Positions 1-47,439 of a stretch of 47,439 nt of DNA are shown piece by piece. The translations under genes and the position numbers were made by a program. Under the pieces are notes generated by a model. That model was not told where the DNA came from. It saw only the letters and a list, made by a program, of their open reading frames with translations, and ran no database searches. The DNA is from Gaiellales bacterium (GTDB taxonomy: Bacteria > Actinomycetota > Thermoleophilia > Gaiellales > JAICJC01): the NCBI GenBank assembly GCA_036273515.1, contig DASUHM010000028.1, forward strand, positions 1-47,439, given 5' to 3'. How positions within the stretch are numbered: position 1 is the stretch's first letter; the number at the start of each line of letters is the position of its first letter.

Positions 1-161
1 GCGCGGCCGGCGACGACGAGCAGGAGGCCGGTCGCGAACGGGTCGAGCGTGCCGGCGTGCCCCAGCTTGCGCCCGAGCGCCGGCCGCAGCCCGCGCAGCA
101 CCCCGAACGACGATTGCCCCGCGGGCTTGTCGACGAGGAGGAGGCCGGTGACCTCGGGCAT
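1..161 (-). CDS. truB: tRNA pseudouridine(55) synthase TruB, N-terminal part (cut by window edge)
   Basis: TruB converts U55 of the tRNA T-loop to pseudouridine. Only the first 53 codons are in the window. They read MPEVTGLLLVDKPAGQSS and then GHAGTLDPFATGLL, which holds the catalytic aspartate of the family. The ATG at 161 follows the stop of the RbfA-NrnA gene (171-173) by 9 nt, so it belongs to the same transcript. Its place after rbfA/nrnA is the classic order of the infB operon. The identification is firm; the remainder of the gene lies outside. Confidence 0.93.
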   Translation of the reverse strand, partial: MPEVTGLLLVDKPAGQSSFGVLRGLRPALGRKLGHAGTLDPFATGLLLVVAGR

Positions 162-170
162 GGCCCGCCG

Positions 171-1547
171 CTACGCGGCCGGCTCGGCGAGCTGGGCGCT
201 GACCTCCGACACGATGAACCCGCGGATGTCGTCCACGCTGCCCGGATGGGAGAACCCGGCCGCCTGCTTGTGCCCGCCGCCCTTCGAGAGCCGTGCGATC
301 GCGGAGACGTCGATCAGGCCGCGCGAGCGCAGCGACACCCGGTTGGGCGTGATGCTGCCGTCGGCAAGCGGCACCTGCTCGCGGATCAGGCCGGCGACCT
401 GCACCCCCTCGACCGCCCGCAGATGGTCGATCAGGCCCTCGGTCGTGGCCTCGTCGCCCTCAACGAGCGCGAGGTCGTCGCGGGTCACATGCGAGATCAG
501 GAGGCGGCCGTCGCAGTAGGGCACCGCGTGGTCGATCACGCGGCCGAGCAGGCGCAGCTTGCCGGGCTGAACGCTCTCGAAGACCCGCTCGAAAACCTTG
601 TGCACGTCGACGCCGGACTCGACCAGCCGCGCGCCCAGCCGCAGCGCCGCGGGACTGGTGGTGCGGTACTGGAACCGGCCGGTATCGGTGACGAGGCCGA
701 CGTACAGCGACTCGGCGATCTCCGGCGTGATCTCGGCCCCGAGGCCGTCGAAGATCCGCACCAGGATCTCGGCCGTCGACGACGCGGTGCCGTCGATCAG
801 GTTCACCCCACCGAAGCGGCTGTTGTCGTGGTGGTGGTCGACGTCGATCACCGGCGAGCAGCGCGACAGGAGGTCGGGGTGCTGGGCGCCGAGGCGGCGC
901 TCGTTGCCGCAGTCGAGCGCGAGCAGCGTCCAGCCCTCAAGCGAGTCGGGGTCGACGGTGCGCTCGAGGCCCTCCATGTCGAGGAACGCGACCTCGTGCG
1001 GGACGGTCGACTCGGGCTCGAGGTACGTGCGCACCTCCTTGCCGAGCGAGCGGAGCGCGGCTGCCGCGGCGGTCATCGAGCCGACGGCGTCGCCGTCGGG
1101 GTTCTCGTGCGTCGCGATGAGCACGCGGTCGGCCGCACGAAGAGCGGCGACCACGGACGCCAGGTCGTTTTCCAGGGTGATTTCGGTCATTCCGGAGTCA
1201 GGCCCGACCAGCTCGCGCTCGCGGCGAATCAGCTGCTCGAGCCGCATCGCCTGGTCGAGAGTCTCATCATAGTGGAAGGAAAGCTGCGGAGTACGCTTGA
1301 GATGCAATTCCCGCGCAATCCGGGACTGGAGCACGCCGTGGGCCCGCTCGAGGGCGCGCAGCGACCGGGCCCGCCGCTTCTCCGCCCCGAGCACGCTGAC
1401 GTAGACCGATGCCTGCGACAGGTCGGGCACCGCCCGCACCGCCGTGACCGTGACGAAGCCGAGGCCCGGGTCGCCCAGCGACTCGACGCCGTCGGCGATC
1501 GCCTCGCGTAAGACCTCGTTCACCCGCCGCATCCGCTCGCCCGGCAT
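171..1547 (-). CDS. rbfA: Fused ribosome-binding factor A / DHH-DHHA1 phosphoesterase (RbfA-NrnA)
   Basis: 458 residues in one frame. Residues 1-117 match RbfA, the 30S maturation factor that binds near helix 1 of 16S rRNA (DPGLGFVTVTAVRAVPDLSQ, then YVSVLG at 49-54). Residues about 123-458 are a complete NrnA-type bifunctional oligoribonuclease / 3'-phosphoadenosine 5'-phosphate phosphatase: HENPDGDAVGS at 147-157, LDCGN at 211-215, DVDHHHDN at 235-242, TGRFQY at 289-294, and the DHHA1 signature GGGHKQAAGF at 423-432. The two are normally separate neighbouring genes. Here no stop divides them; Met120, just before the DHH part, could be an internal start but has only a weak upstream purine stretch. 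The ATG overlaps the ylxP stop as TGATG. Confidence 0.9.
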   Translation of the reverse strand: MPGERMRRVNEVLREAIADGVESLGDPGLGFVTVTAVRAVPDLSQASVYVSVLGAEKRRARSLRALERAHGVLQSRIARELHLKRTPQLSFHYDETLDQAMRLEQLIRRERELVGPDSGMTEITLENDLASVVAALRAADRVLIATHENPDGDAVGSMTAAAAALRSLGKEVRTYLEPESTVPHEVAFLDMEGLERTVDPDSLEGWTLLALDCGNERRLGAQHPDLLSRCSPVIDVDHHHDNSRFGGVNLIDGTASSTAEILVRIFDGLGAEITPEIAESLYVGLVTDTGRFQYRTTSPAALRLGARLVESGVDVHKVFERVFESVQPGKLRLLGRVIDHAVPYCDGRLLISHVTRDDLALVEGDEATTEGLIDHLRAVEGVQVAGLIREQVPLADGSITPNRVSLRSRGLIDVSAIARLSKGGGHKQAAGFSHPGSVDDIRGFIVSEVSAQLAEPAA

Positions 1548-1867
1548 CAGCGCTGCCCCACCGGGAGGTCGCTCTCCACCGAGAGCACGGTGCGCGTCGA
1601 GCCGATCAGCTCGTACTCCTGCATGCTCAGGTAGCGCTCGGCGTCGACCAGCGCCTGCTGGACGCTCGCGTGCTCGCGGCGCACGATCGCCATCGTCAGC
1701 CGCGAGCGCTGCCAGCGGTCGTGGTAGTCGACCTCGGCGACGGACGCCCCGAAACGGCGCTCGAGCTGTGCCTTCGTGTGCAGGAGGTGGCGGCGCTTGC
1801 CCTTGAGCGACCCGCCGTCCGGCAGGTGCAACTCGAAGCTGAGGATGCCCACGAAGCCCGCCGCCAT
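1547..1867 (-). CDS. ylxP: DUF503 / YlxP-like protein
   Basis: 106 residues from the ATG at 1867 (MAAGFVGILSFELHLPDGGSL). The pattern GxLxxELHLPxxxSLKxKR..L, followed later by EVDYHDRWQRSRL, is the DUF503 signature. DUF503 proteins sit between infB and rbfA in many Gram-positive genomes. Their biochemical role is unsettled; they are usually called ribosome-associated by position. The stop overlaps the next start (TGATG). The gene is cut off from infB by the antiporter on the other strand, so it probably needs its own promoter. A TACCAT box lies 10 nt upstream of the ATG (1878-1883). Confidence 0.85.
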   Translation of the reverse strand: MAAGFVGILSFELHLPDGGSLKGKRRHLLHTKAQLERRFGASVAEVDYHDRWQRSRLTMAIVRREHASVQQALVDAERYLSMQEYELIGSTRTVLSVESDLPVGQR

Positions 1868-1916
1868 CGAAGGACGGATGGTATCCGAGGGAGTCGATCC
1901 ACTAGAACCCTGGGAG

Positions 1917-3404
1917 ATGAATGAGCTCCACGACTTCGCCGTCGTGCTGACGGTGGTCGCGGCCGGCCTCTGGCTGGCCCTCGTGTCCACGCGGCTGACG
2001 TCCCGGCTGCGGGTGCCCGCGCCCGTCGTCTTCCTGGTCGCCGCGGCGGCGATCTCCGACATCTTCCCGAGCCTGTCCGAACCGGTGTCGACCCGCATCG
2101 TCGAGCGTATCGGCGTGGTCGCGCTGATCGCCATTCTCTTCGATGGCGGGGTGCAGATCGGCTGGCGGAAGGCGCAGCCGTCGCTGCGGCCCATCGTCCT
2201 GCTGGGCGTCGTCGGAACGTTCTTGACGGCGGCGCTCGGCACCGTCGCCGCCCAGCTGGTCCTGCCGGTGTCGTGGACGACCGCCGCCATCATCGGGTCG
2301 GCGCTCGCGCCGACCGATCCCGCCGTCATGTTCTCGGTGCTCGCGAGGCGGGACATCGGCGGCCGGGCGCCGACCATCCTGGAGGGCGAGGCGGGCGCGA
2401 ACGATCCGGTGTCCATCGCGCTCGTGGTCGGGCTGATCGCGTACGCGACCTCCAGCTCGTTCGGCCCCGCGGACGTCGCCGACTTCTTCATCGAGATGGC
2501 GGTCGGCGCGGTCGTCGGTATCGCCGGGGCGCTGGCGATCGTGCGCGCGACGCGGACGAGTCCGCTCCCGCGCGAGGGGCTGATCCCGGTGCGGACGCTG
2601 GCGCTCGCCGGCCTCGTCTACGGCGGCGCCACCCTCCTTCACGGCTCGGGGTTCCTGGCCGTGTTCATCGCCGGCGTCTGGGTGGGCGACGCGCGGATGC
2701 CGTTCAAGGGCGAGATCGAGCGGTTCCACTCGGCGCTCGCGTCGCTGGGCGAGATCGTCGTCTTCGCCGCCATCGGGCTCACGATCCACCTCTACAACAT
2801 CAGCTGGGAGACGTTCGGCTACGGCGTCGCCATGGCTGCGGCGCTCATCCTGGTCGTCCGGCCGCTCGCCGTGTACCCGCTGCTCGCATGGGAGCGGATG
2901 CGTCGCGGAGAGCGGCTCTTCGTCGCCCTGACCGGGTTCAAGGGCGCCGTCCCCATCCTGCTGGCCGCGCTCGTGGTGCTCGAAGGCGTCCCCGACGCCC
3001 GCCTGATCTACCGGCTCGTGTTCGTCGTCGTCGCCGTCTCCGTGCTCGTGCAGGGGCTCGCGCTCGAGCCGCTCGCGAGCCTCCTGCGTGTACCGATGAC
3101 GACGCGCCGCGGACCGCGGGGGTTCGCGCTGCGGATCCCGCTCCGCCACGAGCCGGAGGGCGTCATGCGGCTCACCGTGGCGCCCGGGGCGACGGCGGCC
3201 GGCCGCAGGATCCGCGATCTCCCCATCGGCGAGGGCACCTGGGTGGCGCTCGTCGTTCGGGCCGGGCGCACGGAGCACCCGCGCGGCTCGCTCGTGCTCG
3301 AGCCCGGCGACGAGGTCGTGCTGCTCTCCGATCCGGGCGACGAGACGGCCCTGCGGCACGTCTTCACCCGGCCGCGAAGCACCGCTGCACCAAAAGGGGT
3401 CTGA
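1917..3404 (+). CDS. CPA1-type cation:proton antiporter with C-terminal TrkA-C domain (NhaP2/CvrA-like)
   Basis: 495 residues. A 12-13 segment membrane domain carries the CPA1 landmarks [16 protein letters not shown] and [14 protein letters not shown], whose Asp and Asn-Asp residues form the ion-binding core of the family. About 80 C-terminal residues form an RCK-C/TrkA-C domain ([19 protein letters not shown] ... [15 protein letters not shown]), as in potassium/proton exchangers that may be nucleotide-gated. Substrate, K+ or Na+, cannot be read from the sequence. The ATG at 1917 has no good ribosome binding site, so the transcript may be leaderless. The TGA stop lies inside the hairpin at 3387-3417. 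The gene interrupts the infB-ylxP operon in the opposite direction. Confidence 0.88.
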
Positions 3405-3417
3405 CCCCGTTCGGTGC
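3387..3417. repeat. GGGGTCTGACCCC hairpin, copy 1
   Basis: Core GGGGTCTGACCCC at 3396-3408; outer arms GCACC (3387-3391) and GGTGC (3413-3417) are complementary. It lies between the convergent antiporter and infB genes and contains the antiporter stop codon (3402-3404). It could act as a bidirectional terminator, although neither side has a long T-run. It belongs to a four-copy family in this window. Confidence 0.8.
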
Positions 3418-3421
3418 GCGG

Positions 3422-5413
3422 TCAGGCGGAGCGGGCGACCTCGCGGACGGCGTACACCTCGAGGATGTCGCCCTCCTTGATGTCGTTGTAGCCGTCGACG
3501 GTGAGGCCGCACTCGAAGCCCTGCGTCACCTCGCGGACGTCGTCCTGGAAGCGCTTCAGCGTGCCGATCCTGCCGTCGTGGACGATGGTGCCGTCGCGGA
3601 CGATGCGCACCTGCGCGCCGCGCTGTACGGCGCCCTGGGTGACCATGCACCCGGCGATCGTGCCGACGCGCGAAGCCCGGAACGTCTGCCGCACCTCGAC
3701 CTCGCCGAGCACCTCCTCGACCTTCTCGGGCGAGAGCATGCCGATCAGCGCCCGCTGGATGTCCTCGGTCAGCTGGTAGATGACGCGGTAGGTGCGAATG
3801 TCGACGCCCTCGCGGTCGGCCAGCGCCTTGGCCTCGGCGTTCGGGCGGACGTTGAAGCCGACGACGATCGCGTTGGACGCCGCGGCCAGCATGATGTCCG
3901 ACGCGACGATCCCGCCGACGCCGGAGTGGATCACCTGGACGAGCACCTCGTCGTGGTGGATCTTCGCGATCTCGTCGACGGCCGCCTCGACGGAGCCCTG
4001 GACGTCGGCCTTGATGACGAGCGCGAGCTCCTTGACGGCGCCCTCCTGCATCTGGCCGAAGAGATCCTCGAGGCTCACGGCCTTGCTGCGCTTGGCGAGC
4101 ATCTCGGCCCGCTTGCGCTGGGCGCGCTGCTGGGCGGTCTGGCGGGCGACGCGGTCGTTCTCGACGACGCGGCAGAGCTCGCCGGCCGGCGGCGGCTTGT
4201 CGAAGCCGAGGATCTCGACCGGCACGCCCGGCCCGGCGTCCTTCACGCGCTTGCCGTTGTAGTCGTTCAGCGCCTTGACGCGGCCCCAGGAGTCGCCGGC
4301 GACGACCGCGTCGCCGACCCGCAGCGTGCCGCGCTGGACGAGCATCGTCGCGACCGGGCCGCGGCCCACGTCGAGGCGCGACTCGATGATGACGCCGCTC
4401 GCCTCGGCGGCGGGGTTCGCCTTCAGCTCGAGCACGTCCGCCTGGAGCAGGATCGAGTTCAGGAGCTCCTCGAGGTTCGTCTTGGCCTTCGCCGAGACGT
4501 TCTCGAAGATCGTGTCGCCGCCCCACTCGGCCGGCTGCAGGCCCTGGTTCACGAGCTCGGTGCGCACCCGGTCGGGGTTCGCGTCCGGGCGGTCGATCTT
4601 GTTCACGGCGACGAGGATCGGCACGTTCGCGGCCTTGGCGTGGTCGATTGCCTCGATCGTCTGCGGCATCACGCCGTCGTCGGCCGCGACCACGAGCACG
4701 GCCACGTCGGTGACCTTGGCGCCGCGGGCACGCATGGCGGTGAACGCCTCGTGGCCCGGCGTGTCGAGGAACGTGACCTTGCGCCCGTCCGGGACGTCGA
4801 CCTGATAGGCGCCGATGTGCTGCGTGATGCCGCCGGCCTCGGTGCTGACCACCGACGACTCGCGGATGGCGTCGAGCAGCGTCGTCTTGCCGTGGTCGAC
4901 GTGGCCCATGATCGTGACCACCGGCGGCCGGTCGACGAGGGTCGTCGGATCGTCCTCGAAGACGACCTCCTCCTCTTCCTCGTCGTCCGTGTGCGTGAGC
5001 GTGATCTCGCGGTTGAGCTCCGTCCCGATCAGCTCGACGGCGTCGTCGGTGAGCGAGACGGTGAGCGTCACCATCTCCCCCAGGCCCATCATGAGCGTGA
5101 TGATCTTGGCGGGCGAGATCCCGAGCGCCTCGGCCAGGTCCTTGACCGTGATGCCGGACGGCACCTTGACGGGCCCGGTCGGCACCTCGGGCTCGCGCTT
5201 GGGCTCCGATCGCGGGGCGCCGCGCTCACGCCGCTGGGCCGGCTTGCGCCCGGCCTGGGCGTCGATGACGACCCGGCGCTTGCCCTTGGGCGAGGCGCCG
5301 CGCTGCGGTCGCGGAGCACGGCCCGGCTGCGCCGGCTTGTCCTCTGAGGGTGCCGTCGCCTTCGCGCCGAACTCGCGCCGCATTTCCTTGTCGTCTACCG
5401 GCTCTTCCGCCAT
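3422..5413 (-). CDS. infB: Translation initiation factor IF-2
   Basis: 663 residues. IF-2 is the GTPase that places fMet-tRNA on the 30S subunit and promotes subunit joining. Order: a short basic, proline-rich N-terminus (1-80), one IF2_N module (about 83-133, [18 protein letters not shown]), G1 GHVDHGKTT at 170-178, G3 DTPGH, G4 NKID, then domains II, III and C2. The N-terminal region is short compared with many actinobacterial IF-2 proteins. The ATG at 5413 is chosen because the family start [16 protein letters not shown] begins there and GGAAGGA lies upstream; it begins 7 nt after the ylxR stop. The gene is the end of the rimP-nusA-ylxR-infB unit, because the next gene downstream is on the other strand. 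Confidence 0.97.
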
Positions 5414-5420
5414 GTACCTG

Positions 5421-5693
5421 TCAATCCTTCCACGCGGCATCCCGCCGCTCAACTGCCACCCGCTCCTCGAGATCGGGCGGTACCGTCACCGGACATCGTA
5501 GCCTTCTCGGGATCGCGCCCCGCCGACGGGCCTGGGCCGCACAACCCGGCTCCGGGCACAGGTACACCCCGCGCCCCGGCAGGCGCCTGTCGGTCTCGAC
5601 GACGAGCACGCCGCCGGAGGCCACCATCCGCACCAGCTCACGCTGCGGCCGGCGCCGGCCGCAGCCGGCGCACTGGCGCACCGGGCTGCTCAC
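5421..5693 (-). CDS. ylxR: YlxR-family (DUF448) nucleic-acid-binding protein
   Basis: 90 residues starting at GTG 5693, which overlaps the nusA stop as GTGA. The motif [17 protein letters not shown] followed by [20 protein letters not shown] is the YlxR signature: a small basic protein between nusA and infB in most Gram-positive genomes, reported to bind RNA or influence transcription. Four cysteines in CxxC-like pairs suggest a structural metal site, which is inferred. The ylxQ (L7Ae-like) gene that often follows is absent here. Confidence 0.92.
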
Positions 5694-6973
5694 CGCGACG
5701 GCGCGCGCCCCTCCTCGGCCGCGGCCAGCGCCACGTGCGCCGGGACGCCGCAGTAGCGGCTCCCGTCGAGCGCCTGGTTCGGGCAGCGCTTGCCGGACGA
5801 CGTGACCGCGATGCAGCGGCCCGGGAACTCGTCCTCCTCACCCTCGGCGCCGGTGTACGGCTGGTCGGAGTCGTCGGTGTAGTACTCGGTCTCCGAGACG
5901 ATGTCGATGCGCCACCCGGTCAGGCGATGGGCCAGGCGGGCGTTCAGGCCCTCCTTGCCGATCGCGAGCGAGAGCTCGCCGTCGGGCACGACCACGGTCG
6001 CCTGGCGGTTGTCGTCGTCGACGTAGACCTCACGCACCTTGGCCGGCGCGAGCGCCTTGGCGACGAACCGGGCCGGCTCGTCGTTCCACGGGATGATGTC
6101 GATCTTCTCGCCGCGGAGCTCCGAGACGACCATGCGCACGCGCGACCCGCGGGGGCCGACGCAGGCGCCGACCGGGTCGACGCCCTGTACGCGCGACTCG
6201 ACCGCGATCTTGGCGCGGTACCCGGGCTCGCGGGCGACGGCGCGGATGTTCACGAGGCCGTCGGCGATCTCGGGCACCTCGAGCTCGAACAGCTGCCGGA
6301 TCAGCTCGTCGGAGCGGCGCGAGAGCACGACCTGGGGGCCCTTGCCCTCGGCCCGCACCTCGATGATCACGGCCTTGATCCGGCTGCCCTGCTCATAGCG
6401 CTCGCCGGGCACCTTCTCGGAGCCGGGCAGGATCGCCTCCATGCGGCCGAGGTCGACGAACGCGTAGCGGTGGTCGTCCTGCTGGACGATTCCCGTCACG
6501 ATCTCGCCGACGCGGTCGGCGTACTCGTCGTACATCATCGAGCGCTCGGCCTCGTTGATGCGCTGGCGCAGCACCTGCTTGGCGGTCTGGCCGGCGATGC
6601 GGCTGAAGTTGTCCGGCGTCACGTCGACGAGCACGTTGTCGGTGAACCAGTCCCACTCGATCTCGGGCTCCGGCTCCTCCTCGACCGGCTCCTCGCCGGG
6701 CAGGGGCGGCGCCTCGTCGACGACGGGCGCCTCGGCCAGGACGTGGTGGTGCGGGTGCGCGTCGAGGTACGCGGTCCAGGCGTCGTCGGTCACGGTCCAG
6801 GCCGTGAAGTCGCCGGTGTCGCGGTCGAGGTCGACCCGCACCGGATGGCGCGCGTCGGGCATCTTGCGATACGCCGCCAGCAGCGCGTCTTCGATCGCCG
6901 CCAGGAGCGTGCCCGGCTCGATCCCCTTCTCCTTCTCGACGAGCTTGACGCCCTCGAGGATTTCCTTGCTCAC
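5690..6973 (-). CDS. nusA: Transcription termination/antitermination factor NusA with an extra C-terminal Cys/His motif
   Basis: 427 residues from GTG 6973 (overlapping the rimP stop as GTGA). NusA binds RNA polymerase and RNA to control pausing, termination and antitermination. Order: N-terminal polymerase-binding domain with an acidic, proline-rich insert (VDEAPPLPGEEPVEEEPEPE), an S1 domain, then tandem KH domains (GVDPVGACVGPRGSRV; later LSLAIGKEGLNARLAHRLTGW). After KH2 comes an unusual tail, residues about 385-413, with C387, C397, C408 and H413 spaced C-x9-C-x10-C-x4-H, a likely small zinc site. The core assignment is certain; the tail's role is unknown. Confidence 0.96.
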   Translation of the reverse strand: MSKEILEGVKLVEKEKGIEPGTLLAAIEDALLAAYRKMPDARHPVRVDLDRDTGDFTAWTVTDDAWTAYLDAHPHHHVLAEAPVVDEAPPLPGEEPVEEEPEPEIEWDWFTDNVLVDVTPDNFSRIAGQTAKQVLRQRINEAERSMMYDEYADRVGEIVTGIVQQDDHRYAFVDLGRMEAILPGSEKVPGERYEQGSRIKAVIIEVRAEGKGPQVVLSRRSDELIRQLFELEVPEIADGLVNIRAVAREPGYRAKIAVESRVQGVDPVGACVGPRGSRVRMVVSELRGEKIDIIPWNDEPARFVAKALAPAKVREVYVDDDNRQATVVVPDGELSLAIGKEGLNARLAHRLTGWRIDIVSETEYYTDDSDQPYTGAEGEEDEFPGRCIAVTSSGKRCPNQALDGSRYCGVPAHVALAAAEEGRAPSR

Positions 6974-7407
6974 GAGCGCCCTCCCCAGGAGTCGAACACC
7001 AACCGGCAGCGGCGGATCGAGTCGTAGCCGATCCTCACCGTCTGGCCGTCCTGATCGAGATCGATGCCCGCGTCGTCCGCGTCGGTGAGCCGGGCGGTGA
7101 AGTGCCGCCTTCCGTCGATCGGCTCGATCGTGCGCACGTCGACCCGCTGGCCGACGACCCGCCGGTAGTGCTGCGGCCGCACCAGCGGCCGCTCGACGCC
7201 CGGCGACGACACCTCGAGCGCATAGCGCTCGCGGATCGGAGACAGCTCGCGGCTGACGCGCTCGCACAGGTCGGTGTCGACCCCGTCGGGATGGTCGATG
7301 ACCACCCGGACCAGGCCGGGACCGGCCCGCTCTGCGAGCACGACTTCCACGTCCGGACTGCCGTCGCGGAGCATCTCCTCGATCTCTGTCTGCAACTGTT
7401 CGTTCAT
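6970..7407 (-). CDS. rimP: Ribosome maturation factor RimP
   Basis: 145 residues. RimP assists 30S maturation. The signature VSSPGVERPLVRPQHY is present, followed by a C-terminal Sm-like domain (RIGYDSIRRCRLVFDSW). The ATG at 7407 is the first gene of the nusA-infB operon; a promoter at 7504-7533 and a hairpin with a six-T run at 7442-7469 lie in its leader. The stop overlaps the nusA start. Confidence 0.95.
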   Translation of the reverse strand: MNEQLQTEIEEMLRDGSPDVEVVLAERAGPGLVRVVIDHPDGVDTDLCERVSRELSPIRERYALEVSSPGVERPLVRPQHYRRVVGQRVDVRTIEPIDGRRHFTARLTDADDAGIDLDQDGQTVRIGYDSIRRCRLVFDSWGGRS

Positions 7408-7441
7408 GTCGGTGATTCGCGTCGTGTGCCGATCGCGGGCG

Positions 7442-7469
7442 AAAAAAGAGGCGGGTCAGAGCCCACCTC
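7442..7469 (-). terminator. Intrinsic-terminator-like attenuator in the rimP-nusA leader
   Basis: On the minus strand GAGG-U-GGG, loop CUCUGA, CCC-G-CCUC (8 pairs, one U-G), immediately followed by six T (7442-7447). It lies between the promoter and the rimP ATG, so it would stop transcription before the operon. In Bacillus subtilis the same operon is known to be autoregulated by NusA-dependent termination in its leader; the same role here is inferred. Confidence 0.75.
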
Positions 7470-7503
7470 GAACGACCGCTCTCAACACCTCGAAACGACT
7501 TTG

Positions 7504-7533
7504 AGTGTAGCACTCGACCTATTCCGATGAGAA
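7504..7533 (-). promoter_or_regulatory. Promoter of the rimP-nusA-infB operon
   Basis: TTCTCA (7528-7533), 18-nt spacer, TACACT (7504-7509) preceded by TGC, an extended -10. It would give a leader of about 90 nt that contains the attenuator hairpin. Confidence 0.6.
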
Positions 7534-7546
7534 ACTCGCGGCCCCG

Positions 7547-7990
7547 GTGCGAGCACTGATCCAGCGTGTCAGCGAGGCCTCCGTCGAGGTGGACGGCGAG
7601 CGCATCGCGGCCATCGGCGGCGGCCTGCTCGTGCTGGTCGCGGCGGGTGCCGCAGACGGCCCCGACGCGCCGGCGCAGCTCGCGGCGAAGGTGGCCAGGC
7701 TGCGCATCTTCGCCGACGCCGAGGGGCGCATGAACCGCTCGATCGCCGACGTCGGCGGCGAGGCCCTCGTCGTGTCGCAGTTCACCCTCTACGCCGACGT
7801 GCGCCGGGGCAACCGGCCCGGCTTCACGGACGCCGCGCCGCCCGGGATCGGCGAGCAGCTGGTCGATGCGTTCGCGGCCGCCTTGCGCGAGCTCGGCGTC
7901 CCGGTGGCGACCGGGCGCTTCGGCGCGCACATGCGGGTTGCGCTCGTGAACGACGGGCCGGTCACGATCTGGCTCGACTGGCCGGCGTGA
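7547..7990 (+). CDS. dtd: D-aminoacyl-tRNA deacylase
   Basis: 147 residues from GTG 7547 ([13 protein letters not shown], the usual family N-terminus). DTD hydrolyses D-amino acids, and glycine mischarged on tRNA-Ala, off tRNA. Both active-site motifs are intact: SQFTLYAD beginning at 77 (SQxxL) and NDGPVT at 135-140 (NxGPxT); the Gly-cisPro pair of DTD is not visible in its usual form beyond that GP. Transcribed divergently from rimP. Its TGA stop is the first three bases of the hairpin at 7988-8018. Confidence 0.95.
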
Positions 7991-8018
7991 ATACGAGGGG
8001 TCTGACCCCGTCTATTCA
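7988..8018. repeat. GGGGTCTGACCCC hairpin, copy 2, joining two stop codons
   Basis: Outer arms TGAATA (7988-7993) and TATTCA (8013-8018), core GGGGTCTGACCCC (7997-8009). The first three bases are the dtd stop and the last three are the reverse complement of the stop of the TPR gene, so the element exactly fills the joint between convergent genes. Confidence 0.85.
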
Positions 8019-8378
8019 GTCGAGAAGTCCGTCGACGGCTTCCTGGTAGTACGTCACGCTCGGCCGCAGCCACATCGCCATCTTGTAGTGGCCGAGGGCG
8101 ATGCGGCGGTTGCCCATCCGGTCGAGGCAGCGGCCCAGGCAGTAGTGGGCGTAGTCGTTGGCCGGCGCGGCCGCCAGGATGTGCTCGAACTCGGCCGCCG
8201 CCTCCTGGTAGCGGTGCATGCGCAGGTAGGCGACGCCGAGGGCCTCGCGGATCGAGGCCTTGTCGGGCTCGCGTCGCTTCGCCTTCTCCAGGGAGACCGT
8301 GGCCTGGGCGTTGTCGCCGCGGCGCATGTGCTCGCGCCCGCGCTGGAAGAGGTCGTAGGTGTCCTCGTGCTCGGACAT
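8016..8378 (-). CDS. Small tetratricopeptide-repeat protein
   Basis: 120 residues with about three TPR units: residues 6-38 (DLFQRGREHMRRGDNAQATVSLEKAKRREP), 39-72 (ALGVAYLRMHRYQEAAAEFEHILAAAP) and 73-106 (AHYCLGRCLDRMGNRRIALGHYKMAMWLRP). No signal peptide or enzymatic domain, so it is probably a cytoplasmic protein-protein adaptor. It follows the transglutaminase gene by 19 nt on the same strand; AGGAG lies just upstream of the ATG. The partner is unknown. Confidence 0.85.
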   Translation of the reverse strand: MSEHEDTYDLFQRGREHMRRGDNAQATVSLEKAKRREPDKASIREALGVAYLRMHRYQEAAAEFEHILAAAPANDYAHYCLGRCLDRMGNRRIALGHYKMAMWLRPSVTYYQEAVDGLLD

Positions 8379-8397
8379 GCTCCTGTCATCGGCGGGG

Positions 8398-10710
8398 TCA
8401 GCTTCCGAGCGTAGCCTGCGAGAGCACCGCTCGCAGCCGCAGAGCGCCGCCGAAGCGCTCGCGCGGCGTCAGCCGCTCGCGCACGTCGTGCTTGATGCTG
8501 CGCAGCTGCCTTCGCAGCTGGCGAGCCTCGTCCTCGGCCACCGGGAGCGGCGCGTAGCGGGCGCGCGTGGCGCTCGAGGCGAACGCCTTCGCGTCGACGC
8601 CGAACGTGCTGTCGACGCGCTCGGCCAGCTCCTCGAACGTGTCCTCGGGCCGCACCTCCATGCCCTGGTCGCCGACGAACGTGGCCAGGTCGTGGTAGGC
8701 CGCGGCGGCCTTCGCTCGCGGGCCGCGGCGCAGGTAGCGCCAGCGCACCGCGATCGCCTTCAGCGCCAGGATGGCGACGAGCACGACCGCCGTGATGGTT
8801 ATGAGCCACGTGAAGAACCGGCCGTGGCCGCTGCCGCTGCCCGCGGTGCGGATGGCGATCTGCGAGCTCGGGGTGCGACCGCCGCCGACGGCCTCGGCCT
8901 CGGCGTGGTGCTTCGCGTTCAGCGCGTTGATGTTGCCCTTGCCGCCGAAGATCGCACCCAGGTAGGTGGTCAGACCCGGCGGCGTGCCGCCGCCACCGGT
9001 GCGGATGGACGCGAACGCCGGGCTCGACGTGGAGCTATTGCTCGGCAGGTGGCTGCCCGGCGTGGGCTCGAACGGGATCCACCCGTAGCCGGGAAAGTAG
9101 ACCTCGACCCAGGCGTGGGCATCGCGGTCGTTCACGAGGTAGGTGTCCGACCCCTGCAGCTTCCCGGGCATGAAGCCCACCGCGACCCGGGCGGGGATGC
9201 CGTGCAGCCGCAGGACGAGCGCCATCGCGCCGGAGAACATCTGGCAGTAGCCGTGGTGGGTGAAGAGCATGAAATCGGCCAGCGCGGGCACCTTCCCCGT
9301 CAGATGCGGCGTGAGGGTGTAGTGGAACGGCTTGCTGCGGAAGTAGTGCTCCAGCGCGATCGTCGCCTCGTACTCGGTGTCCGCCTTGTCGGCCTGCGAA
9401 TTGATCCACGCCTGGTCCGAGGCGGCCATGAATGCCGCGCTGAGCGGATGCATCCCCTTGGGGAGCTTCTTCGGGTACGTCGGGATCGTCATGTTGCCGA
9501 CGACGATGCCGTCCCTGATCGCCCGGGGGAAGCCGTTCGGGTCGTTCGTGAGCTGGCCGGCGGTCGGGCTGGGGTCGTACACCGAGACCGAGTACTCCGT
9601 CTTCCGGGCGACGTCGCTGAGCGTCGTCACCGTGCCGTCCGCGTCCAGCAGCGACTGGACGCCGTCGGGGATCGACCACTTGACCGGCTGGCCGGCGCCG
9701 ACCAGATGGTCGTCGGCCAGGCCGAGCACCTTCACGTTGACGGTGTCGAGCTTCGGGGCGAACCGGGCCCGCAGCGGCAGCTGGTTGAGGGGCTCGGACA
9801 GCGAACCGCCGTTCGACGTCCCCACCACCTGGCCCTGCGACGAGAACTGCCAGTGGTCGATGAGGAAGGTGTCGAGGGTCGCCGCCTTCCAGTACATCTT
9901 CTTCTTCGAGCTGACCTCGAGCACCTGGGTGCGCTTCTTGGGCCAGTGCAGCGGCGCGTAGTTCTGGTTCCACATGTAGTCGACGCTCACCTGGGGGCCG
10001 TCGTGCGCGAGCGGGTTCCACGACTGCCAGGAGAGGAACGCGCTCTTGGTCACGCCCGGTGCGGTGCCGACGATCAGCCCGGCCAGGACGACGGCGACGC
10101 TCAGGCCGACCACCTGGGAGTCGCCGGCGAGCGGCCGGCCGCTGCGCTCGGACGTCGCGACCAGCGTGAGCAGCGCGAGCATCAGGAAGACGCCGGCCCG
10201 GAACGCGTCCGCGTGCAGCGGGAGCACCGTGCTCGGCATCGCGAAGAGCGCGAAGGCGACGCCGATCGCCGGGAGGGCGGCGCCGCGGCGCACGATCAGC
10301 CAGATGATCGCGCAGGCGGCGGCGAAGAACGCCAGCCGCAGGTCGTGGTTCGCGCCCGGGAAGCGCCCGGCGTCGATCGGCGTGTGCGTCCCGAACCAGT
10401 CGCGCAGGCCGTTCACGATCAGCTGCGAGACGCGCACGGGGTAGACCCCGTGCTGGGTCTGCCACGGCCAGGTGTGGGCGATCGCCCCGATGGCGGCGAT
10501 CGTCGCGGCGAGGAACGTCAGCAGGACGGTGCCGCGGCCGCGGCCGAGCAGCGCGGCGAGCGTGGGCAGGGCCGCCAGGAGCGCGAGGACGAGCAGCCCG
10601 CCGCCGGCCATGTGCGGCTGCTCGAGCCGGGCCCAGTGCCAGCCGCCGAAGAGGAGCAGCGCGCCGGCGAGGACGGCGGGCGCGATCCGCGGGCGCGGGA
10701 CCCTATCCAC
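8398..10710 (-). CDS. TgpA-type membrane transglutaminase-like protein
   Basis: 770 residues. Seven hydrophobic segments fill the first 220 residues, then a large extracytoplasmic region with a transglutaminase-like core, one more membrane segment (FFTWLITITAVVLVAILALK) and a cytoplasmic DUF4129-like tail. Catalytic Cys489 (HHGYCQMFSGAMAL) and His532 (AHAWVEVYF) are present; the third position is Glu548 (FEPTPG) rather than the usual Asp. Families of this build act on proteins or peptides outside the membrane; the substrate is unknown. Start GTG 10710 overlaps the DUF58 gene by 8 nt. The trio MoxR-DUF58-transglutaminase is a recurrent gene set. Confidence 0.9.
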   Translation of the reverse strand: MDRVPRPRIAPAVLAGALLLFGGWHWARLEQPHMAGGGLLVLALLAALPTLAALLGRGRGTVLLTFLAATIAAIGAIAHTWPWQTQHGVYPVRVSQLIVNGLRDWFGTHTPIDAGRFPGANHDLRLAFFAAACAIIWLIVRRGAALPAIGVAFALFAMPSTVLPLHADAFRAGVFLMLALLTLVATSERSGRPLAGDSQVVGLSVAVVLAGLIVGTAPGVTKSAFLSWQSWNPLAHDGPQVSVDYMWNQNYAPLHWPKKRTQVLEVSSKKKMYWKAATLDTFLIDHWQFSSQGQVVGTSNGGSLSEPLNQLPLRARFAPKLDTVNVKVLGLADDHLVGAGQPVKWSIPDGVQSLLDADGTVTTLSDVARKTEYSVSVYDPSPTAGQLTNDPNGFPRAIRDGIVVGNMTIPTYPKKLPKGMHPLSAAFMAASDQAWINSQADKADTEYEATIALEHYFRSKPFHYTLTPHLTGKVPALADFMLFTHHGYCQMFSGAMALVLRLHGIPARVAVGFMPGKLQGSDTYLVNDRDAHAWVEVYFPGYGWIPFEPTPGSHLPSNSSTSSPAFASIRTGGGGTPPGLTTYLGAIFGGKGNINALNAKHHAEAEAVGGGRTPSSQIAIRTAGSGSGHGRFFTWLITITAVVLVAILALKAIAVRWRYLRRGPRAKAAAAYHDLATFVGDQGMEVRPEDTFEELAERVDSTFGVDAKAFASSATRARYAPLPVAEDEARQLRRQLRSIKHDVRERLTPRERFGGALRLRAVLSQATLGS

Positions 10711-11935
10711 GCGCCACCACCAAGCGCAGCACCGGCGCCGAGAGCGCCTGGCCGACGTGGTCGCCGGCGCGGATCCGGGCGACGGCGACGCCGGAGCGGG
10801 TCAGCCGCAGCGCCGCCGCCTCGGGGGCGGTGTCCCTCTTGCGCTTCGCCGCCGCGAAGCTGGCGGCGTCGATCCAGACGACCGCCGGCTCGCACTGCGA
10901 CGAGGCCATCCCGAGGATGCGCTCGGCCAGGATCGCCGACATCCCCGCCGTGATGACGAAGACGCGGGCGGCGTCGACGGGGTCGGGCCCGCGGCTGCTC
11001 TCGCCGAGGAGCTCCGCCAGCGGCCGGGGCGCCGTCGCCTCGACCGCCGCCAGCTCGCCGAGCACCGCGGCCCAGTCGCCGCTCCCGAACCCGAGCCGGT
11101 ACCGGCTGCGCTGGGCGGCGTGGATCACGAGCGAGCTGCGCTGGCCCGCGTCGGACATGCGCCGCAGGAGCGACGCGGCCGCGCGCACCTGCATGTCGAA
11201 GCTCGAGTCGGGCGCGGCCCCGGTGACCGCGGCGGCCTCGCCGTCGAGGAGCACGCACGCCTCGTCGCGGGGCGTGTCCTGGAGCTCCTTCACCATCAGC
11301 TGGCGGCGGCGCGCGGTCGAGCGCCAGTGCACGCGCCGCAGGCTCTCCCCCACCTGGTGCTCGCGAATGCTGTGCAGGTCGTAGCCGGCGGTGCGGTGCA
11401 GCATCGAGCGGCCGCGGTCGCCGCCGGGGGTGCCGCCGTCGGTGAAGAGCCCCTCGAGCTCGTAGACGCGCGGGTAGACGAGCATCTGGTCGGCCCGGTC
11501 GAGCGGGATGCGGGCCTCGGCGAGCCCGAACGGGTCGGCGATCAGAAGCTCGGCGCCGTCCATCCGGTAGCGCCCGCGGGGGGCGTTGGCGATCTCGTAG
11601 CGGCCGCGCAGAACGCGGCCGCGGCGGCCGAGCTCGGCCTCGATCACGCGGCTGCCGAGCCGGTCGCGCATGACCGCCCGGCCCGGGATCGGGCCGCCCG
11701 TGTCCGGGCGCACCTCGAGCCCGACGTCGACGCTCTGGCCCTCGGTCAGCTCGAGGTGGCCGGTGCGGCGGCGAAGCAGCATCGGCCGGTCGACCGCCTT
11801 CACCCAGATCAGGGCGACCAGCGGCGCGATCGAGAGCCCGATCGCGACCGGGAACATGACCGCGGTCCCGAACCCCCACGACACCAGGTAGAGCCCGGCG
11901 GCGAGGAGGAGGAGACGACGGCCGCGGGTCGTCAT
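10703..11935 (-). CDS. DUF58 domain protein (MoxR partner)
   Basis: 410 residues. Two membrane segments near the N-terminus (LLLLAAGLYLVSWGFGTAVMFPVAIGL region) precede a beta-rich domain and the DUF58 core with GGDRGRSMLHRTAGYDLHSI ... VHWRSTARRRQLMVKE. The C-terminal half has a von Willebrand A-like fold in related proteins, but the DxSxS metal motif appears changed to LLDGEAAA here. ATG 11935 overlaps the MoxR stop as ATGA. Thought to act with the MoxR ATPase in assembling or activating an envelope complex; here the transglutaminase is the likely client (inference from operon). Confidence 0.88.
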   Translation of the reverse strand: MTTRGRRLLLLAAGLYLVSWGFGTAVMFPVAIGLSIAPLVALIWVKAVDRPMLLRRRTGHLELTEGQSVDVGLEVRPDTGGPIPGRAVMRDRLGSRVIEAELGRRGRVLRGRYEIANAPRGRYRMDGAELLIADPFGLAEARIPLDRADQMLVYPRVYELEGLFTDGGTPGGDRGRSMLHRTAGYDLHSIREHQVGESLRRVHWRSTARRRQLMVKELQDTPRDEACVLLDGEAAAVTGAAPDSSFDMQVRAAASLLRRMSDAGQRSSLVIHAAQRSRYRLGFGSGDWAAVLGELAAVEATAPRPLAELLGESSRGPDPVDAARVFVITAGMSAILAERILGMASSQCEPAVVWIDAASFAAAKRKRDTAPEAAALRLTRSGVAVARIRAGDHVGQALSAPVLRLVVARG

Positions 11936-12909
11936 ACGGGGATGGCCGTACGCTCGATCGCTTCGCGGATGGAGTCGCCGGCGTCGATCCCGGCCGTCCG
12001 CGCCTCGGGGGCGAGGATGACGCGGTGCGACAGCACGTCCTCGGCCACCGCCTTCACGTCGCCGGGCGTCACGTAGTCGCGTCCCTCGATGACCGCGTGC
12101 GACTTCGCCACGCGCAGCAGCGAGATCCCCGACCGCGGGCTGGCGCCCAGCGAGAGCCGGGTATCGCTGCGGGTGTGGGTGAGGATCGCGACGACGTAGC
12201 GGTGCAGGGACTCCTCGACGAAGACGCCCTTCACCGCCGCGATCGCCGCCTCGATCTCCGCGGCCGTGCTGACGGGCCGCAGCGTGTCGATCGGCTCGCT
12301 CGCGGCGTGCTCGGACAGCATCGCCGCCTCCTGGCGGGCGTCCGGATAGCCGAGCGTGAGCCGCATCGTGAACCGGTCGAGCTGGGCCTCGGGCAGCGGG
12401 AACGTGCCCTCGTACTCGATCGGGTTCTGGGTGGCGATGACCATGAACGGCCGCGCCAGCGGGTGGGTCACGCCGTCGACCGTGACCTGCACCTCCTGCA
12501 TGCACTCGAGCAGCGCGGACTGCGTCTTCGGCGAGGCGCGGTTGATCTCGTCGACGAGGACGAGGTTCGCGAACACCGGCCCCGGCTTGAACTCGAACTC
12601 GTTGCCCTGCAGGTTGAAGACGCTGACGCCGGTGACGTCGGAGGGCAGCAGGTCGGGCGTGGCCTGGACGCGGGCGAACTCGCAGTCGAGCGAGCGGGCC
12701 AGGGACTTCGCGAGCATCGTCTTGCCCACGCCGGGAAAGTCCTCGAGGATGACGTGTCCCTCGCACAGGACGCCCATGACGCAGCGGGCGATGAGCGACC
12801 GCGGGGCGTGGATGACCCGGGCGACGTTCTCGATCACCCTCTGGGCGGTTTCGGAGGCGGCGGCGACATCAGCGGTCGGAGCCTGCCCTCCGAGTTTGTG
12901 TGCTTCCAC
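11932..12909 (-). CDS. MoxR-family AAA+ ATPase
   Basis: 325 residues. Walker A GVGKTML, Walker B VLVDEINRASPKTQSALLE, sensor ATQNPIEYEGTFPLPEAQLDRF and the C-terminal lid (SPRSGISLLRVAKSHA ... YVTPGDV) identify a MoxR ATPase, a chaperone-like class that works with vWA or DUF58 proteins. GTG 12909 is chosen because AGGAAAGG lies 9 nt upstream. First of the MoxR-DUF58-transglutaminase-TPR set, 36 nt after coaBC, with a small hairpin in the gap. Confidence 0.95.
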   Translation of the reverse strand: MEAHKLGGQAPTADVAAASETAQRVIENVARVIHAPRSLIARCVMGVLCEGHVILEDFPGVGKTMLAKSLARSLDCEFARVQATPDLLPSDVTGVSVFNLQGNEFEFKPGPVFANLVLVDEINRASPKTQSALLECMQEVQVTVDGVTHPLARPFMVIATQNPIEYEGTFPLPEAQLDRFTMRLTLGYPDARQEAAMLSEHAASEPIDTLRPVSTAAEIEAAIAAVKGVFVEESLHRYVVAILTHTRSDTRLSLGASPRSGISLLRVAKSHAVIEGRDYVTPGDVKAVAEDVLSHRVILAPEARTAGIDAGDSIREAIERTAIPV

Positions 12910-12926
12910 CAGTCGTGTCCTTTCCT

Positions 12927-12941
12927 GAGCCCGGCGGGCTC
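12927..12941 (-). other. Intercistronic hairpin before the MoxR ribosome binding site
   Basis: GAGCCC-gcc-GGGCTC, six perfect pairs, between the coaBC stop and the AGGAAAGG of the MoxR gene, with no T-run. It may mark an mRNA processing or partial termination point; function is inferred. Confidence 0.4.
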
Positions 12942-12945
12942 TCGG

Positions 12946-14139
12946 TCATTCCCCTGCCGGAGCGGGCGATGCCGTCGCCGCCGCCGGCACGGCATCCCAG
13001 AGGGCGGCCGCGCAGGCGCGCTTCGGACGTCTGGAGACCGTGTGCTCCTCGTGCGCGGTCACCAGCACCAGCTCGTTTTCCGTGGAGTCGAACCCGATAT
13101 CCGTTCGGCTGACGTCGTTCATCACGATCATGTCCAGACTCTTTCGCTCGAGCTTCGCTCGGGCGCGCTCCACTCCCCCGGGGCCGTGTTCGGCGGCGAA
13201 ACCGACCAGCACCTGGCCGGGCGTGCGCCTGGACCCCAACTCCTTGAGGATATCCGTGGTCGGCTCCAGTGTCACGTGCCACGGCTCACCGCTCTTCGGG
13301 CGCTTGCCCGTGTGGGTCTCGGCCGGCCGGTAGTCGGAGACGGCCGCCGCCATCACGATCACGTCGGCCGCCGCCGCCGCCTCGAGCGTGGCCCGCTCGA
13401 GCTCGGCCGCCGACCCGGCGTGCAGGATCCGCATCGGCGCCGACGGTGTGGCGGAGGCCGCCGCGACGATCAGCGTGACGTCGGCGCCGCGGCGGCTGGC
13501 CTCGTCGGCGACGGCCACGCCCATGCGCCCGCTCGAGCGGTTGCCGACGTAGCGGACGGCGTCGATCGGCTCGCGCGTTCCGCCCGCGGTCACGAGCACC
13601 CGCACGCCCGCGAGGCTGCGCGCGCTTGCGAGCCGGGCCTCGACCGCCTCGGCGATCTCGGCCGGCTCGGACATCCGCCCCACGCCGACCTCGCCCTCGG
13701 CGGTGTCGCCGTGGCCGGGGCCGACGAGCTCGACGCCGCGCGCCGCCAGCAGGCGCAGGTTCTCGGCGGTCGCCTCGGCCTCCCACATGCGCGGGTTCAT
13801 GGCCGGCGCGGCGACGATCGGGCCGGCGAAGGCGAGCGCGGTCGCGGTGAGCACGTTCGCCGCCTCGCCGTGGGCGATGCGCGAGAGCGTGGTCGCCGAG
13901 AGCGGCGCGATGCAGAAGAGGTCGGCGTGCGCGGACGCGTCGAGGTGCGGGAACACCTCGGGCCCGCCGTCGACCAGCACCGGCCGGCGCGAGAGCGCGG
14001 CGAAAGTGGTCGGCCCGACGAACCGCTGCGAGTCCGGCGTCTGGACGACCTGCACCTCATGCCCCGCCCGCACGAGCTGGCGGACCAGGTCGCACGTCTT
14101 GTACGCCGCGATCCCACCGCAGACGCCGACGAGGATCAT
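12946..14139 (-). CDS. coaBC: Bifunctional phosphopantothenoylcysteine decarboxylase / phosphopantothenate-cysteine ligase
   Basis: 397 residues. Two successive steps of coenzyme A synthesis. N-terminal CoaC flavodoxin-like half: VGVCGGIAAYK at the start, PHLDAS carrying the expected catalytic His, and APAMNPRMW, the substrate-clamp motif. C-terminal CoaB half: VLVTAGGTREPIDAVRYVGNRSSGRMG, then AAVSDYRP and KxK-like HTGKRPKSGEP. The ATG at 14139 is chosen because the family N-terminus begins there; the reading frame continues upstream but without family sequence. In actinomycetes coaBC usually follows rpoZ directly; here three genes and a spacer intervene. Confidence 0.96.
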   Translation of the reverse strand: MILVGVCGGIAAYKTCDLVRQLVRAGHEVQVVQTPDSQRFVGPTTFAALSRRPVLVDGGPEVFPHLDASAHADLFCIAPLSATTLSRIAHGEAANVLTATALAFAGPIVAAPAMNPRMWEAEATAENLRLLAARGVELVGPGHGDTAEGEVGVGRMSEPAEIAEAVEARLASARSLAGVRVLVTAGGTREPIDAVRYVGNRSSGRMGVAVADEASRRGADVTLIVAAASATPSAPMRILHAGSAAELERATLEAAAAADVIVMAAAVSDYRPAETHTGKRPKSGEPWHVTLEPTTDILKELGSRRTPGQVLVGFAAEHGPGGVERARAKLERKSLDMIVMNDVSRTDIGFDSTENELVLVTAHEEHTVSRRPKRACAAALWDAVPAAATASPAPAGE

Positions 14140-14441
14140 GGCCGTAGTGTCGCCTCCCCGCGGGGCGTGCCGCAACCGGGGTGTGGGTGGCGGGCGGGTG
14201 GGCGGTGGGGTGTCGTTGGCATCGGGGTCGGGTGGCTTCTCGGGCAATTGACATCCGCGGTGTGCGCCAATTGGTACGTACCCACCGGGCCGGCCCGCGT
14301 CGCAATTGGCGCGGGCCGATTGCCAATGAGACGTGTACGGCCGCCGACGGTTGGCGGTTCGCACTCGGACGCCCGAGATCCGGCACGAACTCGACACACC
14401 TCGTTCCAGACGCGTACGTCCTCGGCGGGCACACTCGTCCC
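14140..14441. other. Intergenic region between coaBC and the zinc-ribbon gene, rich in palindromes
   Basis: About 300 bases without a gene. The coaBC half is G-rich (GGGTGGGCGGTGGGG type). The middle (14243-14327) holds the nested palindromes listed separately. A perfect TTGACA lies at 14248-14253 on the plus strand but no convincing -10 at normal spacing. Towards the plus-strand gene, CACACT lies 6 nt before the ATG, a weak leaderless -10 candidate. Nothing else is evident. Confidence 0.6.
14243..14327. repeat. Cluster of CCAATTG palindromes and nested inverted repeats
   Basis: GCGCCAATTG (14264-14273) and CAATTGGCGC (14303-14312) are perfect inverted copies 29 nt apart. Between them are GGTACGTACC (14273-14282) and GGGCCGGCCC (14287-14296), both self-complementary. 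GGCAATTG (14243-14250) precedes and ATTGCCAAT (14319-14327) follows. This could be a regulator-binding array or a large cruciform; no regulator gene is adjacent. Confidence 0.65.
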
Positions 14442-15149
14442 ATGACATCTCCCACCAACTCCCTCTGCGCGATCTGCGCCGACCGCAGCCGCGGCGGCAC
14501 CGTCCCGCTCCCGCTCACGCACGGGGTCACCGTGCAGCTGTGTGAGCGCCATGCCTCGCCCGAGTATCAGATGCGCCGCGACGGGCGCGAGCTCACCGAG
14601 ACGCTCGAACGCCTCTGGCATGCCCACGGGTGCCTGACCGCGGCACGGCGCCGCGCCCTGGCCTCCCACGTCGCGCTCGTCACGCGCGCGCCGGCCGCCC
14701 GGGCTCGCCCCGGGTCCTACGCCTGGCCCGAGCTGCGGGAGCTGGCCGAGGCCGAGTTCGCCCACGGCGGCCCGGCAATGCCGACGATCCACCGCCTGCG
14801 CCGCGAGGTCGCGGGCGGACCGGTCACCCCGCCGAGCGTCCGCACCATGCAGCGCTGGCACCGCCAACGACGCTGGGCCTTACCCGCCGCTGATGGCCGA
14901 GATGACGTCGACCCGCGAGTCGGGCCGGAGCGCGGTCTCGAGCCCGGCCCGCTCGCGGTCGACGTAGACGTTCACGTGCCGGCGAAGGGCCGGCCCCGGC
15001 TCGCACAGGCGGTCGCGGATCCCCGGCCAGCGCTCGTTGAGGCGGTCGATCGCCTCGTTCACCGTCGTCGCCTCGACGTCCAGCCGTCTGGGCAGGTCGG
15101 CGAACACGGTCGGCAGGGTGACCGGCAGGTGGAGGTCGGCCACGGCTAG
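14442..15149 (+). CDS. Zinc-ribbon protein of unknown function; 3' part antisense to the MoaD-like gene
   Basis: The frame codes for 235 residues, but only the first 145-150 look like a real protein. They begin CAICADRSRGGTVPLPLTHG and VQLCERHASPEYQ, a C-x2-C ... C-x2-H zinc-ribbon pattern, followed by a basic helical stretch (LTAARRRALASHVALV; RPGSYAWPELRELAEAEF; SVRTMQRWHRQRRW) that could bind nucleic acid. From about 14883 to 15149 the frame is exactly opposite the MoaD-like gene and is proline/arginine rich like an antisense frame, so the ancestral stop near 14880 may have been lost, or the gene truly overlaps. Function is not recognised. Confidence 0.6.
   Translation: MTSPTNSLCAICADRSRGGTVPLPLTHGVTVQLCERHASPEYQMRRDGRELTETLERLWHAHGCLTAARRRALASHVALVTRAPAARARPGSYAWPELRELAEAEFAHGGPAMPTIHRLRREVAGGPVTPPSVRTMQRWHRQRRWALPAADGRDDVDPRVGPERGLEPGPLAVDVDVHVPAKGRPRLAQAVADPRPALVEAVDRLVHRRRLDVQPSGQVGEHGRQGDRQVEVGHG
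14880..15143 (-). CDS. MoaD/ThiS-like small sulfur-carrier family protein
   Basis: 87 residues, GTG start 2 nt before the end of the BNR gene stop zone. The fold signature is visible: VTLPTVFADLPRRLDVEATTVNEAIDRLNERWPGIRDRL, then HVNVYVDRERAG and a final VISAISGG. The terminal Gly-Gly is what such proteins need for adenylation and thiocarboxylate or isopeptide formation. No MoaE, ThiF or ThiG partner lies nearby, so molybdopterin or thiazole synthesis is not indicated. Its neighbour is a BNR propeller protein; from general recollection such pairs recur in soil bacteria, but the function is unknown. Confidence 0.85.
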   Translation of the reverse strand: MADLHLPVTLPTVFADLPRRLDVEATTVNEAIDRLNERWPGIRDRLCEPGPALRRHVNVYVDRERAGLETALRPDSRVDVISAISGG

Positions 15150-16228
15150 GAGATCACCGCCACCTCGACCGACGAGATGCCCGGCAGGTAGCTCGCGGCC
15201 GCCGACCAGGTCTCGCCCTCGTCGTTGCTCGCGAACACCTGGCCGGTGCTCGTGCCGAAGTAGAGGCCGGGCGAGTCGAGATCGTCGATCGCGAGCCCCT
15301 CCCGCAGAACGCCGATATAGGCGTCGCGCTCGGGCAGCCCGGCCGTGAGCATGCGCCACGACGAGCCTCCGTCCTGGGTGCGCCAGACCGCCGCCTGCCC
15401 GTCGGGCATACAGCGGCCATGGCCGGCGTCGAGCGGGATCACGTAGAAGCTCTCCCGATCGTGCGGGTGCGCGGCCGCCGCGAAGCCAAAGTCGCTCGGC
15501 AGGCCCTCGGTGATCTCGGTCCACGACTTGCCGGCGTCGTCGCTGCGGTGCATGCCGCAGTGGTTCTGCTGGTACATGCGGTCGTGGTCGACCGGCGACA
15601 TGACCAGCTTGTGGACGCAGTAGTTCACCCGGGGATCCTCGAGCGGCCACTCGGCGCGCAGCCCCTCGTTGCGCGGTGTCCACGACGTGCCCCCGTCGGT
15701 CGTCTCGAAGATGCCCCACCCCTGGACGACAGCCCAGAAGCGGTTGCGGTCGTCCGGGTCGGCGAGGAGGCCGGCGATGCCGAGATGGCCGGGCGGCTGG
15801 TTCTCGGGCATGTTCCACTTCGTCCGCCCCGGCTGGCCGTCGAGCGTCGTCAGCAGCGACCATGTCGCGCCCCCGTCGCGGCTCTCGAACAGGCCGGCCG
15901 CCTCGGCGCCCGCGACGATGCGGCCGTGCGCCGCCATCAGGCCGGCCACCTTGGAGAGCCGCAGCTCGCCGTTCTCGCCGTAGCCGAGGCCCTCGCTCGA
16001 GAGCTCCCACGTCTCCCCCAGGTCGGGGCTGCGCCAGACGCCGGCGCCGTGCCACTCGCTCGCGGCCGCGGCGTAGATCGCGCCCGACTCGGCGTCGTGG
16101 ATCGCGTTGTAGATCGGCCAGCCGTCGCAGAACGGCCCGCGCACGTCCCAGTCGCGGCGGGCCTCATCGCTCTCGAGGATGAAGCAGCCCTTCCGCGTCC
16201 CCACGAGCAGCACCACTCGCCTGGCCAT
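15146..16228 (-). CDS. BNR/sortilin-type beta-propeller protein
   Basis: 360 residues with repeated Asp-box/BNR motifs (SPDLGETW, SRDGGATW, TTDGGTSW, SDDAGKSW, TQDGGSSW, SNDEGETW), about six to seven blades, so a complete propeller. It lacks a signal peptide and the arginine triad of true sialidases cannot be seen, so the common label exo-alpha-sialidase would be unsafe. ATG 16228 is chosen because GGGAGG lies 7 nt upstream; the GTG at 16234 has no room for it. Directly upstream of and almost touching the MoaD-like gene, so probably co-expressed with it. Confidence 0.85.
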   Translation of the reverse strand: MARRVVLLVGTRKGCFILESDEARRDWDVRGPFCDGWPIYNAIHDAESGAIYAAAASEWHGAGVWRSPDLGETWELSSEGLGYGENGELRLSKVAGLMAAHGRIVAGAEAAGLFESRDGGATWSLLTTLDGQPGRTKWNMPENQPPGHLGIAGLLADPDDRNRFWAVVQGWGIFETTDGGTSWTPRNEGLRAEWPLEDPRVNYCVHKLVMSPVDHDRMYQQNHCGMHRSDDAGKSWTEITEGLPSDFGFAAAAHPHDRESFYVIPLDAGHGRCMPDGQAAVWRTQDGGSSWRMLTAGLPERDAYIGVLREGLAIDDLDSPGLYFGTSTGQVFASNDEGETWSAAASYLPGISSVEVAVIS

Positions 16229-16271
16229 CAGCACACCTCCCGGTCGGGGTTCTCGTACCTGAGACGCGCTC

Positions 16272-16298
16272 CGGCCCGGAAACTCATCGGTCGGGCCG
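16272..16298 (-). terminator. Hairpin just after the rpoZ stop codon
   Basis: CGGCCCG (16298-16292 on the minus strand) pairs with CGGGCCG (16278-16272), loop about 13 nt, starting right after the TAG. There is no T-run. It may end the mihF-gmk-rpoZ transcript. Confidence 0.45.
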
Positions 16299-16535
16299 CT
16301 ACTCCTTGGTGGTCGGCGAGACCTTGAGCTGCCCCTGGGAGATCTCCTCGAGGGCCATCGTCAGGAAGTTCTTCGAGCGCGACTCGACGAGCGGCGGCGC
16401 AAAGCTGTCAAAGCTGCCCTCGCCGAGCTGGTGGTGGTAGTCGTTGATCTGGCGCGTGCGCCGCGCGGCGGCGATCACGAGCGCGTACTTGCTGTCCACC
16501 TTTTCCAGCAGGTCGTCGATCTTGGGATGGATCAT
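16299..16535 (-). CDS. rpoZ: RNA polymerase omega subunit
   Basis: 78 residues. The omega subunit helps fold and assemble the beta' subunit. The signature is IDDLLEKVDSKYALVIAAARRTRQIND (14-residue family core SKYALVxxAARRxRQI). The ATG overlaps the gmk stop as ATGA, the usual actinobacterial and wider bacterial arrangement. Confidence 0.96.
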   Translation of the reverse strand: MIHPKIDDLLEKVDSKYALVIAAARRTRQINDYHHQLGEGSFDSFAPPLVESRSKNFLTMALEEISQGQLKVSPTTKE

Positions 16536-17104
16536 TGGTGCTCCTCAGCGTTCATCGCCGACCGCATCAGCTCCGCCAGGTCGGCGGCGGCGCGGTCGAC
16601 GTCGTCGTTGGTGATCGTGTGGTCGAACTCGGGCCTTGCCCTCATCTCCTCGGCGGCGATGCGCAGCCGGTCGCCGACCTCGGTCTCGGTGTTCTGCCGG
16701 CGGCCGCGAAGCCTGGCCTCGAGGTCCGCCATCGTCGGAGGGGCGACGAAGACGAGCACTGCGCCCGGCATCTGCCGCCTGATCTCACGAGCTCCGGCGA
16801 CCTCGATCTCCAGCACGACGCTGCCGCCGTCCCGGAGTCGCTGCTCAACCTCGCTGCGCAGCGTGCCATACCGGTTCCCTGCGTACGATACATGCTCGAG
16901 GAAGTCGCCCGCATCGACCCGGCGGGCGAACTCGGCCGGGGTGAGGAAGTGGTACTCCCGCCCGTCCTGCTCGTCCGGCCGGCGCGGCCGGGTCGTCGCG
17001 GAGGTCGCCACCTCGAGCTCGGGCAGCGCCTCGCGGGCGCGGGCGATCAGCGTGCCCTTGCCGACGCCCGAGGGGCCGGCGACGACGAACAGGCGGCTGC
17101 TCAC
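16532..17104 (-). CDS. gmk: Guanylate kinase
   Basis: 190 residues. Phosphorylates GMP to GDP. P-loop GPSGVGKGTL at 10-19, the GMP-binding stretch TTRPRRPDEQDGREYHFL, and the lid RGRRQNTE. Start GTG 17104, 22 nt after the mihF stop. In the mihF-gmk-rpoZ transcript. Confidence 0.97.
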   Translation of the reverse strand: MSSRLFVVAGPSGVGKGTLIARAREALPELEVATSATTRPRRPDEQDGREYHFLTPAEFARRVDAGDFLEHVSYAGNRYGTLRSEVEQRLRDGGSVVLEIEVAGAREIRRQMPGAVLVFVAPPTMADLEARLRGRRQNTETEVGDRLRIAAEEMRARPEFDHTITNDDVDRAAADLAELMRSAMNAEEHQ

Positions 17105-17126
17105 TGCAGCCCCCCGGAGGTCGCGC

Positions 17127-17453
17127 TCAGGCGCGGAACAGGTCGAGCAGCTCGCCGCGCTGGCGATCGGAGAGACCGCCGACGGTCTTGCTCTGGCTGA
17201 TGCGACACTGCGTCAGCAGGCGGGTCGCCTTCACCCGGCCGAGCCGGGGAACGGCGACCAGCATGTCGTACACCTTCGCCGTCAGCACCTCGTCGGGGGG
17301 GTCGGCGATCAGGTCGCCGATCCGCACCCGTCCCGCCTTGAGGTCGCGCTTCAGCTGCGCCCTCCGCACCCGAATGTGGTTCGCCCGGTTGAGCGCCTCC
17401 ATGCGCTGATCGAGCGATCGGGAAGGCGTCTGGGAGAGGGTGCTGGTTGTCAT
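17127..17453 (-). CDS. mihF: Actinobacterial integration host factor (mIHF)
   Basis: 108 residues. A basic DNA-bending nucleoid protein essential in mycobacteria, unrelated to the HU/IHF fold. The helix-two-turn-helix region is LLVAVPRLGRVKATRLLTQCRISQSKTVGGL; the preceding basic helices (RVRRAQLKRDLKAGRVRIGDLI) are typical. A perfect TATAAT lies only 11 nt before the ATG, so the mRNA is nearly leaderless. The neighbourhood with gmk and rpoZ is an actinobacterial hallmark. Confidence 0.95.
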   Translation of the reverse strand: MTTSTLSQTPSRSLDQRMEALNRANHIRVRRAQLKRDLKAGRVRIGDLIADPPDEVLTAKVYDMLVAVPRLGRVKATRLLTQCRISQSKTVGGLSDRQRGELLDLFRA

Positions 17454-17464
17454 GGTAGGGGGCG

Positions 17465-17492
17465 ATTATACCCATGCGAAGGCGGCGTGCAA
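17465..17492 (-). promoter_or_regulatory. Promoter of mihF-gmk-rpoZ
   Basis: TTGCAC (17487-17492), 16-nt spacer, perfect TATAAT (17465-17470), then 11 nt to the ATG. It separates the mihF unit from the pyrimidine operon just upstream. Confidence 0.75.
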
Positions 17493-17530
17493 CCACGAGA
17501 AAACCCCATAAAAAGGGGAAATTTGCGGCC

Positions 17531-17559
17531 AAAACGATCAAGCTCGAGTTGAGCTTGAT
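17531..17559 (-). terminator. Terminator of the pyrimidine operon
   Basis: ATCAAGCTC, 5-nt loop, GAGCTTGAT: nine perfect pairs on the minus strand, followed by CGTTTT. The pyrD TGA stop (17538-17540) lies in the second arm. A second weak stem (CCCC...GGGG at 17504-17518) followed by TTTTC comes next. Confidence 0.7.
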
Positions 17560-18464
17560 ACTTGAGGGTGGGCGATGCCGGTCAAATCGCCGATCGCCTC
17601 CGCGCCGTGCCGCCGCATCAACCCGCCGAGCTCCGGGAGCACCCGTTCGGGCAGCCCGGGGTCCGCGAACAGCGACGTGCCAATTCCTACCAGGCTCGCG
17701 CCGGCCGCGAGAAACTCGATGCAGTCCTGCGCCGAGGCGACCCCGCCCATGCCGATGATCGGCAGCCCGGTCGCCGCCCGGGCGTGGAAGATCGCGTGCA
17801 GGGCGACGGGCTTGATGGCCGGCCCGGACAGCCCGCCGCCGCCGCCTCCGAGGAGCGGCCGAAGGCGGTCGCGGTCGATCGCGATTCCCCGCACCGTGTT
17901 GATCAGGACGAGGCCGTGGGCGCCCCCTTCGGCGGCGGCCGTCGCGATCGCGGCGACGTCCGAGACGCTCGGGCTGAGCTTGGCGAGCACGGGTATGTCG
18001 GTCTCGGCGCGGCAGCGCTCGACGAGCGCGCGCGTCTCGCCGGCGTCGGTGCCGATCGAGATGCAGCCCGACTCGACGTTCGGACAGGAGACGTTGAGCT
18101 CGATCGCCGCGACGGCCGGGTGGGCGCCGATGCGGGCGACGGCGGTCGCGTACTCCGCCGGCGACCACCCCCCGACGCTCGCGATCACAGGGACGCCGAG
18201 GTCGCCGAGCCGCGGCAGATGGTCGGCGCAGAAGGCGTCGAGGCCGGGGTTGGCGAGGCCGATCGAGTTGACCATCCCGGCCGGCGTCTCGGCGATCCGC
18301 ACCGGCGGATTGCCCTCGCGCGGGTGCAGCGTCACCGTCTTCGTCACGAACGCGCCCAGCCCGAGCGTGCCGGCCGCGAGCGCGTCGAGCGTGCCCGACC
18401 CGTTCACGAGCGGGTTCGCGAGCGAGATGCCGCAGAGCTCGGCGCGCAGGTCAGGCGAGGACAC
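17538..18464 (-). CDS. pyrD: Dihydroorotate dehydrogenase, class 1B catalytic subunit
   Basis: 308 residues. Oxidises dihydroorotate to orotate, using FMN and, through PyrK, NAD+. Family landmarks: NPLVNGSGT near the start, TKTVTLHPREGNPP, the catalytic cysteine in ELNVSCPNV, and the phosphate site GMGGVASAQDCIEFLAAGASLVGIGT. Class 1B is supported by the adjacent pyrK and by Cys rather than Ser. GTG 18464 is chosen because GGAGG lies 6 nt upstream; it overlaps pyrK by 14 nt. Last gene of the operon; its stop is in the terminator stem. Confidence 0.94.
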   Translation of the reverse strand: MSSPDLRAELCGISLANPLVNGSGTLDALAAGTLGLGAFVTKTVTLHPREGNPPVRIAETPAGMVNSIGLANPGLDAFCADHLPRLGDLGVPVIASVGGWSPAEYATAVARIGAHPAVAAIELNVSCPNVESGCISIGTDAGETRALVERCRAETDIPVLAKLSPSVSDVAAIATAAAEGGAHGLVLINTVRGIAIDRDRLRPLLGGGGGGLSGPAIKPVALHAIFHARAATGLPIIGMGGVASAQDCIEFLAAGASLVGIGTSLFADPGLPERVLPELGGLMRRHGAEAIGDLTGIAHPQVSSSTRA

Positions 18465-19147
18465 GCGCGGCCTCCACCACAGGCCCCTCGATGCAGAGCC
18501 GCTTCCAGGTGCCGTCGATGCGCACGGCGCACCCATAGCAGGCGCCGAAGCCGCACGCCATCGCCGCCTCCATCGCCAGCTGGCAGGGCACGTCGTGCTC
18601 GGCGCACAGCGCGGCCACCGCCTCGAGCATCCGGTCGGGGCCGCACGCGTAGACGGTCGCCTCGGCGGGCAGCAGGCGGGCGAGCGGCTCGGTGACGAGC
18701 ACCGGGTCGAGGACCACGGCCGCGTCGGGATCGACCAGCCCCGCGCAGACCGCGTGCGCCTCGGAGCGGAATCCGAGCACCGTCCGCACCTCGCCGAGCG
18801 GCCCGAGCCGGCGCCGCAGCCACGGCAGGATGGCCGCGCCGATGCCGCCGCCGACGAGGATCGACGGCCCCGGGGCGAGGGCGAACCCGTGGCCGAGCGG
18901 TCCGAGCACCGCCACCGTCCTCGCCGCAGCCAGCGCCCGCGTTCCCGGACCGCGGACGTCGAGCAGGAAGGCGATCTCGCCGTCGCCGGCCCAGGCCGCC
19001 GAGACCGCGCGGGGCAGGTAGGCGTCGGCCGGCGCCGGCTCGGCGCGGAGCATGAAGAACTGGCCGGGCGCGCCGTTGTCGCCGCCGTCGTCGCGCAGCC
19101 GAAGCAGCGTGTAGGCGCCGACCGCCTCGACGCCGGCGACCTCGAGG

Positions 19148-19167
<20 letters not shown>
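18451..19167 (-). CDS. pyrK: Dihydroorotate dehydrogenase electron-transfer subunit PyrK
   Basis: 238 residues. FAD and [2Fe-2S] protein passing electrons from PyrD to NAD+. Order: FAD-binding barrel ([20 protein letters not shown]), NAD-binding half ([31 protein letters not shown]), and the iron-sulfur site [15 protein letters not shown] ... LCIEGPV (C-x4-C-x2-C-x11-C). Start GTG 19167 overlaps the carB stop by 20 nt and has GAGG upstream; a slightly later start is possible. Confidence 0.93.
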
Positions 19168-22307
<3,140 letters not shown>

Positions 22308-22315
<8 letters not shown>

Positions 22316-23416
22316 CGGCCCTCGGGGCGGCGCTCGCCAGCGAGGCGACGAAGCCGGTCAGCACCGGCCGGGCGTCGTGCGGGCCCGGGCTCGCCTCGGG
22401 GTGGTACTGCACCGACGAGACGGGCATCCCGGTCAGCTCGATGCCCTCGACCGTGCCGTCGTAGAGCGACACGTGCGTGACCCGGCCCGGGCCGAAGCTC
22501 GTGTCGAAGTCGCGGCCCGCGCCCGGCGGGCGGACGGCGAAGCCGTGGTTCTGGGCGGTCACGAGCACCCGGCCCGTGTCGAGCTCGAGCACCGGGTGGT
22601 TCGCGCCGCGGTGGCCGAAGCGGAGCTTGTACGTCTCGAGGCCGAGCGCCTGGCCGAGCAGCTGGTGGCCGAGGCAGATCCCGAGCAGCGGCATCGTCCC
22701 GACCAGGTCGCGCACGACGCCCACGCAGGCCGGCAGGGCGGCCGGGTCGCCGGGACCGTTCCCGAGCACGATGCCGTCCGGGCTCGCGGCCCGCACCTGG
22801 GCGGCGCCCGAGTCCCACGGGAAGACGGTGACGCGGGCCCCGGATTCGCTCAGCACCCGCACGATCGACGACTTGACGCCGTAGTCGAGGACGGCCACGT
22901 GCGCCAGCTCCTTGCCGCGGGCGGCCACCATCTCCGGCTTCTGCCGGGAGACGCCGGCGGCCAGCGCCTGGCCGAGCATGGCCGGCTCGGCCCGCACGAG
23001 CTCGAGCACCTCGGCGATCGACGCGGTCCCGGTCGAGACGGCGGCCCGCACCGACCCGCCGTCGCGCAGCCGCCGCGTGATCGCCCGGGTATCGACGCCC
23101 TGCAGGCCGACGACGCCGCGGGCGGCCAGCCAGTCCGAGAAGCCCTCGCGGCCGTTCGGCGTCGAGTTTCGGCCCTCGCGGACGATCACCGCGCGGGCGG
23201 CCTGCTCGGCCGACTCGGACGCGTCGGCCTCGACGCCGTAGTTCCCGATCATCGGCTGCGTGAACGTGATCAGCTGGCCGGCGAAGGACGGATCGGTGAC
23301 GACCTCCTGGTAGCCGGTCATCGCCGTCGTGAAGACGACCTCGCCGACCGCGATGCCGTGGCCGCCGTAGGGGCGGCCGCGGTGGACGGTGCCGTCCTCG
23401 AGGACGAGGAACGCGC

Positions 23417-23420
<4 letters not shown>
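22308..23420 (-). CDS. carA: Carbamoyl-phosphate synthase small subunit (glutaminase)
   Basis: 370 residues. Hydrolyses glutamine to feed ammonia to CarB. N-terminal CPSase_sm domain ([15 protein letters not shown] ... [20 protein letters not shown]), then a class I amidotransferase with Cys249 in [10 protein letters not shown] and the His/Glu pair in [12 protein letters not shown] 23420 overlaps the pyrC stop as GTGA. Confidence 0.97.
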
Positions 23421-24744
<1,324 letters not shown>

Positions 24745-24745
<1 letters not shown>

Positions 24746-25740
24746 CACGCCACCTCCTGCGTCGCGATCGTGAGCGGCCGCAGCGCCGACTTGGCGCCGC
24801 CCGGCCGAGGCCCGGCGAGCAGGTCGTAGAGCACCGCCATCCGCACGACGAGGCCGGCCCGCACCTGGTCGATCACCTTCGAGCTGGGGCCGTCGGCGAC
24901 GTCGGCGGCGATCTCGACGCCGCGGTTCATCGGGCCGGGGTGCATCACCAGCTGGCCCGGCCGGACGCGCGCGCTCGTGACGCCCCAGAGGGCGGTGTAC
25001 TCGCGCAGCGAGGGGACGTAGGCCGCGCCGGGCGCCATCCGCTCCTTCTGCATCCGTAGGACGTAGACCACGTCGGCGGCGGCGATCGTGCCGATGTCGT
25101 GGCTCACCTCGACGCCGAGGCTGGCCATGTCGCGCGGGATCAGCGTCGGTGGGCCGACCAGCGTCACCCGCGCGCCCATCAGCAGCAGACCCTGGATGTT
25201 CGAGCGGGCGACGCGCGAGTGGGTGACGTCGCCGACGATCGCGACGTGCAGCGCGTCGAGCGTGCCCTTCGCGGCCCGCATCGTGTAGAGGTCGAGCAGG
25301 CACTGGGTCGGGTGCTGGTGACAGCCGTCGCCGGCGTTCACGACGTGGGCGTCGGTGGCCTCGGTCACCCGGGCGGCGGCGCCGACCGAGGGGTGGCGGA
25401 TGACGATCACGTCGGGGTCGTACGCGGAGAGCGTCTGCACCGTGTCGCGCAGCGACTCGCCCTTGTCGACGCTCGAGCCGCACGCCTTCAGGCTGACGAC
25501 GTCCGCCGAGAGCCGCTTCGCAGCCAGCTCGAACGACGAGCTCGTGCGCGTCGAGGCCTCGAAGAAGACCGTCATCACCGTTCGCCCGCGCAGGGTCGGC
25601 ACCTTCTTCAGGTCGCGGTGCATGACCGCCTCGAAGCCCTCGGCGGTCTGGAGGATCCGCTCGACGTCGTCGCGGTCGAGGTCGGCGACGGAGATCAGGT
25701 GTCGGCGCTGCTGCGGCGGTTTCGGGGGATAGAGCTCCAC
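24745..25740 (-). CDS. pyrB: Aspartate carbamoyltransferase catalytic subunit
   Basis: 331 residues. Condenses carbamoyl phosphate and aspartate. Carbamoyl-phosphate loop FFEASTRTSSSFE, HPTQ in HQHPTQCLLDL, and the C-terminal HPGPMNRGVEI. No regulatory PyrI gene is present. Start GTG 25740 has AGGAG 4 nt upstream and lies 7 nt after the pyrR stop. Confidence 0.97.
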
Positions 25741-25747
25741 GATGCTC

Positions 25748-26314
25748 CTATTCCGGGTGGATGAGCACGACGCGGTCGACCTCGTCGACCTCGACCAGCT
25801 CGACGTTGACCCGCTCGCGGCGGGCGGTGGGCAGGTTCTTGCCGACGTAGTCGGGGCGGATCGGGAGCTCGCGGTGGCCGCGGTCGACGAGCACGGCCAG
25901 CTGCACCCGCTGCGGGCGGCCGTAGTCGAAGAGCGCCTCGATGGCCGATCGGATCGTCCGGCCTGTGTAGAGGACGTCGTCGACGATGACAACCGACTTG
26001 CCGTCGAGCGGAAAGTCGAGCTGCGTGGCCTTCACGACCGGCTGGGGATGGGCGCGCTGCTCGCCGGAGCGGACGGCGACGTCGTCGCGGTAGAACGTGA
26101 TGTCGAGCGCGCCGGTCGCGGGGGCCGCCCCGGCGAACTGCTCGATCAGCGCGCGCAGGCGCTGGGCGATGGTGACGCCGCGGGTGTAGATCCCGACGAG
26201 CGCGAGGGCCGAGATGTCGGGATGGCCCTCGACGATCTCGTGGGCGATGCGACGGAGCGTGCGCTGGAGGTCGTCCTCGTTCAGCAGCACGCGTTCGGCC
26301 TCTGTGGTCGACAT
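25748..26314 (-). CDS. pyrR: Pyrimidine operon regulator PyrR (RNA-binding, UPRTase fold)
   Basis: 188 residues. PyrR binds UMP/UTP and then a stem-loop in pyr mRNA to repress the operon; many also have uracil phosphoribosyltransferase activity. PRPP motif VVIVDDVLYTGRTIRSA, plus ALVGIYTRGVTIAQRL and the C-terminal RPDYVGKNLPT. ATG 26314 has AAGGAG 4 nt upstream. A hairpin matching the PyrR-binding consensus ends on the first A of that site, which suggests control of translation. Confidence 0.96.
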   Translation of the reverse strand: MSTTEAERVLLNEDDLQRTLRRIAHEIVEGHPDISALALVGIYTRGVTIAQRLRALIEQFAGAAPATGALDITFYRDDVAVRSGEQRAHPQPVVKATQLDFPLDGKSVVIVDDVLYTGRTIRSAIEALFDYGRPQRVQLAVLVDRGHRELPIRPDYVGKNLPTARRERVNVELVEVDEVDRVVLIHPE

Positions 26315-26323
26315 GCAACTCCT

Positions 26324-26345
26324 TCCCGGCCTCACTGGGCGCGGA
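26324..26345 (-). promoter_or_regulatory. Probable PyrR-binding RNA hairpin in the pyr leader
   Basis: On the minus strand: UCC, GC, GCC, loop CAGUGA, GGC, CG, GGA. Upper stem GCC/GGC and lower stem UCC/GGA flank a 2x2 internal loop. CCCAGUGAGGCC agrees with the PyrR consensus UCCNGNGAGGYU at all fixed positions but the two terminal U. The lower stem runs into AAGGAG (26319-26324), so PyrR binding could hide the ribosome binding site, as shown for mycobacterial pyr leaders. Confidence 0.7.
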
Positions 26346-26431
26346 CTTAAAGGTGGCTTTTCGGCCGTGGCACCGCTCGCGGCGCCGCAGAGACCATACC
26401 AGCAGGCGCGGACGGATCGTCCCGACGCCGG

Positions 26432-26437
26432 TAGCGT
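26432..26437 (+). promoter_or_regulatory. -10 box of the uracil-DNA glycosylase-like gene
   Basis: TAGCGT ends 7 nt before the GTG; CGGACG lies 17 nt upstream. Predicted leaderless start. Confidence 0.5.
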
Positions 26438-26444
26438 TTCGGCC

Positions 26445-27041
26445 GTGGACGACCTGCTCGCCGACCTCGCCCGCGTCCGCATCGGGGCGACGTTCAACCA
26501 GTATGCCGAGGCCGGCCCCGACGACGTGGCCGGCGCTCCCGGGGTGCGGCTCGGCAACCTCCGCGCGTACCTGGCCGAGCGGGCCGGCGCCGACGTCGTC
26601 GCGCTCGGAGAGGCGGCCGGCTACCAGGGCATGCGCTGGTCGGGCATCGCGTTCACATCGGAGCGCGACCTGGCCCGCTGGGGCGAGCCCTACCGGCCGA
26701 GCTGTAGCGCGCGCCGCTGGAGCGAGCCGTCGGGCACGATCGTGCACCGGGTGCTGGACGAGCTCGGGGCCGAGCGGCGGGTGATCCTGTGGAACACCGT
26801 GCCGACCCACCCCCACCGGCCCGGCGAGCCGCTCTCGAACCGGCGGCCGGGGGTCGCCGAGGTGGAGGCCGGCGCCGCCTTCGCCCGCCGCCTGATCGAG
26901 CTGGTGCGGCCGCGGACCGTGGTCGCCGTGGGCCGGATCGCCGAATCCGTGCTCGGCGAGGGCGCCACCTACGTGCGCCACCCCGCCAACGGCGGCGGGG
27001 CCGCGTTCGCGGCCGGGATGCGCGAGATCCTGGGCACCTGA
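26445..27041 (+). CDS. Uracil-DNA glycosylase superfamily protein
   Basis: 198 residues. Motif A-like GEAAGYQGMRWSGIAFTSE (the GExPGxxExxxGxPFxG region of UDG families) and motif B-like RHPANGG (HPSP/HPA region), with LWNTVPTHPHRPGEP in between, identify the superfamily; removal of uracil or a related lesion from DNA is expected. The specific family is not assigned. Start GTG 26445 has no ribosome binding site but a TANNNT box 7 nt upstream, so the mRNA is probably leaderless. The TGA stop opens hairpin copy 3. Confidence 0.82.
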   Translation: MDDLLADLARVRIGATFNQYAEAGPDDVAGAPGVRLGNLRAYLAERAGADVVALGEAAGYQGMRWSGIAFTSERDLARWGEPYRPSCSARRWSEPSGTIVHRVLDELGAERRVILWNTVPTHPHRPGEPLSNRRPGVAEVEAGAAFARRLIELVRPRTVVAVGRIAESVLGEGATYVRHPANGGGAAFAAGMREILGT

Positions 27042-27067
27042 ATACACGGGTCTGACCCCGTCATTCA
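27039..27067. repeat. GGGTCTGACCC hairpin, copy 3
   Basis: Arms TGAAT (27039-27043) and ATTCA (27063-27067), core GGGTCTGACCC (27048-27058), one G shorter on the left than the other copies. The stop of the plus-strand gene is its first three bases and the stop of the minus-strand methyltransferase (27061-27063) lies inside its right side. Confidence 0.8.
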
Positions 27068-27807
27068 CGGGTGGCCGAGACGAGCGCCCACTCGAGCGAG
27101 TAGGCGAACGTGCCGCGGCCCGCGGCGACGTCGTGCTCGAGCCGGGCGAGGCCGTCGGCGTACTCGGCCGGCGGCAGGAGGTGAAGCGTCGAGATGTAGC
27201 GGCCGCGCACGCGCTCGAGCACCTCGCCCGGCTCGGCGCTGATCGGCTGGCCGATGCGCTCGACGGCCGCGTCCCGGAAGCCCGCGTCCCCCAGCTCGCC
27301 CGTCAGGATCGCCGGGTCGGGGAAGCGGGCGCCGTCGATGGTCGCGATGGACGGGAAGTACGGGTTCAGGAAGAACCGCTCGAAGTGCTCCATCGCGAAC
27401 GTCGCGATTGCGATCCGGCCATCGGGCATGAGCACGCGGGCGATCTCGGCGAGTGCGTCCGCACGGTCGGGAAGCATGTGCACGACGAGGTGCATGTGGG
27501 CGGCGTCGAACCAGCCCTCGGTGAACGGGAGCCGCTCCGCCCCCGCCTGCTTCCAGCCGATGCCGCCGGCGTCCGGCCGCGCGCGGGCACGGCGCAGCAT
27601 CTCGGGCGCCGGATCGACCCCCCACACCCGGCCGCCGCGCCGAGCCTTCGCGAACGCGGCGAACCGCCCCGTCCCGCAGCCGACGTCGACCAGCCGGCGA
27701 AAGTCGCCGAGGACGGCAAGCGTCCGCTCCGAGAGCTCCTCCCATGCCCGGCCGGCCGGCCGCAGCCGGTCGTAGTCGGCGGCGAGCGGATCGAAGTCGA
27801 CCGTCAC
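27061..27807 (-). CDS. Class I SAM-dependent methyltransferase
   Basis: 248 residues. Methyltransferase 11 type: motif I LVDVGCGTGRFAAF (39-52), acidic motif II GVDPAPEMLRRA, post-motif AERLPFTEGWFDAAHMHLVVHM and motif III RVLMPDGRIAIATFA. Resembles the ubiquinone/sarcosine methyltransferase-like group; substrate unknown. Start GTG 27807 overlaps the RNase Z stop as GTGA, so it is the second gene of that transcript. Confidence 0.9.
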   Translation of the reverse strand: MTVDFDPLAADYDRLRPAGRAWEELSERTLAVLGDFRRLVDVGCGTGRFAAFAKARRGGRVWGVDPAPEMLRRARARPDAGGIGWKQAGAERLPFTEGWFDAAHMHLVVHMLPDRADALAEIARVLMPDGRIAIATFAMEHFERFFLNPYFPSIATIDGARFPDPAILTGELGDAGFRDAAVERIGQPISAEPGEVLERVRGRYISTLHLLPPAEYADGLARLEHDVAAGRGTFAYSLEWALVSATRE

Positions 27808-28790
27808 CCGGCGGGGGCCGGCTCGGGCGCCGGCGGCGCGGTCGGCCGGTCGCCCTCACGGACGAGCGTCGGGCGGCCGCGCTCGGGCAGCGGCAGGTCG
27901 ATCGAGTCGAAGTCGCGCGGGACGACGGTCTCGGCGAACTGGGCCCGCGCCTCGGCGGCGATCTCGCGGCCGAGGTAGCGGGTGGAGATGTGGGTGAGCG
28001 CGAGCAGGTGCACGCCCGCGTCGCGGGCGAGCTGCGCGGCCTGCTTCGCCGTCGTGTGGCCGGTCTCGGCGGCGCGCTCGCGCTCCTCCTCGGTGAACGT
28101 GGCCTCGTGGATGAGCAGGTCGGCGCCGACCGCGGCGTCGAACAGCGGCCGGCACGGGCGGGTGTCGCCCGAGAAGACGATCCGGCGACCGGGGCGCGAC
28201 GGGCCGACGACGTCGCTCGCGGCGATCGTCTCCCCGGAGTCGAGCGTCACCGACTCGCCGTGCTGGAGCCTGCCGAACATCGGGCCCTCGGGGACGCCGA
28301 GCCGGCGGGCGGCGTCGAGGTCGAAGCGGCCCGGGCGCTCGTCCTCCACCAGGGCGTAGCCCAGGCTGCGGACGCCGTGGTCGGTCTCGAACGCGGCGAT
28401 CCGGTAGCCGTCGCGCGGGAGCTCGTCGCCGGGCTGCAGCTCATCGCGCTCGAGCGGGAACGGCAGCCGCCCGATCACCGGGTGCATCGTCGCCAGGAGT
28501 GCGACCAGCCCGGCGGGGCCGTACAGCCGGAGCGGCGTCTCGCGGCCGCGCAGGCCGAACGTCTTCAGCAGGCCGGGCAGGCCGAGGAAGTGGTCGGCGT
28601 GGCAGTGCGTGAGCAGGATCTCCTCGACGTCGACGAGCCCGGCGCCCGAGCGCAGCATCTGCCGCTGGGTGCCCTCGCCGCAGTCGATCAGGATGCGGTC
28701 TCCCCCGCGCCGCACGAGCGACGCGGGCAGGCCCCGCCGCGCCGTCGGCGCCGAGGCGGCCGTCCCCAGGAAGAGCACGCTCAGGTCCAT
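27804..28790 (-). CDS. rnz: Ribonuclease Z
   Basis: 328 residues. Endonuclease trimming tRNA 3' ends. Metallo-beta-lactamase core: N-terminal FLGTAASAPTARRG, metal motif HCHADH at 62-67, later FSGDTRP and LTHISTRYLG. The AxDH-type start and length fit RNase Z rather than the phnP or arylsulfatase branches. TACAAT lies 6 nt before the ATG, so the mRNA is leaderless. Confidence 0.92.
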   Translation of the reverse strand: MDLSVLFLGTAASAPTARRGLPASLVRRGGDRILIDCGEGTQRQMLRSGAGLVDVEEILLTHCHADHFLGLPGLLKTFGLRGRETPLRLYGPAGLVALLATMHPVIGRLPFPLERDELQPGDELPRDGYRIAAFETDHGVRSLGYALVEDERPGRFDLDAARRLGVPEGPMFGRLQHGESVTLDSGETIAASDVVGPSRPGRRIVFSGDTRPCRPLFDAAVGADLLIHEATFTEEERERAAETGHTTAKQAAQLARDAGVHLLALTHISTRYLGREIAAEARAQFAETVVPRDFDSIDLPLPERGRPTLVREGDRPTAPPAPEPAPAG

Positions 28791-28796
28791 CGCGTG

Positions 28797-28802
28797 ATTG
28801 TA
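28797..28802 (-). promoter_or_regulatory. -10 box of rnz
   Basis: TACAAT, one mismatch to TATAAT, 6 nt upstream of the ATG at 28790. Predicted leaderless start. Confidence 0.65.
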
Positions 28803-28830
28803 CGGGTGGCCGGTCGGGCGCTCACGCCGG

Positions 28831-29140
28831 TCAGCGGGGCTGTCCGATGCGGGTCATGGTTCCTTCCGTGCCGCCGGTGACCCAGAGGCCGGTCGGTCCG
28901 GCTGCGATCGCGAGCGGATCGTTGCCCATGGGGATGGGTGGCAGCGCCCGACTTGTCGTGGGGTCGATGCCATCGATCGTGCCGGCACCCGGGTTGGTGA
29001 CCCAGACGGCGGTCCCGCCGGCGGCATGATCAGTTGCGAGGCCGGCCGCAGGTGCCTGACCAACACCGTAAGCGGGCGGATCGTCGCGGCGTTGTCGTAC
29101 TCCTGCGGATGGCCGTCACGGTACGGGGGCGTGCAGGCTC
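28831..29140 (-). pseudogene. Remnant of a beta-propeller (YVTN-like) protein
   Basis: A coherent C-terminal piece ends at 28831: AAGLATDHAAGGTAVWVTNP, then GAGTIDGIDPTTSRALPPIP and GLWVTGGTEGTMTRIGQPR followed by TGA, two blades of a seven- or eight-bladed propeller with repeated WVTN/WVTG strands. Further upstream the natural-looking sequence (GHPQEYDNAATIRPLTVLV) is in another frame, so a frameshift separates the pieces. No start codon or upstream domains remain. It is a decayed gene end. Confidence 0.5.
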
Positions 29141-29240
29141 ACCAGGTAGGCGAGCCCGCGACGGCGGAAGTCGAACAGGACGTGATTTCCGAACGCCGCA
29201 GACCGGAGCACGAGCGGGTCCCGTACCCACCTGTCGGAGG
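29116..29240 (-). pseudogene. Short C-terminal gene fragment of unknown family
   Basis: The frame ending at the stop 29116-29118 reads WVRDPLVLRSAAFGNHVL and then FDFRRRGLAYLVSLHAPVP. The composition is that of a real protein end rather than a shadow frame, but no start or domain can be recognised and the frame upstream turns arginine/cysteine rich. It abuts the propeller remnant, so this stretch is probably a graveyard of one or two genes. Confidence 0.35.
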
Positions 29241-29269
29241 CGCGAGGCGCCCTGTCCGCGGGCGCGTGC

Positions 29270-29575
29270 CTAGGCGAACAGCAGCGCCAGGAACACGCCG
29301 ACGAACATGAGCGTCCACGTGGCCAGCCCCATGAGGGCGGCGAGGGCGACCGGGCGCAGGCGGTGCATCGGCCGGCCGCGCGTCGTCCACAGGGCAACGG
29401 CCGTCAGGACGATGCCGACCGGCATCGTGGCGTTGAAGACGACGGGCCAGAGCCCGGCCCGGAAGAGCCCCAGGATCGGCGAGAGCGCGCAGACGAGCGC
29501 CCCGCACGCGGCGATCGAGACCGCGTGGCGGCCGATCGCGTCGGCAATACCGGAACTGGTCGATGTGGCGTGCAT
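29270..29575 (-). CDS. Small membrane protein, three predicted segments
   Basis: 101 residues. Hydrophobic segments: HAVSIAACGALVCALSPILG, PVVFNATMPVGIVLTAVALW and PVALAALMGLATWTLMFVGV. No recognised domain. The ATG 29575 has GAGGAGG at good spacing, so it is one of the few well-led genes here. Integral inner-membrane location is inferred; function unknown. Confidence 0.7.
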   Translation of the reverse strand: MHATSTSSGIADAIGRHAVSIAACGALVCALSPILGLFRAGLWPVVFNATMPVGIVLTAVALWTTRGRPMHRLRPVALAALMGLATWTLMFVGVFLALLFA

Positions 29576-29685
29576 GGCGTACCTCCTCGGTGATCGGGGC
29601 GACGATCCGAAGGTAGGTGCCGACCCGGTGCCGCGCGTCGGGGATTCTCCCGAACGGTGGCCTCGACCGGACAACGACCGCCGCG

Positions 29686-29691
29686 TATCCT
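29686..29691 (+). promoter_or_regulatory. -10 box of the 29698 membrane-protein gene
   Basis: TATCCT, 6 nt before the ATG, with TCGACC 17 nt further upstream as a -35. Predicted leaderless start. Confidence 0.6.
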
Positions 29692-29697
29692 CGACTC

Positions 29698-30126
29698 ATG
29701 AGGCGACTGCCGCTCCCGTTTGTGCTCTCCACGGCCGCGGTGGCGTGGAGCGCGGCGTTGGTCGCGGTCGCATATCTCGCCCCGCTCTACTCGGTCGAGA
29801 GCGACACGGGTTCGTGTACCTCCGGCGGCCACTGCACGTCCCACGCCGAGCACACGACCGCGACGCTCGTCGAGATGAACGGCGAGTGGGTTTTGGTCAT
29901 CATCGGCGTCCTGGTCGCGATCGCCGCGCTCGGCTGGCTCGGCCTCCACCTCTACTGCGCCCGCGGAACCCGCGTCGGCCTGATCGTCGGATGGGCCACC
30001 GCGATCGCGATCACGGGGTTCAGCGTGATCGCGATCGGGATGGGAATCCTCACGCTGCCGATGGCGATCATGATGATCGTCGCCGCCGCGATGACGCCCG
30101 GCCGCGGCGCCCGATCGTCGACCTGA
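29698..30126 (+). CDS. Membrane protein of unknown function
   Basis: 142 residues. Signal-like first segment (FVLSTAAVAWSAALVAVAYL), a Cys-containing extracytoplasmic loop (DTGSCTSGGHCTSHAEHT), then segments VLVIIGVLVAIAALGWLGLH, VGLIVGWATAIAITGFSVIA and LTLPMAIMMIVAAAMTP. No known family recognised. ATG 29698 chosen from the TATCCT box 6 nt upstream; a disulfide in the loop is possible. Confidence 0.7.
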   Translation: MRRLPLPFVLSTAAVAWSAALVAVAYLAPLYSVESDTGSCTSGGHCTSHAEHTTATLVEMNGEWVLVIIGVLVAIAALGWLGLHLYCARGTRVGLIVGWATAIAITGFSVIAIGMGILTLPMAIMMIVAAAMTPGRGARSST

Positions 30127-30390
30127 TCAGGCCGGCTCGGCGTCGCGGAACGGGTCGAACGACCGCTCGTCGGCCGGATCGCCCATCACCGCACGGGCGC
30201 GGCGCAGGAACACGTCGAGGCTGAACGGAGGCGGCTCGTCGCCGTCGACGACCAGCCGGAGCAGCCGCAGCGGCGCCGGCGAGGGCACGTCTGCCTCGGC
30301 CGGCGACCGCCGGGCTTCGCGCCACTCGGCCAGCGAGACCACGTTCGCGGCGGGCGCCGGAGCGAGGCCGATGTGGGGCAGTGCGCTCAC
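30127..30390 (-). CDS. Hypothetical protein downstream of the SOS LysM gene
   Basis: 87 residues from GTG 30390, overlapping the LysM gene stop as GTGA, so it is translationally coupled to an SOS-controlled gene. Sequence features: VVSLAEWREARRSP, a Pro-rich linker, LRLLRLVVDGDEPPPFSLDVFLRRARAVMG and an acidic end SFDPFRDAEPA. No membrane segment. No family recognised; by position it could take part in the DNA-damage response. Confidence 0.6.
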   Translation of the reverse strand: MSALPHIGLAPAPAANVVSLAEWREARRSPAEADVPSPAPLRLLRLVVDGDEPPPFSLDVFLRRARAVMGDPADERSFDPFRDAEPA

Positions 30391-30656
30391 GGAAGCACCA
30401 GCTCCTGGCCGGCGACGATGCCGGCGTCGTGCAGGTCGTTGGCCTGCTCGATCCGGTACACCGCGTCGCGCGGGTCGGACGACGGGTATGCGTGCAGCGC
30501 GATCGCCCAGAGCGTCTCCCCCGCCCGCACCGCGTGATGGCGCGGGTGCGAGGCGCCGCTGCTGCTCGGCGCGGCATAGCTCATGACGAACGCGAGGACG
30601 ACCGCGCTGGCCGCGATGAGGGCCAGGAGGCGGCGGATGTCGAGTGAGGCGAACAT
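30387..30656 (-). CDS. SOS-inducible LysM membrane protein (YneA/Rv2719c-like role)
   Basis: 89 residues: a short cytoplasmic start, one membrane anchor (LLALIAASAVVLAFVMSYAA, 10-29), a Ser/His-rich linker and a LysM peptidoglycan-binding domain (41-89, HAVRAGETLWAIALHAYPSS ... RIEQANDLHDAGIVAGQELVLP). Single-pass LysM proteins under LexA control are known cell-division inhibitors or wall regulators: YneA in Bacillus, Rv2719c beside lexA in mycobacteria. Two LexA boxes and a strong promoter are present; the second box contains this ATG. lexA itself is not in the window. The division-inhibitor role is inferred. Confidence 0.85.
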   Translation of the reverse strand: MFASLDIRRLLALIAASAVVLAFVMSYAAPSSSGASHPRHHAVRAGETLWAIALHAYPSSDPRDAVYRIEQANDLHDAGIVAGQELVLP

Positions 30657-30663
30657 GTGTTCG
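30650..30663. promoter_or_regulatory. LexA box overlapping the LysM gene start codon
   Basis: CGAACATGTGTTCG, a perfect GAAC-N4-GTTC palindrome of the Gram-positive/actinobacterial LexA type; the minus-strand ATG lies within it. Confidence 0.8.
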
Positions 30664-30666
30664 ATG

Positions 30667-30695
30667 ATGGTAGCGAACAGGTGTTCGGTTGTCAA
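30667..30695 (-). promoter_or_regulatory. Promoter of the LysM gene, with LexA box in the spacer
   Basis: Perfect TTGACA (30690-30695), 17-nt spacer, TACCAT (30667-30672), 10 nt to the ATG. The spacer is almost entirely LexA box. Confidence 0.85.
30674..30687. promoter_or_regulatory. LexA box between -35 and -10 of the LysM promoter
   Basis: CGAACAGGTGTTCG, perfect GAAC-N4-GTTC. Its centre is 24 bp from that of the first box, just over two helical turns, so two LexA dimers would lie on nearly the same face. Confidence 0.85.
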
Positions 30696-30716
30696 GGATC
30701 GATGTTCTCGCTCTTT

Positions 30717-30745
30717 CGGACACGGCTTTCGGAGCGGGTTAGGGT
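30717..30745 (+). promoter_or_regulatory. Promoter of the folP-like gene and its upstream ORF
   Basis: CGGACA (30717-30722), 17-nt spacer, TAGGGT (30740-30745), then 6 nt to the ATG at 30752. The spacing matches the other leaderless starts of this window and points to the upstream ORF, not to folP, as the first start codon. Confidence 0.55.
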
Positions 30746-30751
30746 GGCGCG

Positions 30752-30778
30752 ATGACCTCGCCGACCACCGCCGCATGA
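30752..30778 (+). CDS. Putative leaderless upstream ORF (eight residues)
   Basis: ATG to TGA codes for MTSPTTAA. The ATG is 6 nt after a TAGGGT box; the TGA overlaps the folP ATG in the sequence ATGA (30775-30778). A ribosome ending here could restart on folP, so the mini-ORF may be a translational-coupling device. Its peptide need not have a function. Alternatively it is the displaced original N-terminus of folP after a frameshift. Confidence 0.45.
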   Translation: MTSPTTAA

Positions 30779-31653
30779 CCCTCCGCCTCGCCCACCGCAG
30801 CCTCCCGTTCGACGGCCCGCCGTGCATGATGGGCATCGTCAACGTCACGCCGGACTCGTTCTACGACCGCGGCGCCACGGCGGTACCCGAGGCGGCCATC
30901 GCCCGGGGCGTCGAGATCGTCCGCGCCGGCGCCGGGATCGTCGACGTCGGCGGGATGACCGCCCAGCCGGGACGCGTCCTCGGCGAGGACGAGGAGATCG
31001 CCCGTGTCGAGGGGGTCGTGTCTGCCCTCCGGGCGCAGGTCGACGTCCCGATCTCGATCGACACCTATCGCGCGCGCGTCGCCGATGCGGCCCTGCGCGC
31101 GGGCGCGGACATCGTGAACGACCACACCGGCCTCACGGACCCCGAGATGGCGGCGACGATCGCCGCGCACGGCGCGGGGCTCGTCGTCACCCACCTCTCG
31201 CTCGAGCCGAAGCAGGTGCAGACCGCCCGCCACGCCGTCACGGTCGACGAGATCGCGGAGTTCCTCGTCACGCGCGCGGAAGCGGCCAGGTCAGCCGGAG
31301 TCGACTCGGCCGCCATCCTGGTCGATCCCGGCCTCGGCTTCGGCAAGGACACGGCCACCGACCTGCGCACGCTGGCCGAGCTCCCGCGGCTGGCCGGGCT
31401 CGGCTATCCGCTCCTGCTCGCGCCGTCGCACAAGGAGGTGACCGCCGAGCCGCTCGGGCTCGACGACGCGTCGCTGGAGGGTACGGCGGCCGTCGTCGCC
31501 GTCGCGGCCTACCTCGGCGTCTCGGTGCTGCGCGTGCACGACCTGCCGTTCATGGCGCACGTCGCCAGGATGGCCTGGCTCGTCCGCGATCAGGCGGCGG
31601 GGACGGCGAGCTCTTCGCCGAAGAACGACGGCAGGAACGCGCCGTCGCGGTAG
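30775..31653 (+). CDS. Dihydropteroate synthase-like protein, FolP2 type
   Basis: 292 residues, TIM barrel of the pterin-binding family: MGIVNVTPDSFYDRG, IDTYRAR, IVNDHTGL, LVDPGLGFGKD, LRVHD. Two DHPS hallmarks are altered: the GESTRPGA loop is GGMTAQPGR (59-67), and the SRKxxIG loop is APSHKEVTAE. The same kind of change is found in mycobacterial FolP2, which lacks DHPS activity, so real folate synthesis is doubtful. Start 30775 overlaps the upstream ORF; the 3' end overlaps the convergent aminopeptidase by 64 nt. No other folate gene is near. Confidence 0.8.
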   Translation: MTLRLAHRSLPFDGPPCMMGIVNVTPDSFYDRGATAVPEAAIARGVEIVRAGAGIVDVGGMTAQPGRVLGEDEEIARVEGVVSALRAQVDVPISIDTYRARVADAALRAGADIVNDHTGLTDPEMAATIAAHGAGLVVTHLSLEPKQVQTARHAVTVDEIAEFLVTRAEAARSAGVDSAAILVDPGLGFGKDTATDLRTLAELPRLAGLGYPLLLAPSHKEVTAEPLGLDDASLEGTAAVVAVAAYLGVSVLRVHDLPFMAHVARMAWLVRDQAAGTASSSPKNDGRNAPSR

Positions 31654-32729
31654 ATGACCTCGCCGTCGGCGTGGATCTCGCCGCCGGAGCGCAGGTCGCA
31701 CACCATGTCCCAGTGCAGGCCGGAGCGGTTGACGCTGCCGGTATCGGGATAGCCGGCCCCGAGCGCCATGTGGCACGTGCCGCCGATCTTCTCGTCGAAC
31801 AGGATCTGGCGGGTGAACTCGGTGACCAGGTAATTCGTGCCGATCGCGAACTCGCCCAGGATCGAGGCGCCGTCGTCCATGCCGAGCATCTGCTCGAGGT
31901 AGTCCCCGCCGGCCGCCGCCTCGGAATGCACCACCCGGCCGTTCTCGAAGCGCAGGCGCACGTCCTGCACCTCGCGGCCGCCCATGACCGCCGGGAACGA
32001 GAAGCGCACCTCGCCGTTCGTCTCGGACTCGAGCGGGCCGGTGAAGATCTCGCCGTCCGGGAAGTTGCGCTCGCCCCGCGACGCGATCCACGAGCGGCCG
32101 GCGACGCCCACGGTCATGTCGGTGCCGTCGGCGACGACGCGCAGCGTCTTCACCGCGGTCATCTTGTCGGCCAGCGCCCGCAGCTTGGCCGCGTACGTCC
32201 GCCAGGCCGACGCCGGGTCCTCCAGGTGTAGCCAGCCGGCCTGGTAGACGAAGTCCGCGTAGGCGTCGAGCGACATGTCGGCGTCCTGGGCGAAGGCGTC
32301 GCAGGGGTAGGCGGTCACGCACCAGCGCAGGTCGCCGGCGGCGGAGCGCTCCATGAACCGGCCCATCACCGGCTGGGCCGCGCGCGACCGGCGGGCCAGC
32401 TTGCCCGGGTCGATCCCGGAGAGCTCGCGCGTGTTCCATGCGCCGATGATCGCGATGCGCGCGTCGATCGCGTCCATCTCCTCGAGCACGTAGGCCGGCA
32501 GGTGGTCGAGCTGGTCGTCGCCGGCGGCGGCGAGATAGGCCTCGTCGACGCCCTGCACAGACGCGCGCACATGCGGGATCCCGCCCGCGGCGACCGCCGC
32601 CTTGACGATCTCGACGATCAGCGGCTCGGCCAGCTCCGGGCCCTGGATCTGGACGACGTCGCCCTCCTTGACCCCCGTCGAGTAGTTGACGACGACGTCG
32701 GCCAGCCGGCGCACGCGCGGGTCGGTCAC
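31590..32729 (-). CDS. M29 family aminopeptidase, second copy of a tandem pair
   Basis: 379 residues. Thermophilic-type aminopeptidase (AmpS/PepS/T family) using two metals. C-terminal catalytic signature: LGEFAIGTN, FDEKIGGTCHMALG, NRSGLHWDMVCDLRSGGEIHADG; the Glu, Glu, His and His-x-Asp ligands are all present. Intracellular, with broad N-terminal peptide trimming expected. GTG 32729 overlaps the stop of its paralogue as GTGA. The protein overlaps the convergent folP-like gene at its 3' end. Confidence 0.92.
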   Translation of the reverse strand: MTDPRVRRLADVVVNYSTGVKEGDVVQIQGPELAEPLIVEIVKAAVAAGGIPHVRASVQGVDEAYLAAAGDDQLDHLPAYVLEEMDAIDARIAIIGAWNTRELSGIDPGKLARRSRAAQPVMGRFMERSAAGDLRWCVTAYPCDAFAQDADMSLDAYADFVYQAGWLHLEDPASAWRTYAAKLRALADKMTAVKTLRVVADGTDMTVGVAGRSWIASRGERNFPDGEIFTGPLESETNGEVRFSFPAVMGGREVQDVRLRFENGRVVHSEAAAGGDYLEQMLGMDDGASILGEFAIGTNYLVTEFTRQILFDEKIGGTCHMALGAGYPDTGSVNRSGLHWDMVCDLRSGGEIHADGEVIYRDGAFLPSFFGEELAVPAA

Positions 32730-33826
32730 AGGAACTGCCCGTCGCGGTAGATGACCTCGCCGTCGGCGTGCACCTCGCCGCCCGAGCGCAGGTCGCAGAC
32801 CATGTCCCAGTGGAGGCCGGAGCGGTTGCTGCCGCCGGCCTCGGGGAACGCCATGCCGAGGGCGACGTGGCACGTGCCGCCGATCTTCTCGTCGAAGAGC
32901 GTGTCGCGCGTGCCCGTGCGGATCTCCTCGTTCATGCCGAAGGCGACCTCGCCCAGGTAGCGGGCGCCCTCGTCCATGTCGAGCATCTGGCTGAGGAAGC
33001 GGCGGCCCTTCGTCGCCTCCTCGCGGACGACCTTGCCCTGGTCGAACCACAGCCGCACGCCGGCGACGTCGTTGCCGTTGTAGGGCGCGTCCAGGCTGAA
33101 CGCGATGTGGCCCTGCGTGGCCGCCTCGATCGGGCTCGTGTAGACCTCGCCGTCGGGGAAGTTCTGATGGCCGTCGGCATTCATCCACCTGCGGTCGGAG
33201 ACGTCGATGGTGAGGTCGGTGTCCTCGCCGACGATGCGCAGCCGGCGCACCTGCTCGAGCCGCTTCGCGATCCGCTCCTGGCGCTCCGACTGGGCCCGCC
33301 AGAAGGCGATCGGGTCGGGATCCTCGAGGTGGCCGGCGGAGTAGACGAAGTCCTCCCACTCGGTCAGCGACATCCCCGCCTCCTGCGCGGCGGCGTCGCA
33401 CGGGAACGCGGTGCCGCACCAGCGCACCTCGCCCTTGGCCTCGCGCTCGAAGAAGCGCTCGAAGAGCTCGCGGGTGGCCGCCGAGCGGATCGCCTGGCGG
33501 TCGGGATCGATGCCGCTCAGGAACCGGTTGTTGCGCTGGCCCCACACGCTGAGCGCACGGGTCGGCGCCTCGACCTCGATGCGGTCGAGCTTCGTGACGG
33601 TGCGCAGCTGCTCGTCGCTCGCGTCGGCCAGGAACGCCGCCTGGGCGCGCTCGAGCCGCGGCCGCACCATCGGGTGGCCGCCGAGCTCGGTGACCTTGCG
33701 GACGACCTCGACGAACAGCGGCTGGGCCAGGGCCGGGCCGTCGATCAGGACGGTGTCGCCCTCGCCGACCTCGAGCGAGTAGCGGCACAGCAGGTCCGCC
33801 AGGGTGGTCAGTCGGGGGTCGCGCAC
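32726..33826 (-). CDS. M29 family aminopeptidase, first copy of a tandem pair
   Basis: 366 residues, closely similar to the following gene, above all over the catalytic end (LFDEKIGGTCHVALG ... NRSGLHWDMVCDLRSGGE). The metal ligands are intact. It ends at YRDGQFL, where its paralogue has 13 more residues. The copies diverge most in the N-terminal domain, which forms the lid or substrate entry in M29 enzymes, so they may differ in specificity. It follows dgcN by 26 nt on the same strand. Confidence 0.92.
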   Translation of the reverse strand: MRDPRLTTLADLLCRYSLEVGEGDTVLIDGPALAQPLFVEVVRKVTELGGHPMVRPRLERAQAAFLADASDEQLRTVTKLDRIEVEAPTRALSVWGQRNNRFLSGIDPDRQAIRSAATRELFERFFEREAKGEVRWCGTAFPCDAAAQEAGMSLTEWEDFVYSAGHLEDPDPIAFWRAQSERQERIAKRLEQVRRLRIVGEDTDLTIDVSDRRWMNADGHQNFPDGEVYTSPIEAATQGHIAFSLDAPYNGNDVAGVRLWFDQGKVVREEATKGRRFLSQMLDMDEGARYLGEVAFGMNEEIRTGTRDTLFDEKIGGTCHVALGMAFPEAGGSNRSGLHWDMVCDLRSGGEVHADGEVIYRDGQFL

Positions 33827-33852
33827 CGGAGCGGGATACTACCCGGGAGAGC

Positions 33853-34899
33853 TCAGCGGGACGAGAGCACGGCCTCGAGGATCCGCCCCGCGCCGAACCG
33901 CACCGGGTCGTCGGCGACGAGCCCCGTGTCGCGCTCGGTCTGGGCGATGGCGGCCCGGGCGGACTCCTCGTCCATCCTGTTCGTCTTCAGCGCCACCGCG
34001 ACCACGGGCGCGGGCCGCACGTGCCGGGCCATCCGGATCTGGTCGTCGATCAGCTCGGCCAGTCCGCGGATCGGGTAGCGCGGGTCGCCCTCGATCAGGT
34101 GGCGCCCGGGCTCGTGCACGAACACCATCGCGTGCGGCGCCGAGCCGTGCAGCAGGCCGAGCGTGACGCCGGAGTAGTACGGGTGGTTGAGCGAGCCCTG
34201 GCCCTCGATCCAGAGGATGGCGCCGTCGCCGCCGCGGGCGTGGCCGTCGACCACGAGCTGCTCGGCCGCGCCGGCGACGAAGTCGGAGACGACCTGGTCG
34301 ACGGCGATCCCCCACCCGGCGATGGCGATCCCGGTCTGCCCGGTGGGCACGAACACCGAGGCGTGGCCGCGCCGGCGCGTCTCGCGGTCGAGCTCGAGGC
34401 AGACCGTCATCTTGCCGAGCGCGCAGTCCGACCCGACCGTGAGCACGATGTGGGCCTTCGTGTCGAGGTTCGCGCCGGTGGGCACGTCGAGGTCGTCCGG
34501 CACCCTGCGCAGGTCGCGCACGGAGACGCCCTTCGCGGCCGCGGCGCCCGCGATCTCGGCGTCGTCGGAGAGGAACTCGTGCAGGCCGCTCTCGACGTCG
34601 AGGCCGAGCTCGATGGAGCGCAGGATGCTGCGCCGGAACGACGCCGGCAGGTGCCCGCCCGCCGGCGCGACGCCGACCAGGAGCGTCGTCGGGCCGAGCG
34701 GCATTGCCGCGTCGACGTCGGCGACGACCGGCACATCGGACTCGAGCCCCGGCACGTGCTCGGACGCCGACGTGCCGGCCTTGGTCGAGTCGACGACGGC
34801 GACGGTGGGCGCCTCGGCGTAGCGCATGACGCCGGTCGCGGTCTTCGCGTCCTCGTCGAAGCATCCCTCGGCGAGGACGGCGTAACGCTTCTCGCTCAC
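33853..34899 (-). CDS. dgcN: DUF1611 protein, DgcN-type D-glutamate N-acetyltransferase
   Basis: 348 residues covering both DUF1611 domains: an N-terminal Rossmann-like part (VAVVDSTKAGTSASEHVPGL ... LLVGVAPAGGHLP) and a C-terminal P-loop-like part (VGSDCALGKMTVCLELDRE, then FVPTGQTGIAIAGWGIAVDQ, IEGQGSLNHPYYSGVTLGLL). Family members acting with a linked enolase-fold enzyme were shown to acetylate D-glutamate (DgcN) before racemisation (DgcA). Here the partner overlaps by GTGA, the same gene pair. Function by family and linkage; substrate not proven. Confidence 0.78.
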   Translation of the reverse strand: MSEKRYAVLAEGCFDEDAKTATGVMRYAEAPTVAVVDSTKAGTSASEHVPGLESDVPVVADVDAAMPLGPTTLLVGVAPAGGHLPASFRRSILRSIELGLDVESGLHEFLSDDAEIAGAAAAKGVSVRDLRRVPDDLDVPTGANLDTKAHIVLTVGSDCALGKMTVCLELDRETRRRGHASVFVPTGQTGIAIAGWGIAVDQVVSDFVAGAAEQLVVDGHARGGDGAILWIEGQGSLNHPYYSGVTLGLLHGSAPHAMVFVHEPGRHLIEGDPRYPIRGLAELIDDQIRMARHVRPAPVVAVALKTNRMDEESARAAIAQTERDTGLVADDPVRFGAGRILEAVLSSR

Positions 34900-35918
34900 G
34901 GCCAGGGCTCCACCGGCGTCACGCCCAGGCCGGGCCCGTCACCGGGGACGACCCGGCCGTCGACGAGGCCGAGGCCGGTGTGGCTGTCGTTCTTGTTCAG
35001 GAGGTGGCCGTCGAGGTCGACGACGTCGACAAGGGGCGAGATCTGGGCGGCCTGGGCGATGCCGAGCGTCGACTCGTTCATGCAGCCGATCATCACCTTG
35101 AGGCCGAGGGCGCGGGCCGCGTGGATCATCCGCACCGCCTCGCGGATCCCGCCCGACTTCGTCAGCTTGATGTTCACGCCGTCGGCGATCTCGCCGCACC
35201 TCGCGACGTCGGGGAGCGTGTGACAGCTCTCGTCGAGCACGATCGGGATCGAGAGCGAGCTGTCGTGCAGGCGGCAGTAGCCGGAGCGCTCCTTCGCCGG
35301 CAGCGGCTGTTCGATCAGCTCGACACCGAGGGAATCCAGCTCGGGGACGAGCTCGATGGTCGAGTGCACCGACCAGGCCTCGTTCGCGTCGACGCGGATC
35401 AGCGAGTCCGGCGCCTGGGCGCGCACGGTGCGGACGCGCTCGAGGTCGGCCGGGCCGCCCACCTTGATCTTGAGCGCGTGGTACGCCGAGGCCGCGGCCG
35501 CCCGCCGGGCCGTCCCCTCGACCGAGTCGATCGAGATCGTGTAGCTGGTCGGCGGCGGCGTCGGCTCGAGCCCGAGGATGCGCCAGAGCGGCTGCCCGCA
35601 CACCTTCCCCAGCAGATCGTGGAGCGCGCCGTCGACGGCGCACTTCGCGGCCATCTCACCGGGAATCTCGGCCATGCGGCCGAGGATCGCCTCGATCGCG
35701 AGCGGGTCGTCGCCGAGCAGCGGCTCGACCTGGCCGACGAAGCGCATCGCGCTCTCGACCGACTCGTCGTAGTGGTTGTCCGGCGCGCCCTCCCCGTAGC
35801 CGACGAGATCGCCGTGGCGGATGGCCACCTGGACGACCTCGGAGCTCGTATCCGAGCTGCGGGAGATGACGAACGGCTCGTGGTATTCGAGCTCGAACAC
35901 GCGGCTTTGGAGCTCCAC
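34896..35918 (-). CDS. dgcA: Enolase-superfamily epimerase/racemase (DgcA or dipeptide epimerase type)
   Basis: 340 residues from GTG 35918. Muconate-lactonising subgroup: KxK acid/base pair K150-x-K152 in ALKIKVG, metal ligands in RVDANEAW, VELIEQPLP and VLDESC, and the second lysine region VNIKLTKSGG. Relatives include L-Ala-D/L-Glu epimerase, which recycles murein peptides, and DgcA, which racemises N-acetyl-D-glutamate. The linked DUF1611 gene favours DgcA, while the two aminopeptidases downstream also fit dipeptide handling. First gene of the operon, leaderless by its TAGGCT box. Confidence 0.82.
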   Translation of the reverse strand: MELQSRVFELEYHEPFVISRSSDTSSEVVQVAIRHGDLVGYGEGAPDNHYDESVESAMRFVGQVEPLLGDDPLAIEAILGRMAEIPGEMAAKCAVDGALHDLLGKVCGQPLWRILGLEPTPPPTSYTISIDSVEGTARRAAAASAYHALKIKVGGPADLERVRTVRAQAPDSLIRVDANEAWSVHSTIELVPELDSLGVELIEQPLPAKERSGYCRLHDSSLSIPIVLDESCHTLPDVARCGEIADGVNIKLTKSGGIREAVRMIHAARALGLKVMIGCMNESTLGIAQAAQISPLVDVVDLDGHLLNKNDSHTGLGLVDGRVVPGDGPGLGVTPVEPWP

Positions 35919-35925
35919 GCGCGCC

Positions 35926-35931
35926 AGCCTA
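35926..35931 (-). promoter_or_regulatory. -10 box of the dgcA-dgcN-M29-M29 operon
   Basis: TAGGCT, 7 nt upstream of the GTG at 35918; no convincing -35. Predicted leaderless start. Confidence 0.5.
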
Positions 35932-35963
35932 TCCGACGCGCAGGCTTTGCGATGATGCGACCG

Positions 35964-36590
35964 ATGGGCACCGAGATCGTCGATGTGGCGGAGGGTCTGT
36001 GGGTGTGGCGGGTTGACCATCCCGCCTGGAATGCCGACGCCGGCTGGGCGCCCGCCGTCACGTCCACCTGGGTCGAGTCGGGCGGGGTCGTGGCGGTCAT
36101 CGACGCCATGGATCCCGGCGAGGACGGCGCGGAGGTGTGGGCGCGGCTGGACGCGCGGCCGCCGAGCGTGGCCGCGATCCTGAAGCCTGACCACGTGCGC
36201 GACGTCGACCTCTTCGTGCGCCGCTACGGCGTGCACCCCTACGGGCCGTCTCTCTTCTGGCCGGACGACGTTCCCGAGACCGCGATCGAGGGGATCGAGC
36301 CCGGCAGCGAGCTGCCCGGCGGGCTGGTCGCGCTCTACGACGGCCGCGGGCGCAACGAGACGCCGCTCTGGGCTCCCGGCGCGAGGGCGCTGCTCTTCGC
36401 CGACGCGCTGACCGAGCGGGACGGCGAGCTGCGCGTCTGGGGCACGCCGTGGCACTCCGAGCGGGCGCTGCCGGCGCTGCGGGCGATGCTCGAGCTGCCG
36501 TTCGCGCACGTGATCATCTCGCACGGCGAGCCGGTGCACGACCGCGCCGCCTTCGAGCGCGCGCTCGCCCTGCCGCCGTACGACGGCTGA
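35964..36590 (+). CDS. Metallo-beta-lactamase-fold protein lacking the zinc motif
   Basis: 208 residues. The order of elements is that of an MBL hydrolase (TSTWVESGGVVAVIDAMDPG; RRYGVHPYGP; YDGRGRNETPLWAPGARALL; VIISHGEPV), but the place of HxHxDH reads LKPDHVRDVD, so most metal ligands are gone and a typical hydrolase activity is unlikely. Start choice: ATG 35964 fits the family beginning MGTEIVDVAEG; ATGs at 35952 and 35955 are possible. Divergent from dgcA with a 45-nt gap. Confidence 0.75.
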   Translation: MGTEIVDVAEGLWVWRVDHPAWNADAGWAPAVTSTWVESGGVVAVIDAMDPGEDGAEVWARLDARPPSVAAILKPDHVRDVDLFVRRYGVHPYGPSLFWPDDVPETAIEGIEPGSELPGGLVALYDGRGRNETPLWAPGARALLFADALTERDGELRVWGTPWHSERALPALRAMLELPFAHVIISHGEPVHDRAAFERALALPPYDG

Positions 36591-36597
36591 CAGCCGG

Positions 36598-36603
36598 TAG
36601 AAT
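36598..36603 (+). promoter_or_regulatory. -10 box of tRNA-Arg
   Basis: TAGAAT, one mismatch to TATAAT, 13 nt before the tRNA 5' end; no clear -35. Confidence 0.45.
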
Positions 36604-36616
36604 CGCCCTCCACGAC

Positions 36617-36689
36617 GCGCCTGTAGCTCAGGGGATAGAGCGTGCGCCTCCGGAGCGCAAGGCCGTAGGTTCGATTCCTACCAGGCGCA
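36617..36689 (+). tRNA. tRNA-Arg (anticodon CCG)
   Basis: 73 nt cloverleaf. Acceptor stem GCGCCTG pairs with CAGGCGC, discriminator A. The D-arm has GCTCAGGGGATAGAGC; the anticodon stem TGCGC/GCGCA holds loop CTCCGGA, with CCG at 34-36 reading the CGG codon; the T-arm is GTAGG TTCGATTC CTAC. CCA is not encoded. Confidence 0.97.
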
Positions 36690-36704
36690 TTCTCGCATCA
36701 ACCA

Positions 36705-37232
36705 TCAGGGTCTTCGGCCGACGCGAGCGACGTCGAACGAGCGCGCAACCGCAAGCGCCTCGGCTATCCGGCGCTTGGAGGCCCTGTCGCCCACCATCAC
36801 GTTTACCTGGTACGCCGTCCGGCGGAGCCGCACCTGAGCGACGGCCCCGCGGCCTGAGAAGCACTCGAACGATGGCGTTTTCACGCTCGTGAGATGTGCC
36901 AATGGCCCACGCCCCCGTGTCCCCGGCCATTCGCTACGCGCCCAGCCCACAACGACGACGACCGCCCCGTGGGAAGGGACACGATAGGACGCGATCTGGC
37001 ACTGCGAAGGCTCCGCGCGAACACCATCGGTGCCGACGACCAACAGCGTCGTCGGATCGGTCACCGGTTGGTCTCGGGCCGGTTCGACACTCCGCCACTC
37101 CGCGGGCACGACGACGCGAACGCCCGCCGACGAGACCGTTGTGCTCGTTGCAGGAGCCTTCGCGGGTGTGGCCGCGCCGCCGCAGCTACAACCGATCGGC
37201 GCGACCATCAGAAGCGCAGTCAGCGTGCGCAT
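36705..37232 (-). CDS. Predicted lipoprotein of unknown function
   Basis: 175 residues. Signal peptide MRTLTALLMVAPIGC ends in a lipobox-like APIGC, so the mature protein should be lipid-anchored at Cys15. Then a Thr/Ser/Ala-rich linker and one compact domain (VRVVVPAEWRSVEP ... SFECFSGRGAVAQVRLRRTAYQVNVMVG). Two cysteines after the linker could pair. Convergent with the tRNA gene, whose end is 15 nt from this stop. No family recognised. Confidence 0.7.
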   Translation of the reverse strand: MRTLTALLMVAPIGCSCGGAATPAKAPATSTTVSSAGVRVVVPAEWRSVEPARDQPVTDPTTLLVVGTDGVRAEPSQCQIASYRVPSHGAVVVVVGWARSEWPGTRGRGPLAHLTSVKTPSFECFSGRGAVAQVRLRRTAYQVNVMVGDRASKRRIAEALAVARSFDVARVGRRP

Positions 37233-37424
37233 GACCCATATACGACACGCCGTTCCCGCCCCGTCCCCGATCCTTCTTGACGCGACACGCTCGGAAGGCG
37301 CGTTGCGGTTGAGCCCCAAGTGCCGAGAACGCCTACCGCGTGCCGACCACCACCGTCAGCCGAGGAGCGCGGCATGCTCCGCACACCCGTGACGGCGCGG
37401 TCGGCCCACACTCGCGTCAGACCA

Positions 37425-37458
37425 CCCGCCAAAAATGGGGTCTGACCCCTTTGGCGGG
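37425..37458. repeat. GGGGTCTGACCCC hairpin, copy 4 (between divergent genes)
   Basis: Arms CCCGCCAAA (37425-37433) and TTTGGCGGG (37450-37458), nine perfect pairs, around the core GGGGTCTGACCCC (37437-37449). Unlike copies 1-3, it is not at a gene end; it lies 22 nt upstream of a -10 box, so termination is not its obvious role. Confidence 0.85.
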
Positions 37459-37479
37459 GTCGGCATCGGCGGGGCGGTG

Positions 37480-37485
37480 TACGCT
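37480..37485 (+). promoter_or_regulatory. -10 box of the 37494 small gene
   Basis: TACGCT, 8 nt before the GTG at 37494. Confidence 0.45.
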
Positions 37486-37493
37486 CGCATGCC

Positions 37494-37646
37494 GTGGGAG
37501 ACACGATGCTGGTCAGGGTGGTTGTCACCGGCGCGGCGATCGTCGCCGTCGGGGTGCTGGTGGCCGTGCTTGCCGGCTCGCCGCTGGCCGGCGTCCTCGT
37601 CGCCGTCATCGGGCTCGTCGGCCTGGGACAGCGACTGCGGGCCTAG
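37494..37646 (+). CDS. Very small hydrophobic protein (50 residues)
   Basis: GTG 37494 to TAG 37646. MGDTMLVRVVVTGAAIVAVG leads into VLVAVLAGSPLAGVLVAVIG and LVGLGQRLRA: two hydrophobic stretches with a Gly-Ser-Pro turn, so a likely hairpin membrane protein. An inner ATG at 37506 with GGGAG upstream is an alternative start (46 residues). No homology recognised. Confidence 0.5.
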   Translation: MGDTMLVRVVVTGAAIVAVGVLVAVLAGSPLAGVLVAVIGLVGLGQRLRA

Positions 37647-37679
37647 CGCTCATCTCTCGCCAGGTCATCCGGGCGGCCT

Positions 37680-37685
37680 TACGAT
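37680..37685 (+). promoter_or_regulatory. -10 box of the 37692 small gene
   Basis: TACGAT, 6 nt before the ATG; TCGCCA 17 nt upstream may be the -35. Confidence 0.5.
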
Positions 37686-37691
37686 CGAGAC

Positions 37692-37835
37692 ATGCCGTTC
37701 CCGTGGGGCGCTCCCGACATCATCCTGCTGTTCTTCGTAGTCGCGATCCTGGCCACGATCGTCTGGGCGCTCTACCGGGTGGTTCGCAAAGCAGTGCGCG
37801 ACGCGATGCGTGAGCACGACCGCGACGTCCCGTAG
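37692..37835 (+). CDS. Very small single-pass membrane protein (47 residues)
   Basis: MPFPWGAPDIILLFFVVAIL starts the protein, ATIVWALYRVVRKAVRD follows, with a charged end REHDRDVP. One membrane helix, then a basic and amphipathic tail on the cytoplasmic side. Leaderless by its TACGAT box. Unknown function; second of three tiny membrane genes in a row. Confidence 0.6.
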   Translation: MPFPWGAPDIILLFFVVAILATIVWALYRVVRKAVRDAMREHDRDVP

Positions 37836-37838
37836 GCT
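37833..37838 (+). promoter_or_regulatory. -10 box of the 37846 gene
   Basis: TAGGCT, 7 nt before the GTG; its first three bases are the stop codon of the preceding small gene. Confidence 0.5.
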
Positions 37839-37845
37839 CGACACC

Positions 37846-38174
37846 GTGCGCGCCTTCGCCACGCCACCTCGGCGCATCGTCGCGGCAGCGGCTGCCGTCA
37901 TCGCCGTCGGCGTGCTCGCCGCAGTCTTGTACGAGTTCGAGCGTCCCCCCACGCTGAGCAACGTGAGCTGTCGGTGGCGCGCAGCTTCGCGATCGAGCCC
38001 AGGTACACATTCGCGGGGATGGGCGAGGGCGTGAACTCCATGCACGTCTACGTGTCAGTGCCACCGCACGAGAGGCGGCGCTGGGACGTGACGATCGACA
38101 TGCACCGCTACGAGGGCCATCGCATCACAAGCTGCACGCCCTATGCGTATGGGGCGGCCAAGCCGGAGGACTGA
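37846..38174 (+). pseudogene. Small membrane-anchored protein broken by a frameshift at a C6 run
   Basis: GTG 37846 opens VRAFATPPRRIVAAAAAVIA and VGVLAAVLYEFERPP, a membrane anchor. After the six-C run at 37945-37950 the frame turns unnatural and ends at 38034. The minus-one frame continues naturally to 38174: ELSVARSFAIEPRYTFAG, then MHVYVSVPPHERRRWDVTID and CTPYAYGAAKPED. Adding one C joins the two into about 110 residues. It is either a true mutation, a phase-variable run or a sequencing error. No domain recognised. Confidence 0.55.
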
Positions 38175-38203
38175 GCGTCCCACCGCGGGGTCCCCGGACA
38201 TGA

Positions 38204-38209
38204 TAGGTT
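38204..38209 (+). promoter_or_regulatory. -10 box of the M20/peptide-transport operon
   Basis: TAGGTT, 7 nt before the ATG at 38217. No clear -35. Predicted leaderless start. Confidence 0.55.
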
Positions 38210-38216
38210 CGGCGAA

Positions 38217-39464
38217 ATGGCCCATCCTATGCCCCATTTACGGGAGGAGCGCATCGACGCGGCGGTCGAGCGTCTCAGCGAGCGGGCCTTCGCGTTCCTG
38301 GAATCCCTCGTGCGCGAGCGCAGCCTGCCCGGAGACGAGACGGGCGCCGAGTGCGTGCTTGCGGCCGAGCTCGAGCGGATCGGGCTCGCGGTCGAGCGGG
38401 TGCCGTACCCGGACGGGATCGAGCGCGATCCCGCCGCCGGGACGGGGCCATCGGTGTACACGGATCGCAGCATCGTCGCCGGCCGGCTCGGCCCCGGTGG
38501 CCCGGGCACCCTCCTCCTGAACGGCCACCTGGACGTCGTCCCGGCCGGCGACGAGCGGCTGTGGTCGTCCCCGCCGTTCGTCCCCCATGTGCGCGACGGC
38601 TGGATGACGGGGCGCGGTGCGGGCGACATGAAGGCCGGCCTGGCGATGGCCACGCTGGCCCTCGAGGCGCTCCTGTCGGTCGATCCCGACGCCGGGTCGA
38701 CGTCGATCGCGCTCGTCGGCGCGATCGAGGAGGAGCGCAGCGGCAACGGCACCCTGGCGTCGATCCGCGCCGGCATCGTGGGAGATGCGGCCGTCATCGT
38801 CGAGCCCACCGACCTGTGCATCCTGACGAGCGGGATCGGCGTGCTCTGGTGCGAGGTCGAGGTGTTCGCGGCGGCCGGCCACGCGCTCGCGGCCGGGCCG
38901 TCGATGGGAGCGCTGTCCTCCGCGTTCGCCGTCATCGAGGAGCTGCGCGCCCTCGAGGACGAGCTGAACGACCCGCCCGGCCCGGTGCACCACAGCCTGA
39001 ACATCGGCACGCTCGCGGCCGGGCACTGGCAGTCGACCATCCCGGACACGGCCCGCGTCGGCTGCCGCATCGGATTCCCGCCCTCGATGCCGATCGCCGA
39101 TGCCATGGCGCGCGTCGAGACCGCCGTCGGGCGCGCCGGCGCGCGCGCATCGGCGCCGCGGCCTCCGGCGGTACGGTGGAACGGCTTCCGCGCCGAGGGC
39201 TACGACCTCGATGCCGCCGATCCACTCGTGGTCGCGCTGGCCGCCGCGCACCGGTCGGTGCACGGAGAAGCACCGACCGTGACCGGGACGGCCGGCACGA
39301 CCGACGCGCGCTTCTACCGCAACCAGCTCGGCATCCCGGCGGTCTGCTACGGGCCGCGGGTGGAGAACATGCACGCGGCCGACGAGCGGGTCGAGCTTGC
39401 GAGCATCGTGGCCGGCGCCCGCGTCCTGGCGCGCTTCCTCGACTCGTGGGGAGCGCGGACATGA
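38217..39464 (+). CDS. M20 family metallopeptidase/deacylase (ArgE/DapE type)
   Basis: 415 residues. Two-metal hydrolase: NGHLDVVPAG (His, Asp), GRGAGDMKAG (bridging Asp), IEEERSGNG (catalytic Glu and ligand Glu), and the final His in ENMHAADERV. A dimerisation domain lies between (AGPSMGALSS ... GCRIGF). The family removes acyl groups from amino acids or cleaves dipeptides; the substrate is probably what the linked transporter imports. First gene of an eight-gene operon; its stop overlaps the regulator start (ATGA). Confidence 0.9.
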   Translation: MAHPMPHLREERIDAAVERLSERAFAFLESLVRERSLPGDETGAECVLAAELERIGLAVERVPYPDGIERDPAAGTGPSVYTDRSIVAGRLGPGGPGTLLLNGHLDVVPAGDERLWSSPPFVPHVRDGWMTGRGAGDMKAGLAMATLALEALLSVDPDAGSTSIALVGAIEEERSGNGTLASIRAGIVGDAAVIVEPTDLCILTSGIGVLWCEVEVFAAAGHALAAGPSMGALSSAFAVIEELRALEDELNDPPGPVHHSLNIGTLAAGHWQSTIPDTARVGCRIGFPPSMPIADAMARVETAVGRAGARASAPRPPAVRWNGFRAEGYDLDAADPLVVALAAAHRSVHGEAPTVTGTAGTTDARFYRNQLGIPAVCYGPRVENMHAADERVELASIVAGARVLARFLDSWGART

Positions 39465-40207
39465 TCGGGGGGATCGGCAGCGACGGCGACGGCCTCCCCT
39501 TCAGCCCGCTGCGGCTGCAGAACGCGGCCGAGCAGATCGCCGAGCGGCTCGTGACCGCGATCGCGCTCGGCGAGTTCGTGCCCGGCCAGCGCCTGCCCGC
39601 CGAGCGCGAGCTCGCGGCGATGCTGGGCGTCAGCCGAAGCACGGTGCGGGAGGCGCTGCACCGGCTCGCGGCGACGGGCTACGTGAAGATCCACCGCGGC
39701 CGCAACGGCGGCGCGGTCGTGCAGGCGGACTGGGGTCCCGGCACGGCCGAGATGGTCGAGCGGACGCTCGCGCCCAACTGGGAGCACTTCGAGCTCCTGT
39801 TCGACCTGCGCCGGCTGGTCGAGCAGCAGATCGCCCGCACGGCGGCCGAACGGCTGGACGAGGATCATGCGGCCGAGATCGAGGCCGCCCGCGACCGCTA
39901 CCGCGATGCCGGCTCCGACCGCGAGAAGTCGCGGGTGGCCGACAGCGAGCTGCACGCGGCGATCGCGCGGGCGACGCGCAACGCGCTGCTGGCGAACCTC
40001 AGCCGCCACCTGCGCGCGCAGGTCAGCCTCGGCTTCGAGGCGGAGCCGTATTCGACCAGCATCCGCGAGCGTGCGATCGGACAGCACGACGAGCTCGTCC
40101 GCGCGATCGTCGAGCGACGGCCGCAGAATGCCGCCGACCTCGCGGGCGAGCACTTCTCGCTCACCGAGGATGCGATTCGCAAGCTGCTCGGGCGGGTGCG
40201 CACATGA
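39461..40207 (+). CDS. GntR family regulator, FadR/FCD subgroup
   Basis: 248 residues. Winged helix-turn-helix (about 20-85: IAERLVTAIALGEFVPGQRL, AERELAAMLGVSRSTVREAL, YVKIHRGRNGGA), then an all-helical FCD ligand domain (DLRRLVEQQIARTAAERLDE ... DSELHAAIARATRNALLANL ... GQHDELVRAIVERR), whose metal-binding Asp/His residues are at the usual places. Overlaps both neighbours by ATGA. Placed inside the operon it probably controls, so autoregulation by an operon substrate is expected. Confidence 0.93.
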   Translation: MIGGIGSDGDGLPFSPLRLQNAAEQIAERLVTAIALGEFVPGQRLPAERELAAMLGVSRSTVREALHRLAATGYVKIHRGRNGGAVVQADWGPGTAEMVERTLAPNWEHFELLFDLRRLVEQQIARTAAERLDEDHAAEIEAARDRYRDAGSDREKSRVADSELHAAIARATRNALLANLSRHLRAQVSLGFEAEPYSTSIRERAIGQHDELVRAIVERRPQNAADLAGEHFSLTEDAIRKLLGRVRT

Positions 40208-41163
40208 GCGCGCGCACCCGCTACGCCCTGGAACGGCTGCTGCTGACCATCCCGACGCTGCTCGCGATGAGCCTGTTCGTGTTCCTGCTGATCAGGCTCG
40301 TCCCCGGCGACCCGGTGCGCACGATGCTCGGCTTCCGGGCGACTCCGGCGAACGTGGCCACGATCCGCCATCAGCTGCATCTCGACGAGCCGCTGCCGAC
40401 GCAGTACATCGCCTGGATGGGCGCCCTGCTGCACGGCGACCTGGGCCGGGACTACATCAGCCACGCCCCGCTCTCGCAGCTGCTCGGCGAGGCGCTGCCG
40501 GTCACGCTCGAGCTGACGCTGCTCGCGATGGCGCTCGCCCTGGCGGTCGGCCTGCCGCTCGGCGTGCTGGCGGCGACCGGCCGCGGCCCGGTGCGACGGC
40601 TGACCGACGGCTTCGTCATCGCGGGCGTCAGCATCCCCGATTTCTGGCTCGGCACGCTGCTCGTGCTCCTGTTCGCGGCGACCCTCGAGTGGCTGCCCCC
40701 GTCCGGGTACGTCCCGTTCACATCGGATCCGGTCGCGAACCTGCGCTACATGGCGCTGCCCGTGCTGACGCTGGCCGTCGGCGAGGCCGCCTACATCCTC
40801 CGCACAACGCGCGGGACGATGGAGGAGACCCTCGGCGCCCCGTTCGTGACCTTCCTGCGGGCGAAGGGGCTGCCGGAACGGGCGATCGTGTTCCGCCACG
40901 CCCTGCGAAACGCCTCGGTGCCGATCGTCACGGTCGTCGGCATCCAGTTCGGCGTCCTGCTCGGCGGCGCGATCGTGATCGAGACGCTCTTCGGCCTGCC
41001 CGGCGTCGGCCGGCTCACGGTCACGGCGATCAACCAGCGCAACTACACCGTCGTGCAGGGCTCGGTGCTCGTGATCGCGACGATGTTCATCCTCGTCAAC
41101 CTGGCCACCGACCTGCTCTACGGCTGGCTCGACCCGCGCATCGACGAGGTCGTGGAGCGATGA
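40204..41163 (+). CDS. Peptide-type ABC transporter permease (DppB/OppB)
   Basis: 319 residues, six membrane segments. Family N-terminus LERLLLTIPTLLAMSLFVFL and LVPGDPVRTMLG, and the EAA loop LRAKGLPERAIVFRHALRNA, which docks the ATPases. Inner-membrane pore half of a peptide, oligopeptide or similar importer. ATGA overlaps both neighbours. Confidence 0.95.
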   Translation: MSARTRYALERLLLTIPTLLAMSLFVFLLIRLVPGDPVRTMLGFRATPANVATIRHQLHLDEPLPTQYIAWMGALLHGDLGRDYISHAPLSQLLGEALPVTLELTLLAMALALAVGLPLGVLAATGRGPVRRLTDGFVIAGVSIPDFWLGTLLVLLFAATLEWLPPSGYVPFTSDPVANLRYMALPVLTLAVGEAAYILRTTRGTMEETLGAPFVTFLRAKGLPERAIVFRHALRNASVPIVTVVGIQFGVLLGGAIVIETLFGLPGVGRLTVTAINQRNYTVVQGSVLVIATMFILVNLATDLLYGWLDPRIDEVVER

Positions 41164-42008
41164 GCGCCGTCGCGACCGCGGTGCGCTCGGTGACGGTCCG
41201 CGGCAATCGCCGCACACGGGCCGGGGCGGCGATCCTCGTCACGCTCATCCTGATCGCGCTCCTCGCGCCCGTGCTCGCGCCGCACGATCCGAACGCGATC
41301 GATCCCAGCCGGATCCTGGCCGGCCCCGACCTCTCGCACCCCTTCGGGTCGGATGCGCTCGGCCGCGACGTGTTCTCGCGCGTGCTGTTCGCCTACCGGG
41401 TGTCGCTCGCGGTCGCCATCGGCTCGGTGCTCCTGGCGCTGGCCGTCGGCATCCCGCTGGGGCTCATCGCGGGCTACTTCGGCGGCCCCCTCGACTCGCT
41501 GCTGATGCGCCCCGTCGACCTCCTGCTCGCGCTGCCCGCGCTGCTGCTGGCGCTCTCGCTCATCTCGGTCATCGGCCCCGGCACCTGGGTCGCGCTGTTC
41601 GCGATCGCCGTGATCTACCTGCCGATCATGGCCCGGGTGGTGCGCAGCTCGGTGCTGCGGGTCGTGAACGAGGAGTACGTCGCCGGCGCCGGCGCCCGGG
41701 GCGTCTCGCGCATGGGCGTCATGGTGCGCCACGTCCTGCCCAACTCGCTGGGCCCGTCGCTCGTCCAGGCGAGCGTGCTCATGGGCTTTGCGATCCAAAT
41801 CGAGGCGGCGCTCTCGTTCCTCGGCCTCGGGGCGCAGCCGCCGACGCCGTCGCTCGGGCTCATGCTGGCCGACGGCTACCAGGTGCTGCAGCAGGCGCCG
41901 TGGGCGGACATCTTCCCCGGCCTCGCGATCGCGATCGCGGTGCTCGGCTTCATCCTGATCGGCGACGGGATGCGGGCGCACTTCGACCCGCACGGGGTGA
42001 GCCGGTGA
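41160..42008 (+). CDS. Peptide-type ABC transporter permease (DppC/OppC)
   Basis: 282 residues, six segments. Landmarks: HPFGSDALGRDVFSRVLF near the N-terminus (OppC_N), EAA loop AGARGVSRMGVMVRHVLPNS, and the end FILIGDGMRAHFDP. Partners DppB. Confidence 0.95.
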   Translation: MSAVATAVRSVTVRGNRRTRAGAAILVTLILIALLAPVLAPHDPNAIDPSRILAGPDLSHPFGSDALGRDVFSRVLFAYRVSLAVAIGSVLLALAVGIPLGLIAGYFGGPLDSLLMRPVDLLLALPALLLALSLISVIGPGTWVALFAIAVIYLPIMARVVRSSVLRVVNEEYVAGAGARGVSRMGVMVRHVLPNSLGPSLVQASVLMGFAIQIEAALSFLGLGAQPPTPSLGLMLADGYQVLQQAPWADIFPGLAIAIAVLGFILIGDGMRAHFDPHGVSR

Positions 42009-42963
42009 GCAGCCCGCTGCTCGCGCTCGACGGCGTCTCGGTCGACTTCGGGCCGGTGTCGGCCGTGAAGGACGTGTCGCTCGAGGTGAGCGAGGGCGAG
42101 ATCTTCGGTCTCGTGGGCGAATCCGGCTGCGGCAAGACGACGCTCGCGATGGCCGTCATGGGGCTCTTGCCGGCGGCGGCATCCGTGCACGGCGCCATCC
42201 GCTTCGAGGGCGAGGACGTGCTCACGCGCACCGAGGCCGACCGCCGCAAGCTGCGTGGCGACCGCATCAGCATGGTGTTCCAGGACCCGCGGGCGGCGCT
42301 CGATCCGGCATACCCGGTCGGCGAGCAAGTGGCCGAGACGATCAGGGCCCACCGGCCCGTCACCCGGCGCGCGGCCCGCGACCAGGCCGTCCGGCTGCTC
42401 GGCGAGGTCGGCATTCCGGCGGCCGCACAGCGGTACCGCGACCCGCCCCACCGCCTGAGCGGCGGCATGCAGCAGCGGGTCGTGATCGCGACGGCGCTCG
42501 CCAACGAGCCGGCGCTCCTGATCGCCGACGAGCCCACGACCGCCCTCGACGTGACCATCCAGGCCCAGATCCTCGGCCTCATCCGCGAGCTGCGCGACCG
42601 CCACCGCACCACCGTGGTGCTGATCGCGCACGACCTCGGCGTCGTGGCCGAGCTGTGCGACCGGGCCGGCGTCCTCTACGCCGGGCAGCTGATGGAGGTG
42701 GCGCCGGTCGAGCGCATCTTCGCCGCCCCGCAGCACCCGTACACGAAGGCGCTCCTGGCCGCCCTGCCCACCCGGGCCGCCGCCCGCGGCGCGCTGCCGG
42801 TGGCCGCGGGCGGCGTCCCCGACCTGGCCGATCCACCGCCCGGTTGCCGCTTCGCGCCGCGTTGCCCGGTGCGGATGGAGGTCTGCGAGGCCGTTCCTCC
42901 GCCGGTGCTGAGCGAGCCGGGCCATGCCACGGCGTGCTGGTACGCCGCCCAGCGGGAGCCCGC

Positions 42964-42967
<4 letters not shown>
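42005..42967 (+). CDS. Peptide-type ABC transporter ATPase (DppD/OppD)
   Basis: 320 residues. Walker A GESGCGKTT (38-46), Q-loop MVFQDPRAALDPAY, signature RLSGGMQQR, Walker B LLIADEPTTALD, and the oligopeptide C-terminal extension with three cysteines (PPGCRFAPRCPVRMEVCEA) expected to bind a [4Fe-4S] cluster in this family. GTG start overlaps dppC by GTGA. Confidence 0.95.
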
Positions 42968-43962
<995 letters not shown>

Positions 43963-44757
43963 ATGCCGACCGCATCCGTCAACGGCATCGACATCAACTA
44001 CCGGCTGGAAGGCGACGGCGAGCGCACCGTCGTCCTGGTCAACGGCCTCGCCGACGACCTCGAGACCTGGGTGCTGCAGATGGACGACCTGCTCGGTGCC
44101 GGCTACCGGGTGCTGCGGTTCGACAACCGCGGTGTCGGCTCGAGCTCGGCGCCCGCCGGCCCGTACACGACCCGCCAGTTCGCGGAAGACACGAAGGCGC
44201 TCATGGCCGGCCTCGACATCACGAACGTCGACATGGTCGGCGTCTCGATGGGCGGCATGATCGCCCAGGAGTTCGCGCTCGCCTACCCCGACGACCTGCG
44301 CTCGGTCACGTTCGCCTGCACGTATGCGGCGCCGGGGCCGTTCTGCGGGCGGATGTTCTCGATGTGGGCGGACATGGCCCCGGTGAACGGCGTGCCGTTC
44401 ATCATGCGCGACGTCACGCTGTGGGCGTTCACGGTGCCGTTCTTCGAGGAGCGTGAGGAAGAGCTTCGGGAGTTCGAGGGCGAGATGGCCACGATGGCGA
44501 TGCCGGTCGAGGCCTACCTGGCGCAGCTCGACTCGATCCGCACCCACGACACGCGCGACCGGATCGGCTCCCTGCGTACCCCCGCGCTCGTGCTCGCGGG
44601 CGAGGAGGACATCCTCATCCCGGTGAGCCTGTCGAAGCAGCTGCACGAGCTGGTGCCCGGGGCCGCGTGGGGAACCACGCGCGGCGGCCACGCGTGCTGC
44701 TGGGAGCACCCGCAGGAGTTCAACCAGGCGCTGCTCGAGTTCTTGGGCCAGCACTGA
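43963..44757 (+). CDS. Alpha/beta hydrolase
   Basis: 264 residues. Catalytic triad visible: Ser95 in GVSMGGM, Asp in AGEEDILIPVSL, His in RGGHACCWEHP; oxyanion region LVNGLADDLETW. Resembles 3-oxoadipate enol-lactonase-like esterases; substrate unknown. Starts directly after the dppF stop with AAAGGAG upstream, so it belongs to the transport operon and may open an ester or lactone of the imported compound. Confidence 0.88.
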   Translation: MPTASVNGIDINYRLEGDGERTVVLVNGLADDLETWVLQMDDLLGAGYRVLRFDNRGVGSSSAPAGPYTTRQFAEDTKALMAGLDITNVDMVGVSMGGMIAQEFALAYPDDLRSVTFACTYAAPGPFCGRMFSMWADMAPVNGVPFIMRDVTLWAFTVPFFEEREEELREFEGEMATMAMPVEAYLAQLDSIRTHDTRDRIGSLRTPALVLAGEEDILIPVSLSKQLHELVPGAAWGTTRGGHACCWEHPQEFNQALLEFLGQH

Positions 44758-44797
44758 ATGGCGCCCGCAGTCACCCCAAACCAGAAGGGACCGTGAC

Positions 44798-46432
44798 ATG
44801 ACATCCGATTCCGAGCGGAGGGAAGCGGACGCGCTTGCGCGCAGATTCCTCTCCGGCGAGATCACGCGCCGGCAGCTGCTCTCCAGAGGCGGGCGGCTGA
44901 GCGCAGCGGCGGTCGGGGCATCGGCGCTCGGCGGCATCCTGGCCGCATGCGGCGGCGGTGCGGCCGGCACGACGACGACATCCGCGTCGGTGGCGCAGAA
45001 GCGCGGCGGCACGCTCCAGGCCGCGCTCACCGGCGAGCCCGACAGCCTCGACCCGGCGGTGTCGCAGATCTACACCGGCGCGCAGGTGTACGACAACATC
45101 TTCAACAAGCTGATCGACATCGGGCCCGACCAGAAGTTCTACGGCGAGCTCGCGACGAAGTGGACGCAGCAGGACGCGAAGACCTGGGTGTTCGACCTCG
45201 TGCCGAACGCGACCTTCCACAACGGCGAGAAGTTCACCGCCGCGGACGTGAAGTACACGTTCGAGCGCATCCTGAACCCGAAGACGGCGAGCGGCTATGC
45301 GCCGCTCTACACGCCGATCGCGGCGGTCGAGGTGGCAAGCCCGACCCAGGTCGTGTTCCACCTCAAGACCCCGTTCGGCCCGTTCCTGACCAACCTCTCC
45401 AACAACGGCGAGATCGTGAACCAGAAGGCGATCGAGGGCGGCAAGGACCCGGCCCGGAATCCGGTCGGGACGGGCGCGTTCCAGTTCGTCGAATGGGTGC
45501 AGGGCGACCATGTCACCCTGAAGCGCTTCCCCGGCTACTTCCGCAAGGGGCATCCGTTCCTGGACGGGGTCCAGTTCCACTTCCTGCCGGTCGACCAGAG
45601 CCGCATCGACTCGCTCGCATCCGGCCAGCTCGACTGGGTGGATGCGATCCCGCTCCAGCAGCTGACGACCCTGCGCACCGACCCGCGCTTCCACTACGTC
45701 ACCTCGGCGCTGGCGGGGATCCCCGACTACCTCGCGATGAACGTGAAGGCGCCGCCCTTCAACAACAAGGCGCTGCGCCAGGCGGTGGCCTGGGCGCTCG
45801 ACCGCAACGAGATCCGCACCGTCGCCTACTTCGGCGCCGGCCAGACGGGCTCCGAGGAGGTTCCGACCGGGTCGATCTGGTACGACAACCAGGATCCGTA
45901 CAAGTCGGGGCCCGACCTCGACAAGGCCAAGGCGAAGATGAAGGAGGCCGGCCTCGAGAACGGGGTCTCGGTCACCTACCTGGGGCTGCCGCAGTACCCC
46001 GAGCTCCTGAAGACCGGCGAGGTCGTCCAGCAGCAGCTGAAGAAGATCGGGATCAACATGCAGATCCAGCAGGTCGACGTCTCGGTCTGGTTCGACCACT
46101 TCAGCAAGGGCACCTACCAGATCACGTCGGCCTACCAGGAGCGGACGATCGACCCGGACAACTTCTACTCCCTGGTGCTGAAGACCGGCGCGCCGATCAA
46201 CGCGTGCCAGTACTCCAACCCCGCCGTGGACAAGCTGATCGACCAGGCGGCGCGGGAGACCGACCAGGCGAAGCGCCAGCAGCTCTACACGCAGCTGCGG
46301 CAGATCGTCTTCGACGACGTGCCGCTGATCTTCGCCCACTACGAGACGCTCAACTACCTGTCGACGAAGAACGTCGTCGGCTCGACGATCAACCCGACGC
46401 TCGAGCTGAACCTCGAGAACGTCTCGATGTGA
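44798..46432 (+). CDS. Family 5 extracellular solute-binding lipoprotein
   Basis: 544 residues. An N-terminal RRQLLSRGG precedes the hydrophobic stretch LSAAAVGASALGGILAAC, with the lipobox cysteine at 51; the paired arginines may allow Tat export. The SBP_bac_5 signature follows: GGTLQAALTGEPDSLDPAVS, WVFDLVPNATFHNGEKFTAA, GTGAFQFVEW and AVAWALDRNEI. It delivers peptides or similar solutes to the DppBCDF pore. Unusually it is the last gene of the operon. GAAGGGA precedes the ATG. Confidence 0.93.
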   Translation: MTSDSERREADALARRFLSGEITRRQLLSRGGRLSAAAVGASALGGILAACGGGAAGTTTTSASVAQKRGGTLQAALTGEPDSLDPAVSQIYTGAQVYDNIFNKLIDIGPDQKFYGELATKWTQQDAKTWVFDLVPNATFHNGEKFTAADVKYTFERILNPKTASGYAPLYTPIAAVEVASPTQVVFHLKTPFGPFLTNLSNNGEIVNQKAIEGGKDPARNPVGTGAFQFVEWVQGDHVTLKRFPGYFRKGHPFLDGVQFHFLPVDQSRIDSLASGQLDWVDAIPLQQLTTLRTDPRFHYVTSALAGIPDYLAMNVKAPPFNNKALRQAVAWALDRNEIRTVAYFGAGQTGSEEVPTGSIWYDNQDPYKSGPDLDKAKAKMKEAGLENGVSVTYLGLPQYPELLKTGEVVQQQLKKIGINMQIQQVDVSVWFDHFSKGTYQITSAYQERTIDPDNFYSLVLKTGAPINACQYSNPAVDKLIDQAARETDQAKRQQLYTQLRQIVFDDVPLIFAHYETLNYLSTKNVVGSTINPTLELNLENVSM

Positions 46433-46438
46433 CCCCGC

Positions 46439-46471
46439 GGGGACGCGGGCGCGCGCTGCGCCCGCGTCCCC
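46439..46471 (+). terminator. Strong hairpin after the transport operon
   Basis: GGGGACGCGGGCGC and GCGCCCGCGTCCCC, 14 perfect pairs around a 5-nt loop, 6 nt after the stop of the binding-protein gene. No T-run; likely a transcript end or RNA 3' protection. Confidence 0.7.
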
Positions 46472-46477
46472 ATGGAC

Positions 46478-46483
46478 TAACGT
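46478..46483 (+). promoter_or_regulatory. -10 box of the GNAT-like gene
   Basis: TAACGT, 6 nt before the GTG at 46490. Predicted leaderless start. Confidence 0.55.
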
Positions 46484-46489
46484 GGCGCC

Positions 46490-46942
46490 GTGACCGACGT
46501 CGATTTCGTCCCCGCAGACTTCGAGCCGCCGCGCAGCCTCGCCGCGCCCGGCATGGAGCTCGAGCCGCTCGGCCCCGAGCACAACGCGAGCGACTACGCG
46601 GCGTGGACGTCGTCGATGGAGCACATCCGGGCCACGCCGGGCTTCGTCGGCGGCAAGTGGCCGCACGAGATGACCGTCGAGGAGAACCGCGCCGATCTCG
46701 AGCGGCACGCGCGCGACTTCGCCGAGCGGCGCGGGTTCACCTACACGGTCCGCGAGCCGGGGGACGGCGACGTGATCGGCTGCCTCTACATCTACCCGCT
46801 CAAGGGCGAGCCGGACGTCGCCGCCGTGAGCTCCTGGGTGCGCGCCGACCGCGCCGAGCTCGACGTGCCGCTCCACCGTGCCGTCACCGAGTGGCTCGAG
46901 CGCGACTGGCCGTTCCCGCGCTTCGAGTACGCGCCGCGCTGA
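46490..46942 (+). CDS. GNAT-like N-acetyltransferase
   Basis: 150 residues. N-terminal PRSLAAPGMELEPLGPEHNA, middle SMEHIRATPGFVGGKWPHEM, then YTVREPGDGDVIGCLYIYPL and a C-terminal strand-helix pair. The pattern is that of a shortened GNAT fold, with the usual Q/RxxGxG/A acetyl-CoA loop not evident (SSWVRADRAELDVPLHRAVT), so activity is uncertain. Not in an operon. Confidence 0.65.
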   Translation: MTDVDFVPADFEPPRSLAAPGMELEPLGPEHNASDYAAWTSSMEHIRATPGFVGGKWPHEMTVEENRADLERHARDFAERRGFTYTVREPGDGDVIGCLYIYPLKGEPDVAAVSSWVRADRAELDVPLHRAVTEWLERDWPFPRFEYAPR

Positions 46943-47026
46943 ACGGTCACCCGGTCCGGACGATGGCACGACCGGGACGTCGTCGTAGGTTCTCGACCTC
47001 GCGGGCGCAATTCGAGAGGAGCGAAC

Positions 47027-47439
47027 ATGGCCTACAGGAACCGGAACCTGCTGCTGTACGTGGCGGCATACGGCAACAACACCGCTGGCGCCAAGGCGGA
47101 CTACAGGGCGCTCAAGGAGCTCGACGACTTCGCGGTGATCGCATCCGTCGTCCTCACCCGTGAGTCCGAGGGGAAGGTGGACGTCGACGAGCACGGCGGC
47201 ATGCAGGTCGGACGCGGTGCCACGCTGGGCGGCGTCGCCGGCCTGGTGGTCGGCCTGTTCGCGCCGCCGCTGCTGGCCGCCACGGCCGTCGGCGCCGGCA
47301 TCGGTGCGGCCGCCGGGAAGATCGCCAAGCATCACGACGAGAAGAAGATCGAGTCGGCCGTCGACGACAACGACTGGCTGCCGCCCGGCTCTTCGGCGAT
47401 CGTGGCCGTGATCGACGACGAGTATCTCGACCGGGTCGA
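47027..47439 (+). CDS. DUF1269-type membrane protein, N-terminal part (cut by window edge)
   Basis: 137 codons are visible. AYRNRNLLLYVAAYGNNTAG and ADYRALKELDDFAVIAS open the protein, then DVDEHGGMQVGRGATLGG and AGLVVGLFAPPLLAATAVGA with a glycine-rich membrane stretch, and SSAIVAVIDDEYLDRV at the edge. Typical DUF1269 build, an integral membrane protein with no known function. ATG 47027 has GAGGAG 6 nt upstream; TAGGTT at 46986-46991 may be its -10. Confidence 0.85.
   Translation, partial: MAYRNRNLLLYVAAYGNNTAGAKADYRALKELDDFAVIASVVLTRESEGKVDVDEHGGMQVGRGATLGGVAGLVVGLFAPPLLAATAVGAGIGAAAGKIAKHHDEKKIESAVDDNDWLPPGSSAIVAVIDDEYLDRV

Follow-up and report, generated by a model that had tools for sequence, protein, structure and literature searches.

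A putative SOS cell-division suppressor of Gaiellales whose start codon lies within a LexA box

Results

The window analysed here, a stretch of 47,439 nucleotides that makes up contig C28 of a Gaiellales genome (4.07 Mb, 97% complete), contains a gene for a small LysM protein that is likely to be an SOS cell-division brake, doubly locked by LexA. From its boxes and promoter, their conservation, the SOS regulon of the genome and the architecture of the protein, we predict LexA occupancy, a leaderless start, induction by DNA damage, division arrest and, possibly, a role for a partner protein. The features are listed in Table 1.

Table 1. Features of the LysM locus and related LexA and CGTCCG-type sites. 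Positions refer to the window unless a contig is given; G000 is the genome of the window.
Feature	Position	Strand	Description
LysM ORF, putative SOS cell-division suppressor (YneA/ChiZ-like)	30387-30656	-	89 aa, single TM
Partner ORF	30127-30390	-	87 aa, small and soluble-looking; GTG start shares GTGA with the LysM stop
-35 element TTGACA	30690-30695	-	TTGACA-like hexamer kept in 66/79 orthologue promoters
LexA box 1 CGAACACCTGTTCG	30674-30687	.	within the 17-nt -35/-10 spacer; second exact box in 72/79 orthologues
-10 element TACCAT	30667-30672	-	ends 10 nt before the start codon
LexA box 2 CGAACACATGTTCG	30650-30663	.	holds ATG (30656-30654) and Phe-2 codon; register kept in 79/79
lexA box CGAACACACGTTCG	C11 48-61		lexA ATG at 79; 17 bp between box and ATG; same kind as at the LysM gene
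CGTCCG-type element (ssb)	G000:C7:2044-2065
CGTCCG-type element (recA)	G000:C24:15414-15435

Two LexA boxes in the LysM promoter

The LysM gene is preceded by TTGACA-N17-TACCAT on the minus strand (30695-30667), the sole promoter-like match within 1.4 kb; shuffled sequences give 0.1. As the initial annotation had described, a perfect LexA box lies in the spacer and a second box holds the ATG. Both are exact palindromes with 10 bp separating the 14-mers, and the distance of 24 bp given in that annotation is true only from start to start. The region has no match in Rfam. The divergent folP gene (Pterin_bind, plus strand) shares the intergenic region of the LysM gene (30656-30775 of the window).

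An order-level search gave LysM protein hits in 113 of 129 Gaiellales genomes, nearly always one per genome. We located 80 distinct orthologues, one of which is cut by a contig end, and compared the remaining 79. In all 79 the start codon (75 ATG, 4 GTG) is within the LexA box at the identical position, CGAACNN-RTG-TTC. A second exact box is present 21-26 bp upstream in 72, so that an exact operator overlapping the promoter is retained among the orthologues. TANNNT ends 7-11 nt (mode 9) ahead of the start codon in 73 of them, and a TTGACA-like hexamer (at most one mismatch) is found 16-19 nt before TANNNT in 66. Two flanking positions that were not used to find the start are kept as well (C-7 in 79/79, G+7 in 71/79). 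The nucleotides of codon 3 are nearly random, and the orthologue promoters have a pairwise identity of ~43% in the flanking DNA. In the protein alignment Met-1 and Phe-2 never vary, whereas residue 3 is unconstrained; this pattern would be expected if the first two residues were dictated by the operator rather than by the protein.

The distance between the boxes drifts by about half a helical turn (21-26 bp), which favours two independent locks over a fixed cooperative pair; cooperative LexA binding is not evident from the spacing. The -10 element of the window ends 10 nt ahead of the start codon, within the 7-12 nt expected of leaderless genes. Since 7-11 nt is also the usual distance in the orthologues, the LysM mRNA is probably leaderless or near-leaderless. 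A literature search that covered open papers found no start codon inside a LexA box; experiments on a LexA or LysM protein of Gaiellales were not found either.

The LysM promoters of L047, L061, L118, L129, L130 and L131 contain the element CGTCCG(A)-N8/9-TANNNT. An element of this type occupies the place of the missing spacer LexA box in 6 of 7 single-box LysM promoters, and it is also seen in lexA upstream regions across the class. CGTCCGAY-N8-TANNNT matches the 4-Mb genome exactly at only four places, and two of these are ahead of recA and ssb (Table 1). The Gaiellales element resembles the LexA-independent (PafBC) promoter of mycobacteria, tTGTCRgtg-N8-TAnnnT (PMC5656591). A tandem WYL gene is located at C95:11038-12315 of G000. 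The promoter sequences suggest that control swapped between LexA alone and PafBC together with LexA.

The LysM gene belongs to an SOS regulon

The window genome encodes a single clear LexA, on contig C11 (89.2 bits to PF01726), of Gram-positive-type specificity and with a box ahead of its own gene. Exact CGAAC-N4-GTTCG sites number 19 genome-wide, against 2 for a reversed-pattern control. Base composition predicts ~3.4 such sites per 4.07 Mb and ~2e-5 pairs of exact boxes at 21-26 bp; these counts rule out boxes arising by chance. We read the regulon from the individual stretches around the sites. Besides lexA, the genes behind exact boxes are ruvC, dinB, recN and those that we take, from their own sequence, to be uvrA, ssb and recA, together with a DNA polymerase III alpha-type gene, an exonuclease/GIY-YIG/UVR gene and an nrdJ-type ribonucleotide reductase. 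Judged from these genes, the box set is an ordinary SOS regulon, the LysM gene included. LexA control, as initially proposed, thus agrees with the boxed lexA, the regulon and the order-wide conservation of the boxes, and a LexA of the required specificity is present in the genome.

The remaining exact box of the window (9802-9815) is within a long coding region and is probably a chance occurrence. Two further boxed genes are found in the window genome, G000. An Rv2578c-like radical-SAM gene with weak similarity to spore-photoproduct-lyase (L023:2206-3141, C23) has an exact LexA box 13 bp ahead. A 117-aa orphan ORF (L026:2011-2364, C37), which gave no match in a family search, has its start within an exact LexA box or right after it, and is a candidate SOS gene.

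A single-pass membrane protein with a LysM domain

The 89-aa protein matches PF01476 with 28.1 bits (cut-off 20.9). In the structure model, a TM helix (residues 7-27) is followed by the beta-alpha-alpha-beta fold of one LysM domain, with a pLDDT of ~90. This agrees with the TM and LysM product, like YneA or Rv2719c, anticipated by the initial annotation. The best family is the NCBIfam YneA model (NF010723; E 4.9e-11, residues 13-89 aligned to 7-85 of 87), although the score of 42.4 bits does not reach the equivalog cut-off of 60, and membership in the YneA family proper is not claimed. The model is matched by 26/26 orthologues scanned and is the sole NCBIfam model common to all of them. No catalytic domain is found in the window protein, and the orthologues have 79-89 residues. 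A fold search with the LysM model returned mostly LysM domains at E ~0.01 or worse, and nothing beyond the domain name. LysM domains are found also in hydrolases and spore proteins.

Architecture and regulation together suggest that the protein works like the Gram-positive SOS division inhibitors. Cleavage by signal peptidase after the TM helix may occur, and would give a secreted rather than an anchored protein. We also considered a prophage or mobile lysis gene with a LysM domain. This was rejected, as the best PHROG matches are weak (1e-4) and the gene is found order-wide beside folP and RNase Z.

The gene lies apart from lexA in Gaiellales

The LysM gene is not adjacent to lexA, in agreement with the location initially proposed: the two are on contigs C28 and C11. 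In families f1-f3 of Gaiellales, nearly every lexA locus examined consists of lexA followed by a small zinc-ribbon ORF, and the LysM gene stands apart under its own tandem-box promoter. No LysM match was found in the Gaiellales lexA loci examined. In family f12, which belongs to another order of class Thermoleophilia, the LysM gene is the third in a lexA - zinc-ribbon - LysM operon. Its product is an orthologue (E 1e-14 to 1e-22), and the lexA promoter has tandem LexA boxes behind a TTGACA. In M. tuberculosis and B. subtilis the gene is likewise beside lexA (PMC6851548), so its separation from lexA in Gaiellales is probably derived.

In most of the Thermoleophilia loci examined, the small zinc-ribbon ORF, which has two CxxC motifs, overlaps lexA or comes right after it. 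It was not seen in families f4 or f6, and the one tested (L019:711-953) has no Pfam family. Family f4 of Gaiellales yielded no convincing LysM gene of this type. In this family, lexA itself appears to start in its own LexA box, with a protein beginning M-F-D (L146, L147, L157, L163, L167).

A second gene is coupled to the LysM gene in one family

The initial annotation also described a following gene that overlaps by GTGA, and from it predicted a two-gene checkpoint. The overlapping ORF is present, and the partner is found directly behind the LysM gene, with a GTGA or ATGA overlap, in 5/5 genomes of the window's family f1. Compared with the closest relative, dN/dS is 0.26 for the partner and 0.19 for the LysM gene, and two motifs are conserved, V-[IV]-x-L-x-E at the N terminus and L[DE]xFLxRARxV at the C terminus. 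By these measures the partner is a real gene under purifying selection. It was not found in any other genome of the class that was searched, the rest of Gaiellales included, whereas the LysM gene occurs order-wide without it. This distribution rules out the partner as a general checkpoint component; it is an add-on, and the two-gene unit stands for one family at most.

No TM segment was found in the partner, nor any match in Pfam, PHROGs, NCBIfam or PDB, and its structure model (pLDDT 59) is too poor to use. Kinship with the zinc-ribbon protein behind lexA was considered from a shared 'TLDxV..AL' look and rejected, with a profile comparison probability of 0.2%. The gene order in family f1 relatives is folP - LysM - partner - RNase Z, and in the window two small ORFs separate the partner from RNase Z.

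Tandem boxes mark SOS LysM genes in Actinomycetota

We scanned ~85,000 species genomes at the DNA level only, for pairs of boxes with 8-12 bp between them and RTG inside the second. This gave at least 80 readable loci. Among the 80 listed, a LysM gene is just downstream in 44, at a lenient cut-off (E up to 1), lexA in 15 and both in 3; 24 have neither. The weak LysM matches among these loci are mainly Acidimicrobiia genes of ~145 codons, with a likely start some 20 nt beyond the box. The outcome identifies the tandem operator as a mark of SOS LysM genes in Actinomycetota, and the Acidimicrobiia starts outside the box indicate that the in-box start is the Gaiellales variant. Tandem CGAAC-N4-GTTCG with RTG in the second box is thus a signature that finds such genes without protein homology.

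Discussion

In an undamaged cell, LexA would be bound to two operators, one filling the -35/-10 spacer and the other covering codons 1 and 2 together with the transcription start, which would lock the gene twice. With both boxes occupied, RNA polymerase would be kept off the -35/-10 elements and the start region. DNA damage would lead to LexA cleavage, and the promoter would fire. Judged from the distance to the -10 element, the mRNA would begin at the AUG or no more than a few nt from it. The product would be short, with a membrane helix at the N terminus and the LysM domain outside the cytoplasm. By analogy to B. subtilis YneA, the helix may dock on the septal peptidoglycan synthase FtsW (PMC13396833), while the LysM domain binds nascent glycan, and septation would be delayed until LexA re-accumulates. 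In family f1, the translationally coupled second small protein probably acts alongside the brake or modulates it.

The SOS division inhibitors of Gram-positive bacteria are typically single-TM proteins, most of them with a LysM domain, whose genes adjoin lexA (PMC6851548). YneA, which blocks septal synthesis, depends on its TM helix for reaching FtsW and on its LysM domain for peptidoglycan binding (PMC13396833). ChiZ (Rv2719c) of M. tuberculosis is a DNA-damage-induced division inhibitor with TM and LysM segments (PMC3989709, PMC6851548), and chiZ adjoins lexA (PMC6851548). Like YneA, the window protein is short, with a single TM helix, one extracytoplasmic LysM domain and SOS box control. 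It differs in its score under the curated cut-off, in the place of its gene away from lexA with the start codon in the second operator, in the probably leaderless mRNA and in the coupled second gene of family f1. ChiZ is likewise an actinobacterial TM and LysM protein; it is reported as a cell-wall hydrolase, whereas the window protein has no catalytic domain. Rv2719c is also reportedly inducible independently of RecA, by the title of Brooks 2006 (cited in PMC13396833), while control of the window gene looks purely LexA-type.

In the f12 operon, the orthologous LysM protein has an N-terminal basic tail, and the tandem boxes stand before lexA; the LysM gene has no box of its own, unlike in Gaiellales. 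The lexA gene of M. tuberculosis is an SOS gene in which the translation start is the transcription start (PMC2897130). It is leaderless, as is predicted for the LysM gene, but there the gene is lexA itself, and it is not known to have a start codon inside the operator.

The LysM protein might instead be an SOS-induced wall protein with another job, such as repair, protection or modulation of hydrolases, that does not stop division. LysM is generic, the best PDB sequence matches of the profile are LysM domains of hydrolases, and the score under the YneA cut-off would fit as well. This is rather improbable given the small size of proteins that lack a catalytic domain, the YneA model as the only one shared by all 26 members, and the lexA linkage of the LysM gene in family f12. 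SOS control with a TM helix and a single LysM domain is, moreover, the usual set of a Gram-positive division inhibitor (PMC6851548). It is also unlikely that the two-gene operon is the real unit, with the 87-aa protein as an obligatory co-effector (adaptor, partner or antagonist). The overlap in 5/5 genomes, the dN/dS of 0.26 and the conserved terminal motifs are consistent with it, but a protein that was not found outside f1 in the order or class genomes searched cannot be needed for the general function.

It is possible, if doubtful, that the coincidence of box and ATG is a by-product without a special role: the free positions of the box permit ATG, its centre easily reads so, and all orthologues could stem from one founding event, frozen by descent. 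The lexA genes of family f4, which also appear to start in their own box, fit this explanation. However, the arrangement is kept in 79/79 despite ~43% identity nearby and the drift in spacing, which shows that both the operator and the start codon are under selection, but not how their combination would help.

SOS division inhibitors are usually found via their place beside lexA, where this gene is not, and yet it is nearly universal in Gaiellales, an order known mostly from metagenomes. A checkpoint can thus leave lexA. Tentatively, the brake could have been separated from lexA in Gaiellales and placed under a newly evolved double lock, in which operator, transcription start and codons 1 and 2 form one DNA element and a single LexA site fixes Met-Phe; one family could then have added a coupled brake-tuning protein. 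The Met-Phe start would be a clear natural case of an operator constraint that dictates protein sequence, and it makes testable whether the operator-embedded start of a leaderless mRNA lowers the leakage of a toxic division inhibitor.
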